From contig JAJYZB010000006.1 of assembly GCA_021800275.1 (NCBI GenBank), forward strand, positions 1 to 64,000: 64,000 nt of DNA, read 5' to 3'. Shown piece by piece: positions 1 to 64,000 of the stretch (position 1 is its first letter; every line of letters starts with the position of its first letter). The notes below the pieces were generated by a model. That model did not search any database and was not told the origin of the DNA. It saw nothing but the letters and a program-made list of their open reading frames with translations. This stretch comes from a bacterium. Lineage in GTDB: Bacteria; Vulcanimicrobiota; JABDET01. The position numbers and the translations under genes are program-made.

Positions 1-182
1 GTCTGAAGGTAGGTCTGGAGGGTGCAGGTCTGAAGGTAGGTCTGGAGGGTGCAGGTCTGAAGGTAGGTCTGGAGGGTGCAGGTCTGAAGGTAGGTCTGGA
101 GGGTCCTGGGTGGAAGACAGGGCTGGAAGGTCCTGGGTGGAAGACAGGGCTGGAAGGTCCTGGGTGGAAGACAGGTCTGGAA
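1..182. repeat. 27-bp tandem repeat array, two sequence types, inside a coding frame
   Basis: About four copies of one 27-bp unit (positions 1-104) are followed by three copies of a second 27-bp unit (102-128, 129-155, 156-182). Copies within a type are nearly identical. Both units are 9 codons and keep the minus-strand frame open, encoding Pro-rich 9-residue repeats. The array reaches the window edge, so copy number is unknown. It looks like a slippage or recombination-prone protein repeat, not a CRISPR, because there are no unique spacers. Confidence 0.9.
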
Positions 183-1108
183 GGAAAAGCGGGCATTGAG
201 CGATTTGGATTATTGAAAATCCTTTGATGAACAGGGAGCGTAATTTTTCGAGAAACAGGCTGATTCAGCGGAGGATTGGCACCAGGCACTGGCGGCTGGG
301 ATGCAGTTGGGGGTAGGATTGGGGCTGGTTGAGGAGCCGGATCAGTAGAAATAATCGAAGAGGAAGTGGAGTTGACATAAACATCTACTGATGGCTGCTG
401 ATAGGCGTAATCATTATAGCTGTTGTAGTAGTTCGCATCATAACCAGGTGTGTAATTCCCATAATACCCGTATGTGGAAGGATTACATTCCCAGGCAAAC
501 CAGAACTGCCAGGAAAGGATGTTGTTGCACTGTGTATAATTGAATCCAGGAACTGTTAAATAAGCAGTTGAATAGAAGGATGGCGCTGGAGCAAGGGCAT
601 AATTCCAAGAGGAATAGGCATTGTAGAGAGAGCCCCCGGTTCCATAATAATTATAATAATTGTTGATTGGCCCTCCCAATGATCCTGTTTCAGATGATTG
701 CGAACTGTTTTCTGAACTGCCTGATGAGTTGTTGTTGGAATTTGAAGGGTTAGAATTCGTTAAATTCACCACTCCTGTCCCCCAATTAATGTCAAGATTC
801 ATTCCTAAATTTTCAGCGGCGCCTTCAAGGGAAATATAAGTTTTTCCACTGTTCTGCCACTCGATTTGAGGGGGAAAGTTGTAATTACTTGGAATACCCA
901 GGGCATTTTCAAAAGAGGTTAATCCAACATACAAGTCGTGTTTTGTCACAAAATAGGATCCTGGATAGCTGTTTCCATTGATATAAATGCTGAAATTTTG
1001 GGATTGTTCCCCATTGTTTTGGGTTTGTTGAGCAGACACAAGTAAAGGTGTAAACAAGAAAGACAGTAAAATTAAAGTTGAAAAAAACCGTTTCCAACGA
1101 ATCATCAT
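1..1108 (-). CDS. Secreted stalk-domain protein with 9-residue tandem repeats (C-terminus beyond left edge)
   Basis: The minus-strand frame is open from an ATG at 1108 to the window edge, so the gene is partial. A purine-rich SD (AGAGGTG, 1116-1122) precedes the start. The N-terminus is a typical signal peptide (MMIRWKRFF, then a hydrophobic stretch ending LLVSA). Residues about 35-115 resemble the copper amine oxidase N-terminal-like stalk domain: two short strand-helix units, the second reading ISLEGAAENLGMNL then INWGTGVVNL. A Ser/Asn-rich linker, a Tyr/Asn-rich section and a Pro-rich section follow, then in-frame 9-residue repeats (PSSPVFHPG, then RPTFRPAPS) running off the edge. It is probably an exported envelope or surface protein of unknown function, divergently transcribed from the cyclase gene. 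Confidence 0.75.
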   Translation of the reverse strand, partial: MMIRWKRFFSTLILLSFLFTPLLVSAQQTQNNGEQSQNFSIYINGNSYPGSYFVTKHDLYVGLTSFENALGIPSNYNFPPQIEWQNSGKTYISLEGAAENLGMNLDINWGTGVVNLTNSNPSNSNNNSSGSSENSSQSSETGSLGGPINNYYNYYGTGGSLYNAYSSWNYALAPAPSFYSTAYLTVPGFNYTQCNNILSWQFWFAWECNPSTYGYYGNYTPGYDANYYNSYNDYAYQQPSVDVYVNSTSSSIISTDPAPQPAPILPPTASQPPVPGANPPLNQPVSRKITLPVHQRIFNNPNRSMPAFPSRPVFHPGPSSPVFHPGPSSPVFHPGPSRPTFRPAPSRPTFRPAPSRPTFRPAPSRPTFR

Positions 1109-1207
1109 TTTATTCACCTCTGCCCAAAGTATAGCTAAAAAGGCTGACCTAGTAAAGGACTTCTGTCACAATTCCAGGAAATGAAATTCAATGGAGGTAA
1201 ATATACG

Positions 1208-3037
1208 GTGAAAAGAGAGTATGGGTATATATTCTTTTTTGCCGCAGCCTCTTTTTTAATTTTTTGGCATCCATTTTTTTTTGAAAAATTAAACTGGAAA
1301 TTTTATGATTTTGAAATAAGACATCTAAATCCTGTGCAAGTTTCCAAACATCTTCTGCTTGTTAAAATCAATCGTTTCAGTGTGCAGAAATACGGACCAT
1401 GGCCATTTCCCCCGAAAGTTTATTTGAAATTCGTCCAAACTGTTGAAAAAGGGAAACCTGCAGCCATTGGTTTTGATATTCTTTTTCAGGCAGCATCTTT
1501 AATTTCCAAAAGAGTTTTTCACAAATTTCTGCATATTGTGAATCATTTTGGGAATCTTTTTTTTGCTGTTTCTTTGAATGAAAATGGAACCCTTCAGCCC
1601 CCTTTAAAGTCGCTAACTCAAATAAACTGCGGATTTGGTTTTATTGGGGTTATCATGGATCCAGATGGGAGAGTCAGAAGAATTTCTCTTTTGTATCCAA
1701 CAAAATCAGAGCCAATCCCTTCTCTCCCTTTGATTCTTGTTGGAGCATATCATGGATATCTGAAAAAAATAAAACCTGTTTTTAAGAGAGATGGGCGATT
1801 TGACTGGTGGGTTCGGAAAGATAAGGAGTTTGTTTCTCGATTGAAGTTTTCTCCTGATGTACCTTTCCATGATCGACAGGACTATTCTGTCATTTGGAGA
1901 GCTCTTAAAATTCCTGACGCAACTCGGAGATCCGATATGTTTATTTTTTACAGAATTAATCTTTCAAAAATTACGATTCCCCTCAGCTCGGTTTTAGAAG
2001 GGAAAGTGCCTCCCGCAAGATTTAAGAAAAAAATTATTCTTCTTTATTCTTCTGCCGCTGCCTCAGATACCCATTTTACTCCTCTGTCAAAAGGAAGGGA
2101 GATTCAGGATAAAGTTCCTGGTGGTGAAATTTTAGGATATGCCTTGAATACCATTTTAACAGGGGCTTTTATTACTCATGAATCTGTCCTCGGAATTTTT
2201 ATTTCTATCCTATTTCTTCTTTCTTTTCTTTTACTCTTGCTGCGGTTTGGCATTATAAAAGGGGGTGTATTTTCGCTTTTCGTTTTAATCTTTGCAGTTT
2301 TATTTTTTTATTATTTATTTTTGCGTGATTATGATTTCATTGGACCAGCAGATTTGCTCATCTCTTCAGCTGTTTTTTATTCGGGCTGCATTTTGACGGA
2401 TAGGTTGAGATTGGGGAGATCTCTCAGGATTTTTCTTCCTGAAAAAATGGCTCAGGATTTGGAGTTTCGAGAAATTAGAGCGGGTGGTAAAGAAGTTTTT
2501 GGAACTGCCATGTTTGTGGATATGGCAGGTTATACCGCTAAAACCGAAAAAGAATCTCTGGCAGCAACTTTTGAATCCCTGCAGCAGTTTCATCAAAAGG
2601 TTGAAGACTTGGCTGTTCCTTATGGTGGAATTGTTTGTGATTGGCAGGGAGATGGGGTGTTGATTTTATTTTCAGATGATCGATCAACTCCTCATCCTAT
2701 TTCTAACCCTTCTCAATCTGCTGTCCTTGTCGCTTTGTCCATGAAACATGAGTTTGAAAAATATTCTATTGATGCTGGAATTGGAATTGCTTCAGGGAGA
2801 GTCATGTGGGGTTATCTTGGGACATCCAGAAAACTGCAGCCGACTGCCATTGGTGATCCAGTTAATTTGGCTTCAAGACTGCAAGGTGTAGGGAAAGGGT
2901 TTGGAGACGCGATTGCAGTTGATAAACAGACTTTTCTAGAGACAGAGAAGTACTTTGAATGGGTTGAACATCCAAATCAAATCATCAAAGGGAAAGTAGA
3001 ACCTGTCCAGGTATATTCTCCTAAAAAAGCTTTATAA
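1208..3037 (+). CDS. CHASE2-domain class III adenylate/guanylate cyclase
   Basis: Membrane-bound cyclic nucleotide synthase. An N-terminal TM segment is followed by an extracytoplasmic CHASE2 sensor (about residues 25-320, ending in the family-typical VPGGEILGYALNTIL), three closely spaced TM helices and a cytoplasmic class III catalytic domain (about 420-600). Catalytic motifs are visible: the metal-binding FVDMAGYT, then WQGDGVLILF, then IGDPVNLASRLQ with the transition-state Asn and Arg. At the position where many adenylate cyclases carry the adenine-specifying Lys (DKFIGDG), this protein has Asp (CDWQGDG), so product identity is uncertain. The frame is open from an ATG at 1181, but a GGAGGT SD at 1193-1198 sits 9 nt before a GTG at 1208, which I take as the start. 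A Crp-type regulator lies 2.5 kb downstream. Confidence 0.87.
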   Translation: MKREYGYIFFFAAASFLIFWHPFFFEKLNWKFYDFEIRHLNPVQVSKHLLLVKINRFSVQKYGPWPFPPKVYLKFVQTVEKGKPAAIGFDILFQAASLISKRVFHKFLHIVNHFGNLFFAVSLNENGTLQPPLKSLTQINCGFGFIGVIMDPDGRVRRISLLYPTKSEPIPSLPLILVGAYHGYLKKIKPVFKRDGRFDWWVRKDKEFVSRLKFSPDVPFHDRQDYSVIWRALKIPDATRRSDMFIFYRINLSKITIPLSSVLEGKVPPARFKKKIILLYSSAAASDTHFTPLSKGREIQDKVPGGEILGYALNTILTGAFITHESVLGIFISILFLLSFLLLLLRFGIIKGGVFSLFVLIFAVLFFYYLFLRDYDFIGPADLLISSAVFYSGCILTDRLRLGRSLRIFLPEKMAQDLEFREIRAGGKEVFGTAMFVDMAGYTAKTEKESLAATFESLQQFHQKVEDLAVPYGGIVCDWQGDGVLILFSDDRSTPHPISNPSQSAVLVALSMKHEFEKYSIDAGIGIASGRVMWGYLGTSRKLQPTAIGDPVNLASRLQGVGKGFGDAIAVDKQTFLETEKYFEWVEHPNQIIKGKVEPVQVYSPKKAL

Positions 3038-3138
3038 GAAAACTGCAATAGACAGGATTTTTCAAGCCTTAGAGATAAGTATTGTTGTTAAATATCTGTA
3101 GATTTTATCATGCAGTTATTCTGGAGGCAGGTGCTTAG

Positions 3139-4029
3139 ATGAGCATAAAAAAAGCGACTAAATTTCTTCTTGTTTTGATGATGGGGTTAAGTTTTCTGCC
3201 GGGTTTTTCTTCGCCTCGTTCAGGTTATTATGCGCTGGCCGCCAGTGGACATTGTATTTTATTAAGTTCGGGACATCAGATTTTGTTTAATGGACAAGGC
3301 AAAAACCTGGAGGGCAGAGAGTTATTCCCAGGAGAAGTATTGAAGACTTACATGAATGCAAATGTCGTGCTGCTGGAGTATCCACAGATGTTGAGGATGA
3401 CAGTTGGGCAGGACAGTATTTTCAAGATCAACAATTCGCATTCAGTATGGATGTCATTAGGAAGTATTTGGGTAAAGGTTTCACATTTTTTAAAGAAGCC
3501 TTTTAATTTTGAAGTAGAGTCTCCTAATGCGATTGCAGTGGCTCATGGCACAGAATTTGAAGTAAGCACAGGGAATAAAGGTTCAGGAGTTCATGTTTTT
3601 AGAGGAGTAGTTCAGGTTGGAAATAAAGTGAAGATGATTAAAGTGCTGCCTGGATATTATGTTTCCGGTATTAAGGAAAGGTTGGTACCAGAAGCTCCTC
3701 ATCCTTTTAATTTGAAAGAGATCAGAAATCCATGGTGGAGAGCCAATCTGCGATTCAATCGGAAGTTTTCGTATTTTTTGAGAGAACACAGAGCTGATAT
3801 TTTTAAGCGGATAAAAAGAGGGGTTCCATTATCAAGACAATTTAAGATCTTCCGTTTTTATGTTAGGAGACAGACCTTTTTTAGGAGATTAAAAGCAAGA
3901 TGGAAAGGGAAACTACTGCGAAAAGCCAGAGGCTTGCGCGGTCGACTGCAGGGACAGAAGGGGAAAGGGCCACTCTGCTGTAAACCGCGTCATCCGCATA
4001 AACCTTTTTATAAACGTCATCGACGTTAG
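3139..4029 (+). CDS. FecR-domain exported protein (paralogue 1)
   Basis: The 296-residue protein starts with a hydrophobic export signal (KKATKFLLVLMMGLSFLPGFSS). A FecR domain follows at about residues 65-170 (QMLRMTVGQDSIFKI, SIWVKVSHFLKKPFNFEVESPNAIAVAHGTEF, GVVQVG). The C-terminal 80 residues are extremely Lys/Arg-rich. FecR domains occur in periplasmic signal sensors and in stand-alone envelope proteins. No sigma factor neighbours it, so an iron-sensing role is not implied. The SD GGAGG lies 11 nt before the ATG. It is clearly homologous along most of its length to the gene at 6393, suggesting a local duplication around the DUF6600 and crp genes. Confidence 0.75.
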   Translation: MSIKKATKFLLVLMMGLSFLPGFSSPRSGYYALAASGHCILLSSGHQILFNGQGKNLEGRELFPGEVLKTYMNANVVLLEYPQMLRMTVGQDSIFKINNSHSVWMSLGSIWVKVSHFLKKPFNFEVESPNAIAVAHGTEFEVSTGNKGSGVHVFRGVVQVGNKVKMIKVLPGYYVSGIKERLVPEAPHPFNLKEIRNPWWRANLRFNRKFSYFLREHRADIFKRIKRGVPLSRQFKIFRFYVRRQTFFRRLKARWKGKLLRKARGLRGRLQGQKGKGPLCCKPRHPHKPFYKRHRR

Positions 4030-4115
4030 GAAGGTTTAAATGCTCTCAGAGACGTTTGGAATATAAATCTTGCCATTTATTTTGATGAGATGAAGTGTGA
4101 ATAAAGGGGTTCAGC

Positions 4116-4143
4116 AAAAAAAAACGAGAGCCTGAAGGCTCTC
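4116..4143 (-). terminator. Rho-independent terminator for the DUF6600-like operon
   Basis: A 7-bp perfect stem (4126-4132 with 4137-4143, loop of four) is followed on the minus strand by nine T (4116-4124 read as A on plus). It lies just downstream of the minus-strand stop at 4168. There is no T run on the plus side, so it mainly serves the minus-strand genes. Confidence 0.85.
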
Positions 4144-4167
4144 TGAACAGCAGATTTTTAAAGAACT

Positions 4168-4446
4168 TTATTTAAGGTGACTTTTTCTATAAATAATCCC
4201 TTGATGCAGTTGAGAAATTGCCTGCTGCAGCAGGGACATAGCCTGTGCTCTGTGACCTCCAAAAACAGGTGCAGCAGACCGCGCCCAGTTAAAAGAAGCA
4301 TGGGCTTTTTTAGCAGAGACTCTTAATTTATGAATATTGGGGTAACGGAAAGCAGCTCCTGAAATTTTTGGGCTGACCAACATGCCCATTAAAAAAGCGC
4401 CTAAGATCATAAAGATAAAAGCAGCAGTTCTCCATTCTTTTTTCAT
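4168..4446 (-). CDS. Small exported or membrane-anchored protein of unknown function
   Basis: The 92-residue product has an N-terminal hydrophobic segment (TAAFIFMILGAFLMGMLVSP). A short soluble part with predicted helices (KKAHASFNWARSAAPVFGGHRAQAMSLLQQAISQLHQG) follows. I do not recognise the family. Its ATG abuts the TAA of the DUF6600-like gene with no gap, so the two are very likely co-transcribed and translationally coupled. A strong terminator follows 25 bp after the stop. The soluble helix may be periplasmic, working with the product of the preceding gene; this is inference from gene order only. Confidence 0.6.
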   Translation of the reverse strand: MKKEWRTAAFIFMILGAFLMGMLVSPKISGAAFRYPNIHKLRVSAKKAHASFNWARSAAPVFGGHRAQAMSLLQQAISQLHQGIIYRKSHLK

Positions 4447-5361
4447 TTATTTCACCTCCTTTCGAAAATGGAATTTTATTCTTCTTCCTCTGTGTTTTTG
4501 TGGATGAGGTCTGGGTCTCAAATATCGTGGTTTTGCATGAAAAGAATGATATGGATGCTGTTTAGCAGCCTCATTATTCAAAAACAGCCTCTTTCTACCT
4601 ACTTGAACAACACCTTTTTCAGCTTCTATTTTCAAAAGAGGGGTTCGAAATCTCGCTGCTGCAGCAACATGGGGGCGGTAAACATAAATTCGGGTTCCAC
4701 GCTGAGCTTCATAAGAGATTCTATTTGTTGAGACGAGTCTTAGGGGATGAACAAAGACATGAGTTCTCCTTTCCACCAGGTTTACATTAGGACCGCGATT
4801 AATGATAACGTTGTGAATTACAGCAATATTGGTGATGTGGGTTGTGTAATGGATGATTGTTACATTGCGAACCACTGGAACATAATAATGGTAGAGATTG
4901 ACTGAGAGAAAAGCGTGAAATGGAACGAAAACACAGTATCTTGGCACAATTCGAATATAAGCATATGGTGGGAGAGGAGCCCATCCAACATAGGAGGGAC
5001 CAACATACCAGGTGACCCATGCAGGCGCCCATACAGCCCCTGGAATCCACAGCCACCCATAATTAGCTTCATAGACCCATCTCCCATAATGGTCTGTAAT
5101 GGTTCCCCAGGGGCTGTATGAGATCCACATCCATCCATCATTGGTCCAGACCCAGCGCCCATTAGAATAAGGGCGCCAAGAAAAACTTACATGCAGTGGA
5201 GACCAGACTTCCCCATAGTTGGGCACAAAAACCCATCTTCCTTGTGGAGCCAGGTTGTTGTAGAAAAAATTGAAATTGATAGAAACATCAGCTCTGCTCT
5301 GGAGCGTTGTTCCTCCCACAAGGATTGCAATCAAGAAGATTGTTAAAAGTTTACTTTTCAT
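4447..5361 (-). CDS. DUF6600-like exported Trp/Tyr-rich repeat protein
   Basis: The 304-residue protein has a signal peptide (LLTIFLIAILVGGTTLQSRA). A region of Trp/Tyr-rich repeats follows (GRWVFVPNYGEVW, YSNGRWVWTNDGWMWIS, GRWVYEANYGWLWIPG, WAPAWVTWYVGPSYVGWAPLPP). This pattern matches the YXWV/DUF6600 family, which is often encoded beside FecR-domain proteins, as here (FecR genes at 3139 and 6393). The C-terminus is basic and His/Arg-rich. The role is unknown; the family is probably envelope-associated. It heads a two-gene operon and is divergent from the crp-like gene, sharing an intergenic region with a CRP-like operator. Confidence 0.72.
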   Translation of the reverse strand: MKSKLLTIFLIAILVGGTTLQSRADVSINFNFFYNNLAPQGRWVFVPNYGEVWSPLHVSFSWRPYSNGRWVWTNDGWMWISYSPWGTITDHYGRWVYEANYGWLWIPGAVWAPAWVTWYVGPSYVGWAPLPPYAYIRIVPRYCVFVPFHAFLSVNLYHYYVPVVRNVTIIHYTTHITNIAVIHNVIINRGPNVNLVERRTHVFVHPLRLVSTNRISYEAQRGTRIYVYRPHVAAAARFRTPLLKIEAEKGVVQVGRKRLFLNNEAAKQHPYHSFHAKPRYLRPRPHPQKHRGRRIKFHFRKEVK

Positions 5362-5431
5362 GGCTAACTTTGACCTCTGACTTTAATTAAATTGTTTATG
5401 GCTTATCTTATCATGAGTGAAAAGAAATTTC

Positions 5432-5447
5432 TGTGATGTTGATCACG
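5432..5447. promoter_or_regulatory. CRP-type operator in the DUF6600/crp intergenic region
   Basis: TGTGA (5432-5436), six bases and TCACG (5443-5447) match the E. coli CRP consensus TGTGA-N6-TCACA at nine of ten arm positions. It lies between two divergent genes, one of them the local Crp homologue. That protein's recognition helix (RETVSR) resembles the one that reads TGTGA in E. coli CRP (RETVGR). Autoregulation is the likely role, which is inference. Confidence 0.65.
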
Positions 5448-5519
5448 GCGAGGAAATAAAAGGGAAGGAGGATCCAGGCTCGAAATCATAAATTAATCGC
5501 TAATAATCAAGAGTAGGGT

Positions 5520-6200
5520 GTGTCCTTGAAACATTTAACCGATAAAAAAGAGTTCGATTTCAGGATTCTAAAAACAATTCCCATTTTTTCCGAGCTTCCA
5601 GATTCTCGCCTTGAAGCTCTTTTCGAAAAGTTGAAAAGAAATGAATTGAAAAGGAATACCTGTATTTTTTTGGAAGGCGAACCAGGGAAAGAGTTTTTTA
5701 TTGTGGCAAAAGGAAAGGTAAAAATTTTCTTAAGTTCACCTGAAGGGCGGGAAGTAACATTAACTTTTTTAGAGCCCCCTCAGTTTTTTGGGGAGCTTTC
5801 TCTTTTAGATGATCTTCCTCGCTCAGCATCTGCAAGAACAGTCGGGAGTTCTATTTTATATTCTTTACGTAAAGAATCGTTTCAAAATTTTTTGACTGAA
5901 TATCCTCAGGCGGCTCTTAGAATTTTAAAAACGACTACAGAAATGGTGAGAAGATTGACAGAACAGGTGCATTCTCTAGTTTTCAAAGATGTTCAGGGCA
6001 GAGTCGCAAAAAAGATTTTAGATCTCTCGAAAAAACAAATTGGAATAAAATTTACTCATCAAGAATTGGCAAACATGATTGGTTCAGCTCGAGAAACAGT
6101 CAGCAGAGTAATATTGAATCTGGAAGAAAAGAGAGTGTTGAAGATAAATCGCGATGGGATTCAAATTCTTCAAATTCATGAGTTGGAAAAGCTGTTATAA
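5520..6200 (+). CDS. Crp/Fnr-family transcriptional regulator, CRP-like
   Basis: Cytoplasmic DNA-binding regulator of 226 residues, the normal family length. The cyclic-nucleotide-binding domain spans about residues 20-130 with a phosphate-binding cassette at 91-104 (GELSLLDDLPRSAS) that keeps the Glu and Arg-Ser used by E. coli CRP to hold cAMP. A dimerisation helix follows, then a winged HTH at about 165-220 with recognition helix RETVSR (191-196). Only one Cys is present in the N-terminal region, so it is not an FNR-type Fe-S sensor. The GTG start at 5520 is the only plausible one and has a weak SD. CRP-like dyads lie upstream of this gene, upstream of the second fecR gene and upstream of the benzoyl-CoA operon. 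Confidence 0.88.
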   Translation: MSLKHLTDKKEFDFRILKTIPIFSELPDSRLEALFEKLKRNELKRNTCIFLEGEPGKEFFIVAKGKVKIFLSSPEGREVTLTFLEPPQFFGELSLLDDLPRSASARTVGSSILYSLRKESFQNFLTEYPQAALRILKTTTEMVRRLTEQVHSLVFKDVQGRVAKKILDLSKKQIGIKFTHQELANMIGSARETVSRVILNLEEKRVLKINRDGIQILQIHELEKLL

Positions 6201-6211
6201 CCTTCAAAAAA

Positions 6212-6234
6212 AGAGGCAGGCTGAGCCTGCCTCT
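6212..6234 (+). terminator. GC-rich hairpin after the crp-like gene
   Basis: A perfect 10-bp stem with a 3-nt loop starts 12 bp after the stop codon. No T run follows on the plus strand; an A run precedes it (6206-6212), giving the classic terminator shape only on the minus strand. I take it as the end of the crp transcript, possibly a weak or factor-dependent terminator. Confidence 0.55.
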
Positions 6235-6335
6235 TAGAGGTGAGTGTGGTGAGTTATGCGCTGCGCGGATCACAAAAGTAAAATTTAATGGAAAGTCAGT
6301 GATTGAATTTAAGCCAATTGTGATTTGAGCGAAGT

Positions 6336-6379
6336 TGTGATTTAAATCACTTTTTAAAAACGTGTAATTATGATATACT
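6336..6379 (+). promoter_or_regulatory. CRP-type operator and -10 element upstream of second fecR gene
   Basis: TGTGA (6336-6340), TTTAAA and TCACT (6347-6351) form a CRP-like site whose central 14 bp are a perfect palindrome. A -10-like TATACT lies at 6374-6379, its first base 30.5 bp from the dyad centre, within 1 bp of class II CRP promoter geometry. An overlapping alternative -10 (TATGAT) begins at 6369. The leader would be very short. Confidence 0.6.
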
Positions 6380-6392
6380 TAGAGGTATGAAA

Positions 6393-7496
6393 ATGAAAAG
6401 CGCCGCTAAATTTTTATTAGTCCTGTGGATGGGAATCAGTTTTCTGCCAGGGTTTTCTGCTTCTCGTTCAGGATATTATGTCCTGGCTGGAAGCGGACCC
6501 TGTATTTTGTTAAATTCTAAAGGAGCTGTTTTATTTAATGGATTAGGGAGAAAGTTAGAGGGGAAAGAGCTTCTGCCTGGTGAGGTATTGAAGGCTTACA
6601 CGGGTTCAAATATTGTGTTATTGGAGTATCCTCAGATGAATCGATTGACGATTGGTCAAAATAGTATTTTTAAAGTTAAAGGTTCTCATTCTGTTTGGAT
6701 GTCTTTGGGGAAAATCTGGGTGAAGGTTTCTCATTTTTTAAAAAAGCCTTTTAATTTTGAGGTCCAGTCGCCCAATGCTGTGGCAGTGGCTCATGGGACT
6801 GAGTTTGAAGTAAGGGTTGGGAAGAGAAATTCATCAGTTTATGTTTTTAAGGGAGTGGTGCTGGCTGGGAATAAAGAAAAGATGGTCAGGCTTCTTCCTG
6901 GACATTATGTGGCTGGCGTGGAAGAGGGGATGCTTCCACCCAAGCCGCAGGTGTTTAATCTTAAGAAGATTCAAAATCCCTGGTGGAAAGCGAATCTGCA
7001 ATTTAACAGAAGGTTTGGGTTATTTTTGAAATATCATACAACTGCTGTTGTTCAATTGATGAGAAAAGGGATCCCTCCTGCAAATCAATTTCCGATTTTT
7101 CATCAGCTCATAAAAAACACGCATTTTTATAAGACTTGGAATAAAAGATCAAGTGGAATGCCTGTGAGAAAAAATAGAAACTCATACAGACGCTTGAGAA
7201 AACTGAACCATAAAGGATCCAGGCGCATTCCTCTATGGCATCACAGGAAACTCTATCAGCAGGGCAAGCACAGAAAGTCGGATAAAAAAAAGCTCATTAA
7301 CCGATCTTTTAAAAGAGTCAGGTTGTCTTTAAATAGCAACTGTCAGAGCTTTTTTCTTTCCGTGTTCATAGGCTGCATGCACAATAAAAAAGGCAAGCAG
7401 CATGGCAATGATCACAATAATAAGAACGGCCCCCTGTCCCTCATTTTTTCTGCTGCCTCCACCCCAGCCTTTTTCAGAACTTCTGCTTCCTCTTAA
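6393..7496 (+). CDS. FecR-domain exported protein (paralogue 2) with C-terminal read-through tail
   Basis: Export signal, FecR domain (residues about 65-170) and basic tail match the gene at 3139 closely (for example SHSVWMSLGKIWVKVSHFLKKPFNFEV). An ATG at 6387 touches the SD (AGAGG, 6381-6385), whereas the in-frame ATG at 6393 is correctly spaced, so I choose it. Relative to paralogue 1 the protein is about 70 residues longer. The extra C-terminus (from about LSLNSNCQSFFLSV) is the antisense of the minus-strand membrane protein gene at 7329-7934, with which it overlaps 168 bp. The original stop was probably lost by mutation or frameshift. A CRP-like site lies upstream. Confidence 0.7.
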   Translation: MKSAAKFLLVLWMGISFLPGFSASRSGYYVLAGSGPCILLNSKGAVLFNGLGRKLEGKELLPGEVLKAYTGSNIVLLEYPQMNRLTIGQNSIFKVKGSHSVWMSLGKIWVKVSHFLKKPFNFEVQSPNAVAVAHGTEFEVRVGKRNSSVYVFKGVVLAGNKEKMVRLLPGHYVAGVEEGMLPPKPQVFNLKKIQNPWWKANLQFNRRFGLFLKYHTTAVVQLMRKGIPPANQFPIFHQLIKNTHFYKTWNKRSSGMPVRKNRNSYRRLRKLNHKGSRRIPLWHHRKLYQQGKHRKSDKKKLINRSFKRVRLSLNSNCQSFFLSVFIGCMHNKKGKQHGNDHNNKNGPLSLIFSAASTPAFFRTSASS

Positions 7497-7934
7497 AATT
7501 GCTGTTGCCTGCTTGAATCCTTCGATATAATTGGCAATATCCCAGACTTCAGCAAAAGTATTGTAAAGAGCTATAAAAATACTTTTGAATGTTCTCTCTT
7601 TATAAGCAATAATGATGGATTGGACTGTAATCATGACTCCAAATCCGATAATTAAAAACCCAAATACAACAAAGTTTAATGCCAGCAGAACCTGGAAGGT
7701 TTGAGCACTAATTTTTTGGAGTTGGAGGGCGATATACCCAATCAGAATGATCAAAACATAAGTTAATCCCGCATAAGCTTCTCCAAGTCCTGAATAGGCG
7801 CAAACTTTTTCAAACGTGACTTCAGGAATTTCGTGCCTTTCCATGAGCCCCAGGATCAAGCCGCTTTGATAAGAGTTCCAAATTGAAATGAGAAAATCAA
7901 TGCCTAAGATTATGATTATGAAGAGCCATCCCAT
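7329..7934 (-). CDS. Polytopic membrane protein of unknown function
   Basis: The 201-residue protein has four or five hydrophobic segments: residues 1-18, about 58-75, 83-110 and a last one near the C-terminus (GAVLIIVIIAMLLAFFIVHAAYEHG). A short Gly/Ser-rich cytoplasmic or periplasmic loop (SRSSEKGWGGGSRKNEGQG) precedes the last. A strong SD (AGGAGG) lies 5 nt before the ATG, which supports this strand as the real gene in the overlap with the fecR tail. I do not recognise a family. It stands alone, convergent with the upstream fecR paralogue and divergent from the LptA-like gene. Confidence 0.6.
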   Translation of the reverse strand: MGWLFIIIILGIDFLISIWNSYQSGLILGLMERHEIPEVTFEKVCAYSGLGEAYAGLTYVLIILIGYIALQLQKISAQTFQVLLALNFVVFGFLIIGFGVMITVQSIIIAYKERTFKSIFIALYNTFAEVWDIANYIEGFKQATAILRGSRSSEKGWGGGSRKNEGQGAVLIIVIIAMLLAFFIVHAAYEHGKKKALTVAI

Positions 7935-8041
7935 GCCCGCCTCCTATGGTTAAGGTTTGTGTTTTGTTGAGTTTTCTTTGTTCTTGGAGTTTTGCGAAAT
8001 TCCTTCAGTAGGAGTTGATTTTGAGACAGGTATTCTGACTA

Positions 8042-8830
8042 TTGGAGACTGGAAGAACCAGGATAAACCTTGATTTTTTAGAATCCTTTTGTGTGAATTG
8101 GAAAGGGTTTTTTCTGAGCTGTCTGCTGATTTTAAGTCTGACTTTTGTCGTTTTTGCTGAAAAAAAATTTCGTGTGGTGCATCAAAAAGCCGATCAGTTG
8201 GAATACGATGATAAAACTAAAATTATGCATCTGGAAGGACATGTTGTCATCTGGCAGGGAAAAATGATTTTAACCTGCAGCCATGCGACTTATTATTTGA
8301 GAACACAAGAAGCCACTGCTTACGGGGATCTAAAAATGAAAAGTCCTCATGGGTATATTACGGGTGAAAAACTGCATGTTTATTATCCTAAAAAAACATT
8401 GTTTGTTTACGGACATGTCGTTCTGGTTTATTACCCGAAAAAGAAAAAGGGAACAGTGAGCAGCCCTATCATCATGACTTCTGACGAGTTGAAATATAAA
8501 TGGGGCAAAAAAGTCGCGACAGCAGAAGGCAGTGTTGTTCTGACCCAGAATGGCAGAAAGGCCAGCGGTGATCGCGCAGTATTCGATAAAAGATTAGAAA
8601 CATTGATTATGGATGGGCATGTTTCTTTGTTTCGCCCTCCTCAAAACCATCTCGTTTGCGATCATCTGGTCTATCATCTAAAAACTGATTCGGCTGTTGC
8701 AAAGGGACATGTTCAAGCTGTTTTTCTAGTAAAAAGAGAGAATCATTTAGTTTTGAAAAAGCCATCCTCCAGTGGAGCGGCTGATTCTAAAACTCCTTTT
8801 TTGGATGATCGCGCCTGGTTTTTCACTTAG
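8042..8830 (+). CDS. LptA/OstA-like LPS transport periplasmic protein
   Basis: The product has an uncleaved-looking N-terminal stretch, then a hydrophobic export segment (FFLSCLLILSLTFVVFA). A beta-jellyroll repeat region with the OstA-like pattern follows (ADQLEYDDKTKIMHLEGHVVIWQG, HATYYLRTQEATAYGDL, SDELKYKWGKKVATAEGSVVL, RAVFDKRLETLIMDGHVSLF). LptA forms the periplasmic bridge that carries LPS to the outer membrane. The start is uncertain: TTG at 8042 gives the longest frame, while TTG or GTG codons further in (for example near 8093) would place the signal peptide closer to the N-terminus. It is followed two bases later by murQ, so both may share a transcript. Confidence 0.7.
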   Translation: METGRTRINLDFLESFCVNWKGFFLSCLLILSLTFVVFAEKKFRVVHQKADQLEYDDKTKIMHLEGHVVIWQGKMILTCSHATYYLRTQEATAYGDLKMKSPHGYITGEKLHVYYPKKTLFVYGHVVLVYYPKKKKGTVSSPIIMTSDELKYKWGKKVATAEGSVVLTQNGRKASGDRAVFDKRLETLIMDGHVSLFRPPQNHLVCDHLVYHLKTDSAVAKGHVQAVFLVKRENHLVLKKPSSSGAADSKTPFLDDRAWFFT

Positions 8831-8838
8831 CCTTGGAA

Positions 8839-9678
8839 ATGAAAGAAAATATCCAGACTTTAATTACCGAAAGATCGAATCCTGGAACCAGGGACCTGGA
8901 TTCTTTATCAACTTCTAAAATTTTGAAAATCATGAACCATGAAGATTCAAAAGTTCCCAGGGCTGTCTCTTTTGTTCTCCCCGAAATCACTCGGTTTATC
9001 GAATCTGCGGTTCAACGGATAGAACAGGGAGGCAGACTCTTCTATGTAGGCGCTGGAACCAGTGGGAGGCTTGGCATTTTAGATGCTTCAGAATGCCCTC
9101 CAACTTTTGGAACTTCTCCTGATTTAGTTCAAGGGATTATTGCGGGAGGATTTCAAGCTGTTTTTCAGGCTGTAGAAAAAGCAGAGGATGATGAAAAAGC
9201 GGGGGAAGAGACATTGAAAAAAGTGAGATTTTCTAAAGTGGATTCTGTCGTAGGGCTGTCTGCCAGCGGAAGAACCCCTTATGTCATTGGAGCATTAAAA
9301 TATGCTCAAAAAATAGGTGGGCTGACTGCTGGAATGACCTGTAATGCTGATGCCAGGCTGCTCAAATTCTGCGAATGTCGTTTTGCGGTTAATGTCGGAC
9401 CTGAGGTTGTTGCTGGATCTACCCGATTAAAATGCGGGACAGCTCAAAAATTGATTTTAAACATGATTTCAACTGGAATCATGATTCGCCTTGGAAAGGT
9501 GAAAGGCAATCGAATGATAGATCTGATTCCCAAGAGTCAGAAACTCTGGGAAAGAGCTAAGGGGCTCATAATGGAAGAACTGCGCGTCAGCGAGAAAAAA
9601 GCGGAGGTTCTGCTGCGGGAATCGGGTGGAAGCGCGAGAAAGGCAATTCTGCTTGGCGGCGGTAGAAAGGAAAGATAA
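8839..9678 (+). CDS. murQ: N-acetylmuramic acid 6-phosphate etherase
   Basis: Cleaves the lactyl ether of MurNAc-6-phosphate to GlcNAc-6-phosphate and D-lactate in cytoplasmic peptidoglycan recycling. The SIS-fold signature is exact: GAGTSGRLGILDASECPPTFG region at about residues 73-93, preceded by the N-terminal helix that starts ERSNPGTRDLDSLST. The second conserved block, GSTRLKCGTAQKLILNMIST, is also present. Length (about 280 residues) is normal, slightly short at the C-terminus. ATG at 8839 is preferred over an in-frame TTG two codons earlier. It ends 4 bp before the convergent ribF stop, with no terminator between. Confidence 0.93.
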   Translation: MKENIQTLITERSNPGTRDLDSLSTSKILKIMNHEDSKVPRAVSFVLPEITRFIESAVQRIEQGGRLFYVGAGTSGRLGILDASECPPTFGTSPDLVQGIIAGGFQAVFQAVEKAEDDEKAGEETLKKVRFSKVDSVVGLSASGRTPYVIGALKYAQKIGGLTAGMTCNADARLLKFCECRFAVNVGPEVVAGSTRLKCGTAQKLILNMISTGIMIRLGKVKGNRMIDLIPKSQKLWERAKGLIMEELRVSEKKAEVLLRESGGSARKAILLGGGRKER

Positions 9679-9682
9679 AAAT

Positions 9683-10666
9683 TCAGCAGCGTTTTTCGGA
9701 ATCGTGCAGCCCCAAGAAATCTCTAACTAAAGCCACATCCTCTTCCATTTTTTTTGTAAGAGCTTCAGGAGAAGAAAATTTTTCTTCATCTCGAATCCGT
9801 TTAAAAAGCTCCACTTCTATTTTTTTTCCGTATAGATTTCCGCTGTAGTTTAACAAATGCGCTTCTACGACAATTTGTTTCCCGTTGAAAGTAGGACGTT
9901 TCCCGATACTGATGGCAACCATCCATTCTTGATTTTTATAAGTGTTACTTTCAGGAGTCTCTTCTTTGATTTTAGCAGTTCCAGCATAAATTCCGATCTT
10001 TGGGAGCAGTTTTCGATAGTTGATATGCAGATTGGCTGTTGGAAATCCAAGGTTTCTTCCTCGTCCTTCTCCTTGAGTTACAATACCTGTCAGGCTGTAA
10101 TTTCTTCCTAATAGCCGCGCCGCTTCCTCTACAGAGCCTGAGCTGATAAGGTTTCTGATTCGTGTGCTTGAAACAGGCTCTCCATCTAGAACAATCGCGC
10201 TGACCACAGAAACAGGGAAACCTAGAGACTCTCCATCTTTTACAAGGGTTTCCACATTTCCCTTGTGTCCTTTTCCATAACGGTAGTTAAATCCTGTGAT
10301 CACTTGTCGGGCTTTTAGTTGTTCACAGACAATTTTTTTTAAAAAATCTTTTGGGGAAAGGTTGGCGATAGTTTCATTAAATTCACCAATTAAAAGCAGG
10401 TCAACCTGGAGTTTTTCAAGCATCTCAATTTTTTCTTCAAGAGTAGTCAGAAGAAAAGGAGCTTTTTCAGGATTTATGATTTCAAGGGGGTGTTTGTTGA
10501 AAGTATAAACTAAAATGGAAGGGGAATCAGGAAAAGTAAGAGATATTCTTTCTGCTTCTCTGATTAAAGCTTGATGACCTTTGTGAATTCCATCAAAAAA
10601 ACCTAAAGCAATGATCTGGTTCTGTTCTGTTTTTGATAGGTTCTTAATTCCGTGTATAATTTTCAT
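9683..10666 (-). CDS. ribF: Bifunctional riboflavin kinase/FAD synthetase
   Basis: Converts riboflavin to FMN and FMN to FAD. The N-terminal adenylyltransferase domain has the nucleotidyl-transferase motif GFFDGIHKGHQALI (about 22-35) and the later SSTRIRNLISSG. The C-terminal kinase domain has GEGRGRNLGFPTANL and GIYAGTAKI. The 327-residue length is typical. Its start overlaps the truB stop by 4 bp (ATGA), and it is the last gene of the rimP-nusA-infB operon. Confidence 0.95.
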   Translation of the reverse strand: MKIIHGIKNLSKTEQNQIIALGFFDGIHKGHQALIREAERISLTFPDSPSILVYTFNKHPLEIINPEKAPFLLTTLEEKIEMLEKLQVDLLLIGEFNETIANLSPKDFLKKIVCEQLKARQVITGFNYRYGKGHKGNVETLVKDGESLGFPVSVVSAIVLDGEPVSSTRIRNLISSGSVEEAARLLGRNYSLTGIVTQGEGRGRNLGFPTANLHINYRKLLPKIGIYAGTAKIKEETPESNTYKNQEWMVAISIGKRPTFNGKQIVVEAHLLNYSGNLYGKKIEVELFKRIRDEEKFSSPEALTKKMEEDVALVRDFLGLHDSEKRC

Positions 10667-11568
10667 GATTCAAAGATTTTTACAGGTTGAAAATAATAGG
10701 GTCTTTTTTCTCCTTTAATTGTGCCTAGAGCGATCAGTTCTTCTTCTTCATCATAGAGTTGAAATAAAGTCTTTCCTGGTTCTCTGTCCAGGGGAAGCCG
10801 ATTCGCTCGAAGCAGAAGCGTTTTCTGCTGTTCTGATATAGAGAGTTTTGGAATATGGGATAAGACTCTGTCCCCTTTTAAAAGAACTGTTTCTAATTTT
10901 TCTGACGCCGCTTTTTCTTTTACTTCTTCGATTGTATAGGCTTCTTCTATTTTAAAAGGACCGCTTTCCAGGCGCACGAGAAAAGATAGGAAAGCTCCTG
11001 TGCCCAGTTTTTCTCCAAGGTCCCTGGCGAGAGCCCTCATGTACATTCCTGGACTTGATTTAACATCTAAAAGCACTTTTGGCAATTCGCCCGTAGAAAA
11101 ATCTTTAATCACGATGCTTTCGATTTTCACATTTCTTGGTTCCAGCTCCACCGTGACTCCTTTTCTTGCCCATTCGTAGGAACGTTTCCCTTTAGAGTGT
11201 ATAGCTGAAACCTGTGGGGGAATTTGTTGAATTTCTCCGATGAACAAAGGAATCATCTCTTCGATTTTCTTTTCTGTAAGGGCGGAAGCATCTTTCTTTT
11301 CGAGAAGATTTCCTTGAGCGTCATGGGTCGTAGTGGAGATGCCAAAAGTTATCTCTCCCCTGTAGAGTTTGGTGCTTTCTTGTAAATATTCAAACAGTTT
11401 AGTTGCTCTTCCAACAGCAAGAGGAAGGACCCCAGAGGCGCCTGGATCAAGTGTTCCTCCATGCCCGATTTTTTTTATTCTAAAAATTCTGCGGGCTTCA
11501 TCTACGAGATCGTGGGAAGTCATTCCAGGAGGTTTAATAAGGTTTAAAAATCCGAACAGTTCTTTCAT
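10663..11568 (-). CDS. truB: tRNA pseudouridine-55 synthase
   Basis: Makes pseudouridine 55 in the T-loop of tRNA. The N-terminal motifs are clear: GFLNLIKPPGMTSHDLVD, then GHGGTLDPGASGVLPLAVGRATK with the catalytic Asp in the TLDP motif. The conserved KSSPGMYMRALARDLGEKL block and a PUA-like C-terminus follow. At 301 residues it has normal length. It overlaps nrnA and ribF by 4 bp each, indicating tight translational coupling. Confidence 0.95.
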   Translation of the reverse strand: MKELFGFLNLIKPPGMTSHDLVDEARRIFRIKKIGHGGTLDPGASGVLPLAVGRATKLFEYLQESTKLYRGEITFGISTTTHDAQGNLLEKKDASALTEKKIEEMIPLFIGEIQQIPPQVSAIHSKGKRSYEWARKGVTVELEPRNVKIESIVIKDFSTGELPKVLLDVKSSPGMYMRALARDLGEKLGTGAFLSFLVRLESGPFKIEEAYTIEEVKEKAASEKLETVLLKGDRVLSHIPKLSISEQQKTLLLRANRLPLDREPGKTLFQLYDEEEELIALGTIKGEKRPYYFQPVKIFES

Positions 11569-12515
11569 GAAAAAAATGAACCCAGCTCCCCGACAATTTT
11601 TTCTTCAGCTTCTTTTAGGCTGGCATTTATTTTGCAGCCTGCTGCTTGAAGATGTCCTCCTCCACCAAAAAGAGCGGCGATCTTATTTACAGGGAGTTTA
11701 TTTCTGCTTCGAAGGCTGATTTTAACCACTCCATCTTTCATTTGTCGGAAGAGCGCAAACGCATGAACATCTTTTAAAATGTCCAGATGTTCCACCATTT
11801 TGTCTCCGTCTTCTTCTGCAGCCTCGGCAGCGGCAAAATCTTCCTGGGATAAAATGCTCCACGCTAGCTTCCCGTCAAATTTCTTTTTAAGATTTGAGAA
11901 CATCCTTCCCAGCAGTTTTGCATAAGCATAAGAATAGCTTGCGTAGAGCTGTCGGGCGATTTCCCCGTTATTGATTTTGGTTTTTAACAGAGAAGAAGCC
12001 GTAGAATAGGTCGTAGAGGTAACATTTGGATATTTAAAAATTCCAGTATCAGCCATGACTGCTGTTAGAAGGCAGGATGCTATTTCAGAGGTTATTTCCC
12101 ATTTTAAATTGGTTAAAATTTGGAATATAATCTCTCCTGTTGAAGCGGCTTCAGGGAAACAGTAGTTTATTTCACCAAATTGATCATTATCAGGATGATG
12201 GTCAACATTCACAATTTGTCTGGCAATTTTGCGCCACGCGTTTTTGTCGCCATTAAGGAGTAGTTTAGAGGAACCTGTATCCATAACAATCATGACATCG
12301 AAAGGAGCAGCTGGAAGCTCTGAAACGATCAACTCTTTTCCTGATAGAAATTTCAAATTTTCAGGGACAGGTTCGGGAAAGTAAAGCGATACTTTTTTCC
12401 CTCTTTTATGAAGGGCAATTCCGAGCGCCTGCATAGAACCAACAGAATCTCCATCAGGAGAAGCAGTGGTTAGAAAAAAAGAGCTGCTTTTTTCGAGAAT
12501 TTGCTCAATTGTCAT
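11565..12515 (-). CDS. nrnA: DHH-family oligoribonuclease / pAp phosphatase
   Basis: Degrades nanoRNA to mononucleotides and can dephosphorylate 3'-phosphoadenosine 5'-phosphate. DHH domain motifs: SPDGDSVGS near the N-terminus, VMDTGSS, VDHHPDNDQFG and ADTGIFKYPN. The DHHA1 domain ends in GGGGHLQAAGC, which binds substrate. A TTG upstream at 12539 extends the frame, but the ATG at 12515 ([14 protein letters not shown]) matches family N-termini better. It overlaps rbfA by 11 bp. Its position between rbfA and truB is classical. Confidence 0.9.
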   Translation of the reverse strand: MTIEQILEKSSSFFLTTASPDGDSVGSMQALGIALHKRGKKVSLYFPEPVPENLKFLSGKELIVSELPAAPFDVMIVMDTGSSKLLLNGDKNAWRKIARQIVNVDHHPDNDQFGEINYCFPEAASTGEIIFQILTNLKWEITSEIASCLLTAVMADTGIFKYPNVTSTTYSTASSLLKTKINNGEIARQLYASYSYAYAKLLGRMFSNLKKKFDGKLAWSILSQEDFAAAEAAEEDGDKMVEHLDILKDVHAFALFRQMKDGVVKISLRSRNKLPVNKIAALFGGGGHLQAAGCKINASLKEAEEKIVGELGSFFS

Positions 12516-12870
12516 TTTGTTTTTTTTCTTTGCTCTCAATTTCGCTCAAGATTTGAAGAACCCGCTCTACTTTTTGGCTGGTGTCATCTTTAATAAAAAC
12601 AAGATCAGGAATGTGACGCAGTCGAATTCTTTCAGCGATTTTCGAGCGGATAAAGCCAGAAGCATGCTCCAGAGCATTTAAAGTTTTTTGCTGTTCCAGC
12701 CGTGTTCCCATAATGCTGACAAAAATCTTGGCGCGTTTTAAATCTGATGATAACTGAGCATGGGTCAGGGTAACAAACCCGATTCTGGGGTCCTTTAATT
12801 CTCCTTTTAAAATGAAGGAAGTTTCTTTTAGCAGTTGTTTTTCCACTCTGCCAAGTCTGGTTAAATTCAA
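12505..12870 (-). CDS. rbfA: 30S ribosome-binding factor A
   Basis: Late-stage 16S rRNA maturation factor with a KH-like fold. The 121-residue protein shows the family pattern: N-terminal helix ([47 protein letters not shown]), the central [27 protein letters not shown] and a charged tail. It starts with TTG whose last bases overlap the TGA of infB, which supports coupling. Normal length and position after infB. Confidence 0.93.
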
Positions 12871-15416
12871 TTTTTGACAGCCTCAACTCTGCTTTTTAAT
12901 TCAGTCGGTCGTATCTCTTGCATGATAAAAGCTTCTATTACATCTCTTTCTTTAAGATCGTTGAATTTTTCGATTCCAATCCCACATTCGTACCCCGACT
13001 GGACTTCACGGGCATCATCTTTAAATCTTTTGAGTGAAGCCAGATTGCCTTCATAAACCACAGTTCCGTCTCTTAAGAGTCTGACCTGGGCTTCACGCGA
13101 AATTTTCCCTTCAGTCACTCTACATCCCGCAATGGTTCCAATTTTTCCGATTTTGAAAGTTTTCAAAATTTCTGCTCTGCCGATGACTGCTTCTTGATAA
13201 GAAGATTTCAACATTCCAACCATGGCGCGGGTGATGTCTTCAATGACTTGATAGATGATACGATAGAGTCGTACATCGACTTTTTCTCTTTCAGCGATTT
13301 GTTTGATATGAAGCTCAGGTCTGATATTGAATCCAATAACGACAGCATTGGAAGCTGCTGCTAAAAGCACATCTGATTCTGTTATTGTGCCAACACCTGT
13401 GTGGATCACTCGAACCCTAACTTCATTTGTATTCAGTCTTTCGAGGGCGTCTTTTAAAGCTTCAACAGAGCCCTGGCCATCTGCTTTGATAATTAAATTC
13501 AGATCTTTAATTTCTCCCTGTTTAATTTGTTCGTACAAGTCATCCAAAGTCACTCTTTTCAAAGAAGCAAGGGTTTCTTCTCTCATATGCAGAGCACGAG
13601 CTTCTGCGATCTGGCGAGCTATTTTTTCATCGGATAAGACCTGCAGAGTATCTCCAGGTTCAGGTACATTGTTTAACCCAATCATTTCAACAGGGCAGGA
13701 TGGTAAAGCTGTCTGGATTCGTTCTCCCCGATCATTCAGCAGAGCTCTGATTTTTCCATAAACTTTCCCTGCCACGACCGCATCTCCAACTTTTAAGGTT
13801 CCTTCCTGGATCAAAACAGTGCCAACAGGACCTTTACCTTTATCCAGTTTGGCTTCAATAATGGTTCCTTTTGCTAATTTTTCGGGATTGGCTTTCAGGT
13901 CAGCGAGATCGGCGACCAGCAGGATCATCTCAAGCAATTCTTCAATGCCTGTTTTCTGTTTGGCTGAGATAGGAACAAAAACCGTATTTCCACCCCATTC
14001 TTCAGGAGTAAGTCCATAATCACTCAACTGCTGTTTCACCCGATCCACGTTTGCTCCTGGTTTGTCAATTTTATTGACGGCAGTGACAATCGGAACATTA
14101 GCTGCTTTTGCGTGGTCAATAGCTTCAAGAGTTTGAGGCATGACTCCGTCATCTGCAGCTACGACTAAGATGGCAACGTCGGTGATTTTAGTTCCTCTAG
14201 CTCTCATAGCTGTAAAGGCTTCGTGCCCAGGGGTGTCTAAAAAAGTGATTTTTCTTTCATTGAGTTCGATTTGATAGGCGCCTATCTTCTGGGTTATGCC
14301 CCCTTCTTCACTGGCCGTGACGTTAGTTTTTCGAATGGCATCTAAAAGGCTTGTTTTGCCGTGATCCACGTGACCCATAACAGTAACAACAGGAGCTCTT
14401 GGTTTTAGGAGAGTGGGGTCTTCTACTTTTTCTTCTTTTGTTTTCTCAAGTTCAAGGGGATCTACAACTTCGATTTCGCACCCAAAATCAAGGGATAGCT
14501 GTTTAGCAAATTCTTCATCCAGATGTTGATTGATGGTGATCATTTTTCCTTTGAGCATCAGATGCTTAATCAGCTCATTCGTCGAGCGATTTAACTTTTG
14601 CGCGAGCTCGCCAATCGTTAAAGGGAAAGTAATCTGAACCCGTGATGGATATTCAGACACAGATGCTGCAGCAGGAGCTGGAACATCTGATTTTGATTCC
14701 AGAATTAGTTTTTTTGCTTTTCCAGGAAGAGCTTTTTCCTCAGATTTTTCTTTTCTTACTGGTTCTTTCTTAGAAGCAGTTTGTTCTTTTTGAGTGGGCT
14801 GCTCTTTTGGGGGAAGGGAAACTGGCAGAGATGATACTGGCTGTTCCTGAGAAACAAGAGCGGGAATAGAGGATTTTACAGGGGGGACAGAAGATTCTTT
14901 TGGAATAAGGGAGGGTTCTTTAGGGGCAGCATCAAGATTTTTTGGAATTTGAAGTTGTTCTAATGCGGCGGCAGAAATGTGCTGCGGTTGAGGCAGTTCT
15001 TGAAAAGTGGCGATGGGTTCTTCTGGAGCCGAAATCTGGCTGGAGGTTTGCTTTAGTTTGTCCGCCTGCTCTTGTTGCCTTTTAGCCCATTCTTCATCAA
15101 TCAATCGTCTCTCAGCTTCTCGGGCTTCTTCTTCTGCTTTCCGCTTCAAAACTTCTTCTTTTTTTACGACTTCAACTTTAATCGGCTTTTTTTCGTCAGC
15201 CGGTACAGCGCTGACTTTCGTTCCTGTCTTTTTGACAGGCTGTTCTTTCTTCTCGACTTTTTTAACGGAGGCAGCAGCAGGCTGCTGGGCTTTCGTTTTT
15301 TCTTGAACTTTCGTTTTTGTTTCAACTTTTGGCTCTTTTGTTTTTCTGGTTGGAGAGCTTGTTTTTTTTTCTACTTTTTTCGGTTTTTCCTTTACGCTTG
15401 AGCGTTTTTCTGCCAT
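12867..15416 (-). CDS. infB: Translation initiation factor IF-2
   Basis: GTPase that places initiator tRNA on the 30S subunit. The first 250 residues are a low-complexity Lys/Glu/Pro/Ala-rich region, usual for bacterial IF-2. An IF2_N domain follows at about 265-320 ([31 protein letters not shown]). The G domain has [30 protein letters not shown] and NKIDKPGA. Domains II, III and IV follow to the end at 849 residues. It overlaps ylxR by 25 bp at its start and rbfA by 4 bp at its end. Confidence 0.97.
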
Positions 15417-15667
15417 TGCTTCCCTCTTTCAATCTCTTTCCAGAAGTTCTCAGATACAGAGATCTTTAAAATTTTTTCAAGCCTTTTTTCTTTTTTCGCT
15501 TTTGTGATACAATATTCTTTTTTGCATAGATAGGCGCTTCTTCCTTCTACGTGTCCCGTTTTCCAGAGCATAACATTTCCATCTTTATTTTTTGTGATGC
15601 GAATCAAATCGTTCCTGTCAAACATTTTTCTGCAACTGATGCACTGGCGCAAACCTGTGTTTTTCAC
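15392..15667 (-). CDS. ylxR: YlxR-family RNA-binding protein
   Basis: The 91-residue protein has the family signature [20 protein letters not shown] near the N-terminus and the [27 protein letters not shown] block. The family (RnpM in Gram-positives) binds RNA and is nearly always encoded between nusA and infB, as here. It overlaps nusA by 4 bp and infB by 25 bp. Confidence 0.9.
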
Positions 15668-16731
15668 ATCGGCGGCGATGTTTTAACCTCAAATTGAGAT
15701 TCGCTTTTAATGTCAATTCTCCAGCCAGTTAATCGCGCTGCCAGTCTTGCATTCTGTCCTTCTCTGCCAATCGCTAGTGAAAGTTGTTGATCAGGAACCA
15801 GCACAAGGGCAGTTCTATCATTTGCGCTGGATATAATCACTCGGGAGACTTTTGCCGGACTCAAAGCTTTAGTAATAAATTCTGTGTGGTCGTCACTCCA
15901 GGGGATGATGTCTATTTTTTCGCCTCTTAATTCGTCCACAACAGCTTGAATTCTCTGTCCTCTTGAACCAATGCAGGCGCCAATTGGATCAACTCTAGGA
16001 TCTCTAGACCAGACAGCTATTTTCGAGCGGTAACCAGGTTCTCTTGCCACTGCTTTCAGCTCTACAATTTTGCTGGCAATTTCTGGAACTTCTAACTCAA
16101 AAAGTCTTTTGAGAAAATTAGAGTGGGTTCGACTGACCAGGATCTGAGCTCCTCTTGACGTTCGACGGACTTCAGAGAGATACACTTTAATTCTTTGTCC
16201 AGATTTTAAATGATCTCGGGAAACCTGTTCACTTGGAGGTAGATAAGCTTCTGCTCTGCCGATATCAAGATAGATTCCTTTGCCTTCAAAGCGATTTGCA
16301 ATTCCACTTATGACATCATTGACTCGAGAAGAGAATTCCTGATAGATTAAATCTCTTTCAGCTTCTTTAAGTTTTTGGGCAAGCACTTGTCGGGCAGATT
16401 GAGCAGCAATTCTGCCAAATCCATGGGGAGTTACTTCTATTTTAATTTCATCCCCTTCTTCAACTTCAGGGGCATATTCTTTAGCGTCCTCTAAAGAAAT
16501 TTCTAATTCCTGATCATTCACGTCTTTTACAACCGTTTTTATCCTGAAAACAGAGGGGTCGCCTGTTTTGCGGTCTAGTTTTACTTCGATTCGAGCCAGA
16601 CTGGCGGCATCCAAGAAATCTCTATGATAGGCAGAAGCCATCCCTGATTCGATAAATTCAATCAGTTTTTCGAGAGGAAGATTCTTTTCTCGAGCAATCT
16701 GCTCAAGAGCATCAAATAATTCTCCTTTCAT
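15664..16731 (-). CDS. nusA: Transcription termination/antitermination factor NusA
   Basis: RNA polymerase-binding elongation factor. Domains in order: NusA N-terminal domain (GELFDALEQIAREKNLPLEKLIEFIESGMASAYHRDF), S1 domain (about 130-200, GKGIYLDIGRAEAYLPPSEQ), then two KH domains (RDPRVDPIGACIGSRGQRIQAV and AIGREGQNARLAARLTGWRIDI). It stops after KH2 without acidic C-terminal repeats, normal outside gamma-proteobacteria. The frame extends to 16746, but the ATG at 16731 is preceded by GGAGG at good spacing and matches the family N-terminus, so I choose it. Confidence 0.95.
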   Translation of the reverse strand: MKGELFDALEQIAREKNLPLEKLIEFIESGMASAYHRDFLDAASLARIEVKLDRKTGDPSVFRIKTVVKDVNDQELEISLEDAKEYAPEVEEGDEIKIEVTPHGFGRIAAQSARQVLAQKLKEAERDLIYQEFSSRVNDVISGIANRFEGKGIYLDIGRAEAYLPPSEQVSRDHLKSGQRIKVYLSEVRRTSRGAQILVSRTHSNFLKRLFELEVPEIASKIVELKAVAREPGYRSKIAVWSRDPRVDPIGACIGSRGQRIQAVVDELRGEKIDIIPWSDDHTEFITKALSPAKVSRVIISSANDRTALVLVPDQQLSLAIGREGQNARLAARLTGWRIDIKSESQFEVKTSPPM

Positions 16732-16767
16732 AATTTCATCCTCCATCCTCTGCTTTACGGCAGTTGT

Positions 16768-17028
16768 TTAATCCTTAAGGGTTATTCCTCTGCTCATAAC
16801 TTCAAGGGAATACCTGCCGGGAATTAGATTTTTGGCATCCAGTTCTGCTTCCACGGAACGACTGACTCTCTCGCAGTCCTGGATTCCTGTTCCACCTTCC
16901 CGATGAATCACAATTCTCAGTATCGATCTTTTTCCCGCATTTTTATATTCAACTTTTACTAATTCTACTCCTACAGATTCTGCTTTGGTTTTCGCGATTT
17001 CGCGAACCTCTTCTAACCAATCTTTCAT
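16768..17028 (-). CDS. rimP: Truncated RimP-like ribosome maturation factor (N-terminal domain only)
   Basis: Position before nusA and sequence fit RimP: AESVGVELVKVEYKNAGKRSILRIVIHREGGTGIQDCERVSRSVEAELDAKNLIPGRYSLEVMSRGI corresponds to the N-terminal domain up to the place where the family normally reads YxLEVSSPGLDRPL. The protein stops four residues later, so the whole C-terminal SH3-like domain (about 60 residues) is missing. Only 36 bp separate it from nusA, so the missing part is not present in another frame. The ATG at 17028 has a GAGG SD; an upstream in-frame TTG at 17052 lies against a palindrome and is unlikely. It is either a reduced functional RimP or a degraded gene. Confidence 0.75.
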   Translation of the reverse strand: MKDWLEEVREIAKTKAESVGVELVKVEYKNAGKRSILRIVIHREGGTGIQDCERVSRSVEAELDAKNLIPGRYSLEVMSRGITLKD

Positions 17029-17050
17029 ATCTAACAGGTTCCTCAAAATC

Positions 17051-17074
17051 AAAGCGTGGGAATTCCCACGCTTT
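17051..17074. terminator. 24-bp perfect palindrome between the pilin cluster and rimP
   Basis: The sequence 17051-17074 is a perfect palindrome with a GCGTGGG stem and AATT centre, flanked by T runs on both sides (five T on plus, TTTGATTTT on minus). It sits 55 bp after the pilX-like stop and 22 bp before the rimP ATG. It is probably the pilin operon terminator. If the nusA operon promoter lies upstream (TTGCAA near 17105 on the minus strand), it would sit in the operon leader and could act as an attenuator. Confidence 0.7.
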
Positions 17075-17129
17075 TTCGTTTAAAATTAATTCTCTTAATG
17101 ATTCTATTTGCAAGGGTGTTTTCCCTTTT

Positions 17130-19913
17130 TTACCTCCCCGCCTGATAAGCGCCCATATCAGAATAGGTTAAGGTAATATATCGGTCCAGAAAATTTCCCG
17201 CCTGCCAATCTAAAAAATTAGTCGAAACAGATGGCAGCAGCGGAGGTTTCTGGTTCATTGAAGCAGGACTGACCTGTTCTTGAGCATAACCTATATCGTT
17301 GTTGTTATTGTTGTTGATCGTATTGACAACATCCTGATAAGGAGCATATATTGTTCCCGTAAGGTTAAAATTCCAGTACTGGTTCAGTTTGTTTTTATTA
17401 GGCGGCTGCGAGAAAAGTGGAGAAAGATCAGTGCAGCCCGTTTGTCCGCCGCATAAACCCCCGTACTGGCTGTTTGCCCCTGATGCATAACCTGTTCCAT
17501 TCCATCCTGCATAATCTCCATTGAGAAAAGTTTGCTGTGGGTTTGTCGGATCGCCCTGGGTTAGAGCTTCCCACTGAACACTTTGATTGGCAGAGACAAG
17601 ATCGGCCTGGACATTAAAATTATAATTTCCATCTTGATAATTATTGTATGCATTGAAATCATTTAAAAGGATATAATTTTGGGCGATCAATCCCAGACCT
17701 AAAGGATCTGAGACAGATCCAGAAATGGTTAGATTTCCCTCAGATTCCTGATACTGATCGGAGTAAAACAAGTCTGTCACGTCAGTCCCAGCCCAGGTAG
17801 TCCCATTAGTGGCGCTTCCATTTATTAAATTTGTTACTCCAGTGGCTCCAGGGTACGGGAAAACCCACTGTCCATTGATTTGTATCGGCTCCGTGATTCC
17901 CGTATATTCTTCTGTAGAAGGGTGGTACTGAGGAGGAGGAGCAAAAATTGTTTCATCTGAGTTTCCAATGCCATTGGGGGCGGCGCACTGGTTGATTCCT
18001 GTGCAGGAAATTCCAGTCAAAGTCACAGGCTTACCATTCACGTTGTCAATTGCATATCCCACGACAGATCCTGCAGGTCCATTTGCGCCAGAAGGAGGGG
18101 AATAGGAAGTATAATAAGTTCCATCCACGTCAACCCCAGGAACAGTTCTTCCGTTGACTGTGCAGGGACAGTTCCATGACTGTGTTGGAGACACCTGCGG
18201 GAAGTTAGATGAGGAGCAGCCTGGCTGCCCGCTGCTGCCGCAAGCTTGTGGAATAAAATAGCTCACTTGATTTCCTGGAGCATTGTCAGCGGCAAGACTG
18301 CTGAAACGTTCGGCATTTACGGGAGAAGGAGTGACTGAACCATAGCCTGTCGTATCTGTTGCAATGCCAGTGGTGGGTAAAATTGCGTTGATGACTTGAT
18401 GGTTTGAATTATAAAATTCCTCTCCCTGGTTAGCCACAATGGTGAGTCCAACAGAACTTAAATTTCCATGAACTCGAACATTCCCTCCTTGAACGTATAA
18501 AACACCTCCATTATTACTGAGGCATTGGAGCTGAGAACTGGTCATAGAATTGCTGTAAAGCGTGGCTCCAGAATAATATCCATAACGATTAATTGAGACT
18601 GTATTGTTTGAATTCAGGGTAATATCTGTAACCGCATACCCGGGTTTTGTGGCTTGTGAGCCAGGAGGAGGCGCTTCTATTTCATATCCTGTGCTGCTGC
18701 CAGGGATCCCAATTCCCACATTATTCGAGCCTGTGATGAAAATAGTGGAAACACCACATTTGGATGCTTCTGAAGAAGCTTGATCGTACGCATTTAACAT
18801 GTTTCCTGGAGAAGTATTAAGATTGGGATTTCCTGAAGAATTCGCCGCTGGTCCCCATGGGACACCTGTTGGTGAAGGGACTGTATTACCCGTATTTTGT
18901 GATTCCGAACCATTGATTGGATTTCCTGTTCCAGAGATTGTAACACTTCCATAAGTTTCAACTCCCCCATTTAATTGGGGATCTGCTGTTGGACATCCAT
19001 TGCAAGGCGATCCTCCTATTCCATTCTGGATTGAAACAGCTCCATTCGTATCTGTTCCATAAGGACTTTGAGATGGATTGTTAAGGTATCCGTATGTTCC
19101 ATTGTTAGATGTATTTGGATTAGCTAGAGAGAAGATCGCTCCATTGATTGTTTCTCCATTTCCGATATAAGCGTCAGTTTCAGTACCCTCTGCATAGTTA
19201 GGAGGATCTCCTCCCGGGCCCCCATTCCAAGAAGATGCTCCAGGATAATTTAAAGCAGAAGAGTTGTATCTCGCTCCTGTCCACCGTATCTCTCTTGCAG
19301 CCAGCACGCTGCCGCTTGAATTTTCTACTTCTGCGACAACATCAATTTGTACGGTTTGAAGAACAGCTGCATCTTCTGAACCCGTGTAAGCGGGATCATT
19401 CGGGCATGGAATTTGTTTGTCGGGAGAGCCAGGGGGAGAATCATAGAAAATGTCAATCTCATTTTGATCTGAGCTTGAAAGATTGGGGACAGCCAGCACT
19501 TTCCCGCCTGAATTTGGAATGGGAATTGTGCCTGAGAAATTAAAAGCATATTGATTTTCATCCATTGGAGGATTGGTATTAGCGACATTTTGGGCGAGAT
19601 TTACCGAGTTGATTGTCATGGGATATGCCAGCCCTTGCAGCGAAGCTGGAGCTGAACAAACGGGTGTTGGATTGGCGGCTCCATTGGCAAGGGTAATGGC
19701 ATCAGACCAGTCGTTTGCTGTATTCCCAAAATAATTTACGATCAAATTTAAAACACCATTGGCTCCTTGAAGCGCTAATTGAGAGTTAACTGAATTAATT
19801 GCAGTTCTGCTTTTGTTCAGTTGATCGGCGATGAAAAAGGTGCCTAGAGCAGCTAAAATCACAGTGAGATAAAGAGCCATGATCAAGGCTGCTCCATTTC
19901 TTTTTTTTCTCAT
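17130..19913 (-). CDS. Large PilX-like type IV pilus assembly protein
   Basis: Residues 1-35 form a prepilin-like or PilX N-terminal segment (RKKRNGAALIMALYLTVILAALGTFFIA), with a Gly-Ala junction where prepilin peptidase could cut. The remaining 890 residues are rich in Asn, Gly, Ser, Pro and Tyr with many short repeats and little recognisable structure, far longer than ordinary PilX (about 200 residues). It follows PilV-like and PilW-like genes on the same strand, so it probably joins a minor-pilin tip complex as a big surface-exposed adhesin-like subunit. That last point is inference from context and composition. Confidence 0.72.
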   Translation of the reverse strand: MRKKRNGAALIMALYLTVILAALGTFFIADQLNKSRTAINSVNSQLALQGANGVLNLIVNYFGNTANDWSDAITLANGAANPTPVCSAPASLQGLAYPMTINSVNLAQNVANTNPPMDENQYAFNFSGTIPIPNSGGKVLAVPNLSSSDQNEIDIFYDSPPGSPDKQIPCPNDPAYTGSEDAAVLQTVQIDVVAEVENSSGSVLAAREIRWTGARYNSSALNYPGASSWNGGPGGDPPNYAEGTETDAYIGNGETINGAIFSLANPNTSNNGTYGYLNNPSQSPYGTDTNGAVSIQNGIGGSPCNGCPTADPQLNGGVETYGSVTISGTGNPINGSESQNTGNTVPSPTGVPWGPAANSSGNPNLNTSPGNMLNAYDQASSEASKCGVSTIFITGSNNVGIGIPGSSTGYEIEAPPPGSQATKPGYAVTDITLNSNNTVSINRYGYYSGATLYSNSMTSSQLQCLSNNGGVLYVQGGNVRVHGNLSSVGLTIVANQGEEFYNSNHQVINAILPTTGIATDTTGYGSVTPSPVNAERFSSLAADNAPGNQVSYFIPQACGSSGQPGCSSSNFPQVSPTQSWNCPCTVNGRTVPGVDVDGTYYTSYSPPSGANGPAGSVVGYAIDNVNGKPVTLTGISCTGINQCAAPNGIGNSDETIFAPPPQYHPSTEEYTGITEPIQINGQWVFPYPGATGVTNLINGSATNGTTWAGTDVTDLFYSDQYQESEGNLTISGSVSDPLGLGLIAQNYILLNDFNAYNNYQDGNYNFNVQADLVSANQSVQWEALTQGDPTNPQQTFLNGDYAGWNGTGYASGANSQYGGLCGGQTGCTDLSPLFSQPPNKNKLNQYWNFNLTGTIYAPYQDVVNTINNNNNNDIGYAQEQVSPASMNQKPPLLPSVSTNFLDWQAGNFLDRYITLTYSDMGAYQAGR

Positions 19914-19937
19914 GACTATACCTCCCTATTAACTTTC

Positions 19938-20927
19938 TTAAGGGGTTGAACCAATTCCTTGTGTTTGAACAATGGATGAAAGGGTTGTTACAGCAAGAGG
20001 GGCATTGGGATTATGGGGAACTGTGGCTCCTCCGGCAGCCACAGTAATGGTGAATACATTGGGGGAATAAACAGTCATATTGGTCAGTCCACCCTGATTG
20101 CCGGGAGGAAGATTTTCTGGAGTTGGCTGATGCGAGACCATGATCCAGAGATCATCAGATGGATTAGTTAATGCTGCGATCACAGGGTTGATGTTTCCGG
20201 CTGCAGATTCATTTGAGTTGCCGGATACAAAGTATTTCCAGTTGATGGTCCAGCCAGTAGATGTGCTGTTTAAGCCATTAAGTGTGCATGATGCTGAGCA
20301 TGTGGCAGCAGGAAATGTATAGCGCAGCAGTTCGGCAGGTTGATTGTTTTCAGGAGGATTGATTTGATACATGACCCATTCGTAATTGGCGGGATTGTTT
20401 AAATAACTCGGTGAAGAATCTCCCTGATTAGAAATGAGTTCGGAAAAAATCAAGAAGCCTGTTTGACCATCCTGGTTTTGAACCATGGAAGGGGACGAGA
20501 CCAGGATTTTTGGATTAAGAGGGCAGGAGCCGCTTCCGCTGGCATTGGTGCCGCATTGTGCAGGATTTAGATTCCCTCCACCGCATCCAATAGAAAAACC
20601 AATCTCGGAGCTTTGATTGAATTCTTCAGATCCTGTGGTATCTGTTATCGTATAGTTTGACACATATTCCCCTGGTCCGGGAAGAATCACGGCAGATGAA
20701 AGATTTCCAGAACCATCAGGATTTGGAACAGGAACTGCCTGTCTTAATTCATTTGTCATAGTGCTTAAAGCAGTTTTTGCATCCTGCTGGATTTGAGCCG
20801 CAATTGCCCCTGAGGTTGTGGCTTGAATACCCCAGAACAGCAGATAGTAGCCAATCAATCCAACAACAATTAGCAGACTCATGGCTATTAGGATTTCAAT
20901 TAGAGTGAACGCCGCTCTTTTATTCAT
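19938..20927 (-). CDS. PilW-like minor pilin
   Basis: The class III prepilin leader is clear: short basic N-terminus NKRAA, then FTLIEILIAMSLLIVVGLIGYY with Glu at +5, followed by QDAKTALSTMTNELRQAVPVPN. This helix-then-LRQA pattern is typical of PilW. The 330-residue globular domain has many Asn/Ser/Pro residues and several Cys. The frame extends to a TTG at 20942, but the ATG at 20927 has a GAGG SD 9 nt upstream formed by the end of the PilV-like gene, so I choose it. It lies between PilV-like and PilX-like genes. Confidence 0.82.
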   Translation of the reverse strand: MNKRAAFTLIEILIAMSLLIVVGLIGYYLLFWGIQATTSGAIAAQIQQDAKTALSTMTNELRQAVPVPNPDGSGNLSSAVILPGPGEYVSNYTITDTTGSEEFNQSSEIGFSIGCGGGNLNPAQCGTNASGSGSCPLNPKILVSSPSMVQNQDGQTGFLIFSELISNQGDSSPSYLNNPANYEWVMYQINPPENNQPAELLRYTFPAATCSASCTLNGLNSTSTGWTINWKYFVSGNSNESAAGNINPVIAALTNPSDDLWIMVSHQPTPENLPPGNQGGLTNMTVYSPNVFTITVAAGGATVPHNPNAPLAVTTLSSIVQTQGIGSTP

Positions 20928-20938
20928 TATTATTTTCC

Positions 20939-21514
20939 TCAAGGAGTTAGATTATAACTGGTCCAAGTGCTTAAACTAACAATTTTCTTGATGACTCTGC
21001 GATTGACTGGTTCCTTCCACTGTAAATTGACCGTAATTTCCACTGCTGGGTTACAGACATCAGGCTCAGAACAGTTTGGAGTGTAACCTAATCCAGGATT
21101 TCCATTTTGGCTGTTGAGGGTCTGTCCATTGAGGAAAAATTGAATGATGATGCCAGGAGTTTTAGTATTTGCTGATGGCAATTGGTATTGATAAGCTTTT
21201 TCAAGAGCAGGGTTTTGAGCCTCGAATTGGAGAAGAGCCGTAGGAGTCCAGTCTGTTTCACTGGTCCAGGACAGCAGATTGTTTAGAGAATCTCCTGTCC
21301 CTAGGGTGCTGGAGTAGCAGGGCTTTCTGGAAATTTCATTTAAAATGCTTTGAGCTAGAGAGACTGCTTGATCCTCGCGCAAGGTTTTGGAATTGAGAGA
21401 ATAACCGCTCGGAAATACCATGGCAAAAACAGCAACTGACATCATGAGGATGACCATGGAAAACAGAATTTCTAGAAGAGACAGTCCTTGAGAATTTTTT
21501 TTTCGTTTTACCAT
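20939..21514 (-). CDS. PilV-like minor pilin
   Basis: The 191-residue protein begins VKRKKNSQG then LSLLEILFSMVILMMSVAVFAMVFPSGY, a class III prepilin signal with Gly at -1 and Glu at +5. The conserved QAVSLAQSILNEI segment after the TM helix is typical of PilV. It overlaps the upstream small TM gene by 7 bp and is followed within 12 bp by the PilW-like gene, giving a minor-pilin operon. The Cys residues in the C-terminal part could form disulphides. Confidence 0.82.
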   Translation of the reverse strand: MVKRKKNSQGLSLLEILFSMVILMMSVAVFAMVFPSGYSLNSKTLREDQAVSLAQSILNEISRKPCYSSTLGTGDSLNNLLSWTSETDWTPTALLQFEAQNPALEKAYQYQLPSANTKTPGIIIQFFLNGQTLNSQNGNPGLGYTPNCSEPDVCNPAVEITVNLQWKEPVNRRVIKKIVSLSTWTSYNLTP

Positions 21515-21882
21515 TCTTCTTCTTCCTCTAGTTTTTTCTTTTTCCAGAAGTACAGCGCGGCGCCAGCAAGAATAAAGACAGCCAACCCTCCTCCTAATAA
21601 AACAAAGAAAGGTGTCCAGCTTTTTCGGAATAAAGTTCGAGACAGGCTGACTGGCAATTTTCCCAAAGCCTGGGGAACAGGAGTTTTTGATTTTGCGCTG
21701 ATTTTACCTGGAGATAGTTGAGTGGCTGCAGAGTTTGAGTTGTTATAACTTGGACTTTTTTTCTTGTAATCGAATATATAGTGTCCCTTCATGCTGGGCA
21801 GGATTCTGCCTGAGCCAGCATAAACAGGAACGCTCTCGAAAATGAGAAGACAAAAGAGACAAAAAAGTGAAAGAATGTTCAT
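21508..21882 (-). CDS. Small exported protein with C-terminal TM anchor
   Basis: The 124-residue protein has a signal peptide (ILSLFCLFCLLIFESVPVYAG), a Ser/Pro-rich middle, and one TM helix near the C-terminus (PFFVLLGGGLAVFILAGAALYFW). An acidic tail, KKKKLEEEEEW, follows. I do not recognise a family. It is the first gene of the minor-pilin operon (7-bp overlap with the PilV-like gene), so it may be a pilus assembly accessory in the inner membrane. It is divergent from dnaX. Confidence 0.6.
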   Translation of the reverse strand: MNILSLFCLFCLLIFESVPVYAGSGRILPSMKGHYIFDYKKKSPSYNNSNSAATQLSPGKISAKSKTPVPQALGKLPVSLSRTLFRKSWTPFFVLLGGGLAVFILAGAALYFWKKKKLEEEEEW

Positions 21883-21983
21883 GATTTTCTTGTGTTAATT
21901 ATATCATAGGCCGGTGTGAGAAATCAAGTTAAAGGAAGTATGCTCCAGAAAAGCGAAGAATGCTGTAATCTTAGGAGGTTTTT

Positions 21984-23519
21984 TTGTCCGATTTAGTCCT
22001 TTATCGAAAGTGGAGATCTCGAAGCTTTGATGAACTGGTGGGACAGCCGCAGATCACTGAAACTCTTCGGAATGCTGTTAAAACCGGAAAGATAGGACAT
22101 GCCTATTTATTTTGCGGACCGAGAGGAACGGGAAAAACCAGCGCCGCAAAAATTTTAGCAAAAGCTTTGAACTGCGAAAAAGGGATGACCCCTGATCCAT
22201 GTGGAGAATGTGCCGCCTGCATTGGAATCCCAAATGGAAGTATCCTGGATGTTATTGAAATAGATGCTGCCAGTAATCGCGGCATTGATGAAATTCGAGA
22301 TCTTAGGGAAAAGATTAAGTTTCCTCCAACTGTATGCCGTTATAAAGTTTATATTATAGATGAAGTTCATATGCTGACTCCTGAAGCCTTTAATGCCCTT
22401 CTAAAGACTCTTGAAGAACCCCCGCCTTCTACTGTGTTCATTCTCTGCACAACAGAACCCCATAAACTGCTTTCCACCGTCGCTTCTCGCTGTCAGAGAT
22501 TCGATTTCAAAAGAATCAGTCAGTCAGTGATTGAAAAGCGGCTGGCTGAAATAGGAAAAGCTGAGAATCTTGAGATAGATTCAGGGGTTTTAACCATGAT
22601 TGCTCGCTCCAGCGATGGAAGTTTGAGGGATGCCCTTTCTCTTCTCGATCAGCTTCACTCTTTTTGTGGACAGACGATTCAAAAACAAAAGGCTGAACTC
22701 TTATTAGGACAGACTTCTGAAGAGGTTTTATCACGCTTTATCCTGCTGCTGGAATCGAAAGACTTGAAAACTCTTTTAATTTTTCTCAATGAAACTTACT
22801 CTAATGGAATGGATCTATCCCAATTAATTCGTGATTTGATGTTTCAACTCCGACAGATTTTAATTTTTAAAATTTCTCCTGAGGTTCTCGATCTGCTTCC
22901 AGAAGAAAAAGAGAAGATGAGGTCTCTTTCTTTTTCTTCAGAGGAGCTTTATCGCTATTTAAAGACACTGTCTGATTTAAGAAATGAACTGCGCACAGCT
23001 CCATATCCGGGAATAGCGATTGAACTGGCTTTTATTCGCATGTTAAGGGTTCAGTGGGAACCTTCGATGGAAGGCTTAAAAAAGAGGATTGAAATGGCTG
23101 AGGGAAAACTGGAAAGATTTTTGGGCAGTTCTCCCAGTATCCCATCTGCTCCAGCGCCTGGTGCGGGAACACTGCATAAGACTTCTGCCGCCGGTTCGGA
23201 CCTGTCACTTGATTATATACGCAGTTCATGGACTGACATCGTTGAAAATTTGAGCGCTTCTCGAAGTTCATTATATCCTTCCTTGCAGCAAACACTCCCT
23301 TCAAAATTGGAAGGGAGTGTATTAGTTCTTTCTGCTCCGAATTCAATTTTAAAGTCCAGGATAGATCAAAAGAAGGAAGAAGTGAGTCGGTTTTTGAATC
23401 AAACATTAAACGTTTCTCTTCAAATCGAGGTTGAGGTGCAGCCTATTGATCCCGACCAACTGATTAGAGAGGCGGAAAAAATTTTTGAAGGGGCGGTTTT
23501 AAAAGAGGGCGATGGATAA
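21984..23519 (+). CDS. dnaX: DNA polymerase III subunit gamma/tau
   Basis: Clamp-loader ATPase. AAA+ motifs: Walker A GPRGTGKTSAAKILAKALNC, zinc-binding Cys cluster (CEKGMTPDPCGECAACIG), Walker B YIIDEVHMLTPEAFNALLKTLEEPP, sensor FILCTTEPHKLLSTVASRCQRF. Domain III and a tau-type C-terminal region continue to 511 residues. The start is TTG at 21984 with an AGGAGG SD 5 nt upstream. It begins a dnaX-receiver-ybaB-recR cluster, a conserved order apart from the inserted receiver gene, whose ATG lies inside the end of dnaX. Confidence 0.95.
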   Translation: MSDLVLYRKWRSRSFDELVGQPQITETLRNAVKTGKIGHAYLFCGPRGTGKTSAAKILAKALNCEKGMTPDPCGECAACIGIPNGSILDVIEIDAASNRGIDEIRDLREKIKFPPTVCRYKVYIIDEVHMLTPEAFNALLKTLEEPPPSTVFILCTTEPHKLLSTVASRCQRFDFKRISQSVIEKRLAEIGKAENLEIDSGVLTMIARSSDGSLRDALSLLDQLHSFCGQTIQKQKAELLLGQTSEEVLSRFILLLESKDLKTLLIFLNETYSNGMDLSQLIRDLMFQLRQILIFKISPEVLDLLPEEKEKMRSLSFSSEELYRYLKTLSDLRNELRTAPYPGIAIELAFIRMLRVQWEPSMEGLKKRIEMAEGKLERFLGSSPSIPSAPAPGAGTLHKTSAAGSDLSLDYIRSSWTDIVENLSASRSSLYPSLQQTLPSKLEGSVLVLSAPNSILKSRIDQKKEEVSRFLNQTLNVSLQIEVEVQPIDPDQLIREAEKIFEGAVLKEGDG

Positions 23520-23931
23520 CACAAGCGGCGCAGAAAAGATTTTGGTTGTAGATGACGACACCGCAATTGTTGATTCGGTGTGGCAGTATCTGAGATTGGT
23601 AGGATTTAACTCTTTAAAAGCCTACAGCGGGAAAGAATGTCTTGAAATTGTTAAATCCGAAAGACCTGATTTGATCCTTCTGGATTTAATGATGCCTGAA
23701 ATGGATGGATTTGAAGTTATTGAAAAGATTAAGCGGCAGAAAGATTTAGAGCATATTCCTATTATTTTTGTGACCGCTAAAACTTCTGAATCGGATCAGC
23801 TAAAAGGGTGGCAGAAAGGCGCTTCCCATTATATTACAAAACCCTTTGACATGGATGAGCTGGTCAGCGCGATTCATCTTGCCTTGTATGAACGAAAAAG
23901 ACAGATCAATCAGAAAATCTATGAGATATAA
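23512..23931 (+). CDS. Single-domain response regulator (CheY-like receiver)
   Basis: The 139-residue protein is only a receiver domain: acidic pocket VVDDD near residue 15, phospho-acceptor Asp in LILLDLMMPEMDG, Thr/Ala switch FVTAKT, and the conserved Lys in YITKPFDMDEL. No output domain is present. It overlaps dnaX by 8 bp and precedes ybaB, so it is co-expressed with replication/repair genes. No histidine kinase is in the window, so its partner is unknown. Confidence 0.88.
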   Translation: MDNTSGAEKILVVDDDTAIVDSVWQYLRLVGFNSLKAYSGKECLEIVKSERPDLILLDLMMPEMDGFEVIEKIKRQKDLEHIPIIFVTAKTSESDQLKGWQKGASHYITKPFDMDELVSAIHLALYERKRQINQKIYEI

Positions 23932-23942
23932 AAGAGGAAGAA

Positions 23943-24254
23943 ATGTTTAATCAAAAACAGATGATGAATCAAATCAAAAAGATGCAGGAATCCGTCATAA
24001 AAATTCAAGAAGAATTAAAAAACGAGAAAATTGATGGAAAAGCTGGAGATGGGAAAGTGATCGTTACCTTGAATGGTCATTCAGAAGTGGTGTCAGTTAA
24101 ACTTGATCCTTCTGTCTTGAATCCAGAGGATGCTGAAATGCTTGAAGATTTGATTGTCCTGGCTTTTCGGGATGGTTCTGAAAAAGCTCGAGAGCTTTCC
24201 ATGAAGAGATTGGGTCCCTTAACCGGCGGAATGAATATTCCCGGATTGTTTTAA
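23943..24254 (+). CDS. ybaB: YbaB/EbfC family nucleoid-associated protein
   Basis: Small DNA-binding protein of 103 residues with the family pattern: N-terminal helix rich in Gln/Lys (NQKQMMNQIKKMQESVIKIQEELK), GDGKVIVTLNGHSEVVSVKLDPSVL, and a Gly-rich C-terminus. The usual position between dnaX and recR is kept. An SD (AGAGGAAG) precedes the ATG. Confidence 0.93.
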   Translation: MFNQKQMMNQIKKMQESVIKIQEELKNEKIDGKAGDGKVIVTLNGHSEVVSVKLDPSVLNPEDAEMLEDLIVLAFRDGSEKARELSMKRLGPLTGGMNIPGLF

Positions 24255-24271
24255 ATTTCTCCAGTCGTGTT

Positions 24272-24865
24272 GTGGTTCCTGAACCCTTATCTCAACTGAT
24301 TGATGAATTGACAAAACTTCCTGGAATTGGGCCTAAAACAGCCCAGCGCCTGGCTTTTTATACTCTCCAACTGCCTGAGCAAGAAGTTAAATCTTTGTCT
24401 GATGCCCTGCTGCGCGCCCGACAAAATTTGAGACAGTGCAGCATCTGTTACGCGCTGACTGACTGTGATCCTTGCGAGATTTGCCAGAATGAGAAAAGAG
24501 ATTCTTCCATGGTCTGTGTAGTAGCAGACCCTAGAGACATCATGTCTTTTGAGAGAACAGGAGAATATCGAGGATTGTTCCATGTTCTGGGAGGTTTGAT
24601 CTCACCTTTAGACGGGATTGGGCCTGATCATCTGCGAATTCGAGAACTTCTGCTTCGCCTGCAGAATGGAAAAGTCAAAGAGATTATTTTAGCGACCAGC
24701 CCCTCTGCAACAGGAGAAGCAACAGCTCTTTATCTGGCAAAATTGATAAAACCTCTGGAAATTAAAGTGACTCGATTAGCCATGGGGCTGCCGATGGGGG
24801 CAGATCTGGAATATGCGGATGAAATCACCTTAATTAAAGCTCTGGAAGGAAGACGAGAAGTTTAA
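24272..24865 (+). CDS. recR: Recombination mediator RecR
   Basis: RecFOR-pathway protein that helps load RecA at gaps. HhH motif LPGIGPKTAQRLAFYTL at about residues 14-30; C4 zinc finger CSICYALTDCDPCEIC; Toprim domain with VVADPRDIMSFERTGEYRGLFHVLGG and the LATSPSATGEATALYLAKL block. Length 197 residues is normal. The start codon is GTG. It is convergent with the following glycosyltransferase gene. Confidence 0.95.
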   Translation: MVPEPLSQLIDELTKLPGIGPKTAQRLAFYTLQLPEQEVKSLSDALLRARQNLRQCSICYALTDCDPCEICQNEKRDSSMVCVVADPRDIMSFERTGEYRGLFHVLGGLISPLDGIGPDHLRIRELLLRLQNGKVKEIILATSPSATGEATALYLAKLIKPLEIKVTRLAMGLPMGADLEYADEITLIKALEGRREV

Positions 24866-24882
24866 TCAAAAGGTTCTGCTCT

Positions 24883-25788
24883 TTAATTTTTTGCCTTGAG
24901 CAGCCCCTTCACAAAATATACTTTATAAATAAAAGGCTGCCAAAAAGCGGATACAGTATTATCGGGCTTCATTTGGGCTGTTTTTTTGTCCACTACAGGG
25001 GCTAAGAGTTTCCCCGAGAAGAGGTTGAGTGGATGATACCCGCAGCTGAACCAGGTGCGCAGACACGGATGTTTCTGATAGAGTTGAGCCGCTGATCTTC
25101 CATCAGCTTCTGCGGTTCTTATGAAGTCTTGCAGAGATGTTTGCGGTTTCAGATGGAAAACAACAGCAGGGAGAATAAATTTCATTTTTAGTCCCAGGTT
25201 CCTCAGTTTAAACCCGAGTTCAGCGTCTTCCCACCGCTGAAAAGACTCGTCAAAAAGCCCTGCTTTTAAAAGCCATTCTTTTCTTACAGAAGCATTGCTG
25301 GTGCAGAAAAAGTTCATGGAGAAGTTTAAGATTGAAGATTTAGACGATTGGAATTCCTTGCTTGGCAGTCCATTCGACTCAGATTGTTCATTTGTCTCAA
25401 TCTCTTTTATTGATTTTACAATCACAACAGGTCCGCGAACCACAAGATTTTTTTTCTTGCGAGCGCTGCTGTGAGCAGCAAAGTGAAGGTTGATAAGATG
25501 GGCAGAAGGAGAGCAGTCATCATCTGTAAAAAGAATGACTTCTCCGCTGGCTTCCTGTATTCCAAGATTTCTAGCTTTTGCTGCACCCCCATGATCCGGG
25601 AAGAAAACGCGGAGACGATAAGGAAATTTTTGCTCCTGCAGCCATTCTCTGGTTCCATCTGTGGAGCCGTCATCAATGACCAGAACCTCGAAATCTTCTT
25701 TATTAAAAGTTTGTCTGGCGAGAGATTCCAGCGTGTTTTTTAGAAGCGCAAGACGATTGTAAGTCGGAATGACCACACTGATTTTCAT
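24883..25788 (-). CDS. Family 2 glycosyltransferase
   Basis: The 301-residue GT-A fold enzyme has the N-terminal KISVVIPTYNRLALLKNTLESLARQTF, VLVIDDGSTDGTREWL, GGAAKARNLGIQEASGEVILFTDDDCSP (the DXD-like metal site is DDD), and the ED-type segment RWEDAELGFKLRNLG. No TM segment. It probably makes an envelope glycan; the acceptor is unknown. It has no SD, and its 5' flank is a 45-bp repeat that also sits directly upstream of the nucleotidyltransferase gene at 28440. It borders the decayed accessory region. Confidence 0.85.
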   Translation of the reverse strand: MKISVVIPTYNRLALLKNTLESLARQTFNKEDFEVLVIDDGSTDGTREWLQEQKFPYRLRVFFPDHGGAAKARNLGIQEASGEVILFTDDDCSPSAHLINLHFAAHSSARKKKNLVVRGPVVIVKSIKEIETNEQSESNGLPSKEFQSSKSSILNFSMNFFCTSNASVRKEWLLKAGLFDESFQRWEDAELGFKLRNLGLKMKFILPAVVFHLKPQTSLQDFIRTAEADGRSAAQLYQKHPCLRTWFSCGYHPLNLFSGKLLAPVVDKKTAQMKPDNTVSAFWQPFIYKVYFVKGLLKAKN

Positions 25789-25789
25789 T

Positions 25790-25834
25790 GATTTAATGCT
25801 TATGCTTGTTTTGGATAATACCTTTTGTTTGTTT
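25790..25834 (-). repeat. 45-bp duplicated 5' flank, copy 1 (carries a -10-like TATTAT)
   Basis: Nearly identical (two differences) to 28441-28485. Both copies sit directly before the ATG of a minus-strand gene. On the minus strand each contains TATTAT (here 25815-25820) about 27 nt before the start codon, so the repeat could be a portable promoter and leader. It could equally be a recombination scar. Confidence 0.7.
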
Positions 25835-25984
25835 CTGCCTGCATTCTTCGCAGTTTGACAAAAGCTGAACAGCGAATGCGCCTGTGAATAAAAATGGCAT
25901 TTTTTACCATTCTGCTGAGCCTATTGGGTGATGCGGGTTTGCTGATATGGCAAGTGATCAACAAAGCTTATCTGCGATTATAAA

Positions 25985-26014
25985 GTTTAAATTCCACATA
26001 GGGGCAGTAAAAAG
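25985..26014 (+). repeat. CRISPR-repeat-like 30-mer, copy 1
   Basis: A 30-nt sequence beginning GTTTAAATTCCACATAGGGG and ending in AAAAAG. It recurs at 27877-27906 with two changes. A truncated version (starting ATTTAAATTCCAC) occurs at 26051, 36 nt after this copy ends. The composition (GTTTAAATTCCAC start, AAAAG end) resembles type I/III CRISPR repeats, but no array is present. The 18 bp just upstream match the left end of the 275-bp repeat at 27581/29952. Confidence 0.5.
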
Positions 26015-26015
26015 C

Positions 26016-26046
26016 AGCTTGATGTTCCAAGTTGGAACATCAAGCT
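26016..26046. repeat. 31-bp perfect inverted repeat
   Basis: Fifteen-bp arms (AGCTTGATGTTCCAA and its complement) around one central G. It fills almost all of the 36 bp between the CRISPR-repeat-like 30-mer and its truncated second copy. It could be an operator, a cruciform or a mobile-element scar. No T run follows on either strand, so a terminator is less likely. Confidence 0.75.
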
Positions 26047-26062
26047 CTCAATTTAAATTCCA

Positions 26063-26152
26063 CTTTTTGCCGGCGATGTAAGCATTCCCAGCAGTATCAA
26101 ATACAGCTCTTAGTTCTCCGTGGTGGGAAAGGGCAAACTCCCCTTTGTTTTC
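26063..26152 (-). pseudogene. Fragment of a DUF5678-like gene
   Basis: The minus strand reads about 30 codons (ENKGEFALSHHGELRAVFDTAGNAYIAGKK) nearly identical to residues about 30-60 of the intact gene at 27190-27453. Sequence on both sides is unrelated and has stops. It is a short remnant of a second copy. This 26.0-26.2 kb stretch otherwise holds only the repeats listed. Confidence 0.75.
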
Positions 26153-26329
26153 ATGTAATTATTATTTCATCGTGGGAGTTGGAAAACTTAGCTGCCAAAG
26201 GAAATTAATCATCTATCCCTGCATCGGTTTCTTTGGGCTCTTGAAATTGAAAAATTAAGGACAAGGAAGGTGAGAACATGGAATAGAGGTAGGAAAAAAG
26301 GAATCCAAGGGATCCACGGGGTGATGTTG

Positions 26330-26632
26330 ATGTCGAAGAAACGAGAACTGTGGACTCCTGTGAAGAAACGAGAAGCGGTGCTTGGGCTTTTGATGGGCGA
26401 AAGTCTTGATGAGCTGAGCTGGGATCTCAATTGAATGCAGCGGCGTCTGAAGCGGCTCATTGGAACGATCAAAGGAAAATGTATCTGATGTTAGCGTTTC
26501 AAAAACATCGCAGAGGCACGGGAGGTGATTGGAAAATTCATTGAGACATACAACCAAGCCTGTCTCATTGAGCGGCTGGGATTCCGGTCGCCTTTACAGG
26601 TTAGAAAAGAATACTTTGAGAGGGCAGAGTAA
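26330..26632 (+). mobile_element. Degenerate IS3-type insertion sequence remnant
   Basis: An ATG at 26330 reads an OrfA-like HTH start (SKKRELWTPVKKREAVLGLL, then MGESLDELSWDLN) before a TGA at 26432. After a deletion, 26495-26632 reads the end of an OrfB integrase: RFKNIAEAREVIGKFIETYN, then ERLGFRSPLQVRKEYFERAE and TAA. The catalytic DDE core is absent. This is an internally deleted, dead copy. No terminal repeats or target duplications were recognised. Confidence 0.7.
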
Positions 26633-26795
26633 TGAAGTTTGAGTGTCTAAAAAATCGGAGCCTGGACAAATCACAAAATATGCCACTTCTACGCCAGTTG
26701 GTTCTTGTTCAAAGACTGTTATTATTTCTTCTTCGTGGATCTTCCATTAGCTGTGACTTTTCGTGGTTTCGTTTGACAAGGCTATCTCAGGCGAG
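26633..26795. other. Gene-free spacer with a short unexplained open stretch on the minus strand
   Basis: No gene is supported here. On the minus strand 26634-26737 stays open and reads HEEEIITVFEQEPTGVEVAY followed by FVICPGSDF. The TGVxVxYFxxCP pattern is faintly like the N-terminus of Cas4 or another PD-(D/E)XK protein, but it is too short to assign. Confidence 0.3.
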
Positions 26796-27215
26796 TTAAA
26801 GTGAGAAAGTGAAGTGTCCATCAAAGCTGAGAGTAAATGTGCCTTTGCACAGCACATCTCTACCTAAAAGTAGTTGAAATGGAGAGTTTATTCCTATCGC
26901 GAACTCTAAAACTTGAGTATTGGGAAAGACAACCATTTCGGAGTTAAAAGGGATTATTAAATTTGTCAGATAGACATTGACTGGAGAGGTATCAGTTGCC
27001 GATACCATTTCGCGCAAGCCTATTGAATTCAGGTTAAGAGTCCTTACAGCAATGGAAGAAATGCAGGTAACTGTTGCCCCTGTGTCAATTAGAGTATTGA
27101 AGTACTCGATTTTTTGCTGGCTGGGACCGACCTCTGATTCCAATTGGGGTCTCTGGATTCCCACTTGGATGATTGGTCCCCCTCCAGGGTTAAATTTGCC
27201 GCTTAGGCAGGGCAT
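26796..27215 (-). CDS. Retropepsin-like aspartic protease-family protein
   Basis: The 139-residue protein has the retroviral-type protease pattern: the catalytic LIDTGATVTCISS at about residues 42-54, a flap region, and the C-terminal hydrophobic-Gly motif LLLGRDVLCKGTFTLSFDG. Such single-domain proteins probably act as dimers. Family role in bacteria is mostly unknown. Its start overlaps the end of the DUF5678-like gene by 26 bp, so the two form one unit. It lies among toxin-antitoxin debris. Confidence 0.72.
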   Translation of the reverse strand: MPCLSGKFNPGGGPIIQVGIQRPQLESEVGPSQQKIEYFNTLIDTGATVTCISSIAVRTLNLNSIGLREMVSATDTSPVNVYLTNLIIPFNSEMVVFPNTQVLEFAIGINSPFQLLLGRDVLCKGTFTLSFDGHFTFSL

Positions 27216-27453
27216 GAGAATAGAAGCCTAAATCGGCAGGAGTCTCGATAATCTCCTGAATTGAAAATGGTTGAGATTTATACATTTTTCTGCCGGCAAT
27301 GTAAGCATCCCCAGCAGTATCAAATACAGCTTTTAGTTCTCCGTGATGGAAAAGGGCGAATTTTCCTCTGTTTTCAGCTAAAAGCTTTGGGAGCATTTTT
27401 TTAAAAATTTTGTAGTTCATTTCGATTTCTTTTCGCTGTCGCTCTTGGCTCAT
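27190..27453 (-). CDS. Small DUF5678-like protein
   Basis: A protein of about 87 residues with a helical N-terminus (NYKIFKKMLPKLLAENRG) followed by a short beta unit (KFALFHHGELKAVFDTAGDAYIAGRKMY). The pattern resembles DUF5678-type small proteins, a tentative assignment. The frame extends to an ATG at 27468, but the -10 element TATAAT lies at 27473-27478, too close for that start. The ATG at 27453 has GAGG 10 nt upstream, so I choose it. It overlaps the aspartic protease gene, and a fragment of a second copy lies at 26063. Confidence 0.6.
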   Translation of the reverse strand: MSQERQRKEIEMNYKIFKKMLPKLLAENRGKFALFHHGELKAVFDTAGDAYIAGRKMYKSQPFSIQEIIETPADLGFYSHALPKRQI

Positions 27454-27472
27454 GTTAGTGTTCCTCATTAAA

Positions 27473-27478
27473 ATTATA
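27473..27478 (-). promoter_or_regulatory. Extended -10 promoter for the DUF5678-like/protease pair
   Basis: On the minus strand the sequence reads TGGTATAAT, an extended -10 element, about 20 nt before the chosen ATG. No good -35 is visible at 17 bp, consistent with an extended -10 promoter. Confidence 0.55.
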
Positions 27479-27580
27479 CCACACTACTTTGTTATTTCCT
27501 AGTGGTCTTTTTAGACAAAGGTAATCCCCTGGAAAAAATCGAAGAGGAGCGAGAGGGGTAACTGACATTGGAAGTGAAAA

Positions 27581-27857
27581 AAAACTTATCTGCGATTATG
27601 AATGAGATTCTTATTTACTGATGCCAGAGGGGTGATTTTTTTTCTATCCGGGTCAGTTTTTGAATTACTGTTTCTAATTTTTTTTAGCATTGCGAAACAA
27701 TGTGGGGGCAGCATGAGCACGGCTAAAGATGAGGTTAAGAAAATGTTGGAGCATCTGCCTGACAGTTCCTCATTGGAAAAGATTCCAGACACTATGCTGC
27801 TGCATTTGTCCATGAAGTTCTTGAAGATGCTTCCTCTCTTTCACAAACAATAGGCAC
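27581..27857 (+). repeat. About 275-bp dispersed repeat A, copy 1
   Basis: Runs from the left end aaaacttatctgcgattatg to caataggcac. It aligns along its full length with 29952-30227, roughly 92% identical by eye with small indels. The left end also appears alone at 25967. Each full copy carries a broken antitoxin-like gene. It may be a non-autonomous element or a duplicated toxin-antitoxin locus. Confidence 0.85.
27713..27853 (+). pseudogene. Frameshifted antitoxin-like gene (DUF2281-like N-terminus), copy 1
   Basis: The ATG at 27713 follows a G-rich SD and reads STAKDEVKKMLEHLPDSSSLE, a common N-terminus of small antitoxin-like proteins (normally continuing with an EDI-x-YxLYV-type segment). 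The in-frame continuation is unrelated and ends at 27853. In another frame the DNA reads HYAAAFVHEVLEDASSL, closer to the expected continuation. I infer an early frameshift. Confidence 0.6.
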
Positions 27858-27876
27858 TTTGCATTTTTTTGAAACC

Positions 27877-27906
27877 GTTTAAATTCCGCATAGGGGAAGT
27901 AAAAAG
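27877..27906 (+). repeat. CRISPR-repeat-like 30-mer, copy 2
   Basis: Matches 25985-26014 at 28 of 30 positions, starting GTTTAAATTCCGCATAGGGG. It lies 20 bp after the end of repeat A copy 1. No further copies are seen in the following 300 bp. Confidence 0.5.
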
Positions 27907-27930
27907 TTCATTCAATTCGCAGGTTCCTTC

Positions 27931-28102
27931 TTATTTTAATTCTAATTTATTTAAAAACTGCTCAATTTCAAGGGAATAAATGCTTTTCAGTTTGAGTACA
28001 TCTTCTATAGACAGTTGAAATTTTGCGCTCGTCCAGTTCGAAGCCATAGGCATGACGAAAACTTAATTCAGATTTTAAAAGAGCAAACTTTTCTTTTTCC
28101 AT
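27931..28102 (-). pseudogene. Truncated and frameshifted HEPN (HepT-like) toxin gene
   Basis: Minus-strand ATG at 28102 reads EKEKFALLKSELSFRHAYGFELD, matching the C-terminal FRHxYxxELD section of HEPN proteins that pair with MNT nucleotidyltransferases. A frameshift then moves to KFQLSIEDVLKLKSIYSLEI followed by EQFLNKLELK and TAA at 27931. The N-terminal half is missing. It directly follows an intact MNT gene, the usual MNT-HEPN order, so this toxin partner is dead. Confidence 0.7.
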
Positions 28103-28440
28103 GACAACCCTTCATTTTTTATTTTTTGACCCAGACGGTGATGTTCTAATTGCAGGAGATCTATTTCTCTTCCTGTTTCTCGAGAAAGAAATGCCGCTGC
28201 TCTGAAAAAATCAGCATCAGAAAGTCCGACAAAACCAATGTCCAGGTCAGAGTGTTTAGAAAACGCATAAGGTCGAATAACAGAGCCGAAAAGGTAGGCT
28301 TCCTGAAAAGAAACCTGTTCTGATAGTGTTTCAAGAGCTGTAAAAATTTCTTGAACTATTTTGAGGCGCTCTGCCTCCAATTCTTCTCTTTTTCTGTGAG
28401 AAACTTCATCCAGTAAGTGTGTGGAAAATTTTGGCTCCAT
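28075..28440 (-). CDS. MNT-type minimal nucleotidyltransferase (antitoxin-like)
   Basis: The 121-residue protein has the polymerase-beta-like nucleotidyltransferase signature AYLFGSVIRPYAFSKHSDLDIGF: GS, then DXD in SDLDI. The conserved REIDLLQLE strand carries the third acidic residue. The C-terminal IKNEGLSWKK is typical of the family end. In MNT-HEPN modules this subunit AMPylates and silences the HEPN RNase; here the HEPN partner downstream is broken. Its 5' flank is the 45-bp repeat shared with the glycosyltransferase gene. Confidence 0.8.
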   Translation of the reverse strand: MEPKFSTHLLDEVSHRKREELEAERLKIVQEIFTALETLSEQVSFQEAYLFGSVIRPYAFSKHSDLDIGFVGLSDADFFRAAAFLSRETGREIDLLQLEHHRLGQKIKNEGLSWKKKSLLF

Positions 28441-28485
28441 GATTTAATGCTTATGCTTATTTTGGATAATACCTCTTGTTTGTTT
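28441..28485 (-). repeat. 45-bp duplicated 5' flank, copy 2
   Basis: Second copy of the 25790-25834 repeat, directly abutting the ATG of the nucleotidyltransferase gene at 28440. It retains the TATTAT on the minus strand. Confidence 0.7.
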
Positions 28486-28522
28486 TAAGTCTCAGCAGCC
28501 TTTTGCTGCAGAACAAAAGAGT

Positions 28523-28654
28523 GTCATCTCAGCTCATGAATTTCGTCTTGTGGACTCTAAGGGGAAGCTGAGAGGAACTTCTGGATTGTCAACAAGTGGA
28601 TCTCCTGCAATCTTTCTTTATGATGCTCAAGGAACCACGCGTGCTGTGTTTTTT
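28523..28654 (+). pseudogene. Fragment of a repeat protein with RLVDxxGKLR motif
   Basis: About 43 codons are open and read VISAHEFRLVDSKGKLRGTS, then GSPAIFLYDAQGTTRAVFF. This matches the repeated (EFxLVDxxGKxRA / GxPxLxLYDxxGxxRA) unit of a family of bacterial proteins of unknown function. There is no start codon and the frame soon ends. The rest of 28486-28747 shows no gene. Confidence 0.5.
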
Positions 28655-28747
28655 AGTTGTATTTTTGACAGATTTTTGACAAGCTTATGTTAGAATCAAG
28701 GGGATATAATGAGGTTCACATAGAAACTTAAAAGGAGGAATTAAAAT

Positions 28748-29101
28748 ATGGCACTTCCTAATCCACAAAATTTGCCAGAAAGGGTAACCCTGTTGGAGCA
28801 GTCAATTCAGTTCATTCGAGAAAAATTGAATCAACTTCATGAGGAAATTATCCAAATCAAAGAAGAGATTGACGGTAAATTTGAGCAGCTTTGGAAGGAG
28901 ATGAACAGGAGGTTCGATTATCTGCTGCAGGAAAGCAGGGAAAATCGGAGGGAAATCTCCGAAAATCGCAGAGAAATTGGGGAGATCCGAAAAGAAATGA
29001 GAGAGCAGTTTATGATTTTTCTTAACTGGCAGAAATGGATGCTTGGAACTGGTTTCTTAGGATGGCTTTCCCTTATGATCGCGATTGTGTTTAAACATTA
29101 G
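28748..29101 (+). CDS. Coiled-coil protein with C-terminal TM anchor
   Basis: The 117-residue protein has a long coiled coil (about residues 12-90, rich in Glu/Arg/Gln heptads such as RREISENRREIGEIRKEM). A C-terminal TM helix follows (WMLGTGFLGWLSLMIAIVF). An AAAGGAGG-type SD lies about 10 nt before the ATG. Such small tail-anchored coiled coils are common beside mobile or toxin genes, but their role is unknown. It appears intact, unlike most neighbours. Confidence 0.65.
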   Translation: MALPNPQNLPERVTLLEQSIQFIREKLNQLHEEIIQIKEEIDGKFEQLWKEMNRRFDYLLQESRENRREISENRREIGEIRKEMREQFMIFLNWQKWMLGTGFLGWLSLMIAIVFKH

Positions 29102-29282
29102 GTTAAAAAAGAAGACGTCCCAAAGTTTCAGAAGAAATAAGGTAAAGGTTTCATCAATTTGGACACCTCTTGTCTGAAGCAATCCAATTTTCTTTGATTC
29201 TTGGAAAGATCTTTCATAAAGATCTTCTGCGGCTTGAATTTCTGATTTCCATCGAGAGAAAAACTTTGGAAGGTGAGCATGA

Positions 29283-29404
29283 GTTTCTATCGAGGACACG
29301 CCCGGATTCTGCAAGAGTGCCACACTGCAGGAAATTGAGAAGCATGGATTTGTTCTGACACCTGGACGCTATGTTGGAGCAGAGGCACAGGAGGACGATG
29401 GATT
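29283..29404 (+). pseudogene. hsdM: C-terminal fragment of a type I restriction methyltransferase (HsdM)
   Basis: The frame reads [20 protein letters not shown], then [19 protein letters not shown]. This is the highly conserved end of HsdM (DVPGFCxSA...LTPGRYVG). A stop precedes it and no methyltransferase core is present, so only about 40 residues survive. The rest of 29102-29469 contains no supported gene. It is evidence of a lost type I restriction system. Confidence 0.75.
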
Positions 29405-29469
29405 AAAGGTTCCACACCTCTTGACAAGAATTCCTATGGATTCCCATAAGTTAACTGGCGAAGGTAGCC

Positions 29470-29775
29470 ATGAGAAGAGAATCATTTACTCGCGACAAAG
29501 TGCTCGAAGAACTGCGTCATCTGAAGCCTGTACTTGAAAAGCAATACGGGGTGATGCGAATTGGCATCTTTGGATCATTTGCAAAAAATAAAATTCGCGA
29601 GGACACTGATATAGATGTGGTTATTGAGTTGAAAGAGCCAGATCTTTTCTCTCTAGTGCATATTAAGAAAGCTTTGGAGGAAGATTTTCATCGCCGAGTG
29701 GACGTGATCTCTTTACGAGAGCACATGAATCCTTACTTGAAGCGCCGCATTCAAACCGAGGCAATCTATGTATGA
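29470..29775 (+). CDS. MNT-type nucleotidyltransferase (antitoxin-like)
   Basis: The 101-residue protein has the motif [26 protein letters not shown], with GS and DXD catalytic features, plus [27 protein letters not shown] at the C-terminus. It belongs to a different MNT subfamily from the gene at 28075. An HEPN partner start overlaps its end but is cut after 22 codons. A TTGACA box about 45 bp upstream could be part of its promoter. Confidence 0.82.
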
Positions 29776-29836
29776 TAAAAGCCTAGCTCGGGAAATCACA
29801 TCCCAGATATTTGAAGCAATTAACCGTATTACTTAA
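29768..29836 (+). pseudogene. N-terminal stub of a HEPN toxin gene
   Basis: ATG at 29768 overlaps the end of the MNT gene and reads [20 protein letters not shown], the usual N-terminus of HEPN partners (YDxxLxxEIxxQIxxAxxRI), then TAA. The rest is gone, replaced by a reversed hicA fragment. With 27931-28102 this is the second dead HEPN in the region. Confidence 0.65.
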
Positions 29837-29910
29837 CGGCTTCCAATCGTGTGGTGAATATAGAAGCCAGCTTTTTGAAGGACATGAAGAACTTCTTCTG
29901 CTTCAAGGAT
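29833..29910 (-). pseudogene. Fragment of a hicA-like toxin gene
   Basis: On the minus strand about 25 codons read ILEAEEVLHVLQKAGFYIHH then TIGSR and TAA. This matches the N-terminal part of HicA (EVxxxLxKAGFxxHxxxGSH). Its 3' end abuts the HEPN stub, marking a deletion or recombination joint. Confidence 0.6.
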
Positions 29911-29951
29911 TCAAGTCTCACTTCCACTGGAGCAGGACACAGTTGATAAAC

Positions 29952-30227
29952 AAAACTTATCTGCGATTATGAATGAGATTCTTATTTACTGATGCCAGAG
30001 GGGTGATTTTTTTTCTACCTGGCTCAGTTCTTGAATTACTGTTTCTAAATTTTTTAATACTGCGAAACAATGGGGGAGCAGAATGAGCACAGCTAAAGAT
30101 GAGGTTAAGAAAATGTTGGAGCATCTGCCTGACAGTTGCGCATTGGAAAAGATTCCAGACACTATGCTGTTGCATTTGTCCGTGAAGTTCTTGAAGTCGC
30201 TTCTTTTTTTTCACAAACAATAGGCAC
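29952..30227 (+). repeat. About 275-bp dispersed repeat A, copy 2
   Basis: Second full copy of the repeat at 27581-27857, in the same orientation, 2.37 kb away. It carries the same broken antitoxin-like gene. The short caataggcac sequence at its end also appears at the left side of both copies of repeat B (30291 and 31631), so repeats A and B may have been parts of one mosaic element. Confidence 0.85.
30083..30223 (+). pseudogene. Frameshifted antitoxin-like gene, copy 2
   Basis: ATG at 30083 reads STAKDEVKKMLEHLPDSCAL, then the same degenerate continuation as copy 1, ending at TAG 30221-30223. Both copies share the frameshift, so the break preceded the duplication. Confidence 0.55.
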
Positions 30228-30264
30228 CGACTTTATGGTGGAAGAATGAAAATTTTTTCAATTT

Positions 30265-30537
30265 ATCCGTTCGCGCTAAAAAACTGAAAACAATAGGCAC
30301 AGTTCAGCGGGGTTTAGTTTCGTTCAGAATTTTCTCAAATGTTTTTTTAAATTCCGTCTGGAGCGAGAGATCAAATTCCTCAAGTTTCTTTAAAACCCAG
30401 ACAAAATTAGATTTGGGATTTTTTAAAATCAGAGACTTAATATCTTCTAAATCTCTTGGCCTACCTGCGATAATTTTTTTAAGTAGGTTTTGAAAAATCA
30501 CGGAGGATTTTTGCCACTTTGATTTTGTTTTCTATGC
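30265..30537 (+). repeat. About 273-bp dispersed repeat B, copy 1
   Basis: Nearly identical to 31605-31877 (about four differences seen). It carries on the minus strand the C-terminal fragment of a nucleotidyltransferase-like gene. The very high identity indicates a recent duplication, 1.34 kb apart in direct orientation, flanking the helicase fragment and the hicBA pair. Confidence 0.9.
30304..30501 (-). pseudogene. C-terminal fragment of an AbiEii/DUF6036-like nucleotidyltransferase, copy 1
   Basis: The 65 codons read LLKKIIAGRPRDLEDIKSLI, then VWVLKKLEEFD. The KxxAGRPxDLxDI...WLxEFD pattern is the usual C-terminus of stand-alone nucleotidyltransferases of the AbiEii or DUF6036 type. The catalytic N-terminal domain is missing. 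Confidence 0.65.
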
Positions 30538-30851
30538 CTGAAAGAGGATCTTTTATTTTGTTCAGAAGCAGGACATATTTCGATGCGGAAATCGAGAAAC
30601 TGGATCACTGGGCAGAAGATCGCCTCACTTCATTGAAGACAAAATTGGAAGAAATAGATAACCAGATTCGCGAAATCAAGAAAGATGCAAGGTTGGCACT
30701 GAACCTGCCTGCAAAGCTGGAACTGCAGCGGAAATTGAGGCAAATGGAAGGGAGACGAACTGAAGCATGGAAAGAATTTGATCAAGCCTACCGCGAGGTT
30801 GAGCAGCAGAAAGAAATGCTATTGGATGAAATCGGTAAGCGGTTGAAGTAG
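30538..30851 (+). pseudogene. C-terminal coiled-coil fragment of an SNF2/DEAD-type helicase
   Basis: The frame reads YFDAEIEKLDHWAEDRLTSL followed by a long Glu/Lys/Arg coiled coil ending LLDEIGKRLK and stop. This matches the C-terminal end of large SNF2-like helicases of bacterial defence loci (YFDEEVEKLDxWAED...). All motor motifs are absent. The open frame begins inside repeat B at 30519, so the ATG there is probably accidental. I treat it as a remnant, though a small coiled-coil protein could still be made. Confidence 0.6.
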
Positions 30852-30947
30852 CAGGTGGATGAGGAAATTCTCTTCACTTTGAGATGGCAGGTGGTGTGAT
30901 TCTAACGTGCCTGTGAAGGGGTTCTTCATCACGGAAGCAAAATCTGG

Positions 30948-30953
30948 TATAAT
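30948..30953 (+). promoter_or_regulatory. Extended -10 promoter of hicBA
   Basis: TGGTATAAT places an extended -10 about 35 nt before the hicB ATG. No strong -35 is seen. The layout matches the promoter of the pair at 27190. HicB proteins usually bind their own promoter, so autoregulation is likely. Confidence 0.55.
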
Positions 30954-30987
30954 AATATAGGTAATCAGTAAAAAAAGGAGCACAAAT

Positions 30988-31212
30988 ATGCGGCAGTTTA
31001 AACTCATTGTTGAAAAACATCAAGATGGATATGTAGCGTATCCACTAGGCTTTAAAGGAGTAGTGGTTGGAGAGGGGGACACCTACGAAGAGGCTCTAGC
31101 TGATGTAAAATCAGCTATTCGCTTTCACATTGAAAGTTTTGGTCAAGAAGTGTTTGAGGTAGAATCTCCTGTTTTAGAGGCTTTCGTGGCTGAAACTGGA
31201 GTTGCCATTTAG
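30988..31212 (+). CDS. hicB: HicB-family antitoxin
   Basis: The 74-residue protein has the HicB partial RNase H-like fold: KLIVEKHQDGYVAYPLGFKG, then VVVGEGDTYEEALADVKSAIRFHIESFG. There is no C-terminal DNA-binding domain, as in many short HicB proteins. A strong SD (AAAGGAG) lies 9 nt before the ATG. It overlaps hicA by one base. Antitoxin-first order is common in this subtype. Confidence 0.88.
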   Translation: MRQFKLIVEKHQDGYVAYPLGFKGVVVGEGDTYEEALADVKSAIRFHIESFGQEVFEVESPVLEAFVAETGVAI

Positions 31213-31451
31213 TGTTGAAATTTCCCAATGATGCTCCAAAATCTCGTGTTGTTAAAGCCTTGGTGCATCTTGGATTTAAAATGGTTCGAGAAAAAGAACA
31301 TATCTCAATGTTTCGGGAAAGTCCGGATGGAAGCCGAACTCCTTTAACAATGCCGAATCATTCGAGAATTAAAGGTTCCACACTTAGATCGATTTGCACT
31401 CAGGCAGGGATTGCGCGTGAAGATTTTTTGCGGGCGTATGAAGAGGCGTAA
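31212..31451 (+). CDS. hicA: HicA-family mRNA interferase toxin
   Basis: The 79-residue dsRBD-like toxin has KSRVVKALVHLGFKMVREKEHISMFRESPDG, with the family catalytic His in EHISM, then TPLTMPNHSRIKGSTLRSICTQAGI. The start is GTG overlapping the hicB stop, or TTG one codon later. It is the only complete toxin-antitoxin pair in the region and sits between two copies of repeat B. Confidence 0.88.
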   Translation: MLKFPNDAPKSRVVKALVHLGFKMVREKEHISMFRESPDGSRTPLTMPNHSRIKGSTLRSICTQAGIAREDFLRAYEEA

Positions 31452-31480
31452 GAAAAAAAAGGGGGAAGGTGAAATATTTC

Positions 31481-31627
31481 GTGGCAGATTCAAAAATTAC
31501 TTATCAGCAGGAATTTGAAAAGCTTGACCTGAGATCCCACGATATCGCGGCAGAAAAGATGGATGCCCGACTTTCAGAGGAAGAGAGAAAAGGATCTGCT
31601 TCTAATCCGTTCGCGCTAAAAAACTGA
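31481..31627 (+). other. Short open frame ending inside repeat B
   Basis: GTG at 31481 (weak G-rich SD) reads 48 codons: ADSKITYQQEFEKLDLRSHD, then IAAEKMDARLSEEERKGSAS, ending NPFALKN in repeat B. I do not recognise a family. The N-terminal part is coding-like; it may be the start of a gene cut by insertion of the repeat. Confidence 0.35.
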
Positions 31628-31877
31628 AAACAATAGGCACAGTTCAGCGGGGTTTAGTTTCTTTCAGAATTTTCTCAAATGTTTTTTTAAATTCCGTCTG
31701 GAGCGAGAGATCAAATTCCTCAAGTTTCTTTAAAACCCAAACAAAATTAGATTTGGGATTTTTTAAAATCAGAGACTTAATATCTTCTGAATCTCTTGGC
31801 CTACCTGCGATAATTTTTTTAAGTAGGTTTTGAAAAATCACGGAGGATTTTTGCCACTTTGATTTTGTTTTCTATGC
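31605..31877 (+). repeat. About 273-bp dispersed repeat B, copy 2
   Basis: Direct copy of 30265-30537. The minus-strand fragment at 31644-31841 encodes the same 65-residue nucleotidyltransferase C-terminus with two amino-acid differences. Confidence 0.9.
31644..31841 (-). pseudogene. C-terminal fragment of an AbiEii/DUF6036-like nucleotidyltransferase, copy 2
   Basis: Same 65-codon fragment as at 30304-30501, with Leu to Ser and Asn to Lys changes. It lacks the catalytic domain and was duplicated with repeat B. Confidence 0.65.
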
Positions 31878-31948
31878 TTGGCAGTTTTTTATCATTTTTC
31901 CCCTTTATAGGATTCGCTTTTCAGGGGAAGAAATTATTCATTTTGTTT

Positions 31949-32576
31949 TTAGGGCAGCCGATAATTTTGATTATCCAGGCAAGAATCATAAAGATTTTGA
32001 TCGATATGGACCCAATCAGTTTTATTGATTCCTCTAACGTTTTTACCAGTTGATCGAAAGGGAAAGGCAGAGGCAACTTTAATCCAACGATTTTGTTCTT
32101 TGGCAATTAATCGAATTTCATCAGCTACCTCTGATAAGTCTTGGTCCTGGCTGAAAATGAGAATAACATCAGCTTGTTTGTGGTAGGCTGCTCGTATGGA
32201 ATCCAAAGCAATTCGAACATCTACTCCTTTTTCTTCAGCAACGCGAAATGTGTGTTCAGTTCCATCTGGTAGATGTTATAATCTTATTTCGATATCTCAA
32301 CAGGCGAGAAAAAACATCAACATTTTTTTGATGCCCCATTTTCCCAAGTTTAGCAACCCAAAAATGATTCCAGGCCGGATCATCTTTAGGGTCAGGAATT
32401 CCTGTATAAAACTTTGTCTGGATAAGCTGCCAGTTTTTAAGCTGACAGACAGACTCTGCCAATTTCAATATGTCATAGTTTGGATATGTATAACCAAAAG
32501 TTTCTCGTACAGCATGAAAAAGATTTTGACCATCAATGTAAGCAATCGTACGTTTGGGGAAAGCCTCTCTCAGCAT
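31949..32576 (-). pseudogene. Frameshifted NYN-domain (LabA/DUF88-like) ribonuclease gene
   Basis: The N-terminal half (ATG at 32576) reads RTIAYIDGQNLFHAVRETFG and the conserved KFYTGIPDPKDDPAWNHFW, then goes out of frame near 32285. Another frame continues LPDGTEHTFRVAEEKGVDVR, DSIRAAYHKQADVILIFSQD, and ends GINKTDWVHIDQNLYDSCLD before the stop at 31949. A single indel separates the halves; catalytic Asp positions (YIDGQN, SQDQD) are otherwise kept. It could be a sequencing error or recent decay. NYN proteins are PIN-like RNases, sometimes defence-linked. Confidence 0.78.
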
Positions 32577-32722
32577 TTTAGTCGTTCAATAAATAACCCT
32601 GCTCGAAGGCTTTTGTAGCACGACGGGCAGGGAGCAAGTATTTATATCTTTTCGACTCGTTTCGACACTCTTCCTTCTGATTTTAAGTCTATTTTTCTCG
32701 CTGCGTATCAGAGCAGCGTCTT

Positions 32723-33745
32723 TCATTTTGCCAGATCCAGAGCTGCTTCTACAATGGCTTTTGGGGAGAGAATCTGGAAGCACTTAAAATCAGAACAGTT
32801 CTCTTTTGTGCACCAGGGACTGCAGGGGAATTGAGAGGGGCGAATAATCGCGCTTTTTACTCCCCAGGGTTTCCACCTTTCAGGGAAATCTTTTTTTATG
32901 GCGAAAAGAGCGACGACTGGAGTTCCAACTGCTGCTGCCAGGTGCATAGGTCCACTGTCAGGGCAGATCATGATTTTTGCTTTTTTTAAAACCGCTGCAA
33001 GGGTTTGAAAATCAGTTTTTCCTGCGATAGAATATCCTTTTAGATTCATCCTGGCGATGACAGCCTCCACCAGTGGAATTTCTTTCGCGCTTCCTGTCAA
33101 AACAACTTGAAAACCTGCTCTCGCCAATTCATCTCCAACTTCTGCGAATAAATCCAGGGGCCAGCCCCTATGGATGACATTCTCCCCTTTTCCACAGTGG
33201 ATGACAGCGATTGGTTTCTGGTTGTTCACTCCAGATTCTTGAAGCAGTTTTTCAGCTTTCTCCATTCCATCTTGAGAGGGTTGAATTTCAATGGTTTTAT
33301 TTTTGGGCTCTAGTCCAATTGATCTCGGGTAATCCAGCAGGATTTCGACCCAGTGTGTTTGGGTGTCTCCTTGAGTTGAACGAACCTTGACTTTATGGGT
33401 CAATAGAGATGATGATGGGAATCTGTCTCCTTGTCCAATTCGAATGGGGATTCGATTTAAATACAAAAGCCATGCGATTTCAGATGTGGTCCATAAGCAG
33501 CAGGCGATTTTAATTTTTTCTCTCTGGATTTTTTTCATGAGATTCTGTCCTGAGAAAATGCCAGGTTTCAGAGAAAAGACTTCTTTGACACCAGGATGAG
33601 GTTTTACGACATTTTCCAGCCCAGGGGGGGTAATATAGGTAATGGTTCGATCAGGATATGCTTCATAAAAGGCTTGAATCACAGGGTAGGAGAGAATTAA
33701 ATCCCCCATTCCTCCTTGTGGATGCAGAATTAAAATTTTATCCAT
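32723..33745 (-). CDS. Family 9 glycosyltransferase (ADP-heptose:LPS heptosyltransferase-like)
   Basis: The 340-residue GT-B enzyme probably adds heptose to the LPS inner core. Motifs: LILHPQGGMGDLILSYPVIQAF at the N-terminus, IAVIHCGKGENVIHRGWPLDLFAEVGDEL, and the C-terminal nucleotide-sugar site ICPDSGPMHLAAAVGTPVVALF. The C-terminal CSPWCTKENCSDFKCFQ has the CxxxC cluster often seen in this family. It overlaps the LpxB-like gene by 8 bp and is the last gene of the heptose operon. Confidence 0.85.
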   Translation of the reverse strand: MDKILILHPQGGMGDLILSYPVIQAFYEAYPDRTITYITPPGLENVVKPHPGVKEVFSLKPGIFSGQNLMKKIQREKIKIACCLWTTSEIAWLLYLNRIPIRIGQGDRFPSSSLLTHKVKVRSTQGDTQTHWVEILLDYPRSIGLEPKNKTIEIQPSQDGMEKAEKLLQESGVNNQKPIAVIHCGKGENVIHRGWPLDLFAEVGDELARAGFQVVLTGSAKEIPLVEAVIARMNLKGYSIAGKTDFQTLAAVLKKAKIMICPDSGPMHLAAAVGTPVVALFAIKKDFPERWKPWGVKSAIIRPSQFPCSPWCTKENCSDFKCFQILSPKAIVEAALDLAK

Positions 33746-34964
33746 TTTTAGATTCGGTAATTCGGGAAAAGATTTCCAGCGCTCCTGGTTTGAAATGTTG
33801 ATATAAAGTTTTAAGCTTTTTTCGGATCCATTCCTTTTTTTCTGTATTTTTCAGAAGACTGATCAGAGCATCTGACGTCATTTGAGGAGTTAAATTCCCG
33901 ATCAGTTCTGGCACAATGAGTTCCTGGGCAAGGATATTGGGCTGAGCCGTAAAACGCAGTTCAGGGAGATAATTCAATAAAATAAGTCGTTTTGACAATT
34001 TTCCAACAAGCGGGATTTTTTCAACTAAATACGGGATTCCAGGATAGGGAATCTCTTCAAGGCGATTTGTTGGAAGAGTGACCAGCATGGGTGTGCCTAA
34101 AAGTCCTGCTTCAGCGCATTTAGTCCCAGGGATGGTTAAAATGCAGTCGGATTGTTTCATCAGGGTGTAAGAATATCCTTTTTCAACAGTAATTTCTGCC
34201 CCTCGAGCAGTTAAAATGAATTTTTTATTTTCGTTTTCAACTAAAATTCCGGAACTGGATTCTAGAATGTGTTTTTTCCCTTTGTCAATGACAAAACGGA
34301 TCTCTTCGTCTTCTATAAATGGAGAAAGAGACAGATAGAAACATGCATCTGGCAGATTTTGTTTTGTGATTTCAACAACTCTTAAGTAGAAAGGGAGAAT
34401 GTGTTTCAGTTCCGCCATTCGGCTTCCGGGGTACAGGGATATCAGATGGTTTTTTCTTTCTATGAGAAGACTTTGCGATCTGGAGTTTTCTAATTCAACA
34501 GCATCTAAAACAAGATCCCCTGTCACATGGATTTTTTTTTCAGGAATCTTCCTTCGGATCAGCAGTTCTTTCTGTCCCTGGTGAGGAACAAAGTACTCTT
34601 TAAAGGCTGAGTCCCATCTTTTTTCCCCCCATTGATAAGCATATCCTTTTGTCTTCATTTTTTTTGCCAGCAGAAAAGCGTAAAAAAGATCTCCTCCTAA
34701 ATGGATTAAAATTGGATTTTTAGGAGAGAAATGGTCAGGTTTTTTCCCAAAAAAAAGGTATTTTAGAGAGGTTTTTGGCGGATATACCTGTTCAATTCCG
34801 ATCTGCTCTCTGGCAATTGTCTCTTCTTTTCCTGTTGCATAAGCGCAGGGGAGCAGAAATAAAAAAAAAGTTGTTTTCGGTTCCTGTTTTCGAATGGTTT
34901 GGACCAGGGGATTGATCCATCCCCACAGTTCACCCGGGCTGTTTCCTGTCAGAACAATTTCCAT
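33738..34964 (-). CDS. Lipid-A-disaccharide synthase-related glycosyltransferase
   Basis: The 408-residue protein begins EIVLTGNSPGELWGWINPLV, close to LpxB-related proteins (GExSGD replaced by NSPGELWGW, as in the lipid-A-disaccharide synthase-related family). It has the ISLYPGSRMAELKHILP motif and the C-terminal GTKCAEAGLLGTPMLVTLPT. Classical LpxB forms the lipid A disaccharide; this variant's substrate is uncertain. It overlaps rfaE2 by 35 bp and the heptosyltransferase by 8 bp, so it belongs to LPS synthesis. Confidence 0.72.
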   Translation of the reverse strand: MEIVLTGNSPGELWGWINPLVQTIRKQEPKTTFFLFLLPCAYATGKEETIAREQIGIEQVYPPKTSLKYLFFGKKPDHFSPKNPILIHLGGDLFYAFLLAKKMKTKGYAYQWGEKRWDSAFKEYFVPHQGQKELLIRRKIPEKKIHVTGDLVLDAVELENSRSQSLLIERKNHLISLYPGSRMAELKHILPFYLRVVEITKQNLPDACFYLSLSPFIEDEEIRFVIDKGKKHILESSSGILVENENKKFILTARGAEITVEKGYSYTLMKQSDCILTIPGTKCAEAGLLGTPMLVTLPTNRLEEIPYPGIPYLVEKIPLVGKLSKRLILLNYLPELRFTAQPNILAQELIVPELIGNLTPQMTSDALISLLKNTEKKEWIRKKLKTLYQHFKPGALEIFSRITESKNG

Positions 34965-35430
34965 GACCTAGTTTTTGTAAAAGGATTGTTGTGGAATGAT
35001 CGGGTGCATAGGAAAGAATTTTAATTTTCCCTCCATAAGAAGTGACGGTTTTGGCTTCGGGAAGTTCTGAGGCTTTGTAGTCCCCTCCTTTGACATGCCA
35101 GTCTGGCTGCAGGAGAAGCAGCAGCGGTTCAGGAGAGTCTTCCTCGAAAATCGTGACAAAATCCACGCAGCCTAGAGAAGCCAGTATTTCTGCTCTTTCT
35201 AACTCAGGCACAACAGGTCTTCCTTCTCCCTTTAGTTTTTTTACGCTGGAATCGCTGTTAATCCCGACAATTAAAATATCTCCCAGTTCTTTCGCTTCTT
35301 CCAGATATCGGATATGGCCGACATGCAGAAGATCAAAACATCCATTGGTAAAAACAATTTTTTTCCCTTCTTCCTGAAAGGCTCTAACCAGCTCAACCAG
35401 CTCATTTCGAGGAAGGATTTTATTTTTCAA
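34930..35430 (-). CDS. rfaE2: D-beta-D-heptose 1-phosphate adenylyltransferase
   Basis: Makes ADP-heptose from heptose 1-phosphate. The nucleotidyltransferase signature is clear: KIVFTNGCFDLLHVGHIRYLEEAK with HxGH. KGEGRPVVPELERAEILASLGCVDFV and WHVKGGDY follow. The 166-residue length fits the stand-alone form, separate from the kinase (rfaE1). The start is TTG at 35430, with an AAGGAAC SD, overlapping a small upstream frame. The C-terminus overlaps the next gene by 35 bp. Confidence 0.92.
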   Translation of the reverse strand: MKNKILPRNELVELVRAFQEEGKKIVFTNGCFDLLHVGHIRYLEEAKELGDILIVGINSDSSVKKLKGEGRPVVPELERAEILASLGCVDFVTIFEEDSPEPLLLLLQPDWHVKGGDYKASELPEAKTVTSYGGKIKILSYAPDHSTTILLQKLGHGNCSDRKQPG

Positions 35431-35524
35431 AACGTCGTTCCTTTTTCAATGGCAGCATTTCGCAGCCTCCACATGGAGCAGAGCCTTGGCGTCCAATTGC
35501 TTTTGCCTCTGCGTGAGCTTTCAT
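35420..35524 (-). CDS. Possible 34-residue CXXC microprotein between rfaE1 and rfaE2
   Basis: ATG at 35524 reads KAHAEAKAIGRQGSAPCGGC then EMLPLKKERRFEK and TAA, overlapping the rfaE2 start. It fills the only gap in the operon. The SD is weak (AGGAAG 14 nt upstream). The CGGC could bind metal, but it may simply be a leader frame coupling rfaE2 translation. Confidence 0.35.
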   Translation of the reverse strand: MKAHAEAKAIGRQGSAPCGGCEMLPLKKERRFEK

Positions 35525-35541
35525 CAAGGGTGGCTGCTTCC

Positions 35542-36528
35542 TCAAAATAGATTTTCCATTTCTTCCAATGAAGCTGTTGCTGTTCCAATTTTCCTAACGA
35601 CCACTGCTGCGGCTAAATTGGCGAGAAAAGCTGCTTCATGAAAACTGGCGCCAGATGAAAGGGCAAGGGTGCCTGCTGCTAGAACTGTGTCTCCTGCTCC
35701 ACTCACATCATAAACCTGGGTCGCTATGGCAGGGATAGAAGTCATTTTCTCATCAGATTCAAAAAGGGTCATTCCATTCTCCCCCTGGGTTATCAACAAG
35801 GCTTTGATTTTGTATTTAGATCTCAAAGATTTTCCCGCTGCTTTTAAATCCGATTCATCTCTGATCCTGTGCTGCACAGCCTGCTCAGCTTCCCTGTGAT
35901 TTAAGACCAGAAAGCTAGAGCCGCTGAAGAGCGAAAGATTTGCGGGTTTCGGGCCCGATGCGATGATTTTGCCTTTCTGCTGTTCTGACTGCATCCATTC
36001 TTGAATTGGAACAGAATTAAATATTCCTTTATTGTAATCTGAAAAAAGAAGGATGTCGCAAGTTTCTATCAGTCGGGATGCTTGACTCATGAGTTTTCTT
36101 CGATGCGGTTCGTTCAATTTATCGGTGGTTTCCCAATCTGTGCGGACAACTTGCTGGCTGTGGGCAATAATTCTTGTTTTTAAGCTGGTATGTCTTCCTT
36201 TAAGAGACAAAATTCCTCGCAGATCAGCTCCTTGTTCTCTCAGTTTTTTTTTCAAAATCTTTCCTGGATCATCTTGTCCAACAATGCCAGAAACAACGGT
36301 TTTTGCTCCTAAGCTTAAAAGATTGGCAGCTACATTGCTTGCTCCTCCAGGGGTGTAAGTCCTTTTTTCAGCCTGTACTACAGGCACTGGGGCTTCAGGA
36401 GAAATGCGGTTCACTTTTCCCCAGATCCATTCATCCAAAATTAAATCTCCCAAAACAAAAATCGTTTTTTGGGAGAATCCGGCTGCCAGTTCTCTAAATC
36501 GTTTTTTTGTCATCTTTAACCCGGACAT
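35542..36528 (-). CDS. rfaE1: D-glycero-beta-D-manno-heptose-7-phosphate kinase
   Basis: PfkB/ribokinase-family enzyme that phosphorylates heptose 7-phosphate at C1. Motifs: FVLGDLILDEWIWGKVNRISPEAPVPVV, the TPGGASNVAANLLSLGA site, and the C-terminal ATQVYDVSGAGDTVLAAGTLAL with the catalytic Asp in GAGD. 328 residues matches the HldE N-terminal domain. It is the first gene of the minus-strand heptose operon, divergent from nuoJ. The true start may be the second Met (MTKKRFREL). Confidence 0.92.
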   Translation of the reverse strand: MSGLKMTKKRFRELAAGFSQKTIFVLGDLILDEWIWGKVNRISPEAPVPVVQAEKRTYTPGGASNVAANLLSLGAKTVVSGIVGQDDPGKILKKKLREQGADLRGILSLKGRHTSLKTRIIAHSQQVVRTDWETTDKLNEPHRRKLMSQASRLIETCDILLFSDYNKGIFNSVPIQEWMQSEQQKGKIIASGPKPANLSLFSGSSFLVLNHREAEQAVQHRIRDESDLKAAGKSLRSKYKIKALLITQGENGMTLFESDEKMTSIPAIATQVYDVSGAGDTVLAAGTLALSSGASFHEAAFLANLAAAVVVRKIGTATASLEEMENLF

Positions 36529-36627
36529 GATTCAAGCAAAAAATGCAATAGTCCTTTCTTTGTCCCCAATTAATGCGGTTTTATGCCGCTGCTGATGAAG
36601 ATCATAAAGCACAAAAGGGGAATATTT

Positions 36628-36651
36628 ATGAAAACAGAATACGCCTTTTGA
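36628..36651 (+). other. Possible 7-codon leader peptide coupled to nuoJ
   Basis: After a well-placed AGGGGA SD, an ATG at 36628 reads MKTEYAF and a TGA that overlaps the nuoJ ATG (TGATG). nuoJ lacks its own SD, so ribosomes reading this leader would reinitiate on nuoJ. Confidence 0.4.
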
Positions 36652-37142
36652 TGAGCAATTCTGTTTTGTTTTACAGTCTGGCTGTTTTGATTATATCGTG
36701 CGCTTTTGCCGTTGTTTTTCTCCGAAATATTTTTCACGCAGGCCTTTTTTTGTTGGGCGCATTTTTAGGAGTTGCAGGAATTTATATTGCCCTTTTCAAC
36801 TATTTTCTAGCAGCTGTCCAGGCACTTGTTTATTCAGGCGCCATTGCTGTTTTGATTTTGTTCGGAATCATGTTGACTCAGCGCCATTATAGAAAAGAAG
36901 ATCCTTCCCATAATGCTTTTAAATGGATTGCATTTGTTCTTTCGTTTGGGATCGCGGGATTTTTAGTGGATTCTTTTCGAAGTCTAAAACCAGGTTCTAT
37001 TTTTCCGGTTAAACATCTGCTTTATCAAATGGGAATGGCTCTCATGCAAACTTATGCGATTCCGTTTGAAGTCATTTCAGCGCTTCTTTTAGTGGCTCTA
37101 CTCGGGGCTTTTTCTCTGGCTCGTGAGAAGGAAGATTTATGA
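36651..37142 (+). CDS. nuoJ: NADH-quinone oxidoreductase subunit J
   Basis: Complex I membrane subunit with about five TM helices ([63 protein letters not shown]). The frame is open from 36573, but family N-termini and the TGATG overlap with a short leader favour the ATG at 36651. It overlaps nuoK by 4 bp. No nuoA-I genes precede it, so the rest of complex I lies elsewhere, or this is a partial or alternative complex. Confidence 0.9.
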
Positions 37143-37450
37143 TCGGGATTTTCCACTATTTAGCCTTGTCAGCAGTTTTGTTCTGCATCGGATTATATGG
37201 TGTTTTAACCCGAAGAAATGGCATTGCGGTTCTTATGTCCATTGAGTTGATGTTTAATGCTGCAAATATCAATTTTGTGGCATTTTCATATTATTTTAAA
37301 GGCATCCATTTTATCTCAGGGGAGGTTTTCCCCTTGTTCGTGATCGCTGTGGCTGCTTCAGAAGCTGCTGTCGGGCTGGCTATTATTCTGTCCCTTTATC
37401 GAAATAAAAAAACTGTTAACGTGGATGAAGCTAACCAATTGAGAGGATAA
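37139..37450 (+). CDS. nuoK: NADH-quinone oxidoreductase subunit K
   Basis: A 103-residue protein with three TM helices and the family pattern [30 protein letters not shown], which carries the conserved membrane Glu used in proton translocation, and a second acidic site in [18 protein letters not shown]. It overlaps nuoJ by 4 bp and touches nuoL. Confidence 0.95.
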
Positions 37451-39429
37451 TGGACTGGATTAAATTTGCTTACTTAATTCCTTTACTGCCTCTGGCTGCT
37501 TTTCTCCTTATTGTTTTTGGTTTTCGATTTTTTAAAGGCTCAAGAATTAGTTCATACGTCTCAATTTTATTCAATACTGCTAGTTTTGTTTTGTCCTGTT
37601 TTGTCTTTTTGAAGATATTAAATCTGGAACACACAGACAGCTATTCAGGACCTATTCAGTTCAGCCTTTCCTGGATTCACCTTCATTCAGTCTCAGGGAT
37701 CATCCCGCTGCACCTTCAAATTGGAATTCTGCTGGATCCTCTTTCAGCCATTATGGCTTTGATGGTAACTTTTGTTTCAACCTTGATTATGATTTATTCG
37801 ATTGGGTACATGGAAGGGGATCCCGGCTTCTCCACTTTTTTTTCATATATGTCTTTATTTGTGATGGCTATGCTGACTCTGACTCTTTCGAACAATTTTC
37901 TGCTGACTTTTGCGGGGTGGGAGCTGGTCGGCTTATGTTCTTATCTTTTGATAGGATTTTGGTATAAAAAACCATCAGCAGCAAAAGCAGCGATTAAAGC
38001 GTTTGTTGTGACCAGAACAGGGGATGTCGGGTTTTTGATAGGAATGATCATCCTGTACTGGAAAACAGGAACTTTTAATTTTATCCAAATCTCCCATTTA
38101 AATCTTCCCGCTCTTTTATCAGGCTGGCTGCTCTGGGGGATTCCATTATTGATTTTCTGCGGTGCGGTTGGGAAAAGCGCGCAGTTCCCGCTTCATGTCT
38201 GGCTGCCTGATGCCATGGAAGGACCTACCCCTGTGAGCGCTTTAATCCATGCTGCGACCATGGTGGCTGCCGGTGTTTATCTGGTAGCCCGAACTTATTT
38301 TTTGTTTGTTATTTCTCCAACAGCTTTGCTGGTTGTCGCATGGATCGGGGTGTTTACCGCTTTTATGGCAGCCACCATGGCTCTTGTCCAGTGGGATATC
38401 AAACGGGTTTTAGCTTATTCAACCATCAGCCAGTTAGGTTATATGATGTTAGGACTTGGCGTTGGACCCATAGGATTTGTCTTCGCCATTTTTCTTCTGT
38501 TAACTCATGCTTTTTTTAAAGCCCTGTTGTTTTTAGGGGCAGGCTCTGTTTCTCATCCTTTTCATGAAGAAGAGAATCCTTTTGATATGCACCATTATGG
38601 AGGGCTCAAGAAAAAAATGCCCCATACTTACTGGACCTTTCTCTTTGCCACTTTAGCCATTACAGGCTGCCCTCTTTTTGCGGGATTTTTCAGCAAAGAT
38701 GCAGTGATTGACTCTGCTTTTCAATCTCGAATTTTAACCCACAATCTTTTATGGGGTCTGGCTTTATTTACCGCGTTTCTTACCAGCGCTTACATGTTTC
38801 GAATGTTCTTCCTGACTTTTCATGGGACCAAGGAACCTGAACATCAGGTTCATGAATCCCCCTGGGTCATGATTTTACCCCTTATGATTTTAGCGGTTTT
38901 CTCTCTGATTGGAGGGTGGTTCGGATTTTCATGGTACAGGCTTCATCTTCCATGGCATGATTGGATTGAAAGATTTATGAACCCTTATGTTCAACTCTAC
39001 CACATCCCTGTGTCTCATACGATAGATTGGATGGGAATGGGTTTAGGAACGTTTGTCTTTTTAGCCGGATTTTTTACGGCCTGGGTTTTGTATTCAAAAG
39101 GACTCAGATTTGCTTCAGCTCTTGAGAATCCGATCATAAAACCATTTCATCAACTTTTTGTCCAAAAATGGTATATGGATGAGTTTTGGGGTTTAATTTT
39201 AAGTCTCTTTGGATTTGGTCTCTCCAGCATCGCTTCCTGGATTGATACTAACCTGTTTGATGGGACTGTTCGCGGCATAGGGATGGGCACAGGAGGGATC
39301 GGATTAAAAATCCGATCCATTCAAACAGGCTTTGTCCAGCAGTATGCCTTTATTATTTATCTGGCAGTTTTAATCCTAATTATATTTGTTGTCTCAGGAG
39401 GATATTTGTGGACCGCGCGATTTTTCTAA
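37450..39429 (+). CDS. nuoL: NADH-quinone oxidoreductase subunit L
   Basis: Large antiporter-like proton-pumping subunit, 659 residues, with about 16 TM helices. The conserved AGWELVGLCSYLLIGFWYKK (Glu in TM5), KSAQFPLHVWLPDAMEGPTPVSALIHAATMVAAGVYLV and FLLLTHAFFKALLFLGAGSV (Lys) are present. A lateral amphipathic helix and C-terminal TM follow. Normal length and order. It overlaps nuoM by 22 bp. Confidence 0.96.
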   Translation: MDWIKFAYLIPLLPLAAFLLIVFGFRFFKGSRISSYVSILFNTASFVLSCFVFLKILNLEHTDSYSGPIQFSLSWIHLHSVSGIIPLHLQIGILLDPLSAIMALMVTFVSTLIMIYSIGYMEGDPGFSTFFSYMSLFVMAMLTLTLSNNFLLTFAGWELVGLCSYLLIGFWYKKPSAAKAAIKAFVVTRTGDVGFLIGMIILYWKTGTFNFIQISHLNLPALLSGWLLWGIPLLIFCGAVGKSAQFPLHVWLPDAMEGPTPVSALIHAATMVAAGVYLVARTYFLFVISPTALLVVAWIGVFTAFMAATMALVQWDIKRVLAYSTISQLGYMMLGLGVGPIGFVFAIFLLLTHAFFKALLFLGAGSVSHPFHEEENPFDMHHYGGLKKKMPHTYWTFLFATLAITGCPLFAGFFSKDAVIDSAFQSRILTHNLLWGLALFTAFLTSAYMFRMFFLTFHGTKEPEHQVHESPWVMILPLMILAVFSLIGGWFGFSWYRLHLPWHDWIERFMNPYVQLYHIPVSHTIDWMGMGLGTFVFLAGFFTAWVLYSKGLRFASALENPIIKPFHQLFVQKWYMDEFWGLILSLFGFGLSSIASWIDTNLFDGTVRGIGMGTGGIGLKIRSIQTGFVQQYAFIIYLAVLILIIFVVSGGYLWTARFF

Positions 39430-40934
39430 ATGCTTTTTTGTTCTCCCCCTTGGCTGCAGCGCTCCTCATTTTACTTTTCTGCCCAAAAGGAAATCCTGTT
39501 TTTGCAAGAACTGCTGCCTTGCTGTCAGGAATTTTTGGGTTTGTTCTTTCTATTTACATTTTCACGCATTATGATCCGGGCGGCTCCCAGTTTCAGTTTC
39601 AAGCCAATGCAAACTGGCTTCCTGCTCTTGGAATTGGTTATCATATTGGAATTGACGGGATCAGCGCAGTCATGGTCCTGTTAACTGGAATTTTAAATTT
39701 AGCCGCTATTTTAACTTCTTTTGCCATTAAAGATCGAGTGAAAGAGTATTTTATTTTTCTTCTGCTGGTGGAAGCAGGAGTGGCTGGATGTTTTGTGACC
39801 TTAGATCTGTTTTTCTTTATTGTTTTTTATGAATTAGCCAGTATCCCTATGTATTTTTTAATTGGAATGTGGGGTTCTGATGGACAGCAGGCTTCAAGAA
39901 AGTGGGTGACTAAAAAAGAGTTTTCAGCCTTAAAATTGATTCTTTACTTGCAGTTAGGCGGGGCTTTTATCTTGGTCAGCTTTTTTGTTTTGTATTTTTT
40001 CTCTGTGAAAGCAGGGCTGCCTCATAGAACATTTGATTTTGTGGAGCTTCTGCATGCTCATTTTTCTCGTATTCCTGAACTTCCTAAAATTTTATTTCCT
40101 GTTTTATTTATTGCCTTTGGAATTGAAGCAGGGCTTGTTCCTTTTCACACATGGCTGCCGGATGGACATTCTGCTGCTCCAACAGCAGTCAGCATGCTGC
40201 TGGCAGGAGTTCTGCTGAAAATGGGGGCTTATGGAATCATTCGATTTGCCTGCGAGCTTCTGCCCAGCGGCGCAAAACTCTGGCTTCCTTTATTTGCTGT
40301 GATAGCCGTTATTAATATTCTTTATGGGGCTTACTGCGCTCTTAAGCAGTATGATATTAAATATATTATCGCGTACTCTAGTGTCAGTCATATGGGAATT
40401 GTTTTTTTAGGACTTGCCACCCAAAATATTATGGGATGGACAGGAGCTTTATTTCAGATGTTTTCTCATGGGATTATCACTGCGCTCTTATTCATGATTG
40501 CAGGGACAATTTATGAGAAAACTCATACCCGCAATATCTTAAAATTGGGGGGGCTTGCCGCTAAAATGCCTTTTTTAGCGGTCACTTTTGTTCTGGGGGG
40601 ATTGGCTTCTCTTGGGCTTCCTGGAATGAGCGGATTTGTGGCTGAATTTTTGACTTTTATGGGAACTTTTGGATTTGAAAGAATTTTAATGATTCTTGGA
40701 TTGTTAGGATTGATTTTGACCGCTCTTTACATTTTGCTGGCAGTTCGGAAGATTTTCTTCGGAGCTGATAATCCTTCATTGAATCCAGAAGATGCCCATG
40801 CTTGGTGGGAAAAAATACCTGCTGCAGCCCTTATAGCCTGCACTCTTTTGTTTGGGATTGTTCCAGGAGTTATTACTTCTATTTCTCAGAATTCTTTAAT
40901 TTCAGTGATTCATTTAATGAAAGGGATAGGATAG
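39408..40934 (+). CDS. nuoM: NADH-quinone oxidoreductase subunit M
   Basis: Antiporter-like subunit of 508 residues. Key motifs: FYELASIPMYFLIGMWG (Glu), FHTWLPDGHSAAPTAVSMLLAGVLLKMGAYG, and YIIAYSSVSHMGIVFLG. The start is GTG at 39408 with a CAGGAGGA SD inside nuoL. The sequence KKEFSALKLILYLQLGGAF is normal for NuoM. Confidence 0.95.
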   Translation: MDRAIFLNAFLFSPLAAALLILLFCPKGNPVFARTAALLSGIFGFVLSIYIFTHYDPGGSQFQFQANANWLPALGIGYHIGIDGISAVMVLLTGILNLAAILTSFAIKDRVKEYFIFLLLVEAGVAGCFVTLDLFFFIVFYELASIPMYFLIGMWGSDGQQASRKWVTKKEFSALKLILYLQLGGAFILVSFFVLYFFSVKAGLPHRTFDFVELLHAHFSRIPELPKILFPVLFIAFGIEAGLVPFHTWLPDGHSAAPTAVSMLLAGVLLKMGAYGIIRFACELLPSGAKLWLPLFAVIAVINILYGAYCALKQYDIKYIIAYSSVSHMGIVFLGLATQNIMGWTGALFQMFSHGIITALLFMIAGTIYEKTHTRNILKLGGLAAKMPFLAVTFVLGGLASLGLPGMSGFVAEFLTFMGTFGFERILMILGLLGLILTALYILLAVRKIFFGADNPSLNPEDAHAWWEKIPAAALIACTLLFGIVPGVITSISQNSLISVIHLMKGIG

Positions 40935-40935
40935 A

Positions 40936-42435
40936 ATGAAGGGCTCTCATCTGATCATTTTCATTCCTGAAATTGCAGTTCTTTCTCTGGCTCTACTGCT
41001 CCTAATTTTTGATTGGGTGACTCCAAAAGGGAAAAAAGTCTGGATTGGATATTTTTCAGCGGTGATGATATTGGTTTTTATGGGTGGATTTTTATGCCTG
41101 GCAAAAAATCGTTTTTTCCCGTATGCAGCCAGTTTTCATGGATTTGTTTTTGATGCGTTTGCTTTGTATTTCAAGGAGCTTTTTCTTCTGGTGGTTTTTC
41201 TTGCCACTCTTTTCTCTGTGAATTTTTTCAAACAGGATGATGAAGGTCAGGGGGAGTATTATGCTCTTTTACTGTTTGTTACTCTTGGCTGCTTTCTTCT
41301 GGTAAGCTCTGCGGATCTTTTAATGCTTTTCCTTTCTTTTGAAATGATGAGCATCCCGCTTTATGTGATGTGCGCATACAGGAAAAAAGATTCGAAATCC
41401 AGTGAATCAGGATTAAAGTATTTTTTGATTGGAGCGATTACATCTGCCCTTCTGCTTTACGGAATCAGCCTGGTCTATGCGGCAACTGGAACAACAAATC
41501 TGCATGCTTTTATTGAGGGGCTTGTTTCAGCCAATAAGCTTGCTTATAATCCAATTTTGCTGCTGGGATTGATTTTAATGTTGTGCGCTTTTTGTTTTAA
41601 AATTGCCGCAGTTCCTTTTCATATGTGGGCTCCTGATGTTTATGAAGGAGCTCCTGCCCCTGTTGTGGCTTTTTTAGCAGTCAGTCCTAAAATTGCGGTG
41701 ATTGGATTGATGACTCGATTGTTTTTAGCGGGAATGCAGCCGCTGCAGCCATTCTGGGTTTTTCTTTTTGCTGTTTTAGCGGCATTCACCATGACTGTCG
41801 GAAATTTAACTGCTCTTTTCCAGCAGAATTTAAAAAGACTTCTGGCTTACTCAGGAATTGCCCAGATCGGATATATTTTAGTTGGTTTTGCTTCTATTCA
41901 GCCCTTTTTTAAAAACATGCCCACCCTGCAGCTCGGGTATCAGGCGATTTTGTTTTATCTGGCAGCTTATCTATTCTCTGACCTGGCCGCCTTTGGAATT
42001 GTGACTTATCTCTCTGCTCACGGGATCGAAGATGTTAAATCTCTCAAAGGACTTGCCGAAAAAAATCCAATGATTGCTTTTCTGTTTTTAATTTCTCTTC
42101 TTTCTTTAGCAGGAGTTCCTCCACTGGTTGGATTTGTTGGAAAGTTTTATCTGTTTCTAGCCGCTGTTTCAAGCAGACTTTATTGGTTGGCGCTTTTAGG
42201 GGTTGTTAACAGCGTTATATCTCTATTCTATTATTTACGAGTCGCTCGAACCATGTATTTTGAAAAAGAAGAAGGGGTTTCTATCCCATATCCTTCTTTT
42301 TCAATGCAGGTTGCTTTACTGGTCGCAGTGCTGGGAATATTGATTATTGGAATTTATCCTTTTATGATCACTCACTTCAGTCTTCAGGTTTTGACTCCGC
42401 TTTCAAACGTCCCAATTTCACACGTGATGAAATAA
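40936..42435 (+). CDS. nuoN: NADH-quinone oxidoreductase subunit N
   Basis: Third antiporter-like subunit, 499 residues. Motifs include FLSFEMMSIPLYVMCAY, KIAAVPFHMWAPDVYEGAPAPVVAFLAVSPK and RLLAYSGIAQIGYILVGF. It starts one base after the nuoM stop. It is the last gene of the nuoJKLMN group; the 216 bp that follow contain no gene and no clear terminator (only a T run near 42522). Confidence 0.95.
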   Translation: MKGSHLIIFIPEIAVLSLALLLLIFDWVTPKGKKVWIGYFSAVMILVFMGGFLCLAKNRFFPYAASFHGFVFDAFALYFKELFLLVVFLATLFSVNFFKQDDEGQGEYYALLLFVTLGCFLLVSSADLLMLFLSFEMMSIPLYVMCAYRKKDSKSSESGLKYFLIGAITSALLLYGISLVYAATGTTNLHAFIEGLVSANKLAYNPILLLGLILMLCAFCFKIAAVPFHMWAPDVYEGAPAPVVAFLAVSPKIAVIGLMTRLFLAGMQPLQPFWVFLFAVLAAFTMTVGNLTALFQQNLKRLLAYSGIAQIGYILVGFASIQPFFKNMPTLQLGYQAILFYLAAYLFSDLAAFGIVTYLSAHGIEDVKSLKGLAEKNPMIAFLFLISLLSLAGVPPLVGFVGKFYLFLAAVSSRLYWLALLGVVNSVISLFYYLRVARTMYFEKEEGVSIPYPSFSMQVALLVAVLGILIIGIYPFMITHFSLQVLTPLSNVPISHVMK

Positions 42436-42651
42436 GCTGCTGACTCTCCTTATAGAAGTTTCCAGCATTGAAGATTTAATTGCCTTAAAAAGGTCAGAAA
42501 GAACCTCGCCTTTACAGAGCTTTTTTTTGTGATGATAATTGATTCTTCTGTTGTCAACCATCATGTAAGATTGGAAATTGGAAGAGTTTTTGGCTGAATG
42601 AAGAAAGAAATGAAGAAAGATAAATGGATTGCTATGTAATAGAGAGGAGTG

Positions 42652-44424
42652 ATGACATTGCCCCAGCAAGAAATTCCTAAAGGGGGAAGTTTTTTGATTC
42701 AAGAAACCGAACCCAGCTCAGTTTTTACCCCTGAAGATTTCACCGAAGATCAAAAGTTGATCGCGCAAACAGCGCGAGATTTTATGAATCGAGAAGCGGT
42801 TCCCAAATTAGAACAGATCGAATCTCAAAATTGGGAAGTTATCCTTGGATTGATGCGGAAAGCAGGGGAACTGGGACTTCTTTCTATTGATATTCCTGAG
42901 GAATATGGAGGGCTTGGGCTGGATAAGACCAGCTCTATGCTGATCTCTGAAAACATGGCGAAAGTGGGCTCTTTTGCAGTAACCCATGGAGGGCATACTG
43001 GCATAGGAACACTCCCCATTGTTTATTTTGGGACAGAAGAACAGAAAAAAAAATATCTTCCCAAATTTGCCACAGGGGAATGGATTTCTTCTTATTCTTT
43101 GACTGAGCCTGACTCCGGTTCTGACGCCCTTTCCATTAAAACCAGTGCGACATTGTCTCAGGATGGGAAAACGTATCTTTTAAATGGTTCGAAATCATTT
43201 TTGACCAATGCTGGAATTGCCGATGTTTACATCACCTTCGCTAAAATTGATGGTGAAAAAATGACGGGCTTTATTGTTGAAAAAGGGCTCTCTGGGATTC
43301 AATTAGGAAAAGAAGAAAAAAAGATGGGAATTAAAGGTTCTTCAACGCGAACTGTGATTTTAGAGAATGTTTCTGTTCCTGCTGAAAATGTGCTGGGAGA
43401 AATTGGAAAAGGTCACAAAATCGCTTTTAATATTTTAAACATGGGAAGATTTAAACTCGGGGCAGGAGTGATTGGAGGGGCTAAACAGGTTATAACTGAT
43501 GCTGCTCAGTATGCCAAGCAGAGGAAGCAGTTCCAGAAAGCCATTTCTGAATTTGGCATGATTAAAGAAATGTTAGGAGAGATGGGCATCCGTGCTTTTG
43601 TGGGGGAAAGCATGGTGTATAGAACAGCTGGATTGATCGATCGGATCGCTCAAAAATCAGATGGAAAGAATCCACAGATTTCTTTGTCAGGAATAGAAGA
43701 ATACGCCATTGAATGTTCTATCATTAAAGTTTATGCTACAGAAATTTTAAGTTATGTTACGGATCAGGCAGTTCAAATTTTTGGCGGTTATGGTTTTATG
43801 GAAGAGTATCCAGTCGCTCGCGCTTACCGAGACTCTCGAATTAATCGAATTTTTGAAGGAACCAATGAAATCAATCGTCTGCTCATGATTGGAATGCTGC
43901 TGAAAAGAGGAATGGAAGGAAAAATTCCTCTGCTGCAGGCTGCCCAGAAAGCAGCGAGCGAATTGACAGAAGGATCTCCTCCCGAGGAATCCTCCGATTT
44001 GTTTTCTCATGAGACCTGGCTGCTGCGGAACTGCAAAAAACTTTTGCTTTTTGCCGCTAGTTTGGCATTTCAAAAATACGGAACTCAACTGGAGGAAGAA
44101 GAAGAGCTGATTGAACGGTTGAGCAATATGCTGATGGAAATTTATGCGATGGAAAGCCTGATTTTAAGAGTAAAAAAAAGGCTGGAAAAACAGAAAGATA
44201 AAATAGAGCTGTACTCTGCTCTTGTCAACTGTTTTTTAAATGATACTATTTTGCGGATGGAAGTTTTAGGGAAACAGGTTTTTGCCGCTGTTTCAGAAGG
44301 GGATATGCTTAGAATTGCTCTAACAGCTCTTCGCAAATGGTTAAAACACAATCCAGTGAACACGATTCCGCTTCGGAGAAAAATTGCCGATGCCATAATA
44401 GAATCCGGAGTGTACTGTTTTTGA
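42652..44424 (+). CDS. Acyl-CoA dehydrogenase with C-terminal extension
   Basis: FAD-dependent alpha,beta-dehydrogenase. The 590-residue protein has the IPKGGSFLIQE start typical of very-long-chain/FadE-type enzymes. The FAD/substrate motif YSLTEPDSGSDALSIKTSA, KSFLTNAGIADVYITFAK, the FGGYGFMEEYPVARAYRDSRINRIFEGTNEINRLLM block with catalytic Glu (FEGT), and a helical C-terminal extension of about 170 residues follow. The start is uncertain among GTG 42649, ATG 42652 and TTG 42658, all near the GAGAGGAG SD. It may serve beta-oxidation downstream of benzoyl-CoA ring opening, though it is 7 kb away. Confidence 0.88.
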   Translation: MTLPQQEIPKGGSFLIQETEPSSVFTPEDFTEDQKLIAQTARDFMNREAVPKLEQIESQNWEVILGLMRKAGELGLLSIDIPEEYGGLGLDKTSSMLISENMAKVGSFAVTHGGHTGIGTLPIVYFGTEEQKKKYLPKFATGEWISSYSLTEPDSGSDALSIKTSATLSQDGKTYLLNGSKSFLTNAGIADVYITFAKIDGEKMTGFIVEKGLSGIQLGKEEKKMGIKGSSTRTVILENVSVPAENVLGEIGKGHKIAFNILNMGRFKLGAGVIGGAKQVITDAAQYAKQRKQFQKAISEFGMIKEMLGEMGIRAFVGESMVYRTAGLIDRIAQKSDGKNPQISLSGIEEYAIECSIIKVYATEILSYVTDQAVQIFGGYGFMEEYPVARAYRDSRINRIFEGTNEINRLLMIGMLLKRGMEGKIPLLQAAQKAASELTEGSPPEESSDLFSHETWLLRNCKKLLLFAASLAFQKYGTQLEEEEELIERLSNMLMEIYAMESLILRVKKRLEKQKDKIELYSALVNCFLNDTILRMEVLGKQVFAAVSEGDMLRIALTALRKWLKHNPVNTIPLRRKIADAIIESGVYCF

Positions 44425-44434
44425 GATAACTGCA

Positions 44435-45424
44435 ATGCCGATTTATTTAGATCCCTGGAGTCCTGATTTTGTTTCTTCTCTTCAGGCAGAACAGCCTGAA
44501 GAGGTTTCTTCGAGCGATGTTCGGATAGATGTAGAATCTCCTGCATGGGAAGCGATAAAACCTGATCTAACTCCTGTGGATTTTATTTTTGTGGATGGGG
44601 TGAGACGGGTGGAATCCCGAGTGATCGTTCAGGATGGAAAGATCTTTTACGGTGTTTTTGGTTCTGCTGCAGCAGGCGGAATTTGGATGAAAAAAGCTCA
44701 GTTAAATCTGACGCAGAATAGTTTAATTAAATCCTTTGTGCAGCGGTATTTGATTACTGGGGGAGGAATCCTTCCGTTTGAAAATCAAATTGCGATCAAG
44801 AATCTTTTTTTTCTTCCTGTTTCAATTCCTGATGAGAATCATGACTCCCCTGCCCAGAAACTCCAGCAGCTGATGCGAGATTTAGAGGGAAAAGTGATTC
44901 AAGAATTGTCTGAAAAAGAATCGGATTCTCTTTTAATCGCTGATGGCCCTCTGCATTTTCCCTGGGCAAAAAATAGTTCTGCATTAGGATACATCAAATC
45001 GTTTCATCAATGGTATCTGCCTGCCCCGCAGCTTCAGCTTCTGGAAGCTCTTAACCCCGCTGAAAGAACTCCAATATTTTTGATTTCAGGACAGAGTTCT
45101 CAATTTCCATCTCGGTTTTCCTGGTTTGTCAGACTGTCCAAACCGAATCCTGGGGATTCCCCTCTTTCAGGATTGGCGAGATTGGAATCAGTCTGTGATT
45201 TTGGGATCGAGAAAGCAAAATCTCTAGCTGATTCCTCTTGTCTTCTATCTTTCTATGGAGCCAGCAGAGAAAGAGATCCTCGTTCTCCCCAAAATTTGCT
45301 GCCCATCGGGATTTTAGAATCGCAGTTAAAGCATCTGTTAGGAGATTCAGGAATTTTGAAAAGAGCGATTCACTCTTGGATCTCCGATATTCTTCACTTG
45401 AAGAAGAATGAAGATCACGAATAA
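44435..45424 (+). CDS. NurA-like nuclease-family protein (tentative)
   Basis: The 329-residue protein begins PIYLDPWSPDFVSSLQAEQP and then has VDFIFVDGVRRVESRVIV. This Asp-Gly pattern, the later SLLIADGPLHFPW (second acidic strand), GYIKSFHQWYLPAP and DPRSPQNLLPIGILESQLKHLLGD match a bacterial family related to NurA 5'-3' nuclease domains. NurA normally works with the HerA helicase, which is not in this window. It starts 10 bp after the acyl-CoA dehydrogenase stop, so they may be co-transcribed, but the functional link is unclear. Confidence 0.5.
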   Translation: MPIYLDPWSPDFVSSLQAEQPEEVSSSDVRIDVESPAWEAIKPDLTPVDFIFVDGVRRVESRVIVQDGKIFYGVFGSAAAGGIWMKKAQLNLTQNSLIKSFVQRYLITGGGILPFENQIAIKNLFFLPVSIPDENHDSPAQKLQQLMRDLEGKVIQELSEKESDSLLIADGPLHFPWAKNSSALGYIKSFHQWYLPAPQLQLLEALNPAERTPIFLISGQSSQFPSRFSWFVRLSKPNPGDSPLSGLARLESVCDFGIEKAKSLADSSCLLSFYGASRERDPRSPQNLLPIGILESQLKHLLGDSGILKRAIHSWISDILHLKKNEDHE

Positions 45425-45457
45425 AGCAGGTTAAATCATGGAGCTTCGTAAAAGCAC

Positions 45458-45491
45458 AGAGCCGAAGAGGCAGTATATCCTCTCCGGCTCT
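45458..45491. terminator. Bidirectional terminator between convergent genes
   Basis: Arms 45458-45470 and 45479-45491 pair in a stem of about 12 bp with one mismatch, loop of eight. A T-rich run follows on plus (ATTTTTAT). The minus side has CTTTTA. It lies between the NurA-like gene and the convergent 434-residue protein gene. Confidence 0.78.
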
Positions 45492-45497
45492 AAATTT

Positions 45498-46802
45498 TTA
45501 TCTTATTTGAGTTAAAAGTATTTCCCGCAGAACCTGGATTTCTGGAAGAGCGGGCTGCTCAGCAGGGCTCTTGCCAGAAGAGGCTGCTGCTGTTCTCTTG
45601 GATGGTCCTGATGCAGTTCCTGGTTTTGCTCCACTCTGGTTTGGCGCGGGAATTCCCATCTGCTGCCAGACATTTTTCCATTTTGCTGCTCCTGGCATAC
45701 TGGGATACGGATTCCCATTGGCAGGGAGATTCAACTGTCCCTTGGAATTTTGCGCATACTTTGTCAGCAGGTTGATCATGGCTTTGAATGCGCTCTGACC
45801 TGTCATCCCTTTGCTTCCTCCTCCTGCTAGAGCGGCTACTTTCTGCGCCATTGTTGGATTCTGTTTGGCTAATGCTGCATAAGTATCCCCAAGGGTATCA
45901 GAGCCAGCCTGCCAGATTTGTTTCATTGAGATTCCGAGATAAGAGTTTAAAAAGTTCAAGAACATAACCCCGCATCCATTACCTCTTGTGCTTTGATCAG
46001 TCATGGAATTATCATTCACATAATCAGGATGCCCTTTCTGCCACCAGTACTGGGATACTCCGCCGCTGAACCCTGACACTTTGTCAATCGGAGAATTCAC
46101 TTGATCTCCAATCAAAAATGCCATCATTCGGCTCATGGCTTCTCCATTCGTGTTCCCGCATGCCCAGCCCCCATTGGCTGTTCGATTGGGATGAGCATCA
46201 TTCCAGAAGGCTTCATACGATTCAGTTAATTCAGCGGCAAATAAGGCTGGAGTTAAATAGCCTCCTGCCCCTGATGCAGCTGCCTGAGCTGCGGCCTTTG
46301 CCGTTTTTCCCACTGGAGCCATGTAGGCTCCCGTATTTTTTAAGCTGTCCAGAACAAATTCAGTGTCATGGCAGCTAAAATGATAAGCTCCATAAGCTCC
46401 CTGGGATCCTCCCCCTGAAACATAAACTGGATAAGGTTTATAAGGATTCCCTGTGTTTGAATTAGTTTGGTTTCTTGGTATTTTGACGCCAGAAACTTGA
46501 GAAAGGATAGAATCAATTAAAGCGCCGGACTGCAGCAGCTGCAGGGCCGCTGGTTTTGCATCTCCATATTGTCCATTTGGGTTGTAGTACACGTCTGCAA
46601 TTGGATTTCCGCTGGCATTGGTAATGGTTCCCGCCATAGCGGCTCCAGAAGGAGGCACATTTCCCGGCTGCTGAGGAAGTGAAGCCTGCTGCAAGGCTTT
46701 TGTCAGTTTTGCCCCTTTTAATCCTATGAATTTGCTTCCCATAGGGGCAAAAGTCCCCATATCGCACTTTGCAGTCGAAACTTTTTGCGTCTCCATTTCC
46801 AC
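45498..46802 (-). CDS. Protein of unknown function, Gly/Ala/Asn-rich
   Basis: The 434-residue protein has no clear signal peptide. A first third rich in Ala/Gln/Pro is followed by a conserved-looking core: ELTESYEAFWNDAHPNRTANGGWACGNTNGEAMSRMMAFLIGD, then GHPDYVNDNSMTDQSTRGNGCGVMFLNFLNSYLGISMKQIWQAG, and SDTLGDTYAALAKQNP. Similar cores occur in bacterial proteins of unknown function; I see no HExxH. Its own promoter is suggested by TATACT about 40 bp upstream on the minus strand and a GGAGG-type SD. Confidence 0.6.
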   Translation of the reverse strand: MEMETQKVSTAKCDMGTFAPMGSKFIGLKGAKLTKALQQASLPQQPGNVPPSGAAMAGTITNASGNPIADVYYNPNGQYGDAKPAALQLLQSGALIDSILSQVSGVKIPRNQTNSNTGNPYKPYPVYVSGGGSQGAYGAYHFSCHDTEFVLDSLKNTGAYMAPVGKTAKAAAQAAASGAGGYLTPALFAAELTESYEAFWNDAHPNRTANGGWACGNTNGEAMSRMMAFLIGDQVNSPIDKVSGFSGGVSQYWWQKGHPDYVNDNSMTDQSTRGNGCGVMFLNFLNSYLGISMKQIWQAGSDTLGDTYAALAKQNPTMAQKVAALAGGGSKGMTGQSAFKAMINLLTKYAQNSKGQLNLPANGNPYPSMPGAAKWKNVWQQMGIPAPNQSGAKPGTASGPSKRTAAASSGKSPAEQPALPEIQVLREILLTQIR

Positions 46803-47008
46803 AACCTCCTTAAAACGTTTTTGTTTATATTCTTAGTATAACTTGTTTTCAGGAAGACTGCCAGTTATAAATTGTGAAAAAATTGTTATTGTTTCGATAG
46901 TCTTAATGTTTTCTTGCTGACGGTGCCACAAAGAAGCCTGATCTATTGAAAGTGAGCGAGACAGGCAGTTGTTTACGACAGCCCCCATGAGAAGGCGAAA
47001 AGCGATTT

Positions 47009-47512
47009 TCAGGACAGGTTGTCAGGAGAAGAATTGACGCGGTTTTGATTTTCTAAATAGGCTAAAATTTTTAAAATCATATCATTTTGATATTCAAGAT
47101 GATGGATGATCAGTTCAACTTCTTGTTCAGCTTTTCTATTGACCTCAAAATCAGCTTCAGATCTTTGTTCTGAATGTCTTCCCTGCAGGTTTTGTCCCAG
47201 CATGATTAAAGGCATTAAAAACAACTGAATCATGTTGGACATGAAAAGCCAGAGAACAAATCCTGGATAAGGATCAAATCTCAAAGATGGGGGAGCCAGC
47301 ATATTCCACCCAAGCCACAAAAAGGTCCATATAAATACGACAAGGAAAAAACCCATTGTTCCTACATGTTCCGTTATCCAGACAGCCAGTTTTTCGAGGC
47401 CGCTTAACTTTTTTTCGTATTCCTCATTAACATTTGTGATCGGTTTTCTCTGAGTTTTAAATTCCCTGAAGGAGAGCGGGCGGCTTTTGTGGTTAGCTGA
47501 CTCTGCGGGCAT
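47009..47512 (-). CDS. DUF1003 membrane protein
   Basis: The 167-residue protein has two TM helices (FFLVVFIWTFLWLGWNML and FVLWLFMSNMIQLFLMPLIMLGQN). The family pattern LAVWITEHVGTMGFF before them and GRHSEQRSEADFEVNRKAEQEVELIIHHLEYQ after them fits DUF1003. Function is unknown. It starts 7 bp after uvrB and is probably co-transcribed with it. The 206 bp following its stop show no gene. Confidence 0.88.
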   Translation of the reverse strand: MPAESANHKSRPLSFREFKTQRKPITNVNEEYEKKLSGLEKLAVWITEHVGTMGFFLVVFIWTFLWLGWNMLAPPSLRFDPYPGFVLWLFMSNMIQLFLMPLIMLGQNLQGRHSEQRSEADFEVNRKAEQEVELIIHHLEYQNDMILKILAYLENQNRVNSSPDNLS

Positions 47513-47519
47513 GATTGAT

Positions 47520-49634
47520 TTACTCTTTTTCTTCTTGCGTAATGGAAGTTTTGCGAACGGCTGAAGGGCTGACAGGAAAACGGGAATGATGTCTTGCCTG
47601 GAGAATCATATCTAGTTTTCGATCTGCCATGAGCAGTGAAGGATCTTCTTTTTCTCGCAAGATCTTTTTAAATTCCAATAATTCATCCCGATAAGCAGCC
47701 GCTTTTTCGAATTCTAAATTTTTTGCCGCTTGTTTCATGACAGATTCCATTTCATCAATAAGAGTTAAGATTTGTCCGCTTTCCAGTTTTTCCTTGTTTT
47801 GTGTCTTATATACAGTTCTGGTTTCTTTTAATTGAATCGCTTCCAGGATGTCCTTTACGCTTTTATGAATGGTTGTAGGAGTGATTCCATGTTTTTCGTT
47901 GTAGGCGATCTGTATTTTTCTTCTTCTCTCAGTTTCCTGCAGCGCTTTTTGGATGGAGTGAGTGATTTGGTCTGCGTATAGAATAACCTGCCCTGAGACA
48001 TTTCTGGAAGCTCTTCCCATGGTTTGAATTAAAGTCGTCTCAGAGCGCAGGAATCCTTCTTTGTCAGCATCCAGAATAGCGACAAGGCTTACTTCAGGGA
48101 GATCAAGCCCTTCCCTTAAAAGATTAATCCCAACCAGGCAGTCAAATTCTCCCAGGCGGAGTTCTCGTAAAATTTTGATTCTATCCAGAGTTTCAATTTC
48201 TGAATGCAAATATCGGACTTTTAATCCTAAGCCAATCAGATAATCGCTTAAATCTTCAGCCATTTTTTTAGTCAGGGTTGTGACCAGAATTCGTTCATTT
48301 TTAGCGGTTGTGTTTTTAATTTCTACGATTAAGTCATCAATTTGCCCATAAGTAGGACGAATTTTGACTTCAGGATCAATGAGTCCTGTTGGGCGAACAA
48401 TCTGTTCTACAATTTGCTGCGAGTGATTGATTTCGAATTTTCCAGGGGTTGCAGAAACATAGACTGCCTGGTGAATTTTTGAATAAAATTCATCCCATTT
48501 CAGGGGGCGATTGTCTAAGGCTGACGGCAGGCGAAACCCATGTTCAATCAGGGTGCGTTTTCTAGCCTGATCTCCTTCGTACATCCCCCCTAACTGCGGT
48601 ATTGTGACATGGGATTCATCAATAAAAATTAAAAAATCTGGAGGGAAATAATCGATTAAAGTGTAGGGTGGTTCTCCTTGCTTTCGGAGAGACAGGTGTC
48701 GAGAGTAATTTTCAATTCCGCTGCAGTACCCTATTTCTCGGAGCATTTCCAGATCATATTTTGTGCGTTTTTCAAGTCTTTCAGCTTCCAGGAGCATCCC
48801 TTGATCTCGGAATTTTTTTAACTGTCCCTCTAATTCTTCTTCAATTTTCTGCAAGGCAATGATTGTTTTTTCTTCAGGTGTAATCCAGTGTTTAGCAGGA
48901 TAAATAACAATCTCTTCTTTTTTTTCCTGAATTTTCCCTGAAACTGGATCCACCACGAGAATGCTTTCTATGGTGTCGTCAAATAAGCTGATTCGGATGA
49001 TAATTTCCATGTCTGCAGGGGAGATTTCTAACAAGTCTCCTTTGACTCTGAACTTGCCTCTGGTTAAAGCTGTGTCATTTCTTTCAAATTGCATTCTGAC
49101 TAACTGTTTGATCGCTTTAGAGCGGTCTATTTTTGCGCTTTTCTCAAAACAGATCGTCATGTCCAGATAATCTTGCGGATTTCCAATTCCATAAATGCAG
49201 GAAACGCTGGCAACCACGAGAGTGTCCTGTCTTCGCAAAATGGCCTGGGTGGCAGAATGTCTTAATCGGTCAATTTCATCGTTAATGGATGCGTCTTTTT
49301 CAATATAGGTGTCAGTTTGTGGAATATAGGCTTCAGGTTGGTAATAGTCATAGTAGCTGACAAAGTATTCTACCGCGTTTTCCGGGAAAAATTCTCTGAA
49401 TTCTGCGCACAACTGGGCTGCCAGTGTTTTATTGTGAGAAATGACAAGGGTTGGCTTTTGAATTTCCGCAATAACAGACGCCATAGTGAAAGTTTTTCCT
49501 GAGCCAGTAACTCCCAGGAGTGTTTGTTCCCTATGTCCTTTTTGAATCCCAGCGCTCAACTGCTGGATGGCTTTGGGTTGATCTCCCCGCGCGGGGAAAG
49601 GCGCTTTCAGCTTAAATAGTTTCATTGCATTCAT
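47520..49634 (-). CDS. uvrB: Excinuclease ABC subunit B
   Basis: Damage-recognition helicase of nucleotide excision repair. Motifs: FPARGDQPKAIQQLSAGI, Walker A LLGVTGSGKTFTMA, beta-hairpin ENAVEYFVSYYDYYQPEAYIP, DEXH box DESHVTIPQLGGMYEGD, and helicase motif VI QTMGRASRN. A C-terminal UVR motif is present (IDEMESVMKQAAKNLEFEKAAAYRDEL). The frame is open to an ATG at 49712, giving 26 extra residues without family similarity. I prefer 49634 (MNAMKLFKL), though neither start has a good SD. Confidence 0.95.
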   Translation of the reverse strand: MNAMKLFKLKAPFPARGDQPKAIQQLSAGIQKGHREQTLLGVTGSGKTFTMASVIAEIQKPTLVISHNKTLAAQLCAEFREFFPENAVEYFVSYYDYYQPEAYIPQTDTYIEKDASINDEIDRLRHSATQAILRRQDTLVVASVSCIYGIGNPQDYLDMTICFEKSAKIDRSKAIKQLVRMQFERNDTALTRGKFRVKGDLLEISPADMEIIIRISLFDDTIESILVVDPVSGKIQEKKEEIVIYPAKHWITPEEKTIIALQKIEEELEGQLKKFRDQGMLLEAERLEKRTKYDLEMLREIGYCSGIENYSRHLSLRKQGEPPYTLIDYFPPDFLIFIDESHVTIPQLGGMYEGDQARKRTLIEHGFRLPSALDNRPLKWDEFYSKIHQAVYVSATPGKFEINHSQQIVEQIVRPTGLIDPEVKIRPTYGQIDDLIVEIKNTTAKNERILVTTLTKKMAEDLSDYLIGLGLKVRYLHSEIETLDRIKILRELRLGEFDCLVGINLLREGLDLPEVSLVAILDADKEGFLRSETTLIQTMGRASRNVSGQVILYADQITHSIQKALQETERRRKIQIAYNEKHGITPTTIHKSVKDILEAIQLKETRTVYKTQNKEKLESGQILTLIDEMESVMKQAAKNLEFEKAAAYRDELLEFKKILREKEDPSLLMADRKLDMILQARHHSRFPVSPSAVRKTSITQEEKE

Positions 49635-49799
49635 ATTGGAGATACGAGGTGCAGTTTCTAATGAGATTCCTTTTGGTTTGAGATTTTCCTTTTGTTTCTC
49701 GCAGGGATTCATTTTTTTTAAACGAATAAAGTGGAGGTTGAGCTATATTGTATTCGGGTTGGTTCCTTTAGATTCAACCCGTAGAGAATAAGGAGCTGC

Positions 49800-50924
49800 T
49801 TGCATCTTATGAGTGATTTGCTGTCCGAACTTTTAAAATTGATGTCAAAACAAGGAGCCTCTGATTTGTATCTAAAAGTAGGAAGCTCACCCATGCTTCG
49901 CATTGAAGGAGAGATGGTCTCCGTAAAAGTAGATAAATTAACGCCTGAGCAGACCCAGTCCACGGCCAATGAATTAATGAATGAAATTCAAAAAGTAAAA
50001 TTTGTGAGAAACCCTGAGATCAATTTAATTCACAGTGTTCCTGGGATTGGAAGATTTCGAGTGAATATTTATAAGCAGAGAGGAACTGTCGGATTAGTTT
50101 TTCGTCAGGTGAAAGAAGAGATTCAATCTTTGGATGAACTGGGACTTCCTCCTATTATAAAAGAACTTGCTTTAACTCCAAGAGGATTGATTCTGGTTAC
50201 AGGACCTTCTGGATCCGGAAAATCTACCACTCTGGCCGCTATGCTTGAGTGGATCAATGACCAGAAAACAGGACATATCATTACCATTGAAGATCCGATT
50301 GAATTTTTACACCGCGATAAGAACTGCATTATCAGTCAGAGAGAGATTGAGTCTGATACCAATAGTTTCTCAGATGCTTTAAAAAATGTGGTTCGTCAGT
50401 CTCCAGACGTGATCTTGATTGGAGAAATGAGGGATAGAGAGTCTGTTTCATCTTCAGTATTTTTTGCTGAAACAGGGCATTTAGTATTAAGCTCACTGCA
50501 TTCGATTAACGCGAATCAAGCTCTTGAGAGGATTGTCAATTTTTTTCCCACAGATGTGCACCGTGAACTTTTTGTTCAGTTGTCTTTAAATATGAGAGCG
50601 ATTGTTGGGCAGCGTCTTCTGCCTCGTCAAGATGGGAAAGGCAGAATTGCCGCTGTCGAGGTTTTACTAAATAATGCTCGATTCCGCGAACTTTTGAAAG
50701 TGGGAGATTTAGCAACGATTAAGCGAGAAATTGACATGTTTCAAAATGATGGGATGCAGAGTTTTGATGCTTCCATCATGTCCCTGTATCAAAAAAACTT
50801 GATTTCTCAAGAAACAGCTCTATCTCATGCTGACAGCCCCAATGATTTAAGGTTGAAAATTAAGATGCTGCCCCCTCGAGATTCAACGATTGAAATTCGA
50901 GCGGCAGAGGGTTCAACACGATGA
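49800..50924 (+). CDS. PilT/PilU-family type IV pilus retraction ATPase, PilU-like
   Basis: Hexameric secretion ATPase of 374 residues. Motifs: KQGASDLYLKVGSSPMLRIEGE, Walker A TGPSGSGKST, Asp box ITIEDPIEF, Walker B DVILIGEMRDRES, and His box GHLVLSSLHSINANQALERIVNFFP. The NANQALxRIxNFFP form is closer to PilU than PilT. The AAGGAG SD fits a TTG at 49800; an ATG follows at 49809. It probably acts with the minor pilins at 17-21 kb. It overlaps a ferredoxin gene by 4 bp, an odd pairing. Confidence 0.88.
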   Translation: MHLMSDLLSELLKLMSKQGASDLYLKVGSSPMLRIEGEMVSVKVDKLTPEQTQSTANELMNEIQKVKFVRNPEINLIHSVPGIGRFRVNIYKQRGTVGLVFRQVKEEIQSLDELGLPPIIKELALTPRGLILVTGPSGSGKSTTLAAMLEWINDQKTGHIITIEDPIEFLHRDKNCIISQREIESDTNSFSDALKNVVRQSPDVILIGEMRDRESVSSSVFFAETGHLVLSSLHSINANQALERIVNFFPTDVHRELFVQLSLNMRAIVGQRLLPRQDGKGRIAAVEVLLNNARFRELLKVGDLATIKREIDMFQNDGMQSFDASIMSLYQKNLISQETALSHADSPNDLRLKIKMLPPRDSTIEIRAAEGSTR

Positions 50925-51187
50925 CTTATGTTATTGCAGAACCTTGCATTGAGGAGAAAAACACTGCTTGTGTAGATGTTTGTCCGGTGAACTGTATTCG
51001 TTCAGATGGCGGTCCCCAGTATTATATTGATCCAGTGGGATGCATTGACTGCGGGTCCTGTGTTCCTGTTTGCCCTGTCAGCGCTATTTTCCCTTTAGAA
51101 AAGCTGCCTAAAAAGTGGAAGCATTACGGAGAGAGCAATAAGAGTTTTTATCAAAGAGAAATGTCTCACGCCTGCAAGTCAAAATAA
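50921..51187 (+). CDS. Two-cluster ferredoxin (FdI-like 7Fe/8Fe)
   Basis: The 88-residue protein has Cys at 9, 17, 21, 25, 41, 44, 47 and 51. The spacing C-x7-C-x3-CP-x2-C plus C-x2-C-x2-C-x3-CP is like Azotobacter FdI-type ferredoxins. The C-terminal tail (KWKHYGESNKSFYQ) also fits. It carries low-potential electrons in the cytoplasm. Its ATG overlaps the pilU-like stop (ATGA). The benzoyl-CoA operon begins 167 bp downstream, and class I benzoyl-CoA reductases use reduced ferredoxin, so it may be a donor; that is inference. Confidence 0.88.
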   Translation: MTYVIAEPCIEEKNTACVDVCPVNCIRSDGGPQYYIDPVGCIDCGSCVPVCPVSAIFPLEKLPKKWKHYGESNKSFYQREMSHACKSK

Positions 51188-51233
51188 TCAGAAGATTCTG
51201 CTGTTTCAACTTCAGTTTTTCATGCACAAAAAA

Positions 51234-51275
51234 ATGACCTAGATCATTGAAGAAAATAAATTCCCGTGGTACAAT
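51234..51275 (+). promoter_or_regulatory. CRP/FNR-type dyad and -10 box upstream of the benzoyl-CoA operon
   Basis: AATGA-N6-TCATT (51233-51248) has the TGA-N6-TCA core of CRP/FNR-family sites. A -10 hexamer TACAAT lies at 51270-51275, its first base 29.5 bp from the dyad centre. This equals the canonical class II geometry (operator at -41.5). Start of transcription would be about 51282, giving a leader of some 70 nt before the dch ATG. Confidence 0.62.
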
Positions 51276-51353
51276 AAAATAGCTTACACAGCATCCGACA
51301 AAAATTAACTGTGCTGGTTTGAGAACGGTGTTGAGTAGCGGTTTTGTTATTTT

Positions 51354-52136
51354 ATGAATTCTATATCTTCCACTGATTTGATTAGCCTGGAACTCAAGGA
51401 TAAAATTGCCTGGTTCACAATAAATCGTCCCCCGTTAAATATCCTGGATTTGCCTGTTTTAAGGCAGTTTGATCGCCTTCTCAATACTTCCGAAATTCAT
51501 GAGAAAAGTCAAGTTCTTGTGATTCGAGGAGCAGGAGAAAAGGCTTTTTCGGCAGGGGTAGATATAAAAGACCATGCCGTGAATAAAGTTTCTGAAACTC
51601 TCCCTTTATTCCATCAGATTCTCGTTAAACTTAAAAACTTTCCCATCACAACTCTTGCCGCTGTTCACGGGATGGCGCTTGGAGGGGGACTTGAATTAGC
51701 CATGGCTTGCGATCTTGTGATTGCTGAAACCGGGACTAAATTAGGACAGCCTGAGATTAATGCGGGCTGTTTTCCGCCGGCTGCAGCGGCTCTTCTCCCT
51801 GATCTGATTGGAGCAAAAAGAACTTATGAAATGGTTGTTCTGGGATCTATTTTAACGGCTGAGCAAGGATTTCAGTATGGAATTGTCAATGAAGTGGTTC
51901 CTGTGGGCAAACTGATGGATAAAGTGAATGAATGGTGCGAAAAAATTCTCGAAAAAAGCAAGGTTGTGGTCGGATTAGCGAAAGAAGCGGTTAATTTTTC
52001 AACAGGGCTCAGCTTTTCATCAGCCCTTGAAAATGCAGAAGATCTTTATTTGAATCGTCTGACAAAAACTGAAGATTCAGAGGAAGGAATACGCGCTTTT
52101 CTTGAAAAGCGAAAACCAATTTGGAAGGGGTGTTAA
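51354..52136 (+). CDS. dch: Cyclohexa-1,5-diene-1-carbonyl-CoA hydratase
   Basis: Crotonase-family enzyme that adds water to the dienoyl-CoA made by benzoyl-CoA reductase. The 260-residue protein has RPPLNILDLPVLRQFD, the oxyanion-hole segments KAFSAGVDIKDH and HGMALGGGLELAMACDLVIAE, and GQPEINAGCFPPAAAALLPDLIG, which matches the GQPEIRLGVFAPAA segment of Thauera Dch. It ends in EEGIRAFLEKRKPIW, normal for the family. First gene of the operon; oah starts at the next base after its stop. Confidence 0.82.
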   Translation: MNSISSTDLISLELKDKIAWFTINRPPLNILDLPVLRQFDRLLNTSEIHEKSQVLVIRGAGEKAFSAGVDIKDHAVNKVSETLPLFHQILVKLKNFPITTLAAVHGMALGGGLELAMACDLVIAETGTKLGQPEINAGCFPPAAAALLPDLIGAKRTYEMVVLGSILTAEQGFQYGIVNEVVPVGKLMDKVNEWCEKILEKSKVVVGLAKEAVNFSTGLSFSSALENAEDLYLNRLTKTEDSEEGIRAFLEKRKPIWKGC

Positions 52137-53219
52137 ATGTCTCCATTTCAGCCTGAAAAACCAGAAACATTTCATTTTAAAGATATTCGATACGAAAAAA
52201 AAGATTGGGTTGCAACCATTACGATTAATCGTCCTGGTTACTACAATGCTTACAGCACTTTAGCTTTACAAGAAATGACCCGCGCTTTTCAAGATGCCAG
52301 TTGGGATGATGGAATTGCAGTCGTAGTGCTGACAGGTGAAGGAACCCAGGCATTCTGCGCAGGAGGGGATGTTAAGGATTATGAAACCACTTACACAAAG
52401 CGCCCCAGAGAATACTGGAAATGGATGGGAGTCTTTGCCCAGTGTCATGATCAGCTGCGAAATATCGGGAAGCCTGTGATCGCTAGACTTAATGGGATGG
52501 TGGTGGGAGGTGGAAATGAGTTTAACATGGCGTGTGATTTGGCAATTGCAGCTGAACACGTTGCCATTCGCCAGGTTGGAACACGAGTTGGAAGTGTTGC
52601 CTGTGGAGGTGCCACTCAGTGGCTTCCCATTATGGTAGGGGACCGTAGAGCTAGAGAGATTCTTTTTTTATGCGAAGAGGTTGATGCGAAAAAAGCTCTG
52701 GATTGGGGACTTGTGAATCAGGTTGTTCCTTCTGTCACAAAAAATGGGAATCTGCTTCAAAATCCTGATCCTGGTGAAATTAAAAAGGCGTTAAAGGGAG
52801 TGGATGGATACGGAATTACCCTTTCTGAACTGGATCGGGCTGTTGAAACCATGGCGCAGAAACTGGTTCAAAAGTTTCCCGATTGTCTCCGCTACACAAA
52901 AGCACAGGTCAATCTCTGGAAAGATTGGGCATGGAATATGACCATTGGACATGCGAAAGACTGGCTCTCCCTTCATTTTGCCTATCCTGAACCCCATGAA
53001 GGAATGCAGGCATTTGTGGAAAAACGGAATCCAGATTATTTAGGACTGCGGAAAAAAGCGAAATTAGGGAAATCCAGTGAATATTTTTGGGGCGCTCCAT
53101 CGCAGATCTGCCCTTCCTGCCAATCGAAAAATATTCCTGAAGAATTTAAATTCTGCGGGAACTGCGGAGCTTCTCTGACAGCAGAGAAAAATGCCGTTGC
53201 CCTCCCGACAAATGTTTAA
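52137..53219 (+). CDS. oah: 6-oxocyclohex-1-ene-1-carbonyl-CoA hydrolase with C-terminal zinc ribbon
   Basis: Ring-opening hydrolase of the benzoyl-CoA pathway (BamA/Oah type, crotonase fold). Residues 1-300 show FKDIRYEKKDWVATITINRP, FCAGGDVKDYETTYTKRPREYWKWM, VGGGNEFNMACDLAIAAEHV, VGSVACGGATQWLPIMVGDRRAREILFLCEEV and LNEVV-type elements that match Oah more than ordinary enoyl-CoA hydratases. After about residue 320 an extra zinc ribbon is fused (CPSCQSKNIPEEFKFCGNCG), two CxxC pairs, which I do not know from characterised Oah. It directly follows dch. Confidence 0.8.
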   Translation: MSPFQPEKPETFHFKDIRYEKKDWVATITINRPGYYNAYSTLALQEMTRAFQDASWDDGIAVVVLTGEGTQAFCAGGDVKDYETTYTKRPREYWKWMGVFAQCHDQLRNIGKPVIARLNGMVVGGGNEFNMACDLAIAAEHVAIRQVGTRVGSVACGGATQWLPIMVGDRRAREILFLCEEVDAKKALDWGLVNQVVPSVTKNGNLLQNPDPGEIKKALKGVDGYGITLSELDRAVETMAQKLVQKFPDCLRYTKAQVNLWKDWAWNMTIGHAKDWLSLHFAYPEPHEGMQAFVEKRNPDYLGLRKKAKLGKSSEYFWGAPSQICPSCQSKNIPEEFKFCGNCGASLTAEKNAVALPTNV

Positions 53220-53285
53220 TACTGACTCTGAATTAATGCTCATCGTTTTAAAGGTTAAAAGTCGAGTGGTTAAAGGAGATGTGAA

Positions 53286-54077
53286 ATGAGTTTGATTTTT
53301 TCTTTTCCTCCTGAACTTTTAACCCCAAAAGGAGCTCCTGTTGCTCTTGTGACAGGGGGTTCACGCGGCATTGGGAAAGCGATTGTTTTAACTTTAACTG
53401 CAGCAGGAGTTAATGTTCTTTTCACTTATCGCAGCGATGAAAAGGCTGCTCTAGAAACCGCGAAACAAGGAACAGAAAAAGGGGAAAAAGCAGGAGTTAA
53501 AGCTGTTTCTATTCAAAACGATGTTTCTGATTTTTCTAAAAGTAAGGAGATTGTGGAAAAAGCTGTTTCACAGTTTGGGACCCTCTCAATTCTTATCAAT
53601 AACGCTGGGATTAATCGGGACGCAGTGATTTGGAAAATGACCGAAAAAGATTGGGATGAGGTTCTTGATTCGAACTTAAAAGGATGTTTTAATTACATTC
53701 GAGCAGCTGCTTCTATTTTCCGAGAAGAGAAAAGAGGAAAAATTGTGAACATTACCTCAATTAACGGTCTTCGTGGAAAGTTTGGGCAGAGTAATTACTC
53801 TGCAAGCAAAGCAGGGATCATCGGGTTAACCAAAACTGCTGCTCGTGAATTGGGCCCCTATAATGTGAACGTCAATGCCATTGCTCCAGGTTTGATTGAA
53901 ACCTCTATGGCTGAAAAAATGTCGGACGCCATGCGGGAGCAGGCGAAAAAGGATACAGTGCTTGGAAGGCTTGGAAAACCAGAGGATATTGCTTTTACAG
54001 CCTTGTTTTTATGTTCCAGCCAGGCTGAGCATATCACAGGTGAAGTGATTAAAGTGGATGGGGGACAGTATTTATGA
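53286..54077 (+). CDS. Short-chain dehydrogenase/reductase (FabG-like)
   Basis: NAD(P)-dependent oxidoreductase of 263 residues with the classical SDR motifs: TGGSRGIGKAI near residue 20, NNAGINRD, catalytic Ser/Tyr/Lys in ITSINGLRGKFGQSNYSASKAG, and the C-terminal GEVIKVDGGQYL. Similarity is to 3-oxoacyl-ACP reductase, but in this operon it more likely oxidises a 3-hydroxyacyl-CoA (3-hydroxypimeloyl-CoA type). A strong SD (AAAGGAGATG) precedes the ATG. Confidence 0.85.
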   Translation: MSLIFSFPPELLTPKGAPVALVTGGSRGIGKAIVLTLTAAGVNVLFTYRSDEKAALETAKQGTEKGEKAGVKAVSIQNDVSDFSKSKEIVEKAVSQFGTLSILINNAGINRDAVIWKMTEKDWDEVLDSNLKGCFNYIRAAASIFREEKRGKIVNITSINGLRGKFGQSNYSASKAGIIGLTKTAARELGPYNVNVNAIAPGLIETSMAEKMSDAMREQAKKDTVLGRLGKPEDIAFTALFLCSSQAEHITGEVIKVDGGQYL

Positions 54078-54139
54078 ATTTCAGGCTTAAAAGTCCAAAC
54101 CTTAGGAAGATTCAATGTGGGGATTAGAGGGAATGGAGC

Positions 54140-55339
54140 ATGAGTGCAGTGGAAAACCGTGAAAATCTAAGCAAACCTTTTCAAATCTGGTACGAAAATC
54201 GGCATTTGTACGCCAAAAATTGGAAAGAGAATCACAAGCGGCCAGTGATTGGGATGATGTGCACTTATGTTCCAGAAGAGATTTTGTATGCGGCAGAGAT
54301 GCTGCCTGTAAGAATTCTTGGGGGGCATGAGCCTCAAGCTCTGACAGAATCCCATATTTTCAGCATGTTCTGTCCTTTTTCACGGGATGCTCTTGCCCAG
54401 GGATTAAAGGGAAAATACGATTATGTGGATGCCATTGTTCTGTCTCACTCTTGTCTGCATTTCCGCCAAACGTTTACCAGTTGGAAAATGCACCTCCCGA
54501 TTCAGTGGAGCTATTATCTTCCTATGCCTAATCAAGTTCAGTCTCCTTATGCAAAACAAGAATTTCAGAATGAAGTTCAAAAATTTAAAACTCATATCGA
54601 ACAAGTGTCAGGAAAATCTCTGACTCCTGAATCCCTTATCCAATCCACAGCATTACTGGATAAAAATCGTTCTCTGCTGAGAAAAATTTATGACCTCAGA
54701 AAACAAGAAAATCCACCTATTACAGGGGCTGATGCGGTTTATATGGCTCTGACCAGTCAATTTGTCTCTAAAGAAGACCACAATAAGGCTTTAGAAGAGG
54801 TTCTGAAACAAGTAGAGCAGTTCGCCTCTTCTCAAAAAATAAGTCATAAAGAAACAGAGATTAGAGAAATAAGAACCAGAGAAACGGGTGTCAGATTGAT
54901 GACTATTGGCAGTGAAAATGATGATGTAAAATTTTTTGAAATGGTGGAATCTCTTCCCGCCACCATTGTGTGTGATGAACAGTGCGCCGGCAGCCGTTAT
55001 TTCTGGAATCCATCGGTCCACTCAGGAGATCCTGTCAAGACGATTGCAAATCGTTATATAGATCGCCCCCCTTGCCCCACAAAAGATTATCCTGAAAGAA
55101 GAAGGTTCACTCATATTTTAAAGCTTGTCAAAGAGTATCAGGTTCAAGGAGTTATTTTAATGCAGGAAAAATTCTGTGATCCCCATGAAGCAGACAATCC
55201 CGCTTTAAAGAAATTTTTAGAAGAAAATGAAATTCCAACTCTGACCCTTGAGTTTGATTCCACCAATCCATTAGGACCCCTTAAAATTCGGGTTGAAGCT
55301 TTTTTGGAAACGTTGAGCACAGAGGAGTTGTTTTCGTGA
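54140..55339 (+). CDS. bcrC: Benzoyl-CoA reductase subunit C
   Basis: One of the two Fe-S subunits of the ATP-dependent dearomatising reductase, 399 residues, 2-hydroxyglutaryl-CoA dehydratase subunit family. Motifs: [28 protein letters not shown], conserved Cys in [18 protein letters not shown] and [13 protein letters not shown], and the [13 protein letters not shown] segment. Later [15 protein letters not shown] also matches. Length fits BcrC/BadD (about 385). It overlaps bcrB by 4 bp. Confidence 0.88.
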
Positions 55340-56646
55340 AACACTATCTAACTGAACCTTTAAAATGCTGGAATAAAGCAAAAGAGATCCGTCAAAAATA
55401 TTATGAAGATTATGCGAAAGCCCATGAGAATGGAGGGCTTAGATGGAGCGGTTCTGCCTGGACATTTGATGCTCTTGCTGCAGGACTTGGAAAAGATGTT
55501 TATCCTTTAACAGGGGAACCTTATGCAGCTTCCATTGCTGCCAATCCTGAGTTTAATACAGCCTGCCAGGCCGCTGCTGATGAAAAAGGATGGCCTAGAG
55601 ATCTGTGCGCCTATATGCGAACTTACTGGGGATCTATGTATTTAAATCGCTATTTATGGGGAGGTCCTTTCCCCAAAGCCGATTTTATTCTTCAAATCCA
55701 AATCTGCTGCAGCCACAGTAAATGGTATCAGGTGGTGGCTGAACATGAAAAGGTTCCTCTTTTCTGCATTGATGTTGGGGTCGGACCTTATGAATCTTTA
55801 GATGAATCCCGTTTAAATTATGTCGTGGATCAACTGCAGGACGCGATTCAATTTTTAGAAAAAACAACAGACAGAAAATTTGATGATCAACTGTTTATTG
55901 AGGCTGTAGAAAATGAATGCCGCTCTACTTCCCTCTGGGCAGAAATCTGCGCTTTAAATAAAGCGATTCCTGCTCCTCTGGATGAAAAAACCATGTATTC
56001 TCTTTATGTGTTGGCAACACTTCACAAAGCATCAAAAACAGTGGCAGATTTTTATGAAGAGCTGAGAGATGAGGTAAAAGATCGGATTCAAAAAGGGATC
56101 GCGGCTTGTGTGAATGAAAGATGCCGCCTTATCACAGATACCCAGCCCCCCTGGAGTTTTCTCAAAATTTATCGCTATTTAGAAGAGTACGGGGCTGTTT
56201 CTATTGGCTCTCTTTATACTTTTGGATTAGAAGGAATTTTTGCGGAGCAGCCGGATGGCTCCTGGGGACCGCGCCCTACTCCTTCTCAATTGGGAATCAG
56301 GATCAAGACCAGAGAACAGGCTTTAAAGATTTTAGCGGATTGGAACCTTTCAAAACCCCAGTGGCAGCATTTTTATGATCCGGATTTAAAAACAAAAATG
56401 ATTCTGAGGATTGTCAAAGAGTGGAAAGTGGATGGGGTTATTCTGCATTTAAATCGAGGATGTGAAGGATTGTCCCTTGGGATCATGGAGAACCGTTTAG
56501 GGATCGCAAAATCTGGAATCCCAGTGATGACGTATGAAGGGAATATGGCGGATGAGCGGGAGTTTGACATGAAAAAAACCTTGAGTCGAATCGAGACTTT
56601 TATGGAAACCCTTAAATTAACGAAACTGGAAGAGAAAGTGGTATGA
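55336..56646 (+). CDS. bcrB: Benzoyl-CoA reductase subunit B
   Basis: Second Fe-S subunit, 436 residues, the expected BcrB/BadE length. Sequence features: [63 protein letters not shown], and conserved Cys near [13 protein letters not shown]. The C-terminal [24 protein letters not shown] block is also conserved. With BcrC it holds the active-site cluster. No BamB-type tungsten subunit is present, so this is a class I enzyme. Confidence 0.9.
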
Positions 56647-56674
56647 CCCTGAGAATGCTTTTGGAGATAGTTTT

Positions 56675-58426
56675 ATGATTGCAGTGGGCATGGATCTTGG
56701 GGCAAAAGCGATTAAAATTGTGGTCCTGTCTGATAAAGGACTCTGTGCAAAGGTAAAATTTTTTCCTGATCTGGACCTGGCGCGATCAGCTAAAAAAGCG
56801 TTAGAAGAAGCTCTTATTCAGGCAGGGGCCGAGCGGCATGAAGTGAAAGGAATTGCGGCGGCAGGAACAGGGCGTTCTGCAGCTCCTGGAAGCCCTGTGC
56901 TTGTGACAGAACCATTAGCAGATGCAAAAGGGACTGCGGCTTTATTCCCCCAGGTTCATACCGTCATTGATGTTGGAGCTGAAGAAGGTCGTGGTGTTAG
57001 AATAACCCCTCAAGGAGAAGTTGTGGATTTTGCCGTGAATGAAAAATGCGCAGCAGGTTCAGGGGCTTTTATGGAGTCTATGGCAAGATCTCTGGAATTG
57101 AATATTGATCAATTCGGATCGATTTCTCTGAAAGCCAATCAAGCTGTCCCCATGAATGCCCAGTGCACCGTTTTTGCGGAATCAGAAGTGGTTTCTCTGA
57201 TTCATGCCAATACCCCAAAAAGTGATATTGCTCGGGCAGTCCATGATGCTGCAGCCAGTCGAATTGCAGCCATGACCCGAAGAGTGGGAATAGAAAAAGA
57301 AGTGGCTTTAATCGGGGGAACTGCCTATAATCCTGGTTTTGTGGATGCTCTCAAAAGAGCCCTTTCGATTGAGGCGCTGTTGATTCCCAATCATCCTGAT
57401 TTCATAGGAGCCCTCGGGGCAGCTTTAATTGCTTGTGAACACAGTGAATCCATAAAATTGGATTTTTTGCAGCTGAGTTCTCAGTGGGAAACTGTTCCTG
57501 CTCATCTGTTCACAAGTGACGGAAAAACGGAAAACATGACAGCAGCAGAAAGCGTTGTTGAACATTGGAAATGGCCCGAACAGTTTAATGCTGATTTGTC
57601 ACAGGATTGGAAAAAAGCGACTCGAATCACTGCAGGAATTGATGTGGGATCAGTCAGCTCTCAAGCGGTTGTTCTTCTGGATGGAAAACTTTATGCCTGG
57701 AGCAGTGTTAGAACAGGTTCTTCAAGTCCTGACAGCGCAAAAAAAGCCCTTGATCAGGCGATTAAAAATACAGATCTTCCTTTTGATAAAATTTCTTATG
57801 TCGTTGGAACAGGCTATGGGAGAGTAAATGTTCCTTTTGCTAAAAAAACAATTACTGAAATTGCATGCCATGCGCGAGGAGCCAATTACATGGGAGGAGG
57901 AACAATCCGAACTATTTTAGATATGGGAGGACAGGACTGTAAAGCTATTCACTGTGATGAAAAAGGGAAAGTGACGAATTTTTTAATGAATGATAAATGC
58001 GCTGCAGGAACAGGAAGAGGAATGGAAGTCCTGGCAGATCTGCTCAGAATACCCATTCAGGAAATTGGACCGATGTCTTTAACAGTGCAGGAAGAGCCTC
58101 CCCCAGTTTCCAGCGTGTGCGTTGTTTTTGCTAAAACAGAAGCCATTGGACTGCTGAAATCAGGATGGCCCGTGGAAAAAGTTTTGGCTTCTTACTGTTT
58201 AGCAATGGCTGAACGAGTAACCGCTCTTTTAAATCGGATTGGAGTTGAAAAAGATTTTTTCATCACAGGAGGGATCGCGAAAAACATCGGAGTTGTAAAA
58301 CGAATTGAAAGAATTCTGGGAATAAACGCTCTCAACAGTTCCCTGGATTCTCAAATTGCTGGAGCTCTTGGAGCCGCGCTTTTTGCCAATGCCCTCTTAG
58401 AAAAGGAATGGAGAGGAAAGTCATGA
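56675..58426 (+). CDS. Fused benzoyl-CoA reductase activator ATPase (BcrD-like plus BcrA-like)
   Basis: The 583-residue protein joins two BadF/BadG/BcrA/BcrD ATPase domains. Domain 1 (about 1-265) is BcrD-like: VGMDLGAKAIKIVVLSD, TVIDVGAEEGRGVRI, NEKCAAGSGAFMESMARSLE, NAQCTVFAESEVVSL. Domain 2 (about 318-580) is BcrA-like: AGIDVGSVSSQAVVLLDG, TILDMGGQDCKAIHCDE, NDKCAAGTGRGMEVLADLL, SSVCVVFAKTEAIGLL. In Thauera and Rhodopseudomonas these are separate subunits bridged by one [4Fe-4S]. Here each half keeps its CAAG cluster Cys and a later V-C Cys. It follows bcrB by 28 bp. Confidence 0.88.
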   Translation: MIAVGMDLGAKAIKIVVLSDKGLCAKVKFFPDLDLARSAKKALEEALIQAGAERHEVKGIAAAGTGRSAAPGSPVLVTEPLADAKGTAALFPQVHTVIDVGAEEGRGVRITPQGEVVDFAVNEKCAAGSGAFMESMARSLELNIDQFGSISLKANQAVPMNAQCTVFAESEVVSLIHANTPKSDIARAVHDAAASRIAAMTRRVGIEKEVALIGGTAYNPGFVDALKRALSIEALLIPNHPDFIGALGAALIACEHSESIKLDFLQLSSQWETVPAHLFTSDGKTENMTAAESVVEHWKWPEQFNADLSQDWKKATRITAGIDVGSVSSQAVVLLDGKLYAWSSVRTGSSSPDSAKKALDQAIKNTDLPFDKISYVVGTGYGRVNVPFAKKTITEIACHARGANYMGGGTIRTILDMGGQDCKAIHCDEKGKVTNFLMNDKCAAGTGRGMEVLADLLRIPIQEIGPMSLTVQEEPPPVSSVCVVFAKTEAIGLLKSGWPVEKVLASYCLAMAERVTALLNRIGVEKDFFITGGIAKNIGVVKRIERILGINALNSSLDSQIAGALGAALFANALLEKEWRGKS

Positions 58427-58716
58427 TTGCCAATTATGGTTATACCGATGGATCAGGAGAATATTTCATCACGATTGATACCTCTTTCTGCCTTGAATGT
58501 AAAAGCCATTCCTGTGTTTCAGCTTGTCCTCAAGGGGTTTTTGAAATCATCACTGATGACTATGATGAACCCGCCTGTTCAGTGAAAGAATCGTTCAGAA
58601 AACAATTGAGTTATGTCTGTTCTCCCTGCAAGCCTGCGCGGAAATCCTCTGTTCCCCCTACTTTTCTTCCTTGTATCCAATCCTGTTTGAGTCGAGCCAT
58701 CAAACACACATGGTGA
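58423..58716 (+). CDS. Small Fe-S (ferredoxin-like) protein
   Basis: The protein of about 97 residues has a first Cys cluster C-x2-C-x4-C-x3-CP (CLECKSHSCVSACPQG), then a second Cys pattern (CSPCKP, CIQSC). This is an uncommon ferredoxin-like arrangement; probably two [4Fe-4S] clusters. ATG at 58423 has a GAGAGGAAA SD and is preferred over an upstream in-frame codon at 58408 inside the ATPase gene. It overlaps the next Fe-S gene. In the operon it may pass electrons to the reductase. Confidence 0.75.
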   Translation: MIANYGYTDGSGEYFITIDTSFCLECKSHSCVSACPQGVFEIITDDYDEPACSVKESFRKQLSYVCSPCKPARKSSVPPTFLPCIQSCLSRAIKHTW

Positions 58717-59819
58717 ACGCAGTGTCTGCCGATCGAACCGCAGTAAAATTGAGAATTGATGAAACCGATTACCAGATTCAAGAAGGGATTACCCTTTTAG
58801 ATGCCTGCTTACAAACAAATCATTATGTTCCTGCTCTCTGCGCCCACCCCGATCTTCCAACAGTTGGAGAATGCGGCCTCTGCATTATAAAGATATCTAC
58901 CCAGGAGGAACCTGTTCTTGCCTGCGCAGAAAAAGTATCTGATGGAATTTCAATCCTCAGCAGTTCCCCTGAGCTTCAAAAACTTCGTCAAAAAAGGCTC
59001 TCCCAAATTTTAAAAGACCACCCTCATGTTTGTTTAACCTGCCCTCATCAAGATGGATGCGATCGAACAGAATGCACTCTTGGATTTTCAATAGAGGAAC
59101 GATGCTGCTCTCAATTTGGGAAATGTGAAATCCAAAAAGTGAGCCATTATATTGAAATTTCACCGGATACCCCTCCTTATCGTCCTTCCCATCTACCTAT
59201 TTGGGAAAAAGATCCTGTGATTCGATTAAACCTTGAACTCTGCATTGGGTGCATGAGATGTGTGGATGTCTGCTCAAAAGTGATGGGATACAATGCTCTC
59301 TCTTCTTTTATTTTTAATTCTCGATCACTGGTTAAGCCCATGAAAGCAGACCTGACAGGAACCTCTCCCTCAGGAGCGAACCCGGGAGCTGGTTTTAAAG
59401 AATCTGGGTGCAGATTTTGTGGAGCCTGTGTGGAAGTTTGTCCTGCAGGGGCTGTCATTGAATATGGAAAAAATGGGAGCCGCTGGAGAGAAAAAACAAA
59501 AAGCAAATTGAATTTTTCTTCTTTACCAGTTCCTCCAAGCAAAACCATCTCTTTAGAATCTTCTAATCTTTCTTTTGTTCCAAACGAACCTGGAGTTTAT
59601 CGTTTGTGGAATGAAAAAGGTGAACTATTTGCAGTCGAAGGCTCACCCAATTTGAAAAATTCGCTTAAAGAGGAAATAGAGAATCAAAAAAACGGATTTG
59701 GTTTCGATTTTGAAGTTGTTCAATTTTACACTCAAAGAGCCAATGAGCTACTCCAAAGTCATTTAAAAAGATCAGGGAAGCTCCCTGATGGAAATGAGAT
59801 CTTGGATGATCTGTATTAG
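58710..59819 (+). CDS. NuoG-like multi-cluster Fe-S protein with GIY-YIG-like C-terminal domain
   Basis: Domains in order: [2Fe-2S] plant-type/NuoG N-terminal domain (CAHPDLPTVGECGLC near residues 45-60), a His/Cys [4Fe-4S] domain (HPHVCLTCPHQDGC), then two classical [4Fe-4S] clusters (CIGCMRCVDVC and CRFCGACVEVCP). The last 85 residues (PGVYRLWNEKGELFAVEGSPNLKNSLKEE ... FEVVQFY ... LLQSHLKRSGKLP) look like a GIY-YIG fold without obvious catalytic residues. It resembles electron-bifurcating or hydrogenase-linked electron-input subunits. The start at 58710 overlaps the previous gene; an upstream in-frame ATG at 58671 is less likely. Confidence 0.72.
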   Translation: MVNAVSADRTAVKLRIDETDYQIQEGITLLDACLQTNHYVPALCAHPDLPTVGECGLCIIKISTQEEPVLACAEKVSDGISILSSSPELQKLRQKRLSQILKDHPHVCLTCPHQDGCDRTECTLGFSIEERCCSQFGKCEIQKVSHYIEISPDTPPYRPSHLPIWEKDPVIRLNLELCIGCMRCVDVCSKVMGYNALSSFIFNSRSLVKPMKADLTGTSPSGANPGAGFKESGCRFCGACVEVCPAGAVIEYGKNGSRWREKTKSKLNFSSLPVPPSKTISLESSNLSFVPNEPGVYRLWNEKGELFAVEGSPNLKNSLKEEIENQKNGFGFDFEVVQFYTQRANELLQSHLKRSGKLPDGNEILDDLY

Positions 59820-59854
59820 TTATTTTACGAAGGGAGAATGTTAAAGGGGGTTTT

Positions 59855-60313
59855 ATGCCAAAATTAGATGTTAATAGTTTAGAAATTCGGCTGCTTAAAC
59901 CAGGAGATGTTCCTGAAATGATTCGGATTGACTCTCATTATTCAGGGCGAAGAAGAGACGATTATTATCAAGAAAAAATGAATCGTCATCTGGATACAAG
60001 ATATCAATTAACTCTTTCTTTTGCGGCCTGCATGAATAACCGCCTGGTTGGATTTTTGATGGGTGAAGTTTCACGAGGAACTTATGGGCTTCCTGAGGAT
60101 GTGGCTGCTGTTGATACCATAGGCATTGACCCGGATCATCAGAAAAGCGGGATCGCTGAAGAATTAATGAATGAATTTGTCAGTCATGCCCGGAGTCTTG
60201 GCGTCAAAAAAATCTACACCCTTGTCAATTGGGAAGAAGTTGGACTTTTTCATTATTTTCATCGGATGGGATTCCAGCCTGGTTTAGTCCTTTACCTGGA
60301 AAAAAATGTTTAA
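59855..60313 (+). CDS. GNAT-family N-acetyltransferase
   Basis: The 152-residue protein has the GNAT acetyl-CoA site: VDTIGIDPDHQKSGIAEELMNEF (motif A, Q/RxxGxxG/A variant) and VNWEEVGLFHYFHRMGFQPG at the C-terminus. In Rhodopseudomonas a GNAT enzyme acetylates and inactivates acyl-CoA ligases of aromatic degradation; a similar role here is inference from position. A G-rich SD (AAAGGGGG) precedes the ATG. Confidence 0.83.
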   Translation: MPKLDVNSLEIRLLKPGDVPEMIRIDSHYSGRRRDDYYQEKMNRHLDTRYQLTLSFAACMNNRLVGFLMGEVSRGTYGLPEDVAAVDTIGIDPDHQKSGIAEELMNEFVSHARSLGVKKIYTLVNWEEVGLFHYFHRMGFQPGLVLYLEKNV

Positions 60314-60374
60314 GATATGACCTAGGCACTTCAGCTAATGATATTTTTGCAAAATATTGAAAGGAGTTTTTAAC

Positions 60375-61409
60375 ATGAAAGCCGCTGTTTTTTATGGAAA
60401 AAATGAAAAACTAAGGATAGAAGATTGGCCTGTTCCCAAAATTGAATCTGATGAGATTTTAGTACAAGTAGCAGCCTGCGGTGTTTGTCATACGGATCTG
60501 CACTATCTGGACCATGGAGTTCCCACATTTAAAACTCCCCCCCTTATTTTAGGACATGAAGCTTCAGGAATAGTTTCAGAGTGCGGAAAAGGTGTTGAGG
60601 GATTTAAACCAGGAGAACGAGTTCTTCTCCCTGCTGTTTATGCCTGTGGGAAATGTTTTTACTGCAGAAAAGGGAGAGAGAACATCTGTCAAACCATGAT
60701 CATGTTTGGGAACAATGTGGATGGAGCTTATGCTGAGTATGTGAAAATTCCCGCCAAAGATCTTTTTCATCTCCCTGATGAAATTCCCCTGATTGAAGGG
60801 GCTGTTATTGCTGATGCTGTTTCCACTCCCTATCATGCTGTGAAAAACAGGGCAAAGATTCAGCCCGGAGACACAGTGGCTGTTTTCGGATGTGGAGGAG
60901 TAGGAATCAATGTGATTCAAATGGCTTCTGCAGCAGGAGGAACTGTGATTGCTGTTGACCGCATCCCCCAGAAACTGGAACTGGCGAAGCAGTTCGGAGC
61001 CCAGTACGGGATTCATTCAGGGGAAAAAGATGTCAGGAAAGAGATTAAAAAATTGACAGGTGGAGGGGCTGATGCTGCAATTGAAGCAATTGGGAATCCG
61101 GAAGTAATGAATCTTGCTTTTGAATCATTAAGACCAGGGGGGAGATTGTGCATTATTGGGTATTCGGATCAGAATGTTCTTTTCAGCGCTGCAAAAATCA
61201 TGTATCGGGAAATGGAAATTGTGGGTTCTCTCGGATGTCCCCCAATTGAATATCCGAAAGTCATTGAAATGGTTCGAATCGGAAAAATTAAAGTGGCTCC
61301 CTTAGTCACCCATCAATTTCCTTTAAATCAAATTGAAGAAGCTTTTGAACTTCTCAGAAAAGGGGAAGGGCTTAGATCTGTGGTGATTCCCGCCACAGGA
61401 CTTAAATGA
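60375..61409 (+). CDS. had: 6-hydroxycyclohex-1-ene-1-carbonyl-CoA dehydrogenase (zinc alcohol dehydrogenase family)
   Basis: Oxidises the hydroxyl formed by Dch to the 6-oxo compound for Oah, using NAD+. The family pattern is present: CGVCHTDLHYLDHG (catalytic zinc Cys), GHEASGIVSECG, structural zinc CGKCFYCRKGRENIC, and the Rossmann motif VFGCGGVGINVIQMA. 344 residues. Assignment to Had instead of a generic ADH rests on the operon (dch, oah, bcr). ATG at 60375 has an AAAGGAG SD; the TTG at 60357 is not needed. It overlaps the thiolase by 4 bp. Confidence 0.8.
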   Translation: MKAAVFYGKNEKLRIEDWPVPKIESDEILVQVAACGVCHTDLHYLDHGVPTFKTPPLILGHEASGIVSECGKGVEGFKPGERVLLPAVYACGKCFYCRKGRENICQTMIMFGNNVDGAYAEYVKIPAKDLFHLPDEIPLIEGAVIADAVSTPYHAVKNRAKIQPGDTVAVFGCGGVGINVIQMASAAGGTVIAVDRIPQKLELAKQFGAQYGIHSGEKDVRKEIKKLTGGGADAAIEAIGNPEVMNLAFESLRPGGRLCIIGYSDQNVLFSAAKIMYREMEIVGSLGCPPIEYPKVIEMVRIGKIKVAPLVTHQFPLNQIEEAFELLRKGEGLRSVVIPATGLK

Positions 61410-62611
61410 AAAAAGTGGTGATTGTCAGCGCTGTGCGTACTCCTTTAGGAAAATTTGGAGGGGCGCTTTCTTCTTTAAACGCTGTAACTCTAGGAATCCT
61501 GGTTGCAAAAGAAGCAGTTGCACGGGCGGGTATTTCTCCTGATCAAATTCAAGAAGTAATTTTTGGAAATGCCAGACAGGCGGGAAATGGACCCAATCCT
61601 GCCCGACAGATTGGGATTGGAGCAGGGATTCCAGTGGATACTCCGGCTTATACTGTGAATCAAGCCTGCGCTTCCGGAATGAAATCCATTATTCTTGGTT
61701 ATCAGGCAATTGTTTTAGGAGATGCTGATGTCGTTTTATGCGGAGGAACAGAAAGCATGTCCAATACCCCGTTTCTTTTTAGAAAGATGAGGGCTGGCAT
61801 TCGACTCGGTCATGCAGAAGTTGAAGATGGAATGTATCGGGATGGTTTTATGTGTCCAATGGCAAAAATGCTTATGGGTGAAACCGCTGAAATTTTAGCA
61901 GAAAAGTTTAAAATCTCTCGAGAAGAACAGGATGAATATGCAGCTCTGTCTCAGCAGAGATGTGAAATTGCCCGAAAAAACGGGCTTTTTGATGAAGAAA
62001 TAATTCCTGTTGAAGTTCAGCAGAGTGGCCCTTCTGTCTTAAGTTTAGACCGCATCAAAACGACCCTTGTCACGTCAGATGAAAACCCTAGAGATGGTGT
62101 AACAGCTGCCGCATTAAACAAACTTCCCCCTGCTTTCAAGAAGAATGGAACAGTCCATCCCGGAAATTCTTCAGGAATCACAGATGGAGCAGCAGCCATT
62201 ATTTTAATGTCTGAAGAAAAAGCGGCAGAACTGAAAACCCCAATTTTAGCTCGAATTGAAAATTATGCAGTGACAGGCGTGGATCCAACCTTAATGGGGC
62301 TTGGTCCGATCAAAGCCGTTCGTCTTTTGGAAAAAAGAGCTGGTGTTTCTGCTCTAGAAGTGGATTTAATTGAACTGGGCGAGGCATTTGCAGTTCAGGT
62401 TTTAGCCTGTAATCAAGAGTTGAAACTGGATAGGGCAAAACTCAATGTGAAAGGCGGATTTATTCCTTTAGGTCATCCTATCGGATGTTCAGGAGCCAGA
62501 ATTATCGTTACTCTTGTTCATGAAATGAAAAGAAGAAAAGCTTTAACAGGGCTTGCAGCTCTTTGTGTCAGCGGAGGGATGGGAGCAGCCCTTATGTTGA
62601 GATTAAATTAG
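61406..62611 (+). CDS. Acetyl-CoA acyltransferase (thiolase)
   Basis: The 401-residue thiolase carries the nucleophilic Cys in NQACASGMKSI (about residue 88), GHPIGCSGARI (catalytic His, about 350) and CVSGGMGAALML (second Cys). The usual NEAFA motif reads GEAFA (ELGEAFAVQ), replacing the Asn that helps form an oxyanion hole. In the operon it would cleave 3-oxopimeloyl-CoA or a shorter 3-oxoacyl-CoA. Its stop codon lies at the base of the terminator hairpin. Confidence 0.88.
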   Translation: MKKVVIVSAVRTPLGKFGGALSSLNAVTLGILVAKEAVARAGISPDQIQEVIFGNARQAGNGPNPARQIGIGAGIPVDTPAYTVNQACASGMKSIILGYQAIVLGDADVVLCGGTESMSNTPFLFRKMRAGIRLGHAEVEDGMYRDGFMCPMAKMLMGETAEILAEKFKISREEQDEYAALSQQRCEIARKNGLFDEEIIPVEVQQSGPSVLSLDRIKTTLVTSDENPRDGVTAAALNKLPPAFKKNGTVHPGNSSGITDGAAAIILMSEEKAAELKTPILARIENYAVTGVDPTLMGLGPIKAVRLLEKRAGVSALEVDLIELGEAFAVQVLACNQELKLDRAKLNVKGGFIPLGHPIGCSGARIIVTLVHEMKRRKALTGLAALCVSGGMGAALMLRLN

Positions 62612-62639
62612 AGAAGCCCTTCTTGGGAAGGGCTTCTCT
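62610..62639. terminator. Terminator of the benzoyl-CoA operon
   Basis: A perfect 13-bp stem (62610-62622 with 62627-62639) with a TTGG loop overlaps the last base of the thiolase stop. The T tract is poor on both strands, but the stem is strong and sits between convergent genes, so it can serve both. Confidence 0.8.
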
Positions 62640-62660
62640 AATTCTGTCACAGTGTTTTTT

Positions 62661-64000
62661 TTACCGTTTAATCGCTTTTTCAAGAGCTCCTAGACCTGCT
62701 GCCATAGCGGCTGAGGTTTTAATGCTGTTCCACCACATGATTGGTTTTCCTTCTCTCATGGTATGACATCTCTGGCAGTAAGGGATATTAGGATTGTCTT
62801 TATAAGCCCACATTTGCCCTTTGACTCTTCCCATCAGAAAATCTTTTAAAGTGGCTTGATTGGGCCACCAGATATGATTGGGGTTGTGGTCCTTAACAGA
62901 GTAAATGGAGTTGCAGGGGGAAGGTATCCGATCACAAATATGAGGGGGATTATTTAAGTTTTTAATCAGAATATCACCTGTCATCGCATGATAAGCGCTC
63001 CAGGACAAACCAGGAACTCTGCCAGGAGGAGGAACAACAGCAGAAGGGGGAACTGCTTTAAGAATATACACCACATTGGCGATCAGATTGAATTCGCTGG
63101 CAAGAACTCGGGAATCTTTATGAATTTTCTGCAGATCACTTGAAGCGCTTCCTAAAAGAGAAGAGAGTTGGCTTTTACTGGAAGGCGCAGGATGGAGCTG
63201 CTGCACAATTTGCTGAAAATTTTGATCTGTGGATTTGATATTTTTCATCTTTTGATCCCAGACAGAAAATTTCTGAGTGAAAAGGGAAGTCATATAAAGT
63301 TCTCGGAGTTGACTTTTAAGTCTAAACATGGTTGAATTGAGAGTATTGAGTCTCTGAGGCAGCAGCCCACCTAATTTATAAATTTTATAGGTTAATAGTT
63401 TTAACATATTGGGACCATAATGAGAAAGATTATTCGCTGTTTGTTGGGTTGAGCCGGATAGAGCTGCTGTAAAGGAGAGAAGATTTTCATGGAGAGAGGC
63501 AGCAGTTGAAGCAGTTTGAAAAGTAGAGCGAAGTTCATCTTTAATGGCAGCGATTCTTGAAGGGGGAAGGAAAGCTAACTGGATCGGCTTTTTAGCCACC
63601 GGTTTTTTCTTGATGATGGGTTTGTGTTTAATAGCCACTTTGACAGGCTTATGAGTAATGGGTTTTGGTTTAATAACCACCGGTTTTTTCTTCACTGAAA
63701 CTTTGATAGGTTTTGGGGAAACCTTTACAGGTTTATGGACCGGTTTGAGTTTTACAGCCACTTTCTGTTCTGCAATCCATTTTTTAGCAAAAGTTTCCGT
63801 TTTTCTGTTTCTGTCAAACCAGTAGAAGCCGACCCCTTTTCTGGCAGGATGACATCTCAAACAGTAAGGGACCCGAATGGTATTTTTATAAGGGAACTGC
63901 TGTCCTTTCACTTTTCCTAAAAGAAGATCTAAAAGAGAGGCTCGATCAGGCCAAACAGTATGGGCGGGGTTAGTGTCTTTTCGAGAGTAAGCAGGCCGCG
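62661..64000 (-). CDS. Multi-domain c-type cytochrome-like protein (N-terminus beyond right edge)
   Basis: The minus-strand frame stays open to the window edge, beyond a GTG at 63911, so the gene is partial at its 5' end. Two similar modules are visible, each reading about KDxNPxHxxWPxxAxLxDxLxGxVKGQ...YK...PYCxRCH, with CXXCH haem-binding motifs CLRCH and CQRCH. Between them is a Lys/Pro/Val repeat linker (KPVKVSPKPIKVSVKKKPVV) and a helical section. It is probably an exported haem protein for extracytoplasmic electron transfer. No export signal can be seen because the N-terminus is missing. Confidence 0.7.
   Translation of the reverse strand, partial: RPAYSRKDTNPAHTVWPDRASLLDLLLGKVKGQQFPYKNTIRVPYCLRCHPARKGVGFYWFDRNRKTETFAKKWIAEQKVAVKLKPVHKPVKVSPKPIKVSVKKKPVVIKPKPITHKPVKVAIKHKPIIKKKPVAKKPIQLAFLPPSRIAAIKDELRSTFQTASTAASLHENLLSFTAALSGSTQQTANNLSHYGPNMLKLLTYKIYKLGGLLPQRLNTLNSTMFRLKSQLRELYMTSLFTQKFSVWDQKMKNIKSTDQNFQQIVQQLHPAPSSKSQLSSLLGSASSDLQKIHKDSRVLASEFNLIANVVYILKAVPPSAVVPPPGRVPGLSWSAYHAMTGDILIKNLNNPPHICDRIPSPCNSIYSVKDHNPNHIWWPNQATLKDFLMGRVKGQMWAYKDNPNIPYCQRCHTMREGKPIMWWNSIKTSAAMAAGLGALEKAIKR

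Follow-up and report, generated by a model that had tools for sequence, protein, structure and literature searches.

A probable single-chain BzdPQ activator of a bzd-type class I benzoyl-CoA reductase in a Vulcanimicrobiota genome

In the 64,000-nucleotide window analysed here (contig JAJYZB010000006.1 of assembly GCA_021800275.1, positions 1 to 64,000), one gene carries two ATPase domains in a single reading frame, and its product is probably a BzdPQ electron activator made as one chain, serving a class I benzoyl-CoA reductase of the bzd type. Such reductases are a familiar kind of enzyme that opens aromatic rings in the absence of oxygen. The chain is most likely a covalently pinned BzdPQ heterodimer that would activate BzdNO, so that the predicted enzyme would consist of three chains, as a preliminary description of this DNA had proposed. 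With moderate confidence, we favour a further reading, in which BzdPQ would be an obligate single-chain asymmetric activator, with P and Q pairing only intramolecularly in a three-chain reductase, and in which this arrangement would have evolved independently at least two times. The features of the gene are as follows.

56675-58426, + strand: fused bzdPQ gene, 583 aa, with an ATG start, a Shine-Dalgarno (SD) sequence GGAG (-6.4 kcal/mol) and a TGA stop
56675-57442, + strand: BzdP domain, residues 1-256, 51% identical to Aromatoleum anaerobium BzdP (L010)
57047-57049, + strand: C125, cluster cysteine 1 of the BzdP domain (NEKCAAGSG)
57164-57166, + strand: C164, cluster cysteine 2 of the BzdP domain (NAQCTVF)
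57435-57460, + strand: fusion junction; a same-genus relative has the SD AGGCGG, TAA and ATG (GGCGGTGAATTAATG), and the window lacks two bases and reads CCA for TAA and ATA for ATG
57443-57535, + strand: interdomain linker, residues 257-287, with predicted disorder from residue 273
57536-57538, + strand: ATG in frame, placed where BzdQ usually starts, with a weak SD (-3.5 kcal/mol), a possible internal start for free BzdQ
57536-58423, + strand: BzdQ domain; the Q half alone scores 457 bits with TIGR03192 (cutoff 380)
57998-58000, + strand: C442, cluster cysteine 1 of the BzdQ domain (NDKCAAGTG)
58118-58120, + strand: C482, cluster cysteine 2 of the BzdQ domain (SSVCVVF)

Open reading frame analysis found all 583 codons free of stops, and the frame is continuous in the assembly across 57420-57640, the region between the domains. 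Pfam recognised two BcrAD_BadFG domains, both above cutoff (56684-57433 and 57635-58387), and no other domain in the protein; these results bear out the earlier claim that both ATPase halves lie in one unbroken 583-residue frame. Across the 2.46-Mb, 98.1%-complete genome these two are the sole BcrAD_BadFG domains, and bzdPQ is thus the single activase copy in the genome. Each half retains a phosphate-1 motif (GMDLGAK at residue 5 and GIDVGSV at residue 321), a phosphate-2 motif (DVGAEEGR at residue 99 and DMGGQDCK at residue 416) and an intact Gly-rich adenosine motif. The preliminary description had read ATP motifs and one cluster cysteine into each domain, and while the motifs stand, the cysteines number two per domain. 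All four of these cysteines are invariant across 33 aligned sequences, and with the four ligands kept, a [4Fe-4S] cluster is predicted to bridge the two halves of BzdPQ.

The two domains were typed with family models, synteny and phylogeny. The whole protein scored 553 bits with the NCBIfam BzdQ model TIGR03192 (cutoff 380), whereas scores with the BcrA model TIGR02259 (227 bits, cutoff 578) and the BcrD model TIGR02261 (228 bits, cutoff 313) fell below their cutoffs. These equivalog cutoffs rule out BcrA/BcrD typing, and with it the initial assignment of the gene as bcr-type with a BcrA second domain; of the proposed D-then-A chain, the order holds as P(D)-then-Q(A). NCBIfam gave no BzdP match for domain 1, nor for Aromatoleum BzdP itself; however, domain 1 sits between the bzdO and bzdQ positions, and its DVGAEEGR motif is typical of BzdP. 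In the tree, the P half falls within the split-BzdP clade and the Q half within the BzdQ clade, with a support of 100 for the branch that separates them. By synteny and phylogeny, domain 1 is thus assigned to BzdP, and domain 2 is assigned as a full BzdQ. The trimming of BcrA suggested earlier is likewise ruled out, because BzdP (about 260 aa), BzdQ (about 290 aa) and the linker account for the 583 aa and leave nothing trimmed. On this sequence evidence the locus encodes a class I benzoyl-CoA reductase of the bzd type (Azoarcus/Aromatoleum) in which P and Q form one gene; since bzd genes are normally ordered N-O-P-Q, the fusion only joins neighbours. The separate P and Q chains of the standard four-subunit enzyme are not encoded, as no stop lies between the domains; bzdPQ is therefore a variant within the bzd-type family, not a standard member.

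The linker was compared with the locus of a same-genus relative, MAG YP4.bin17 (locus L053, genome G001), in which P and Q are separate genes. By its sequence, the linker derives from the N-terminal extension of the relative's BzdQ. Over the 20 codons that could be aligned, synonymous differences (7.5/13.5) exceed nonsynonymous ones (7.5/46.5; rough Fisher p 0.005), and this excess indicates that the linker is probably translated, formerly and now. Since the P half has no stop codon, free BzdP cannot be made and occurs only in the fused form. The ATG at 57536 raises the question of free BzdQ, which would coexist with the fused chain as a mixed product if translation also began there. That ATG stands at the canonical BzdQ start, the protein read from it would be a full BzdQ, and the position homologous to it in L053 is a TTG (6864) with a strong SD (-8.7 kcal/mol), one of two SD-supported candidate bzdQ starts in that locus (the other being the ATG at 6780, -7.1 kcal/mol). 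However, the SD at 57536 is close to the mean of -2.6 kcal/mol for 68 internal ATGs, whereas most genes of the cluster have values of -4 to -11 kcal/mol; any extra free Q would have no partner, free P being impossible; and a second fused gene (L038, discussed below) lacks both an ATG and any SD-supported start in the linker ahead of its BzdQ domain. A mixed product is accordingly considered unlikely, and the single fused chain remains the preferred product.

The fused gene lies in a cluster together with bzdN, bzdO and genes of the lower benzoyl-CoA pathway, and the main members are listed here.

51354-53219, + strand: pair of genes of the crotonase family that belong to the lower benzoyl-CoA pathway; the second is Oah-like
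54140-55339, + strand: bzdN, double-cubane catalytic subunit; TIGR03190 507 bits (cutoff 454), PDB 8s02 chain B E=7e-147
55336-56646, + strand: bzdO, substrate-binding catalytic subunit; TIGR03191 706 bits (cutoff 449), PDB 8s02 chain A E=6e-203
58423-58716, + strand: BzdM-like ferredoxin, with an ATGA overlap with the bzdPQ stop; an orthologue lies 3' of bzdQ in relatives
58671-59819, + strand: [2Fe-2S]/[4Fe-4S] protein resembling the N-termini of NuoG and HydA, a possible ferredoxin-reducing partner
60357-62611, + strand: Had-like dehydrogenase and thiolase, also part of this cluster

PDB entry 8s02, matched by the products of bzdN and bzdO, is the crystal structure of Aromatoleum BzdNO. The gene order is crotonase, Oah-like hydrolase, short-chain dehydrogenase, bzdN, bzdO, bzdPQ, ferredoxin, FeS protein, acetyltransferase, Had-like dehydrogenase and thiolase, and it is identical in L053, the one same-genus relative examined. 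From the family and the gene cluster, benzoyl-CoA is the predicted substrate. Another aryl-CoA, such as a substituted benzoyl-CoA, could be reduced by the same fused enzyme, and this would recall strain NaphS2, in which expression of a bzdNOPQ-like cluster rises on naphthalene and not on benzoate (PMC2988823); the Oah and Had homologues of the window also score below their equivalog cutoffs. In contrast, BzdN, BzdO and BzdQ all score above theirs and a lower benzoyl-CoA pathway set is present in the cluster, so that a different substrate appears improbable and benzoyl-CoA is retained. Three further observations concern the neighbouring genes. The Oah-like hydrolase (52137-53219) scores far short of the equivalog cutoff, and its C-terminus carries a zinc ribbon (CPSC...CGNC) that is unexpected in this family. 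A C-terminal stretch of the FeS protein at 58671-59819 resembles DUF7508, just below the Pfam cutoff. A minus-strand frame at 62661-63998, open at the window end, has a stretch of KPVK-rich repeats as well as the CxxCH motifs CLRCH and CQRCH.

In L053, the TAA of bzdP overlaps the ATG of bzdQ (TAATG) with AGGCGG upstream, and P and Q are in different frames; at the junction of the window, the ancestral SD, stop and start are all lost. The comparison indicates, at the level of sequence, that the fusion happened recently and locally, from ordinary adjacent P and Q genes. Within the genus, the fused state is found in one genome only, the sole same-genus relative examined being split and syntenic. 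The 2-base deletion alone is enough to join the frames, and by itself it might conceivably be an error, in which case the locus would really hold two genes, split at precisely the same place as in L053 and falsely joined by a 2-base indel. However, the substitutions of TAA to CCA and of ATG to ATA, added to the deletion and accompanied by the destruction of the SD, argue against a simple sequencing error, and they are expected once stop, SD and start are no longer needed. The deletion also lies outside any long homopolymer, and the neighbouring genes are intact and of full length against L053, which makes an assembly or sequencing error very unlikely. Decay to a non-functional gene pair, which might be suspected because decaying genes can lose their stop and start signals, is so improbable as to be negligible, given that selection on both halves is purifying (dN/dS about 0.09 for P and about 0.05 for the Q core, values that are rough since dS is about 1), the catalytic residues are all kept, the frame is open and the cluster is intact.

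The preliminary description had suggested looking for the same fusion in other genomes. In a scan across species, 442 stretches were confirmed to encode some relative, and the best 80 were fetched; a fused locus is expected near the top of this ranking, because it yields one long alignment. Besides the window, one of these best 80 of 442 loci is fused, namely L038 from the Actinomycetota MAG AS06rmzACSIP_50. Its bzdPQ has the same P-then-Q single chain and is 54% identical to that of the window; however, the nearest relatives of L038 have two separate genes and L038 is distant from the window in the tree, which points to an independent fusion and thus to at least two, sporadic origins. In L038, the fused gene (3278-5991) lies directly 3' of 2-oxoacid:ferredoxin oxidoreductase-like genes that could supply its ferredoxin. 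BzdO was not found in the L038 MAG, and the split relatives G105 and G114 have distant BzdO matches only (28%). Two apparent signals in the scan were set aside. An excess of same-frame P/Q pairs in relatives (70/78) is not evidence of anything, since the search ranks by single alignments and favours such pairs; pairs in different frames, although closer in identity, come last in the ranking. Apparent fusions with a negative gap (L077 and many activases) arise where one domain is matched by both queries. No description of a fused BzdP-BzdQ or BcrAD protein was found in the open-access papers searched, and this agrees with the earlier remark that no described example was known.

An AlphaFold2 model built from a paired alignment showed two confident ASKHA domains (mean pLDDT 87.9; pTM 0.76 as the sole interface measure), and pLDDT fell below 50 only in the disordered stretch at residues 273-293. 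Both halves match activators of the MbdQ/MbdP/HgdC type by sequence or fold, and among the best 50 PDB matches no activase chain spans both domains. The study of BzdNO (PMC11971306) describes BzdPQ as its ATP-dependent activator, in which a [4Fe-4S] cluster bridges the subunits; binding to BzdNO is probably only transient. On that view, the fusion alters the activator module and not a permanent four-subunit complex. In the proposed mechanism, the two halves would fold back on each other like the BzdP/BzdQ heterodimer, within one molecule, and two cysteines per half would hold one bridging [4Fe-4S] cluster. The adjacent ferredoxin would donate electrons to BzdPQ. With hydrolysis of ATP, BzdPQ would hand on electrons at low potential, first to the BzdN double-cubane cluster and then to BzdO, where benzoyl-CoA would be reduced to the 1,5-dienoyl-CoA. 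The fusion would fix a 1:1 stoichiometry and force asymmetric P-Q pairing, and the chemistry should stay unchanged; the cluster, ATPase activity, pairing and substrate of BzdPQ are all predicted from sequence.

Among the closest known systems is BzdPQ of Aromatoleum (Azoarcus) sp. CIB, with which the gene cluster shares the N-O-P-Q-ferredoxin order, the domain types, the cluster cysteines and the partner subunits; the difference is that P and Q are two chains there and one chain with a linker of about 40 residues here. MbdQ/MbdP of the 3-methylbenzoyl-CoA reductase of Thauera chlorobenzoica (PDB 9gai) share the fold of the halves, the ATP motifs and the heterodimeric activator, but they are not joined in one chain, enzymes of the MBR type form a permanent complex, and MbdP carries DIGGQ where the BzdP half of the window has DVGAEEG. 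The 2-hydroxyacyl-CoA dehydratase activators HgdC and HadI (1hux, 4eht) belong to the same ATPase family and have the same cluster cysteines; however, they are homodimers of one gene product with single-electron recycling chemistry. CoA-enzyme activases of about 1400 aa (e.g., L107) likewise carry two BcrAD_BadFG domains per chain, which gives the layout a precedent in the wider family; however, they have additional C-terminal domains (DUF2229 in L107), show about 30% identity and are not BzdP/BzdQ. Pfam detected no DUF2229 in bzdPQ, which is therefore not classed as a tandem CoA-enzyme activase.

With P and Q naturally in one chain and their 1:1 pairing guaranteed, the activator could be easier to produce, and the P and Q ATP sites could be mutated separately to probe each ATP hydrolysis. 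In other respects bzdPQ departs only slightly in architecture from a well-known enzyme; if the reading favoured here is true, at least two origins of the fusion imply that fixed 1:1 pairing of P and Q is tolerated or favoured.
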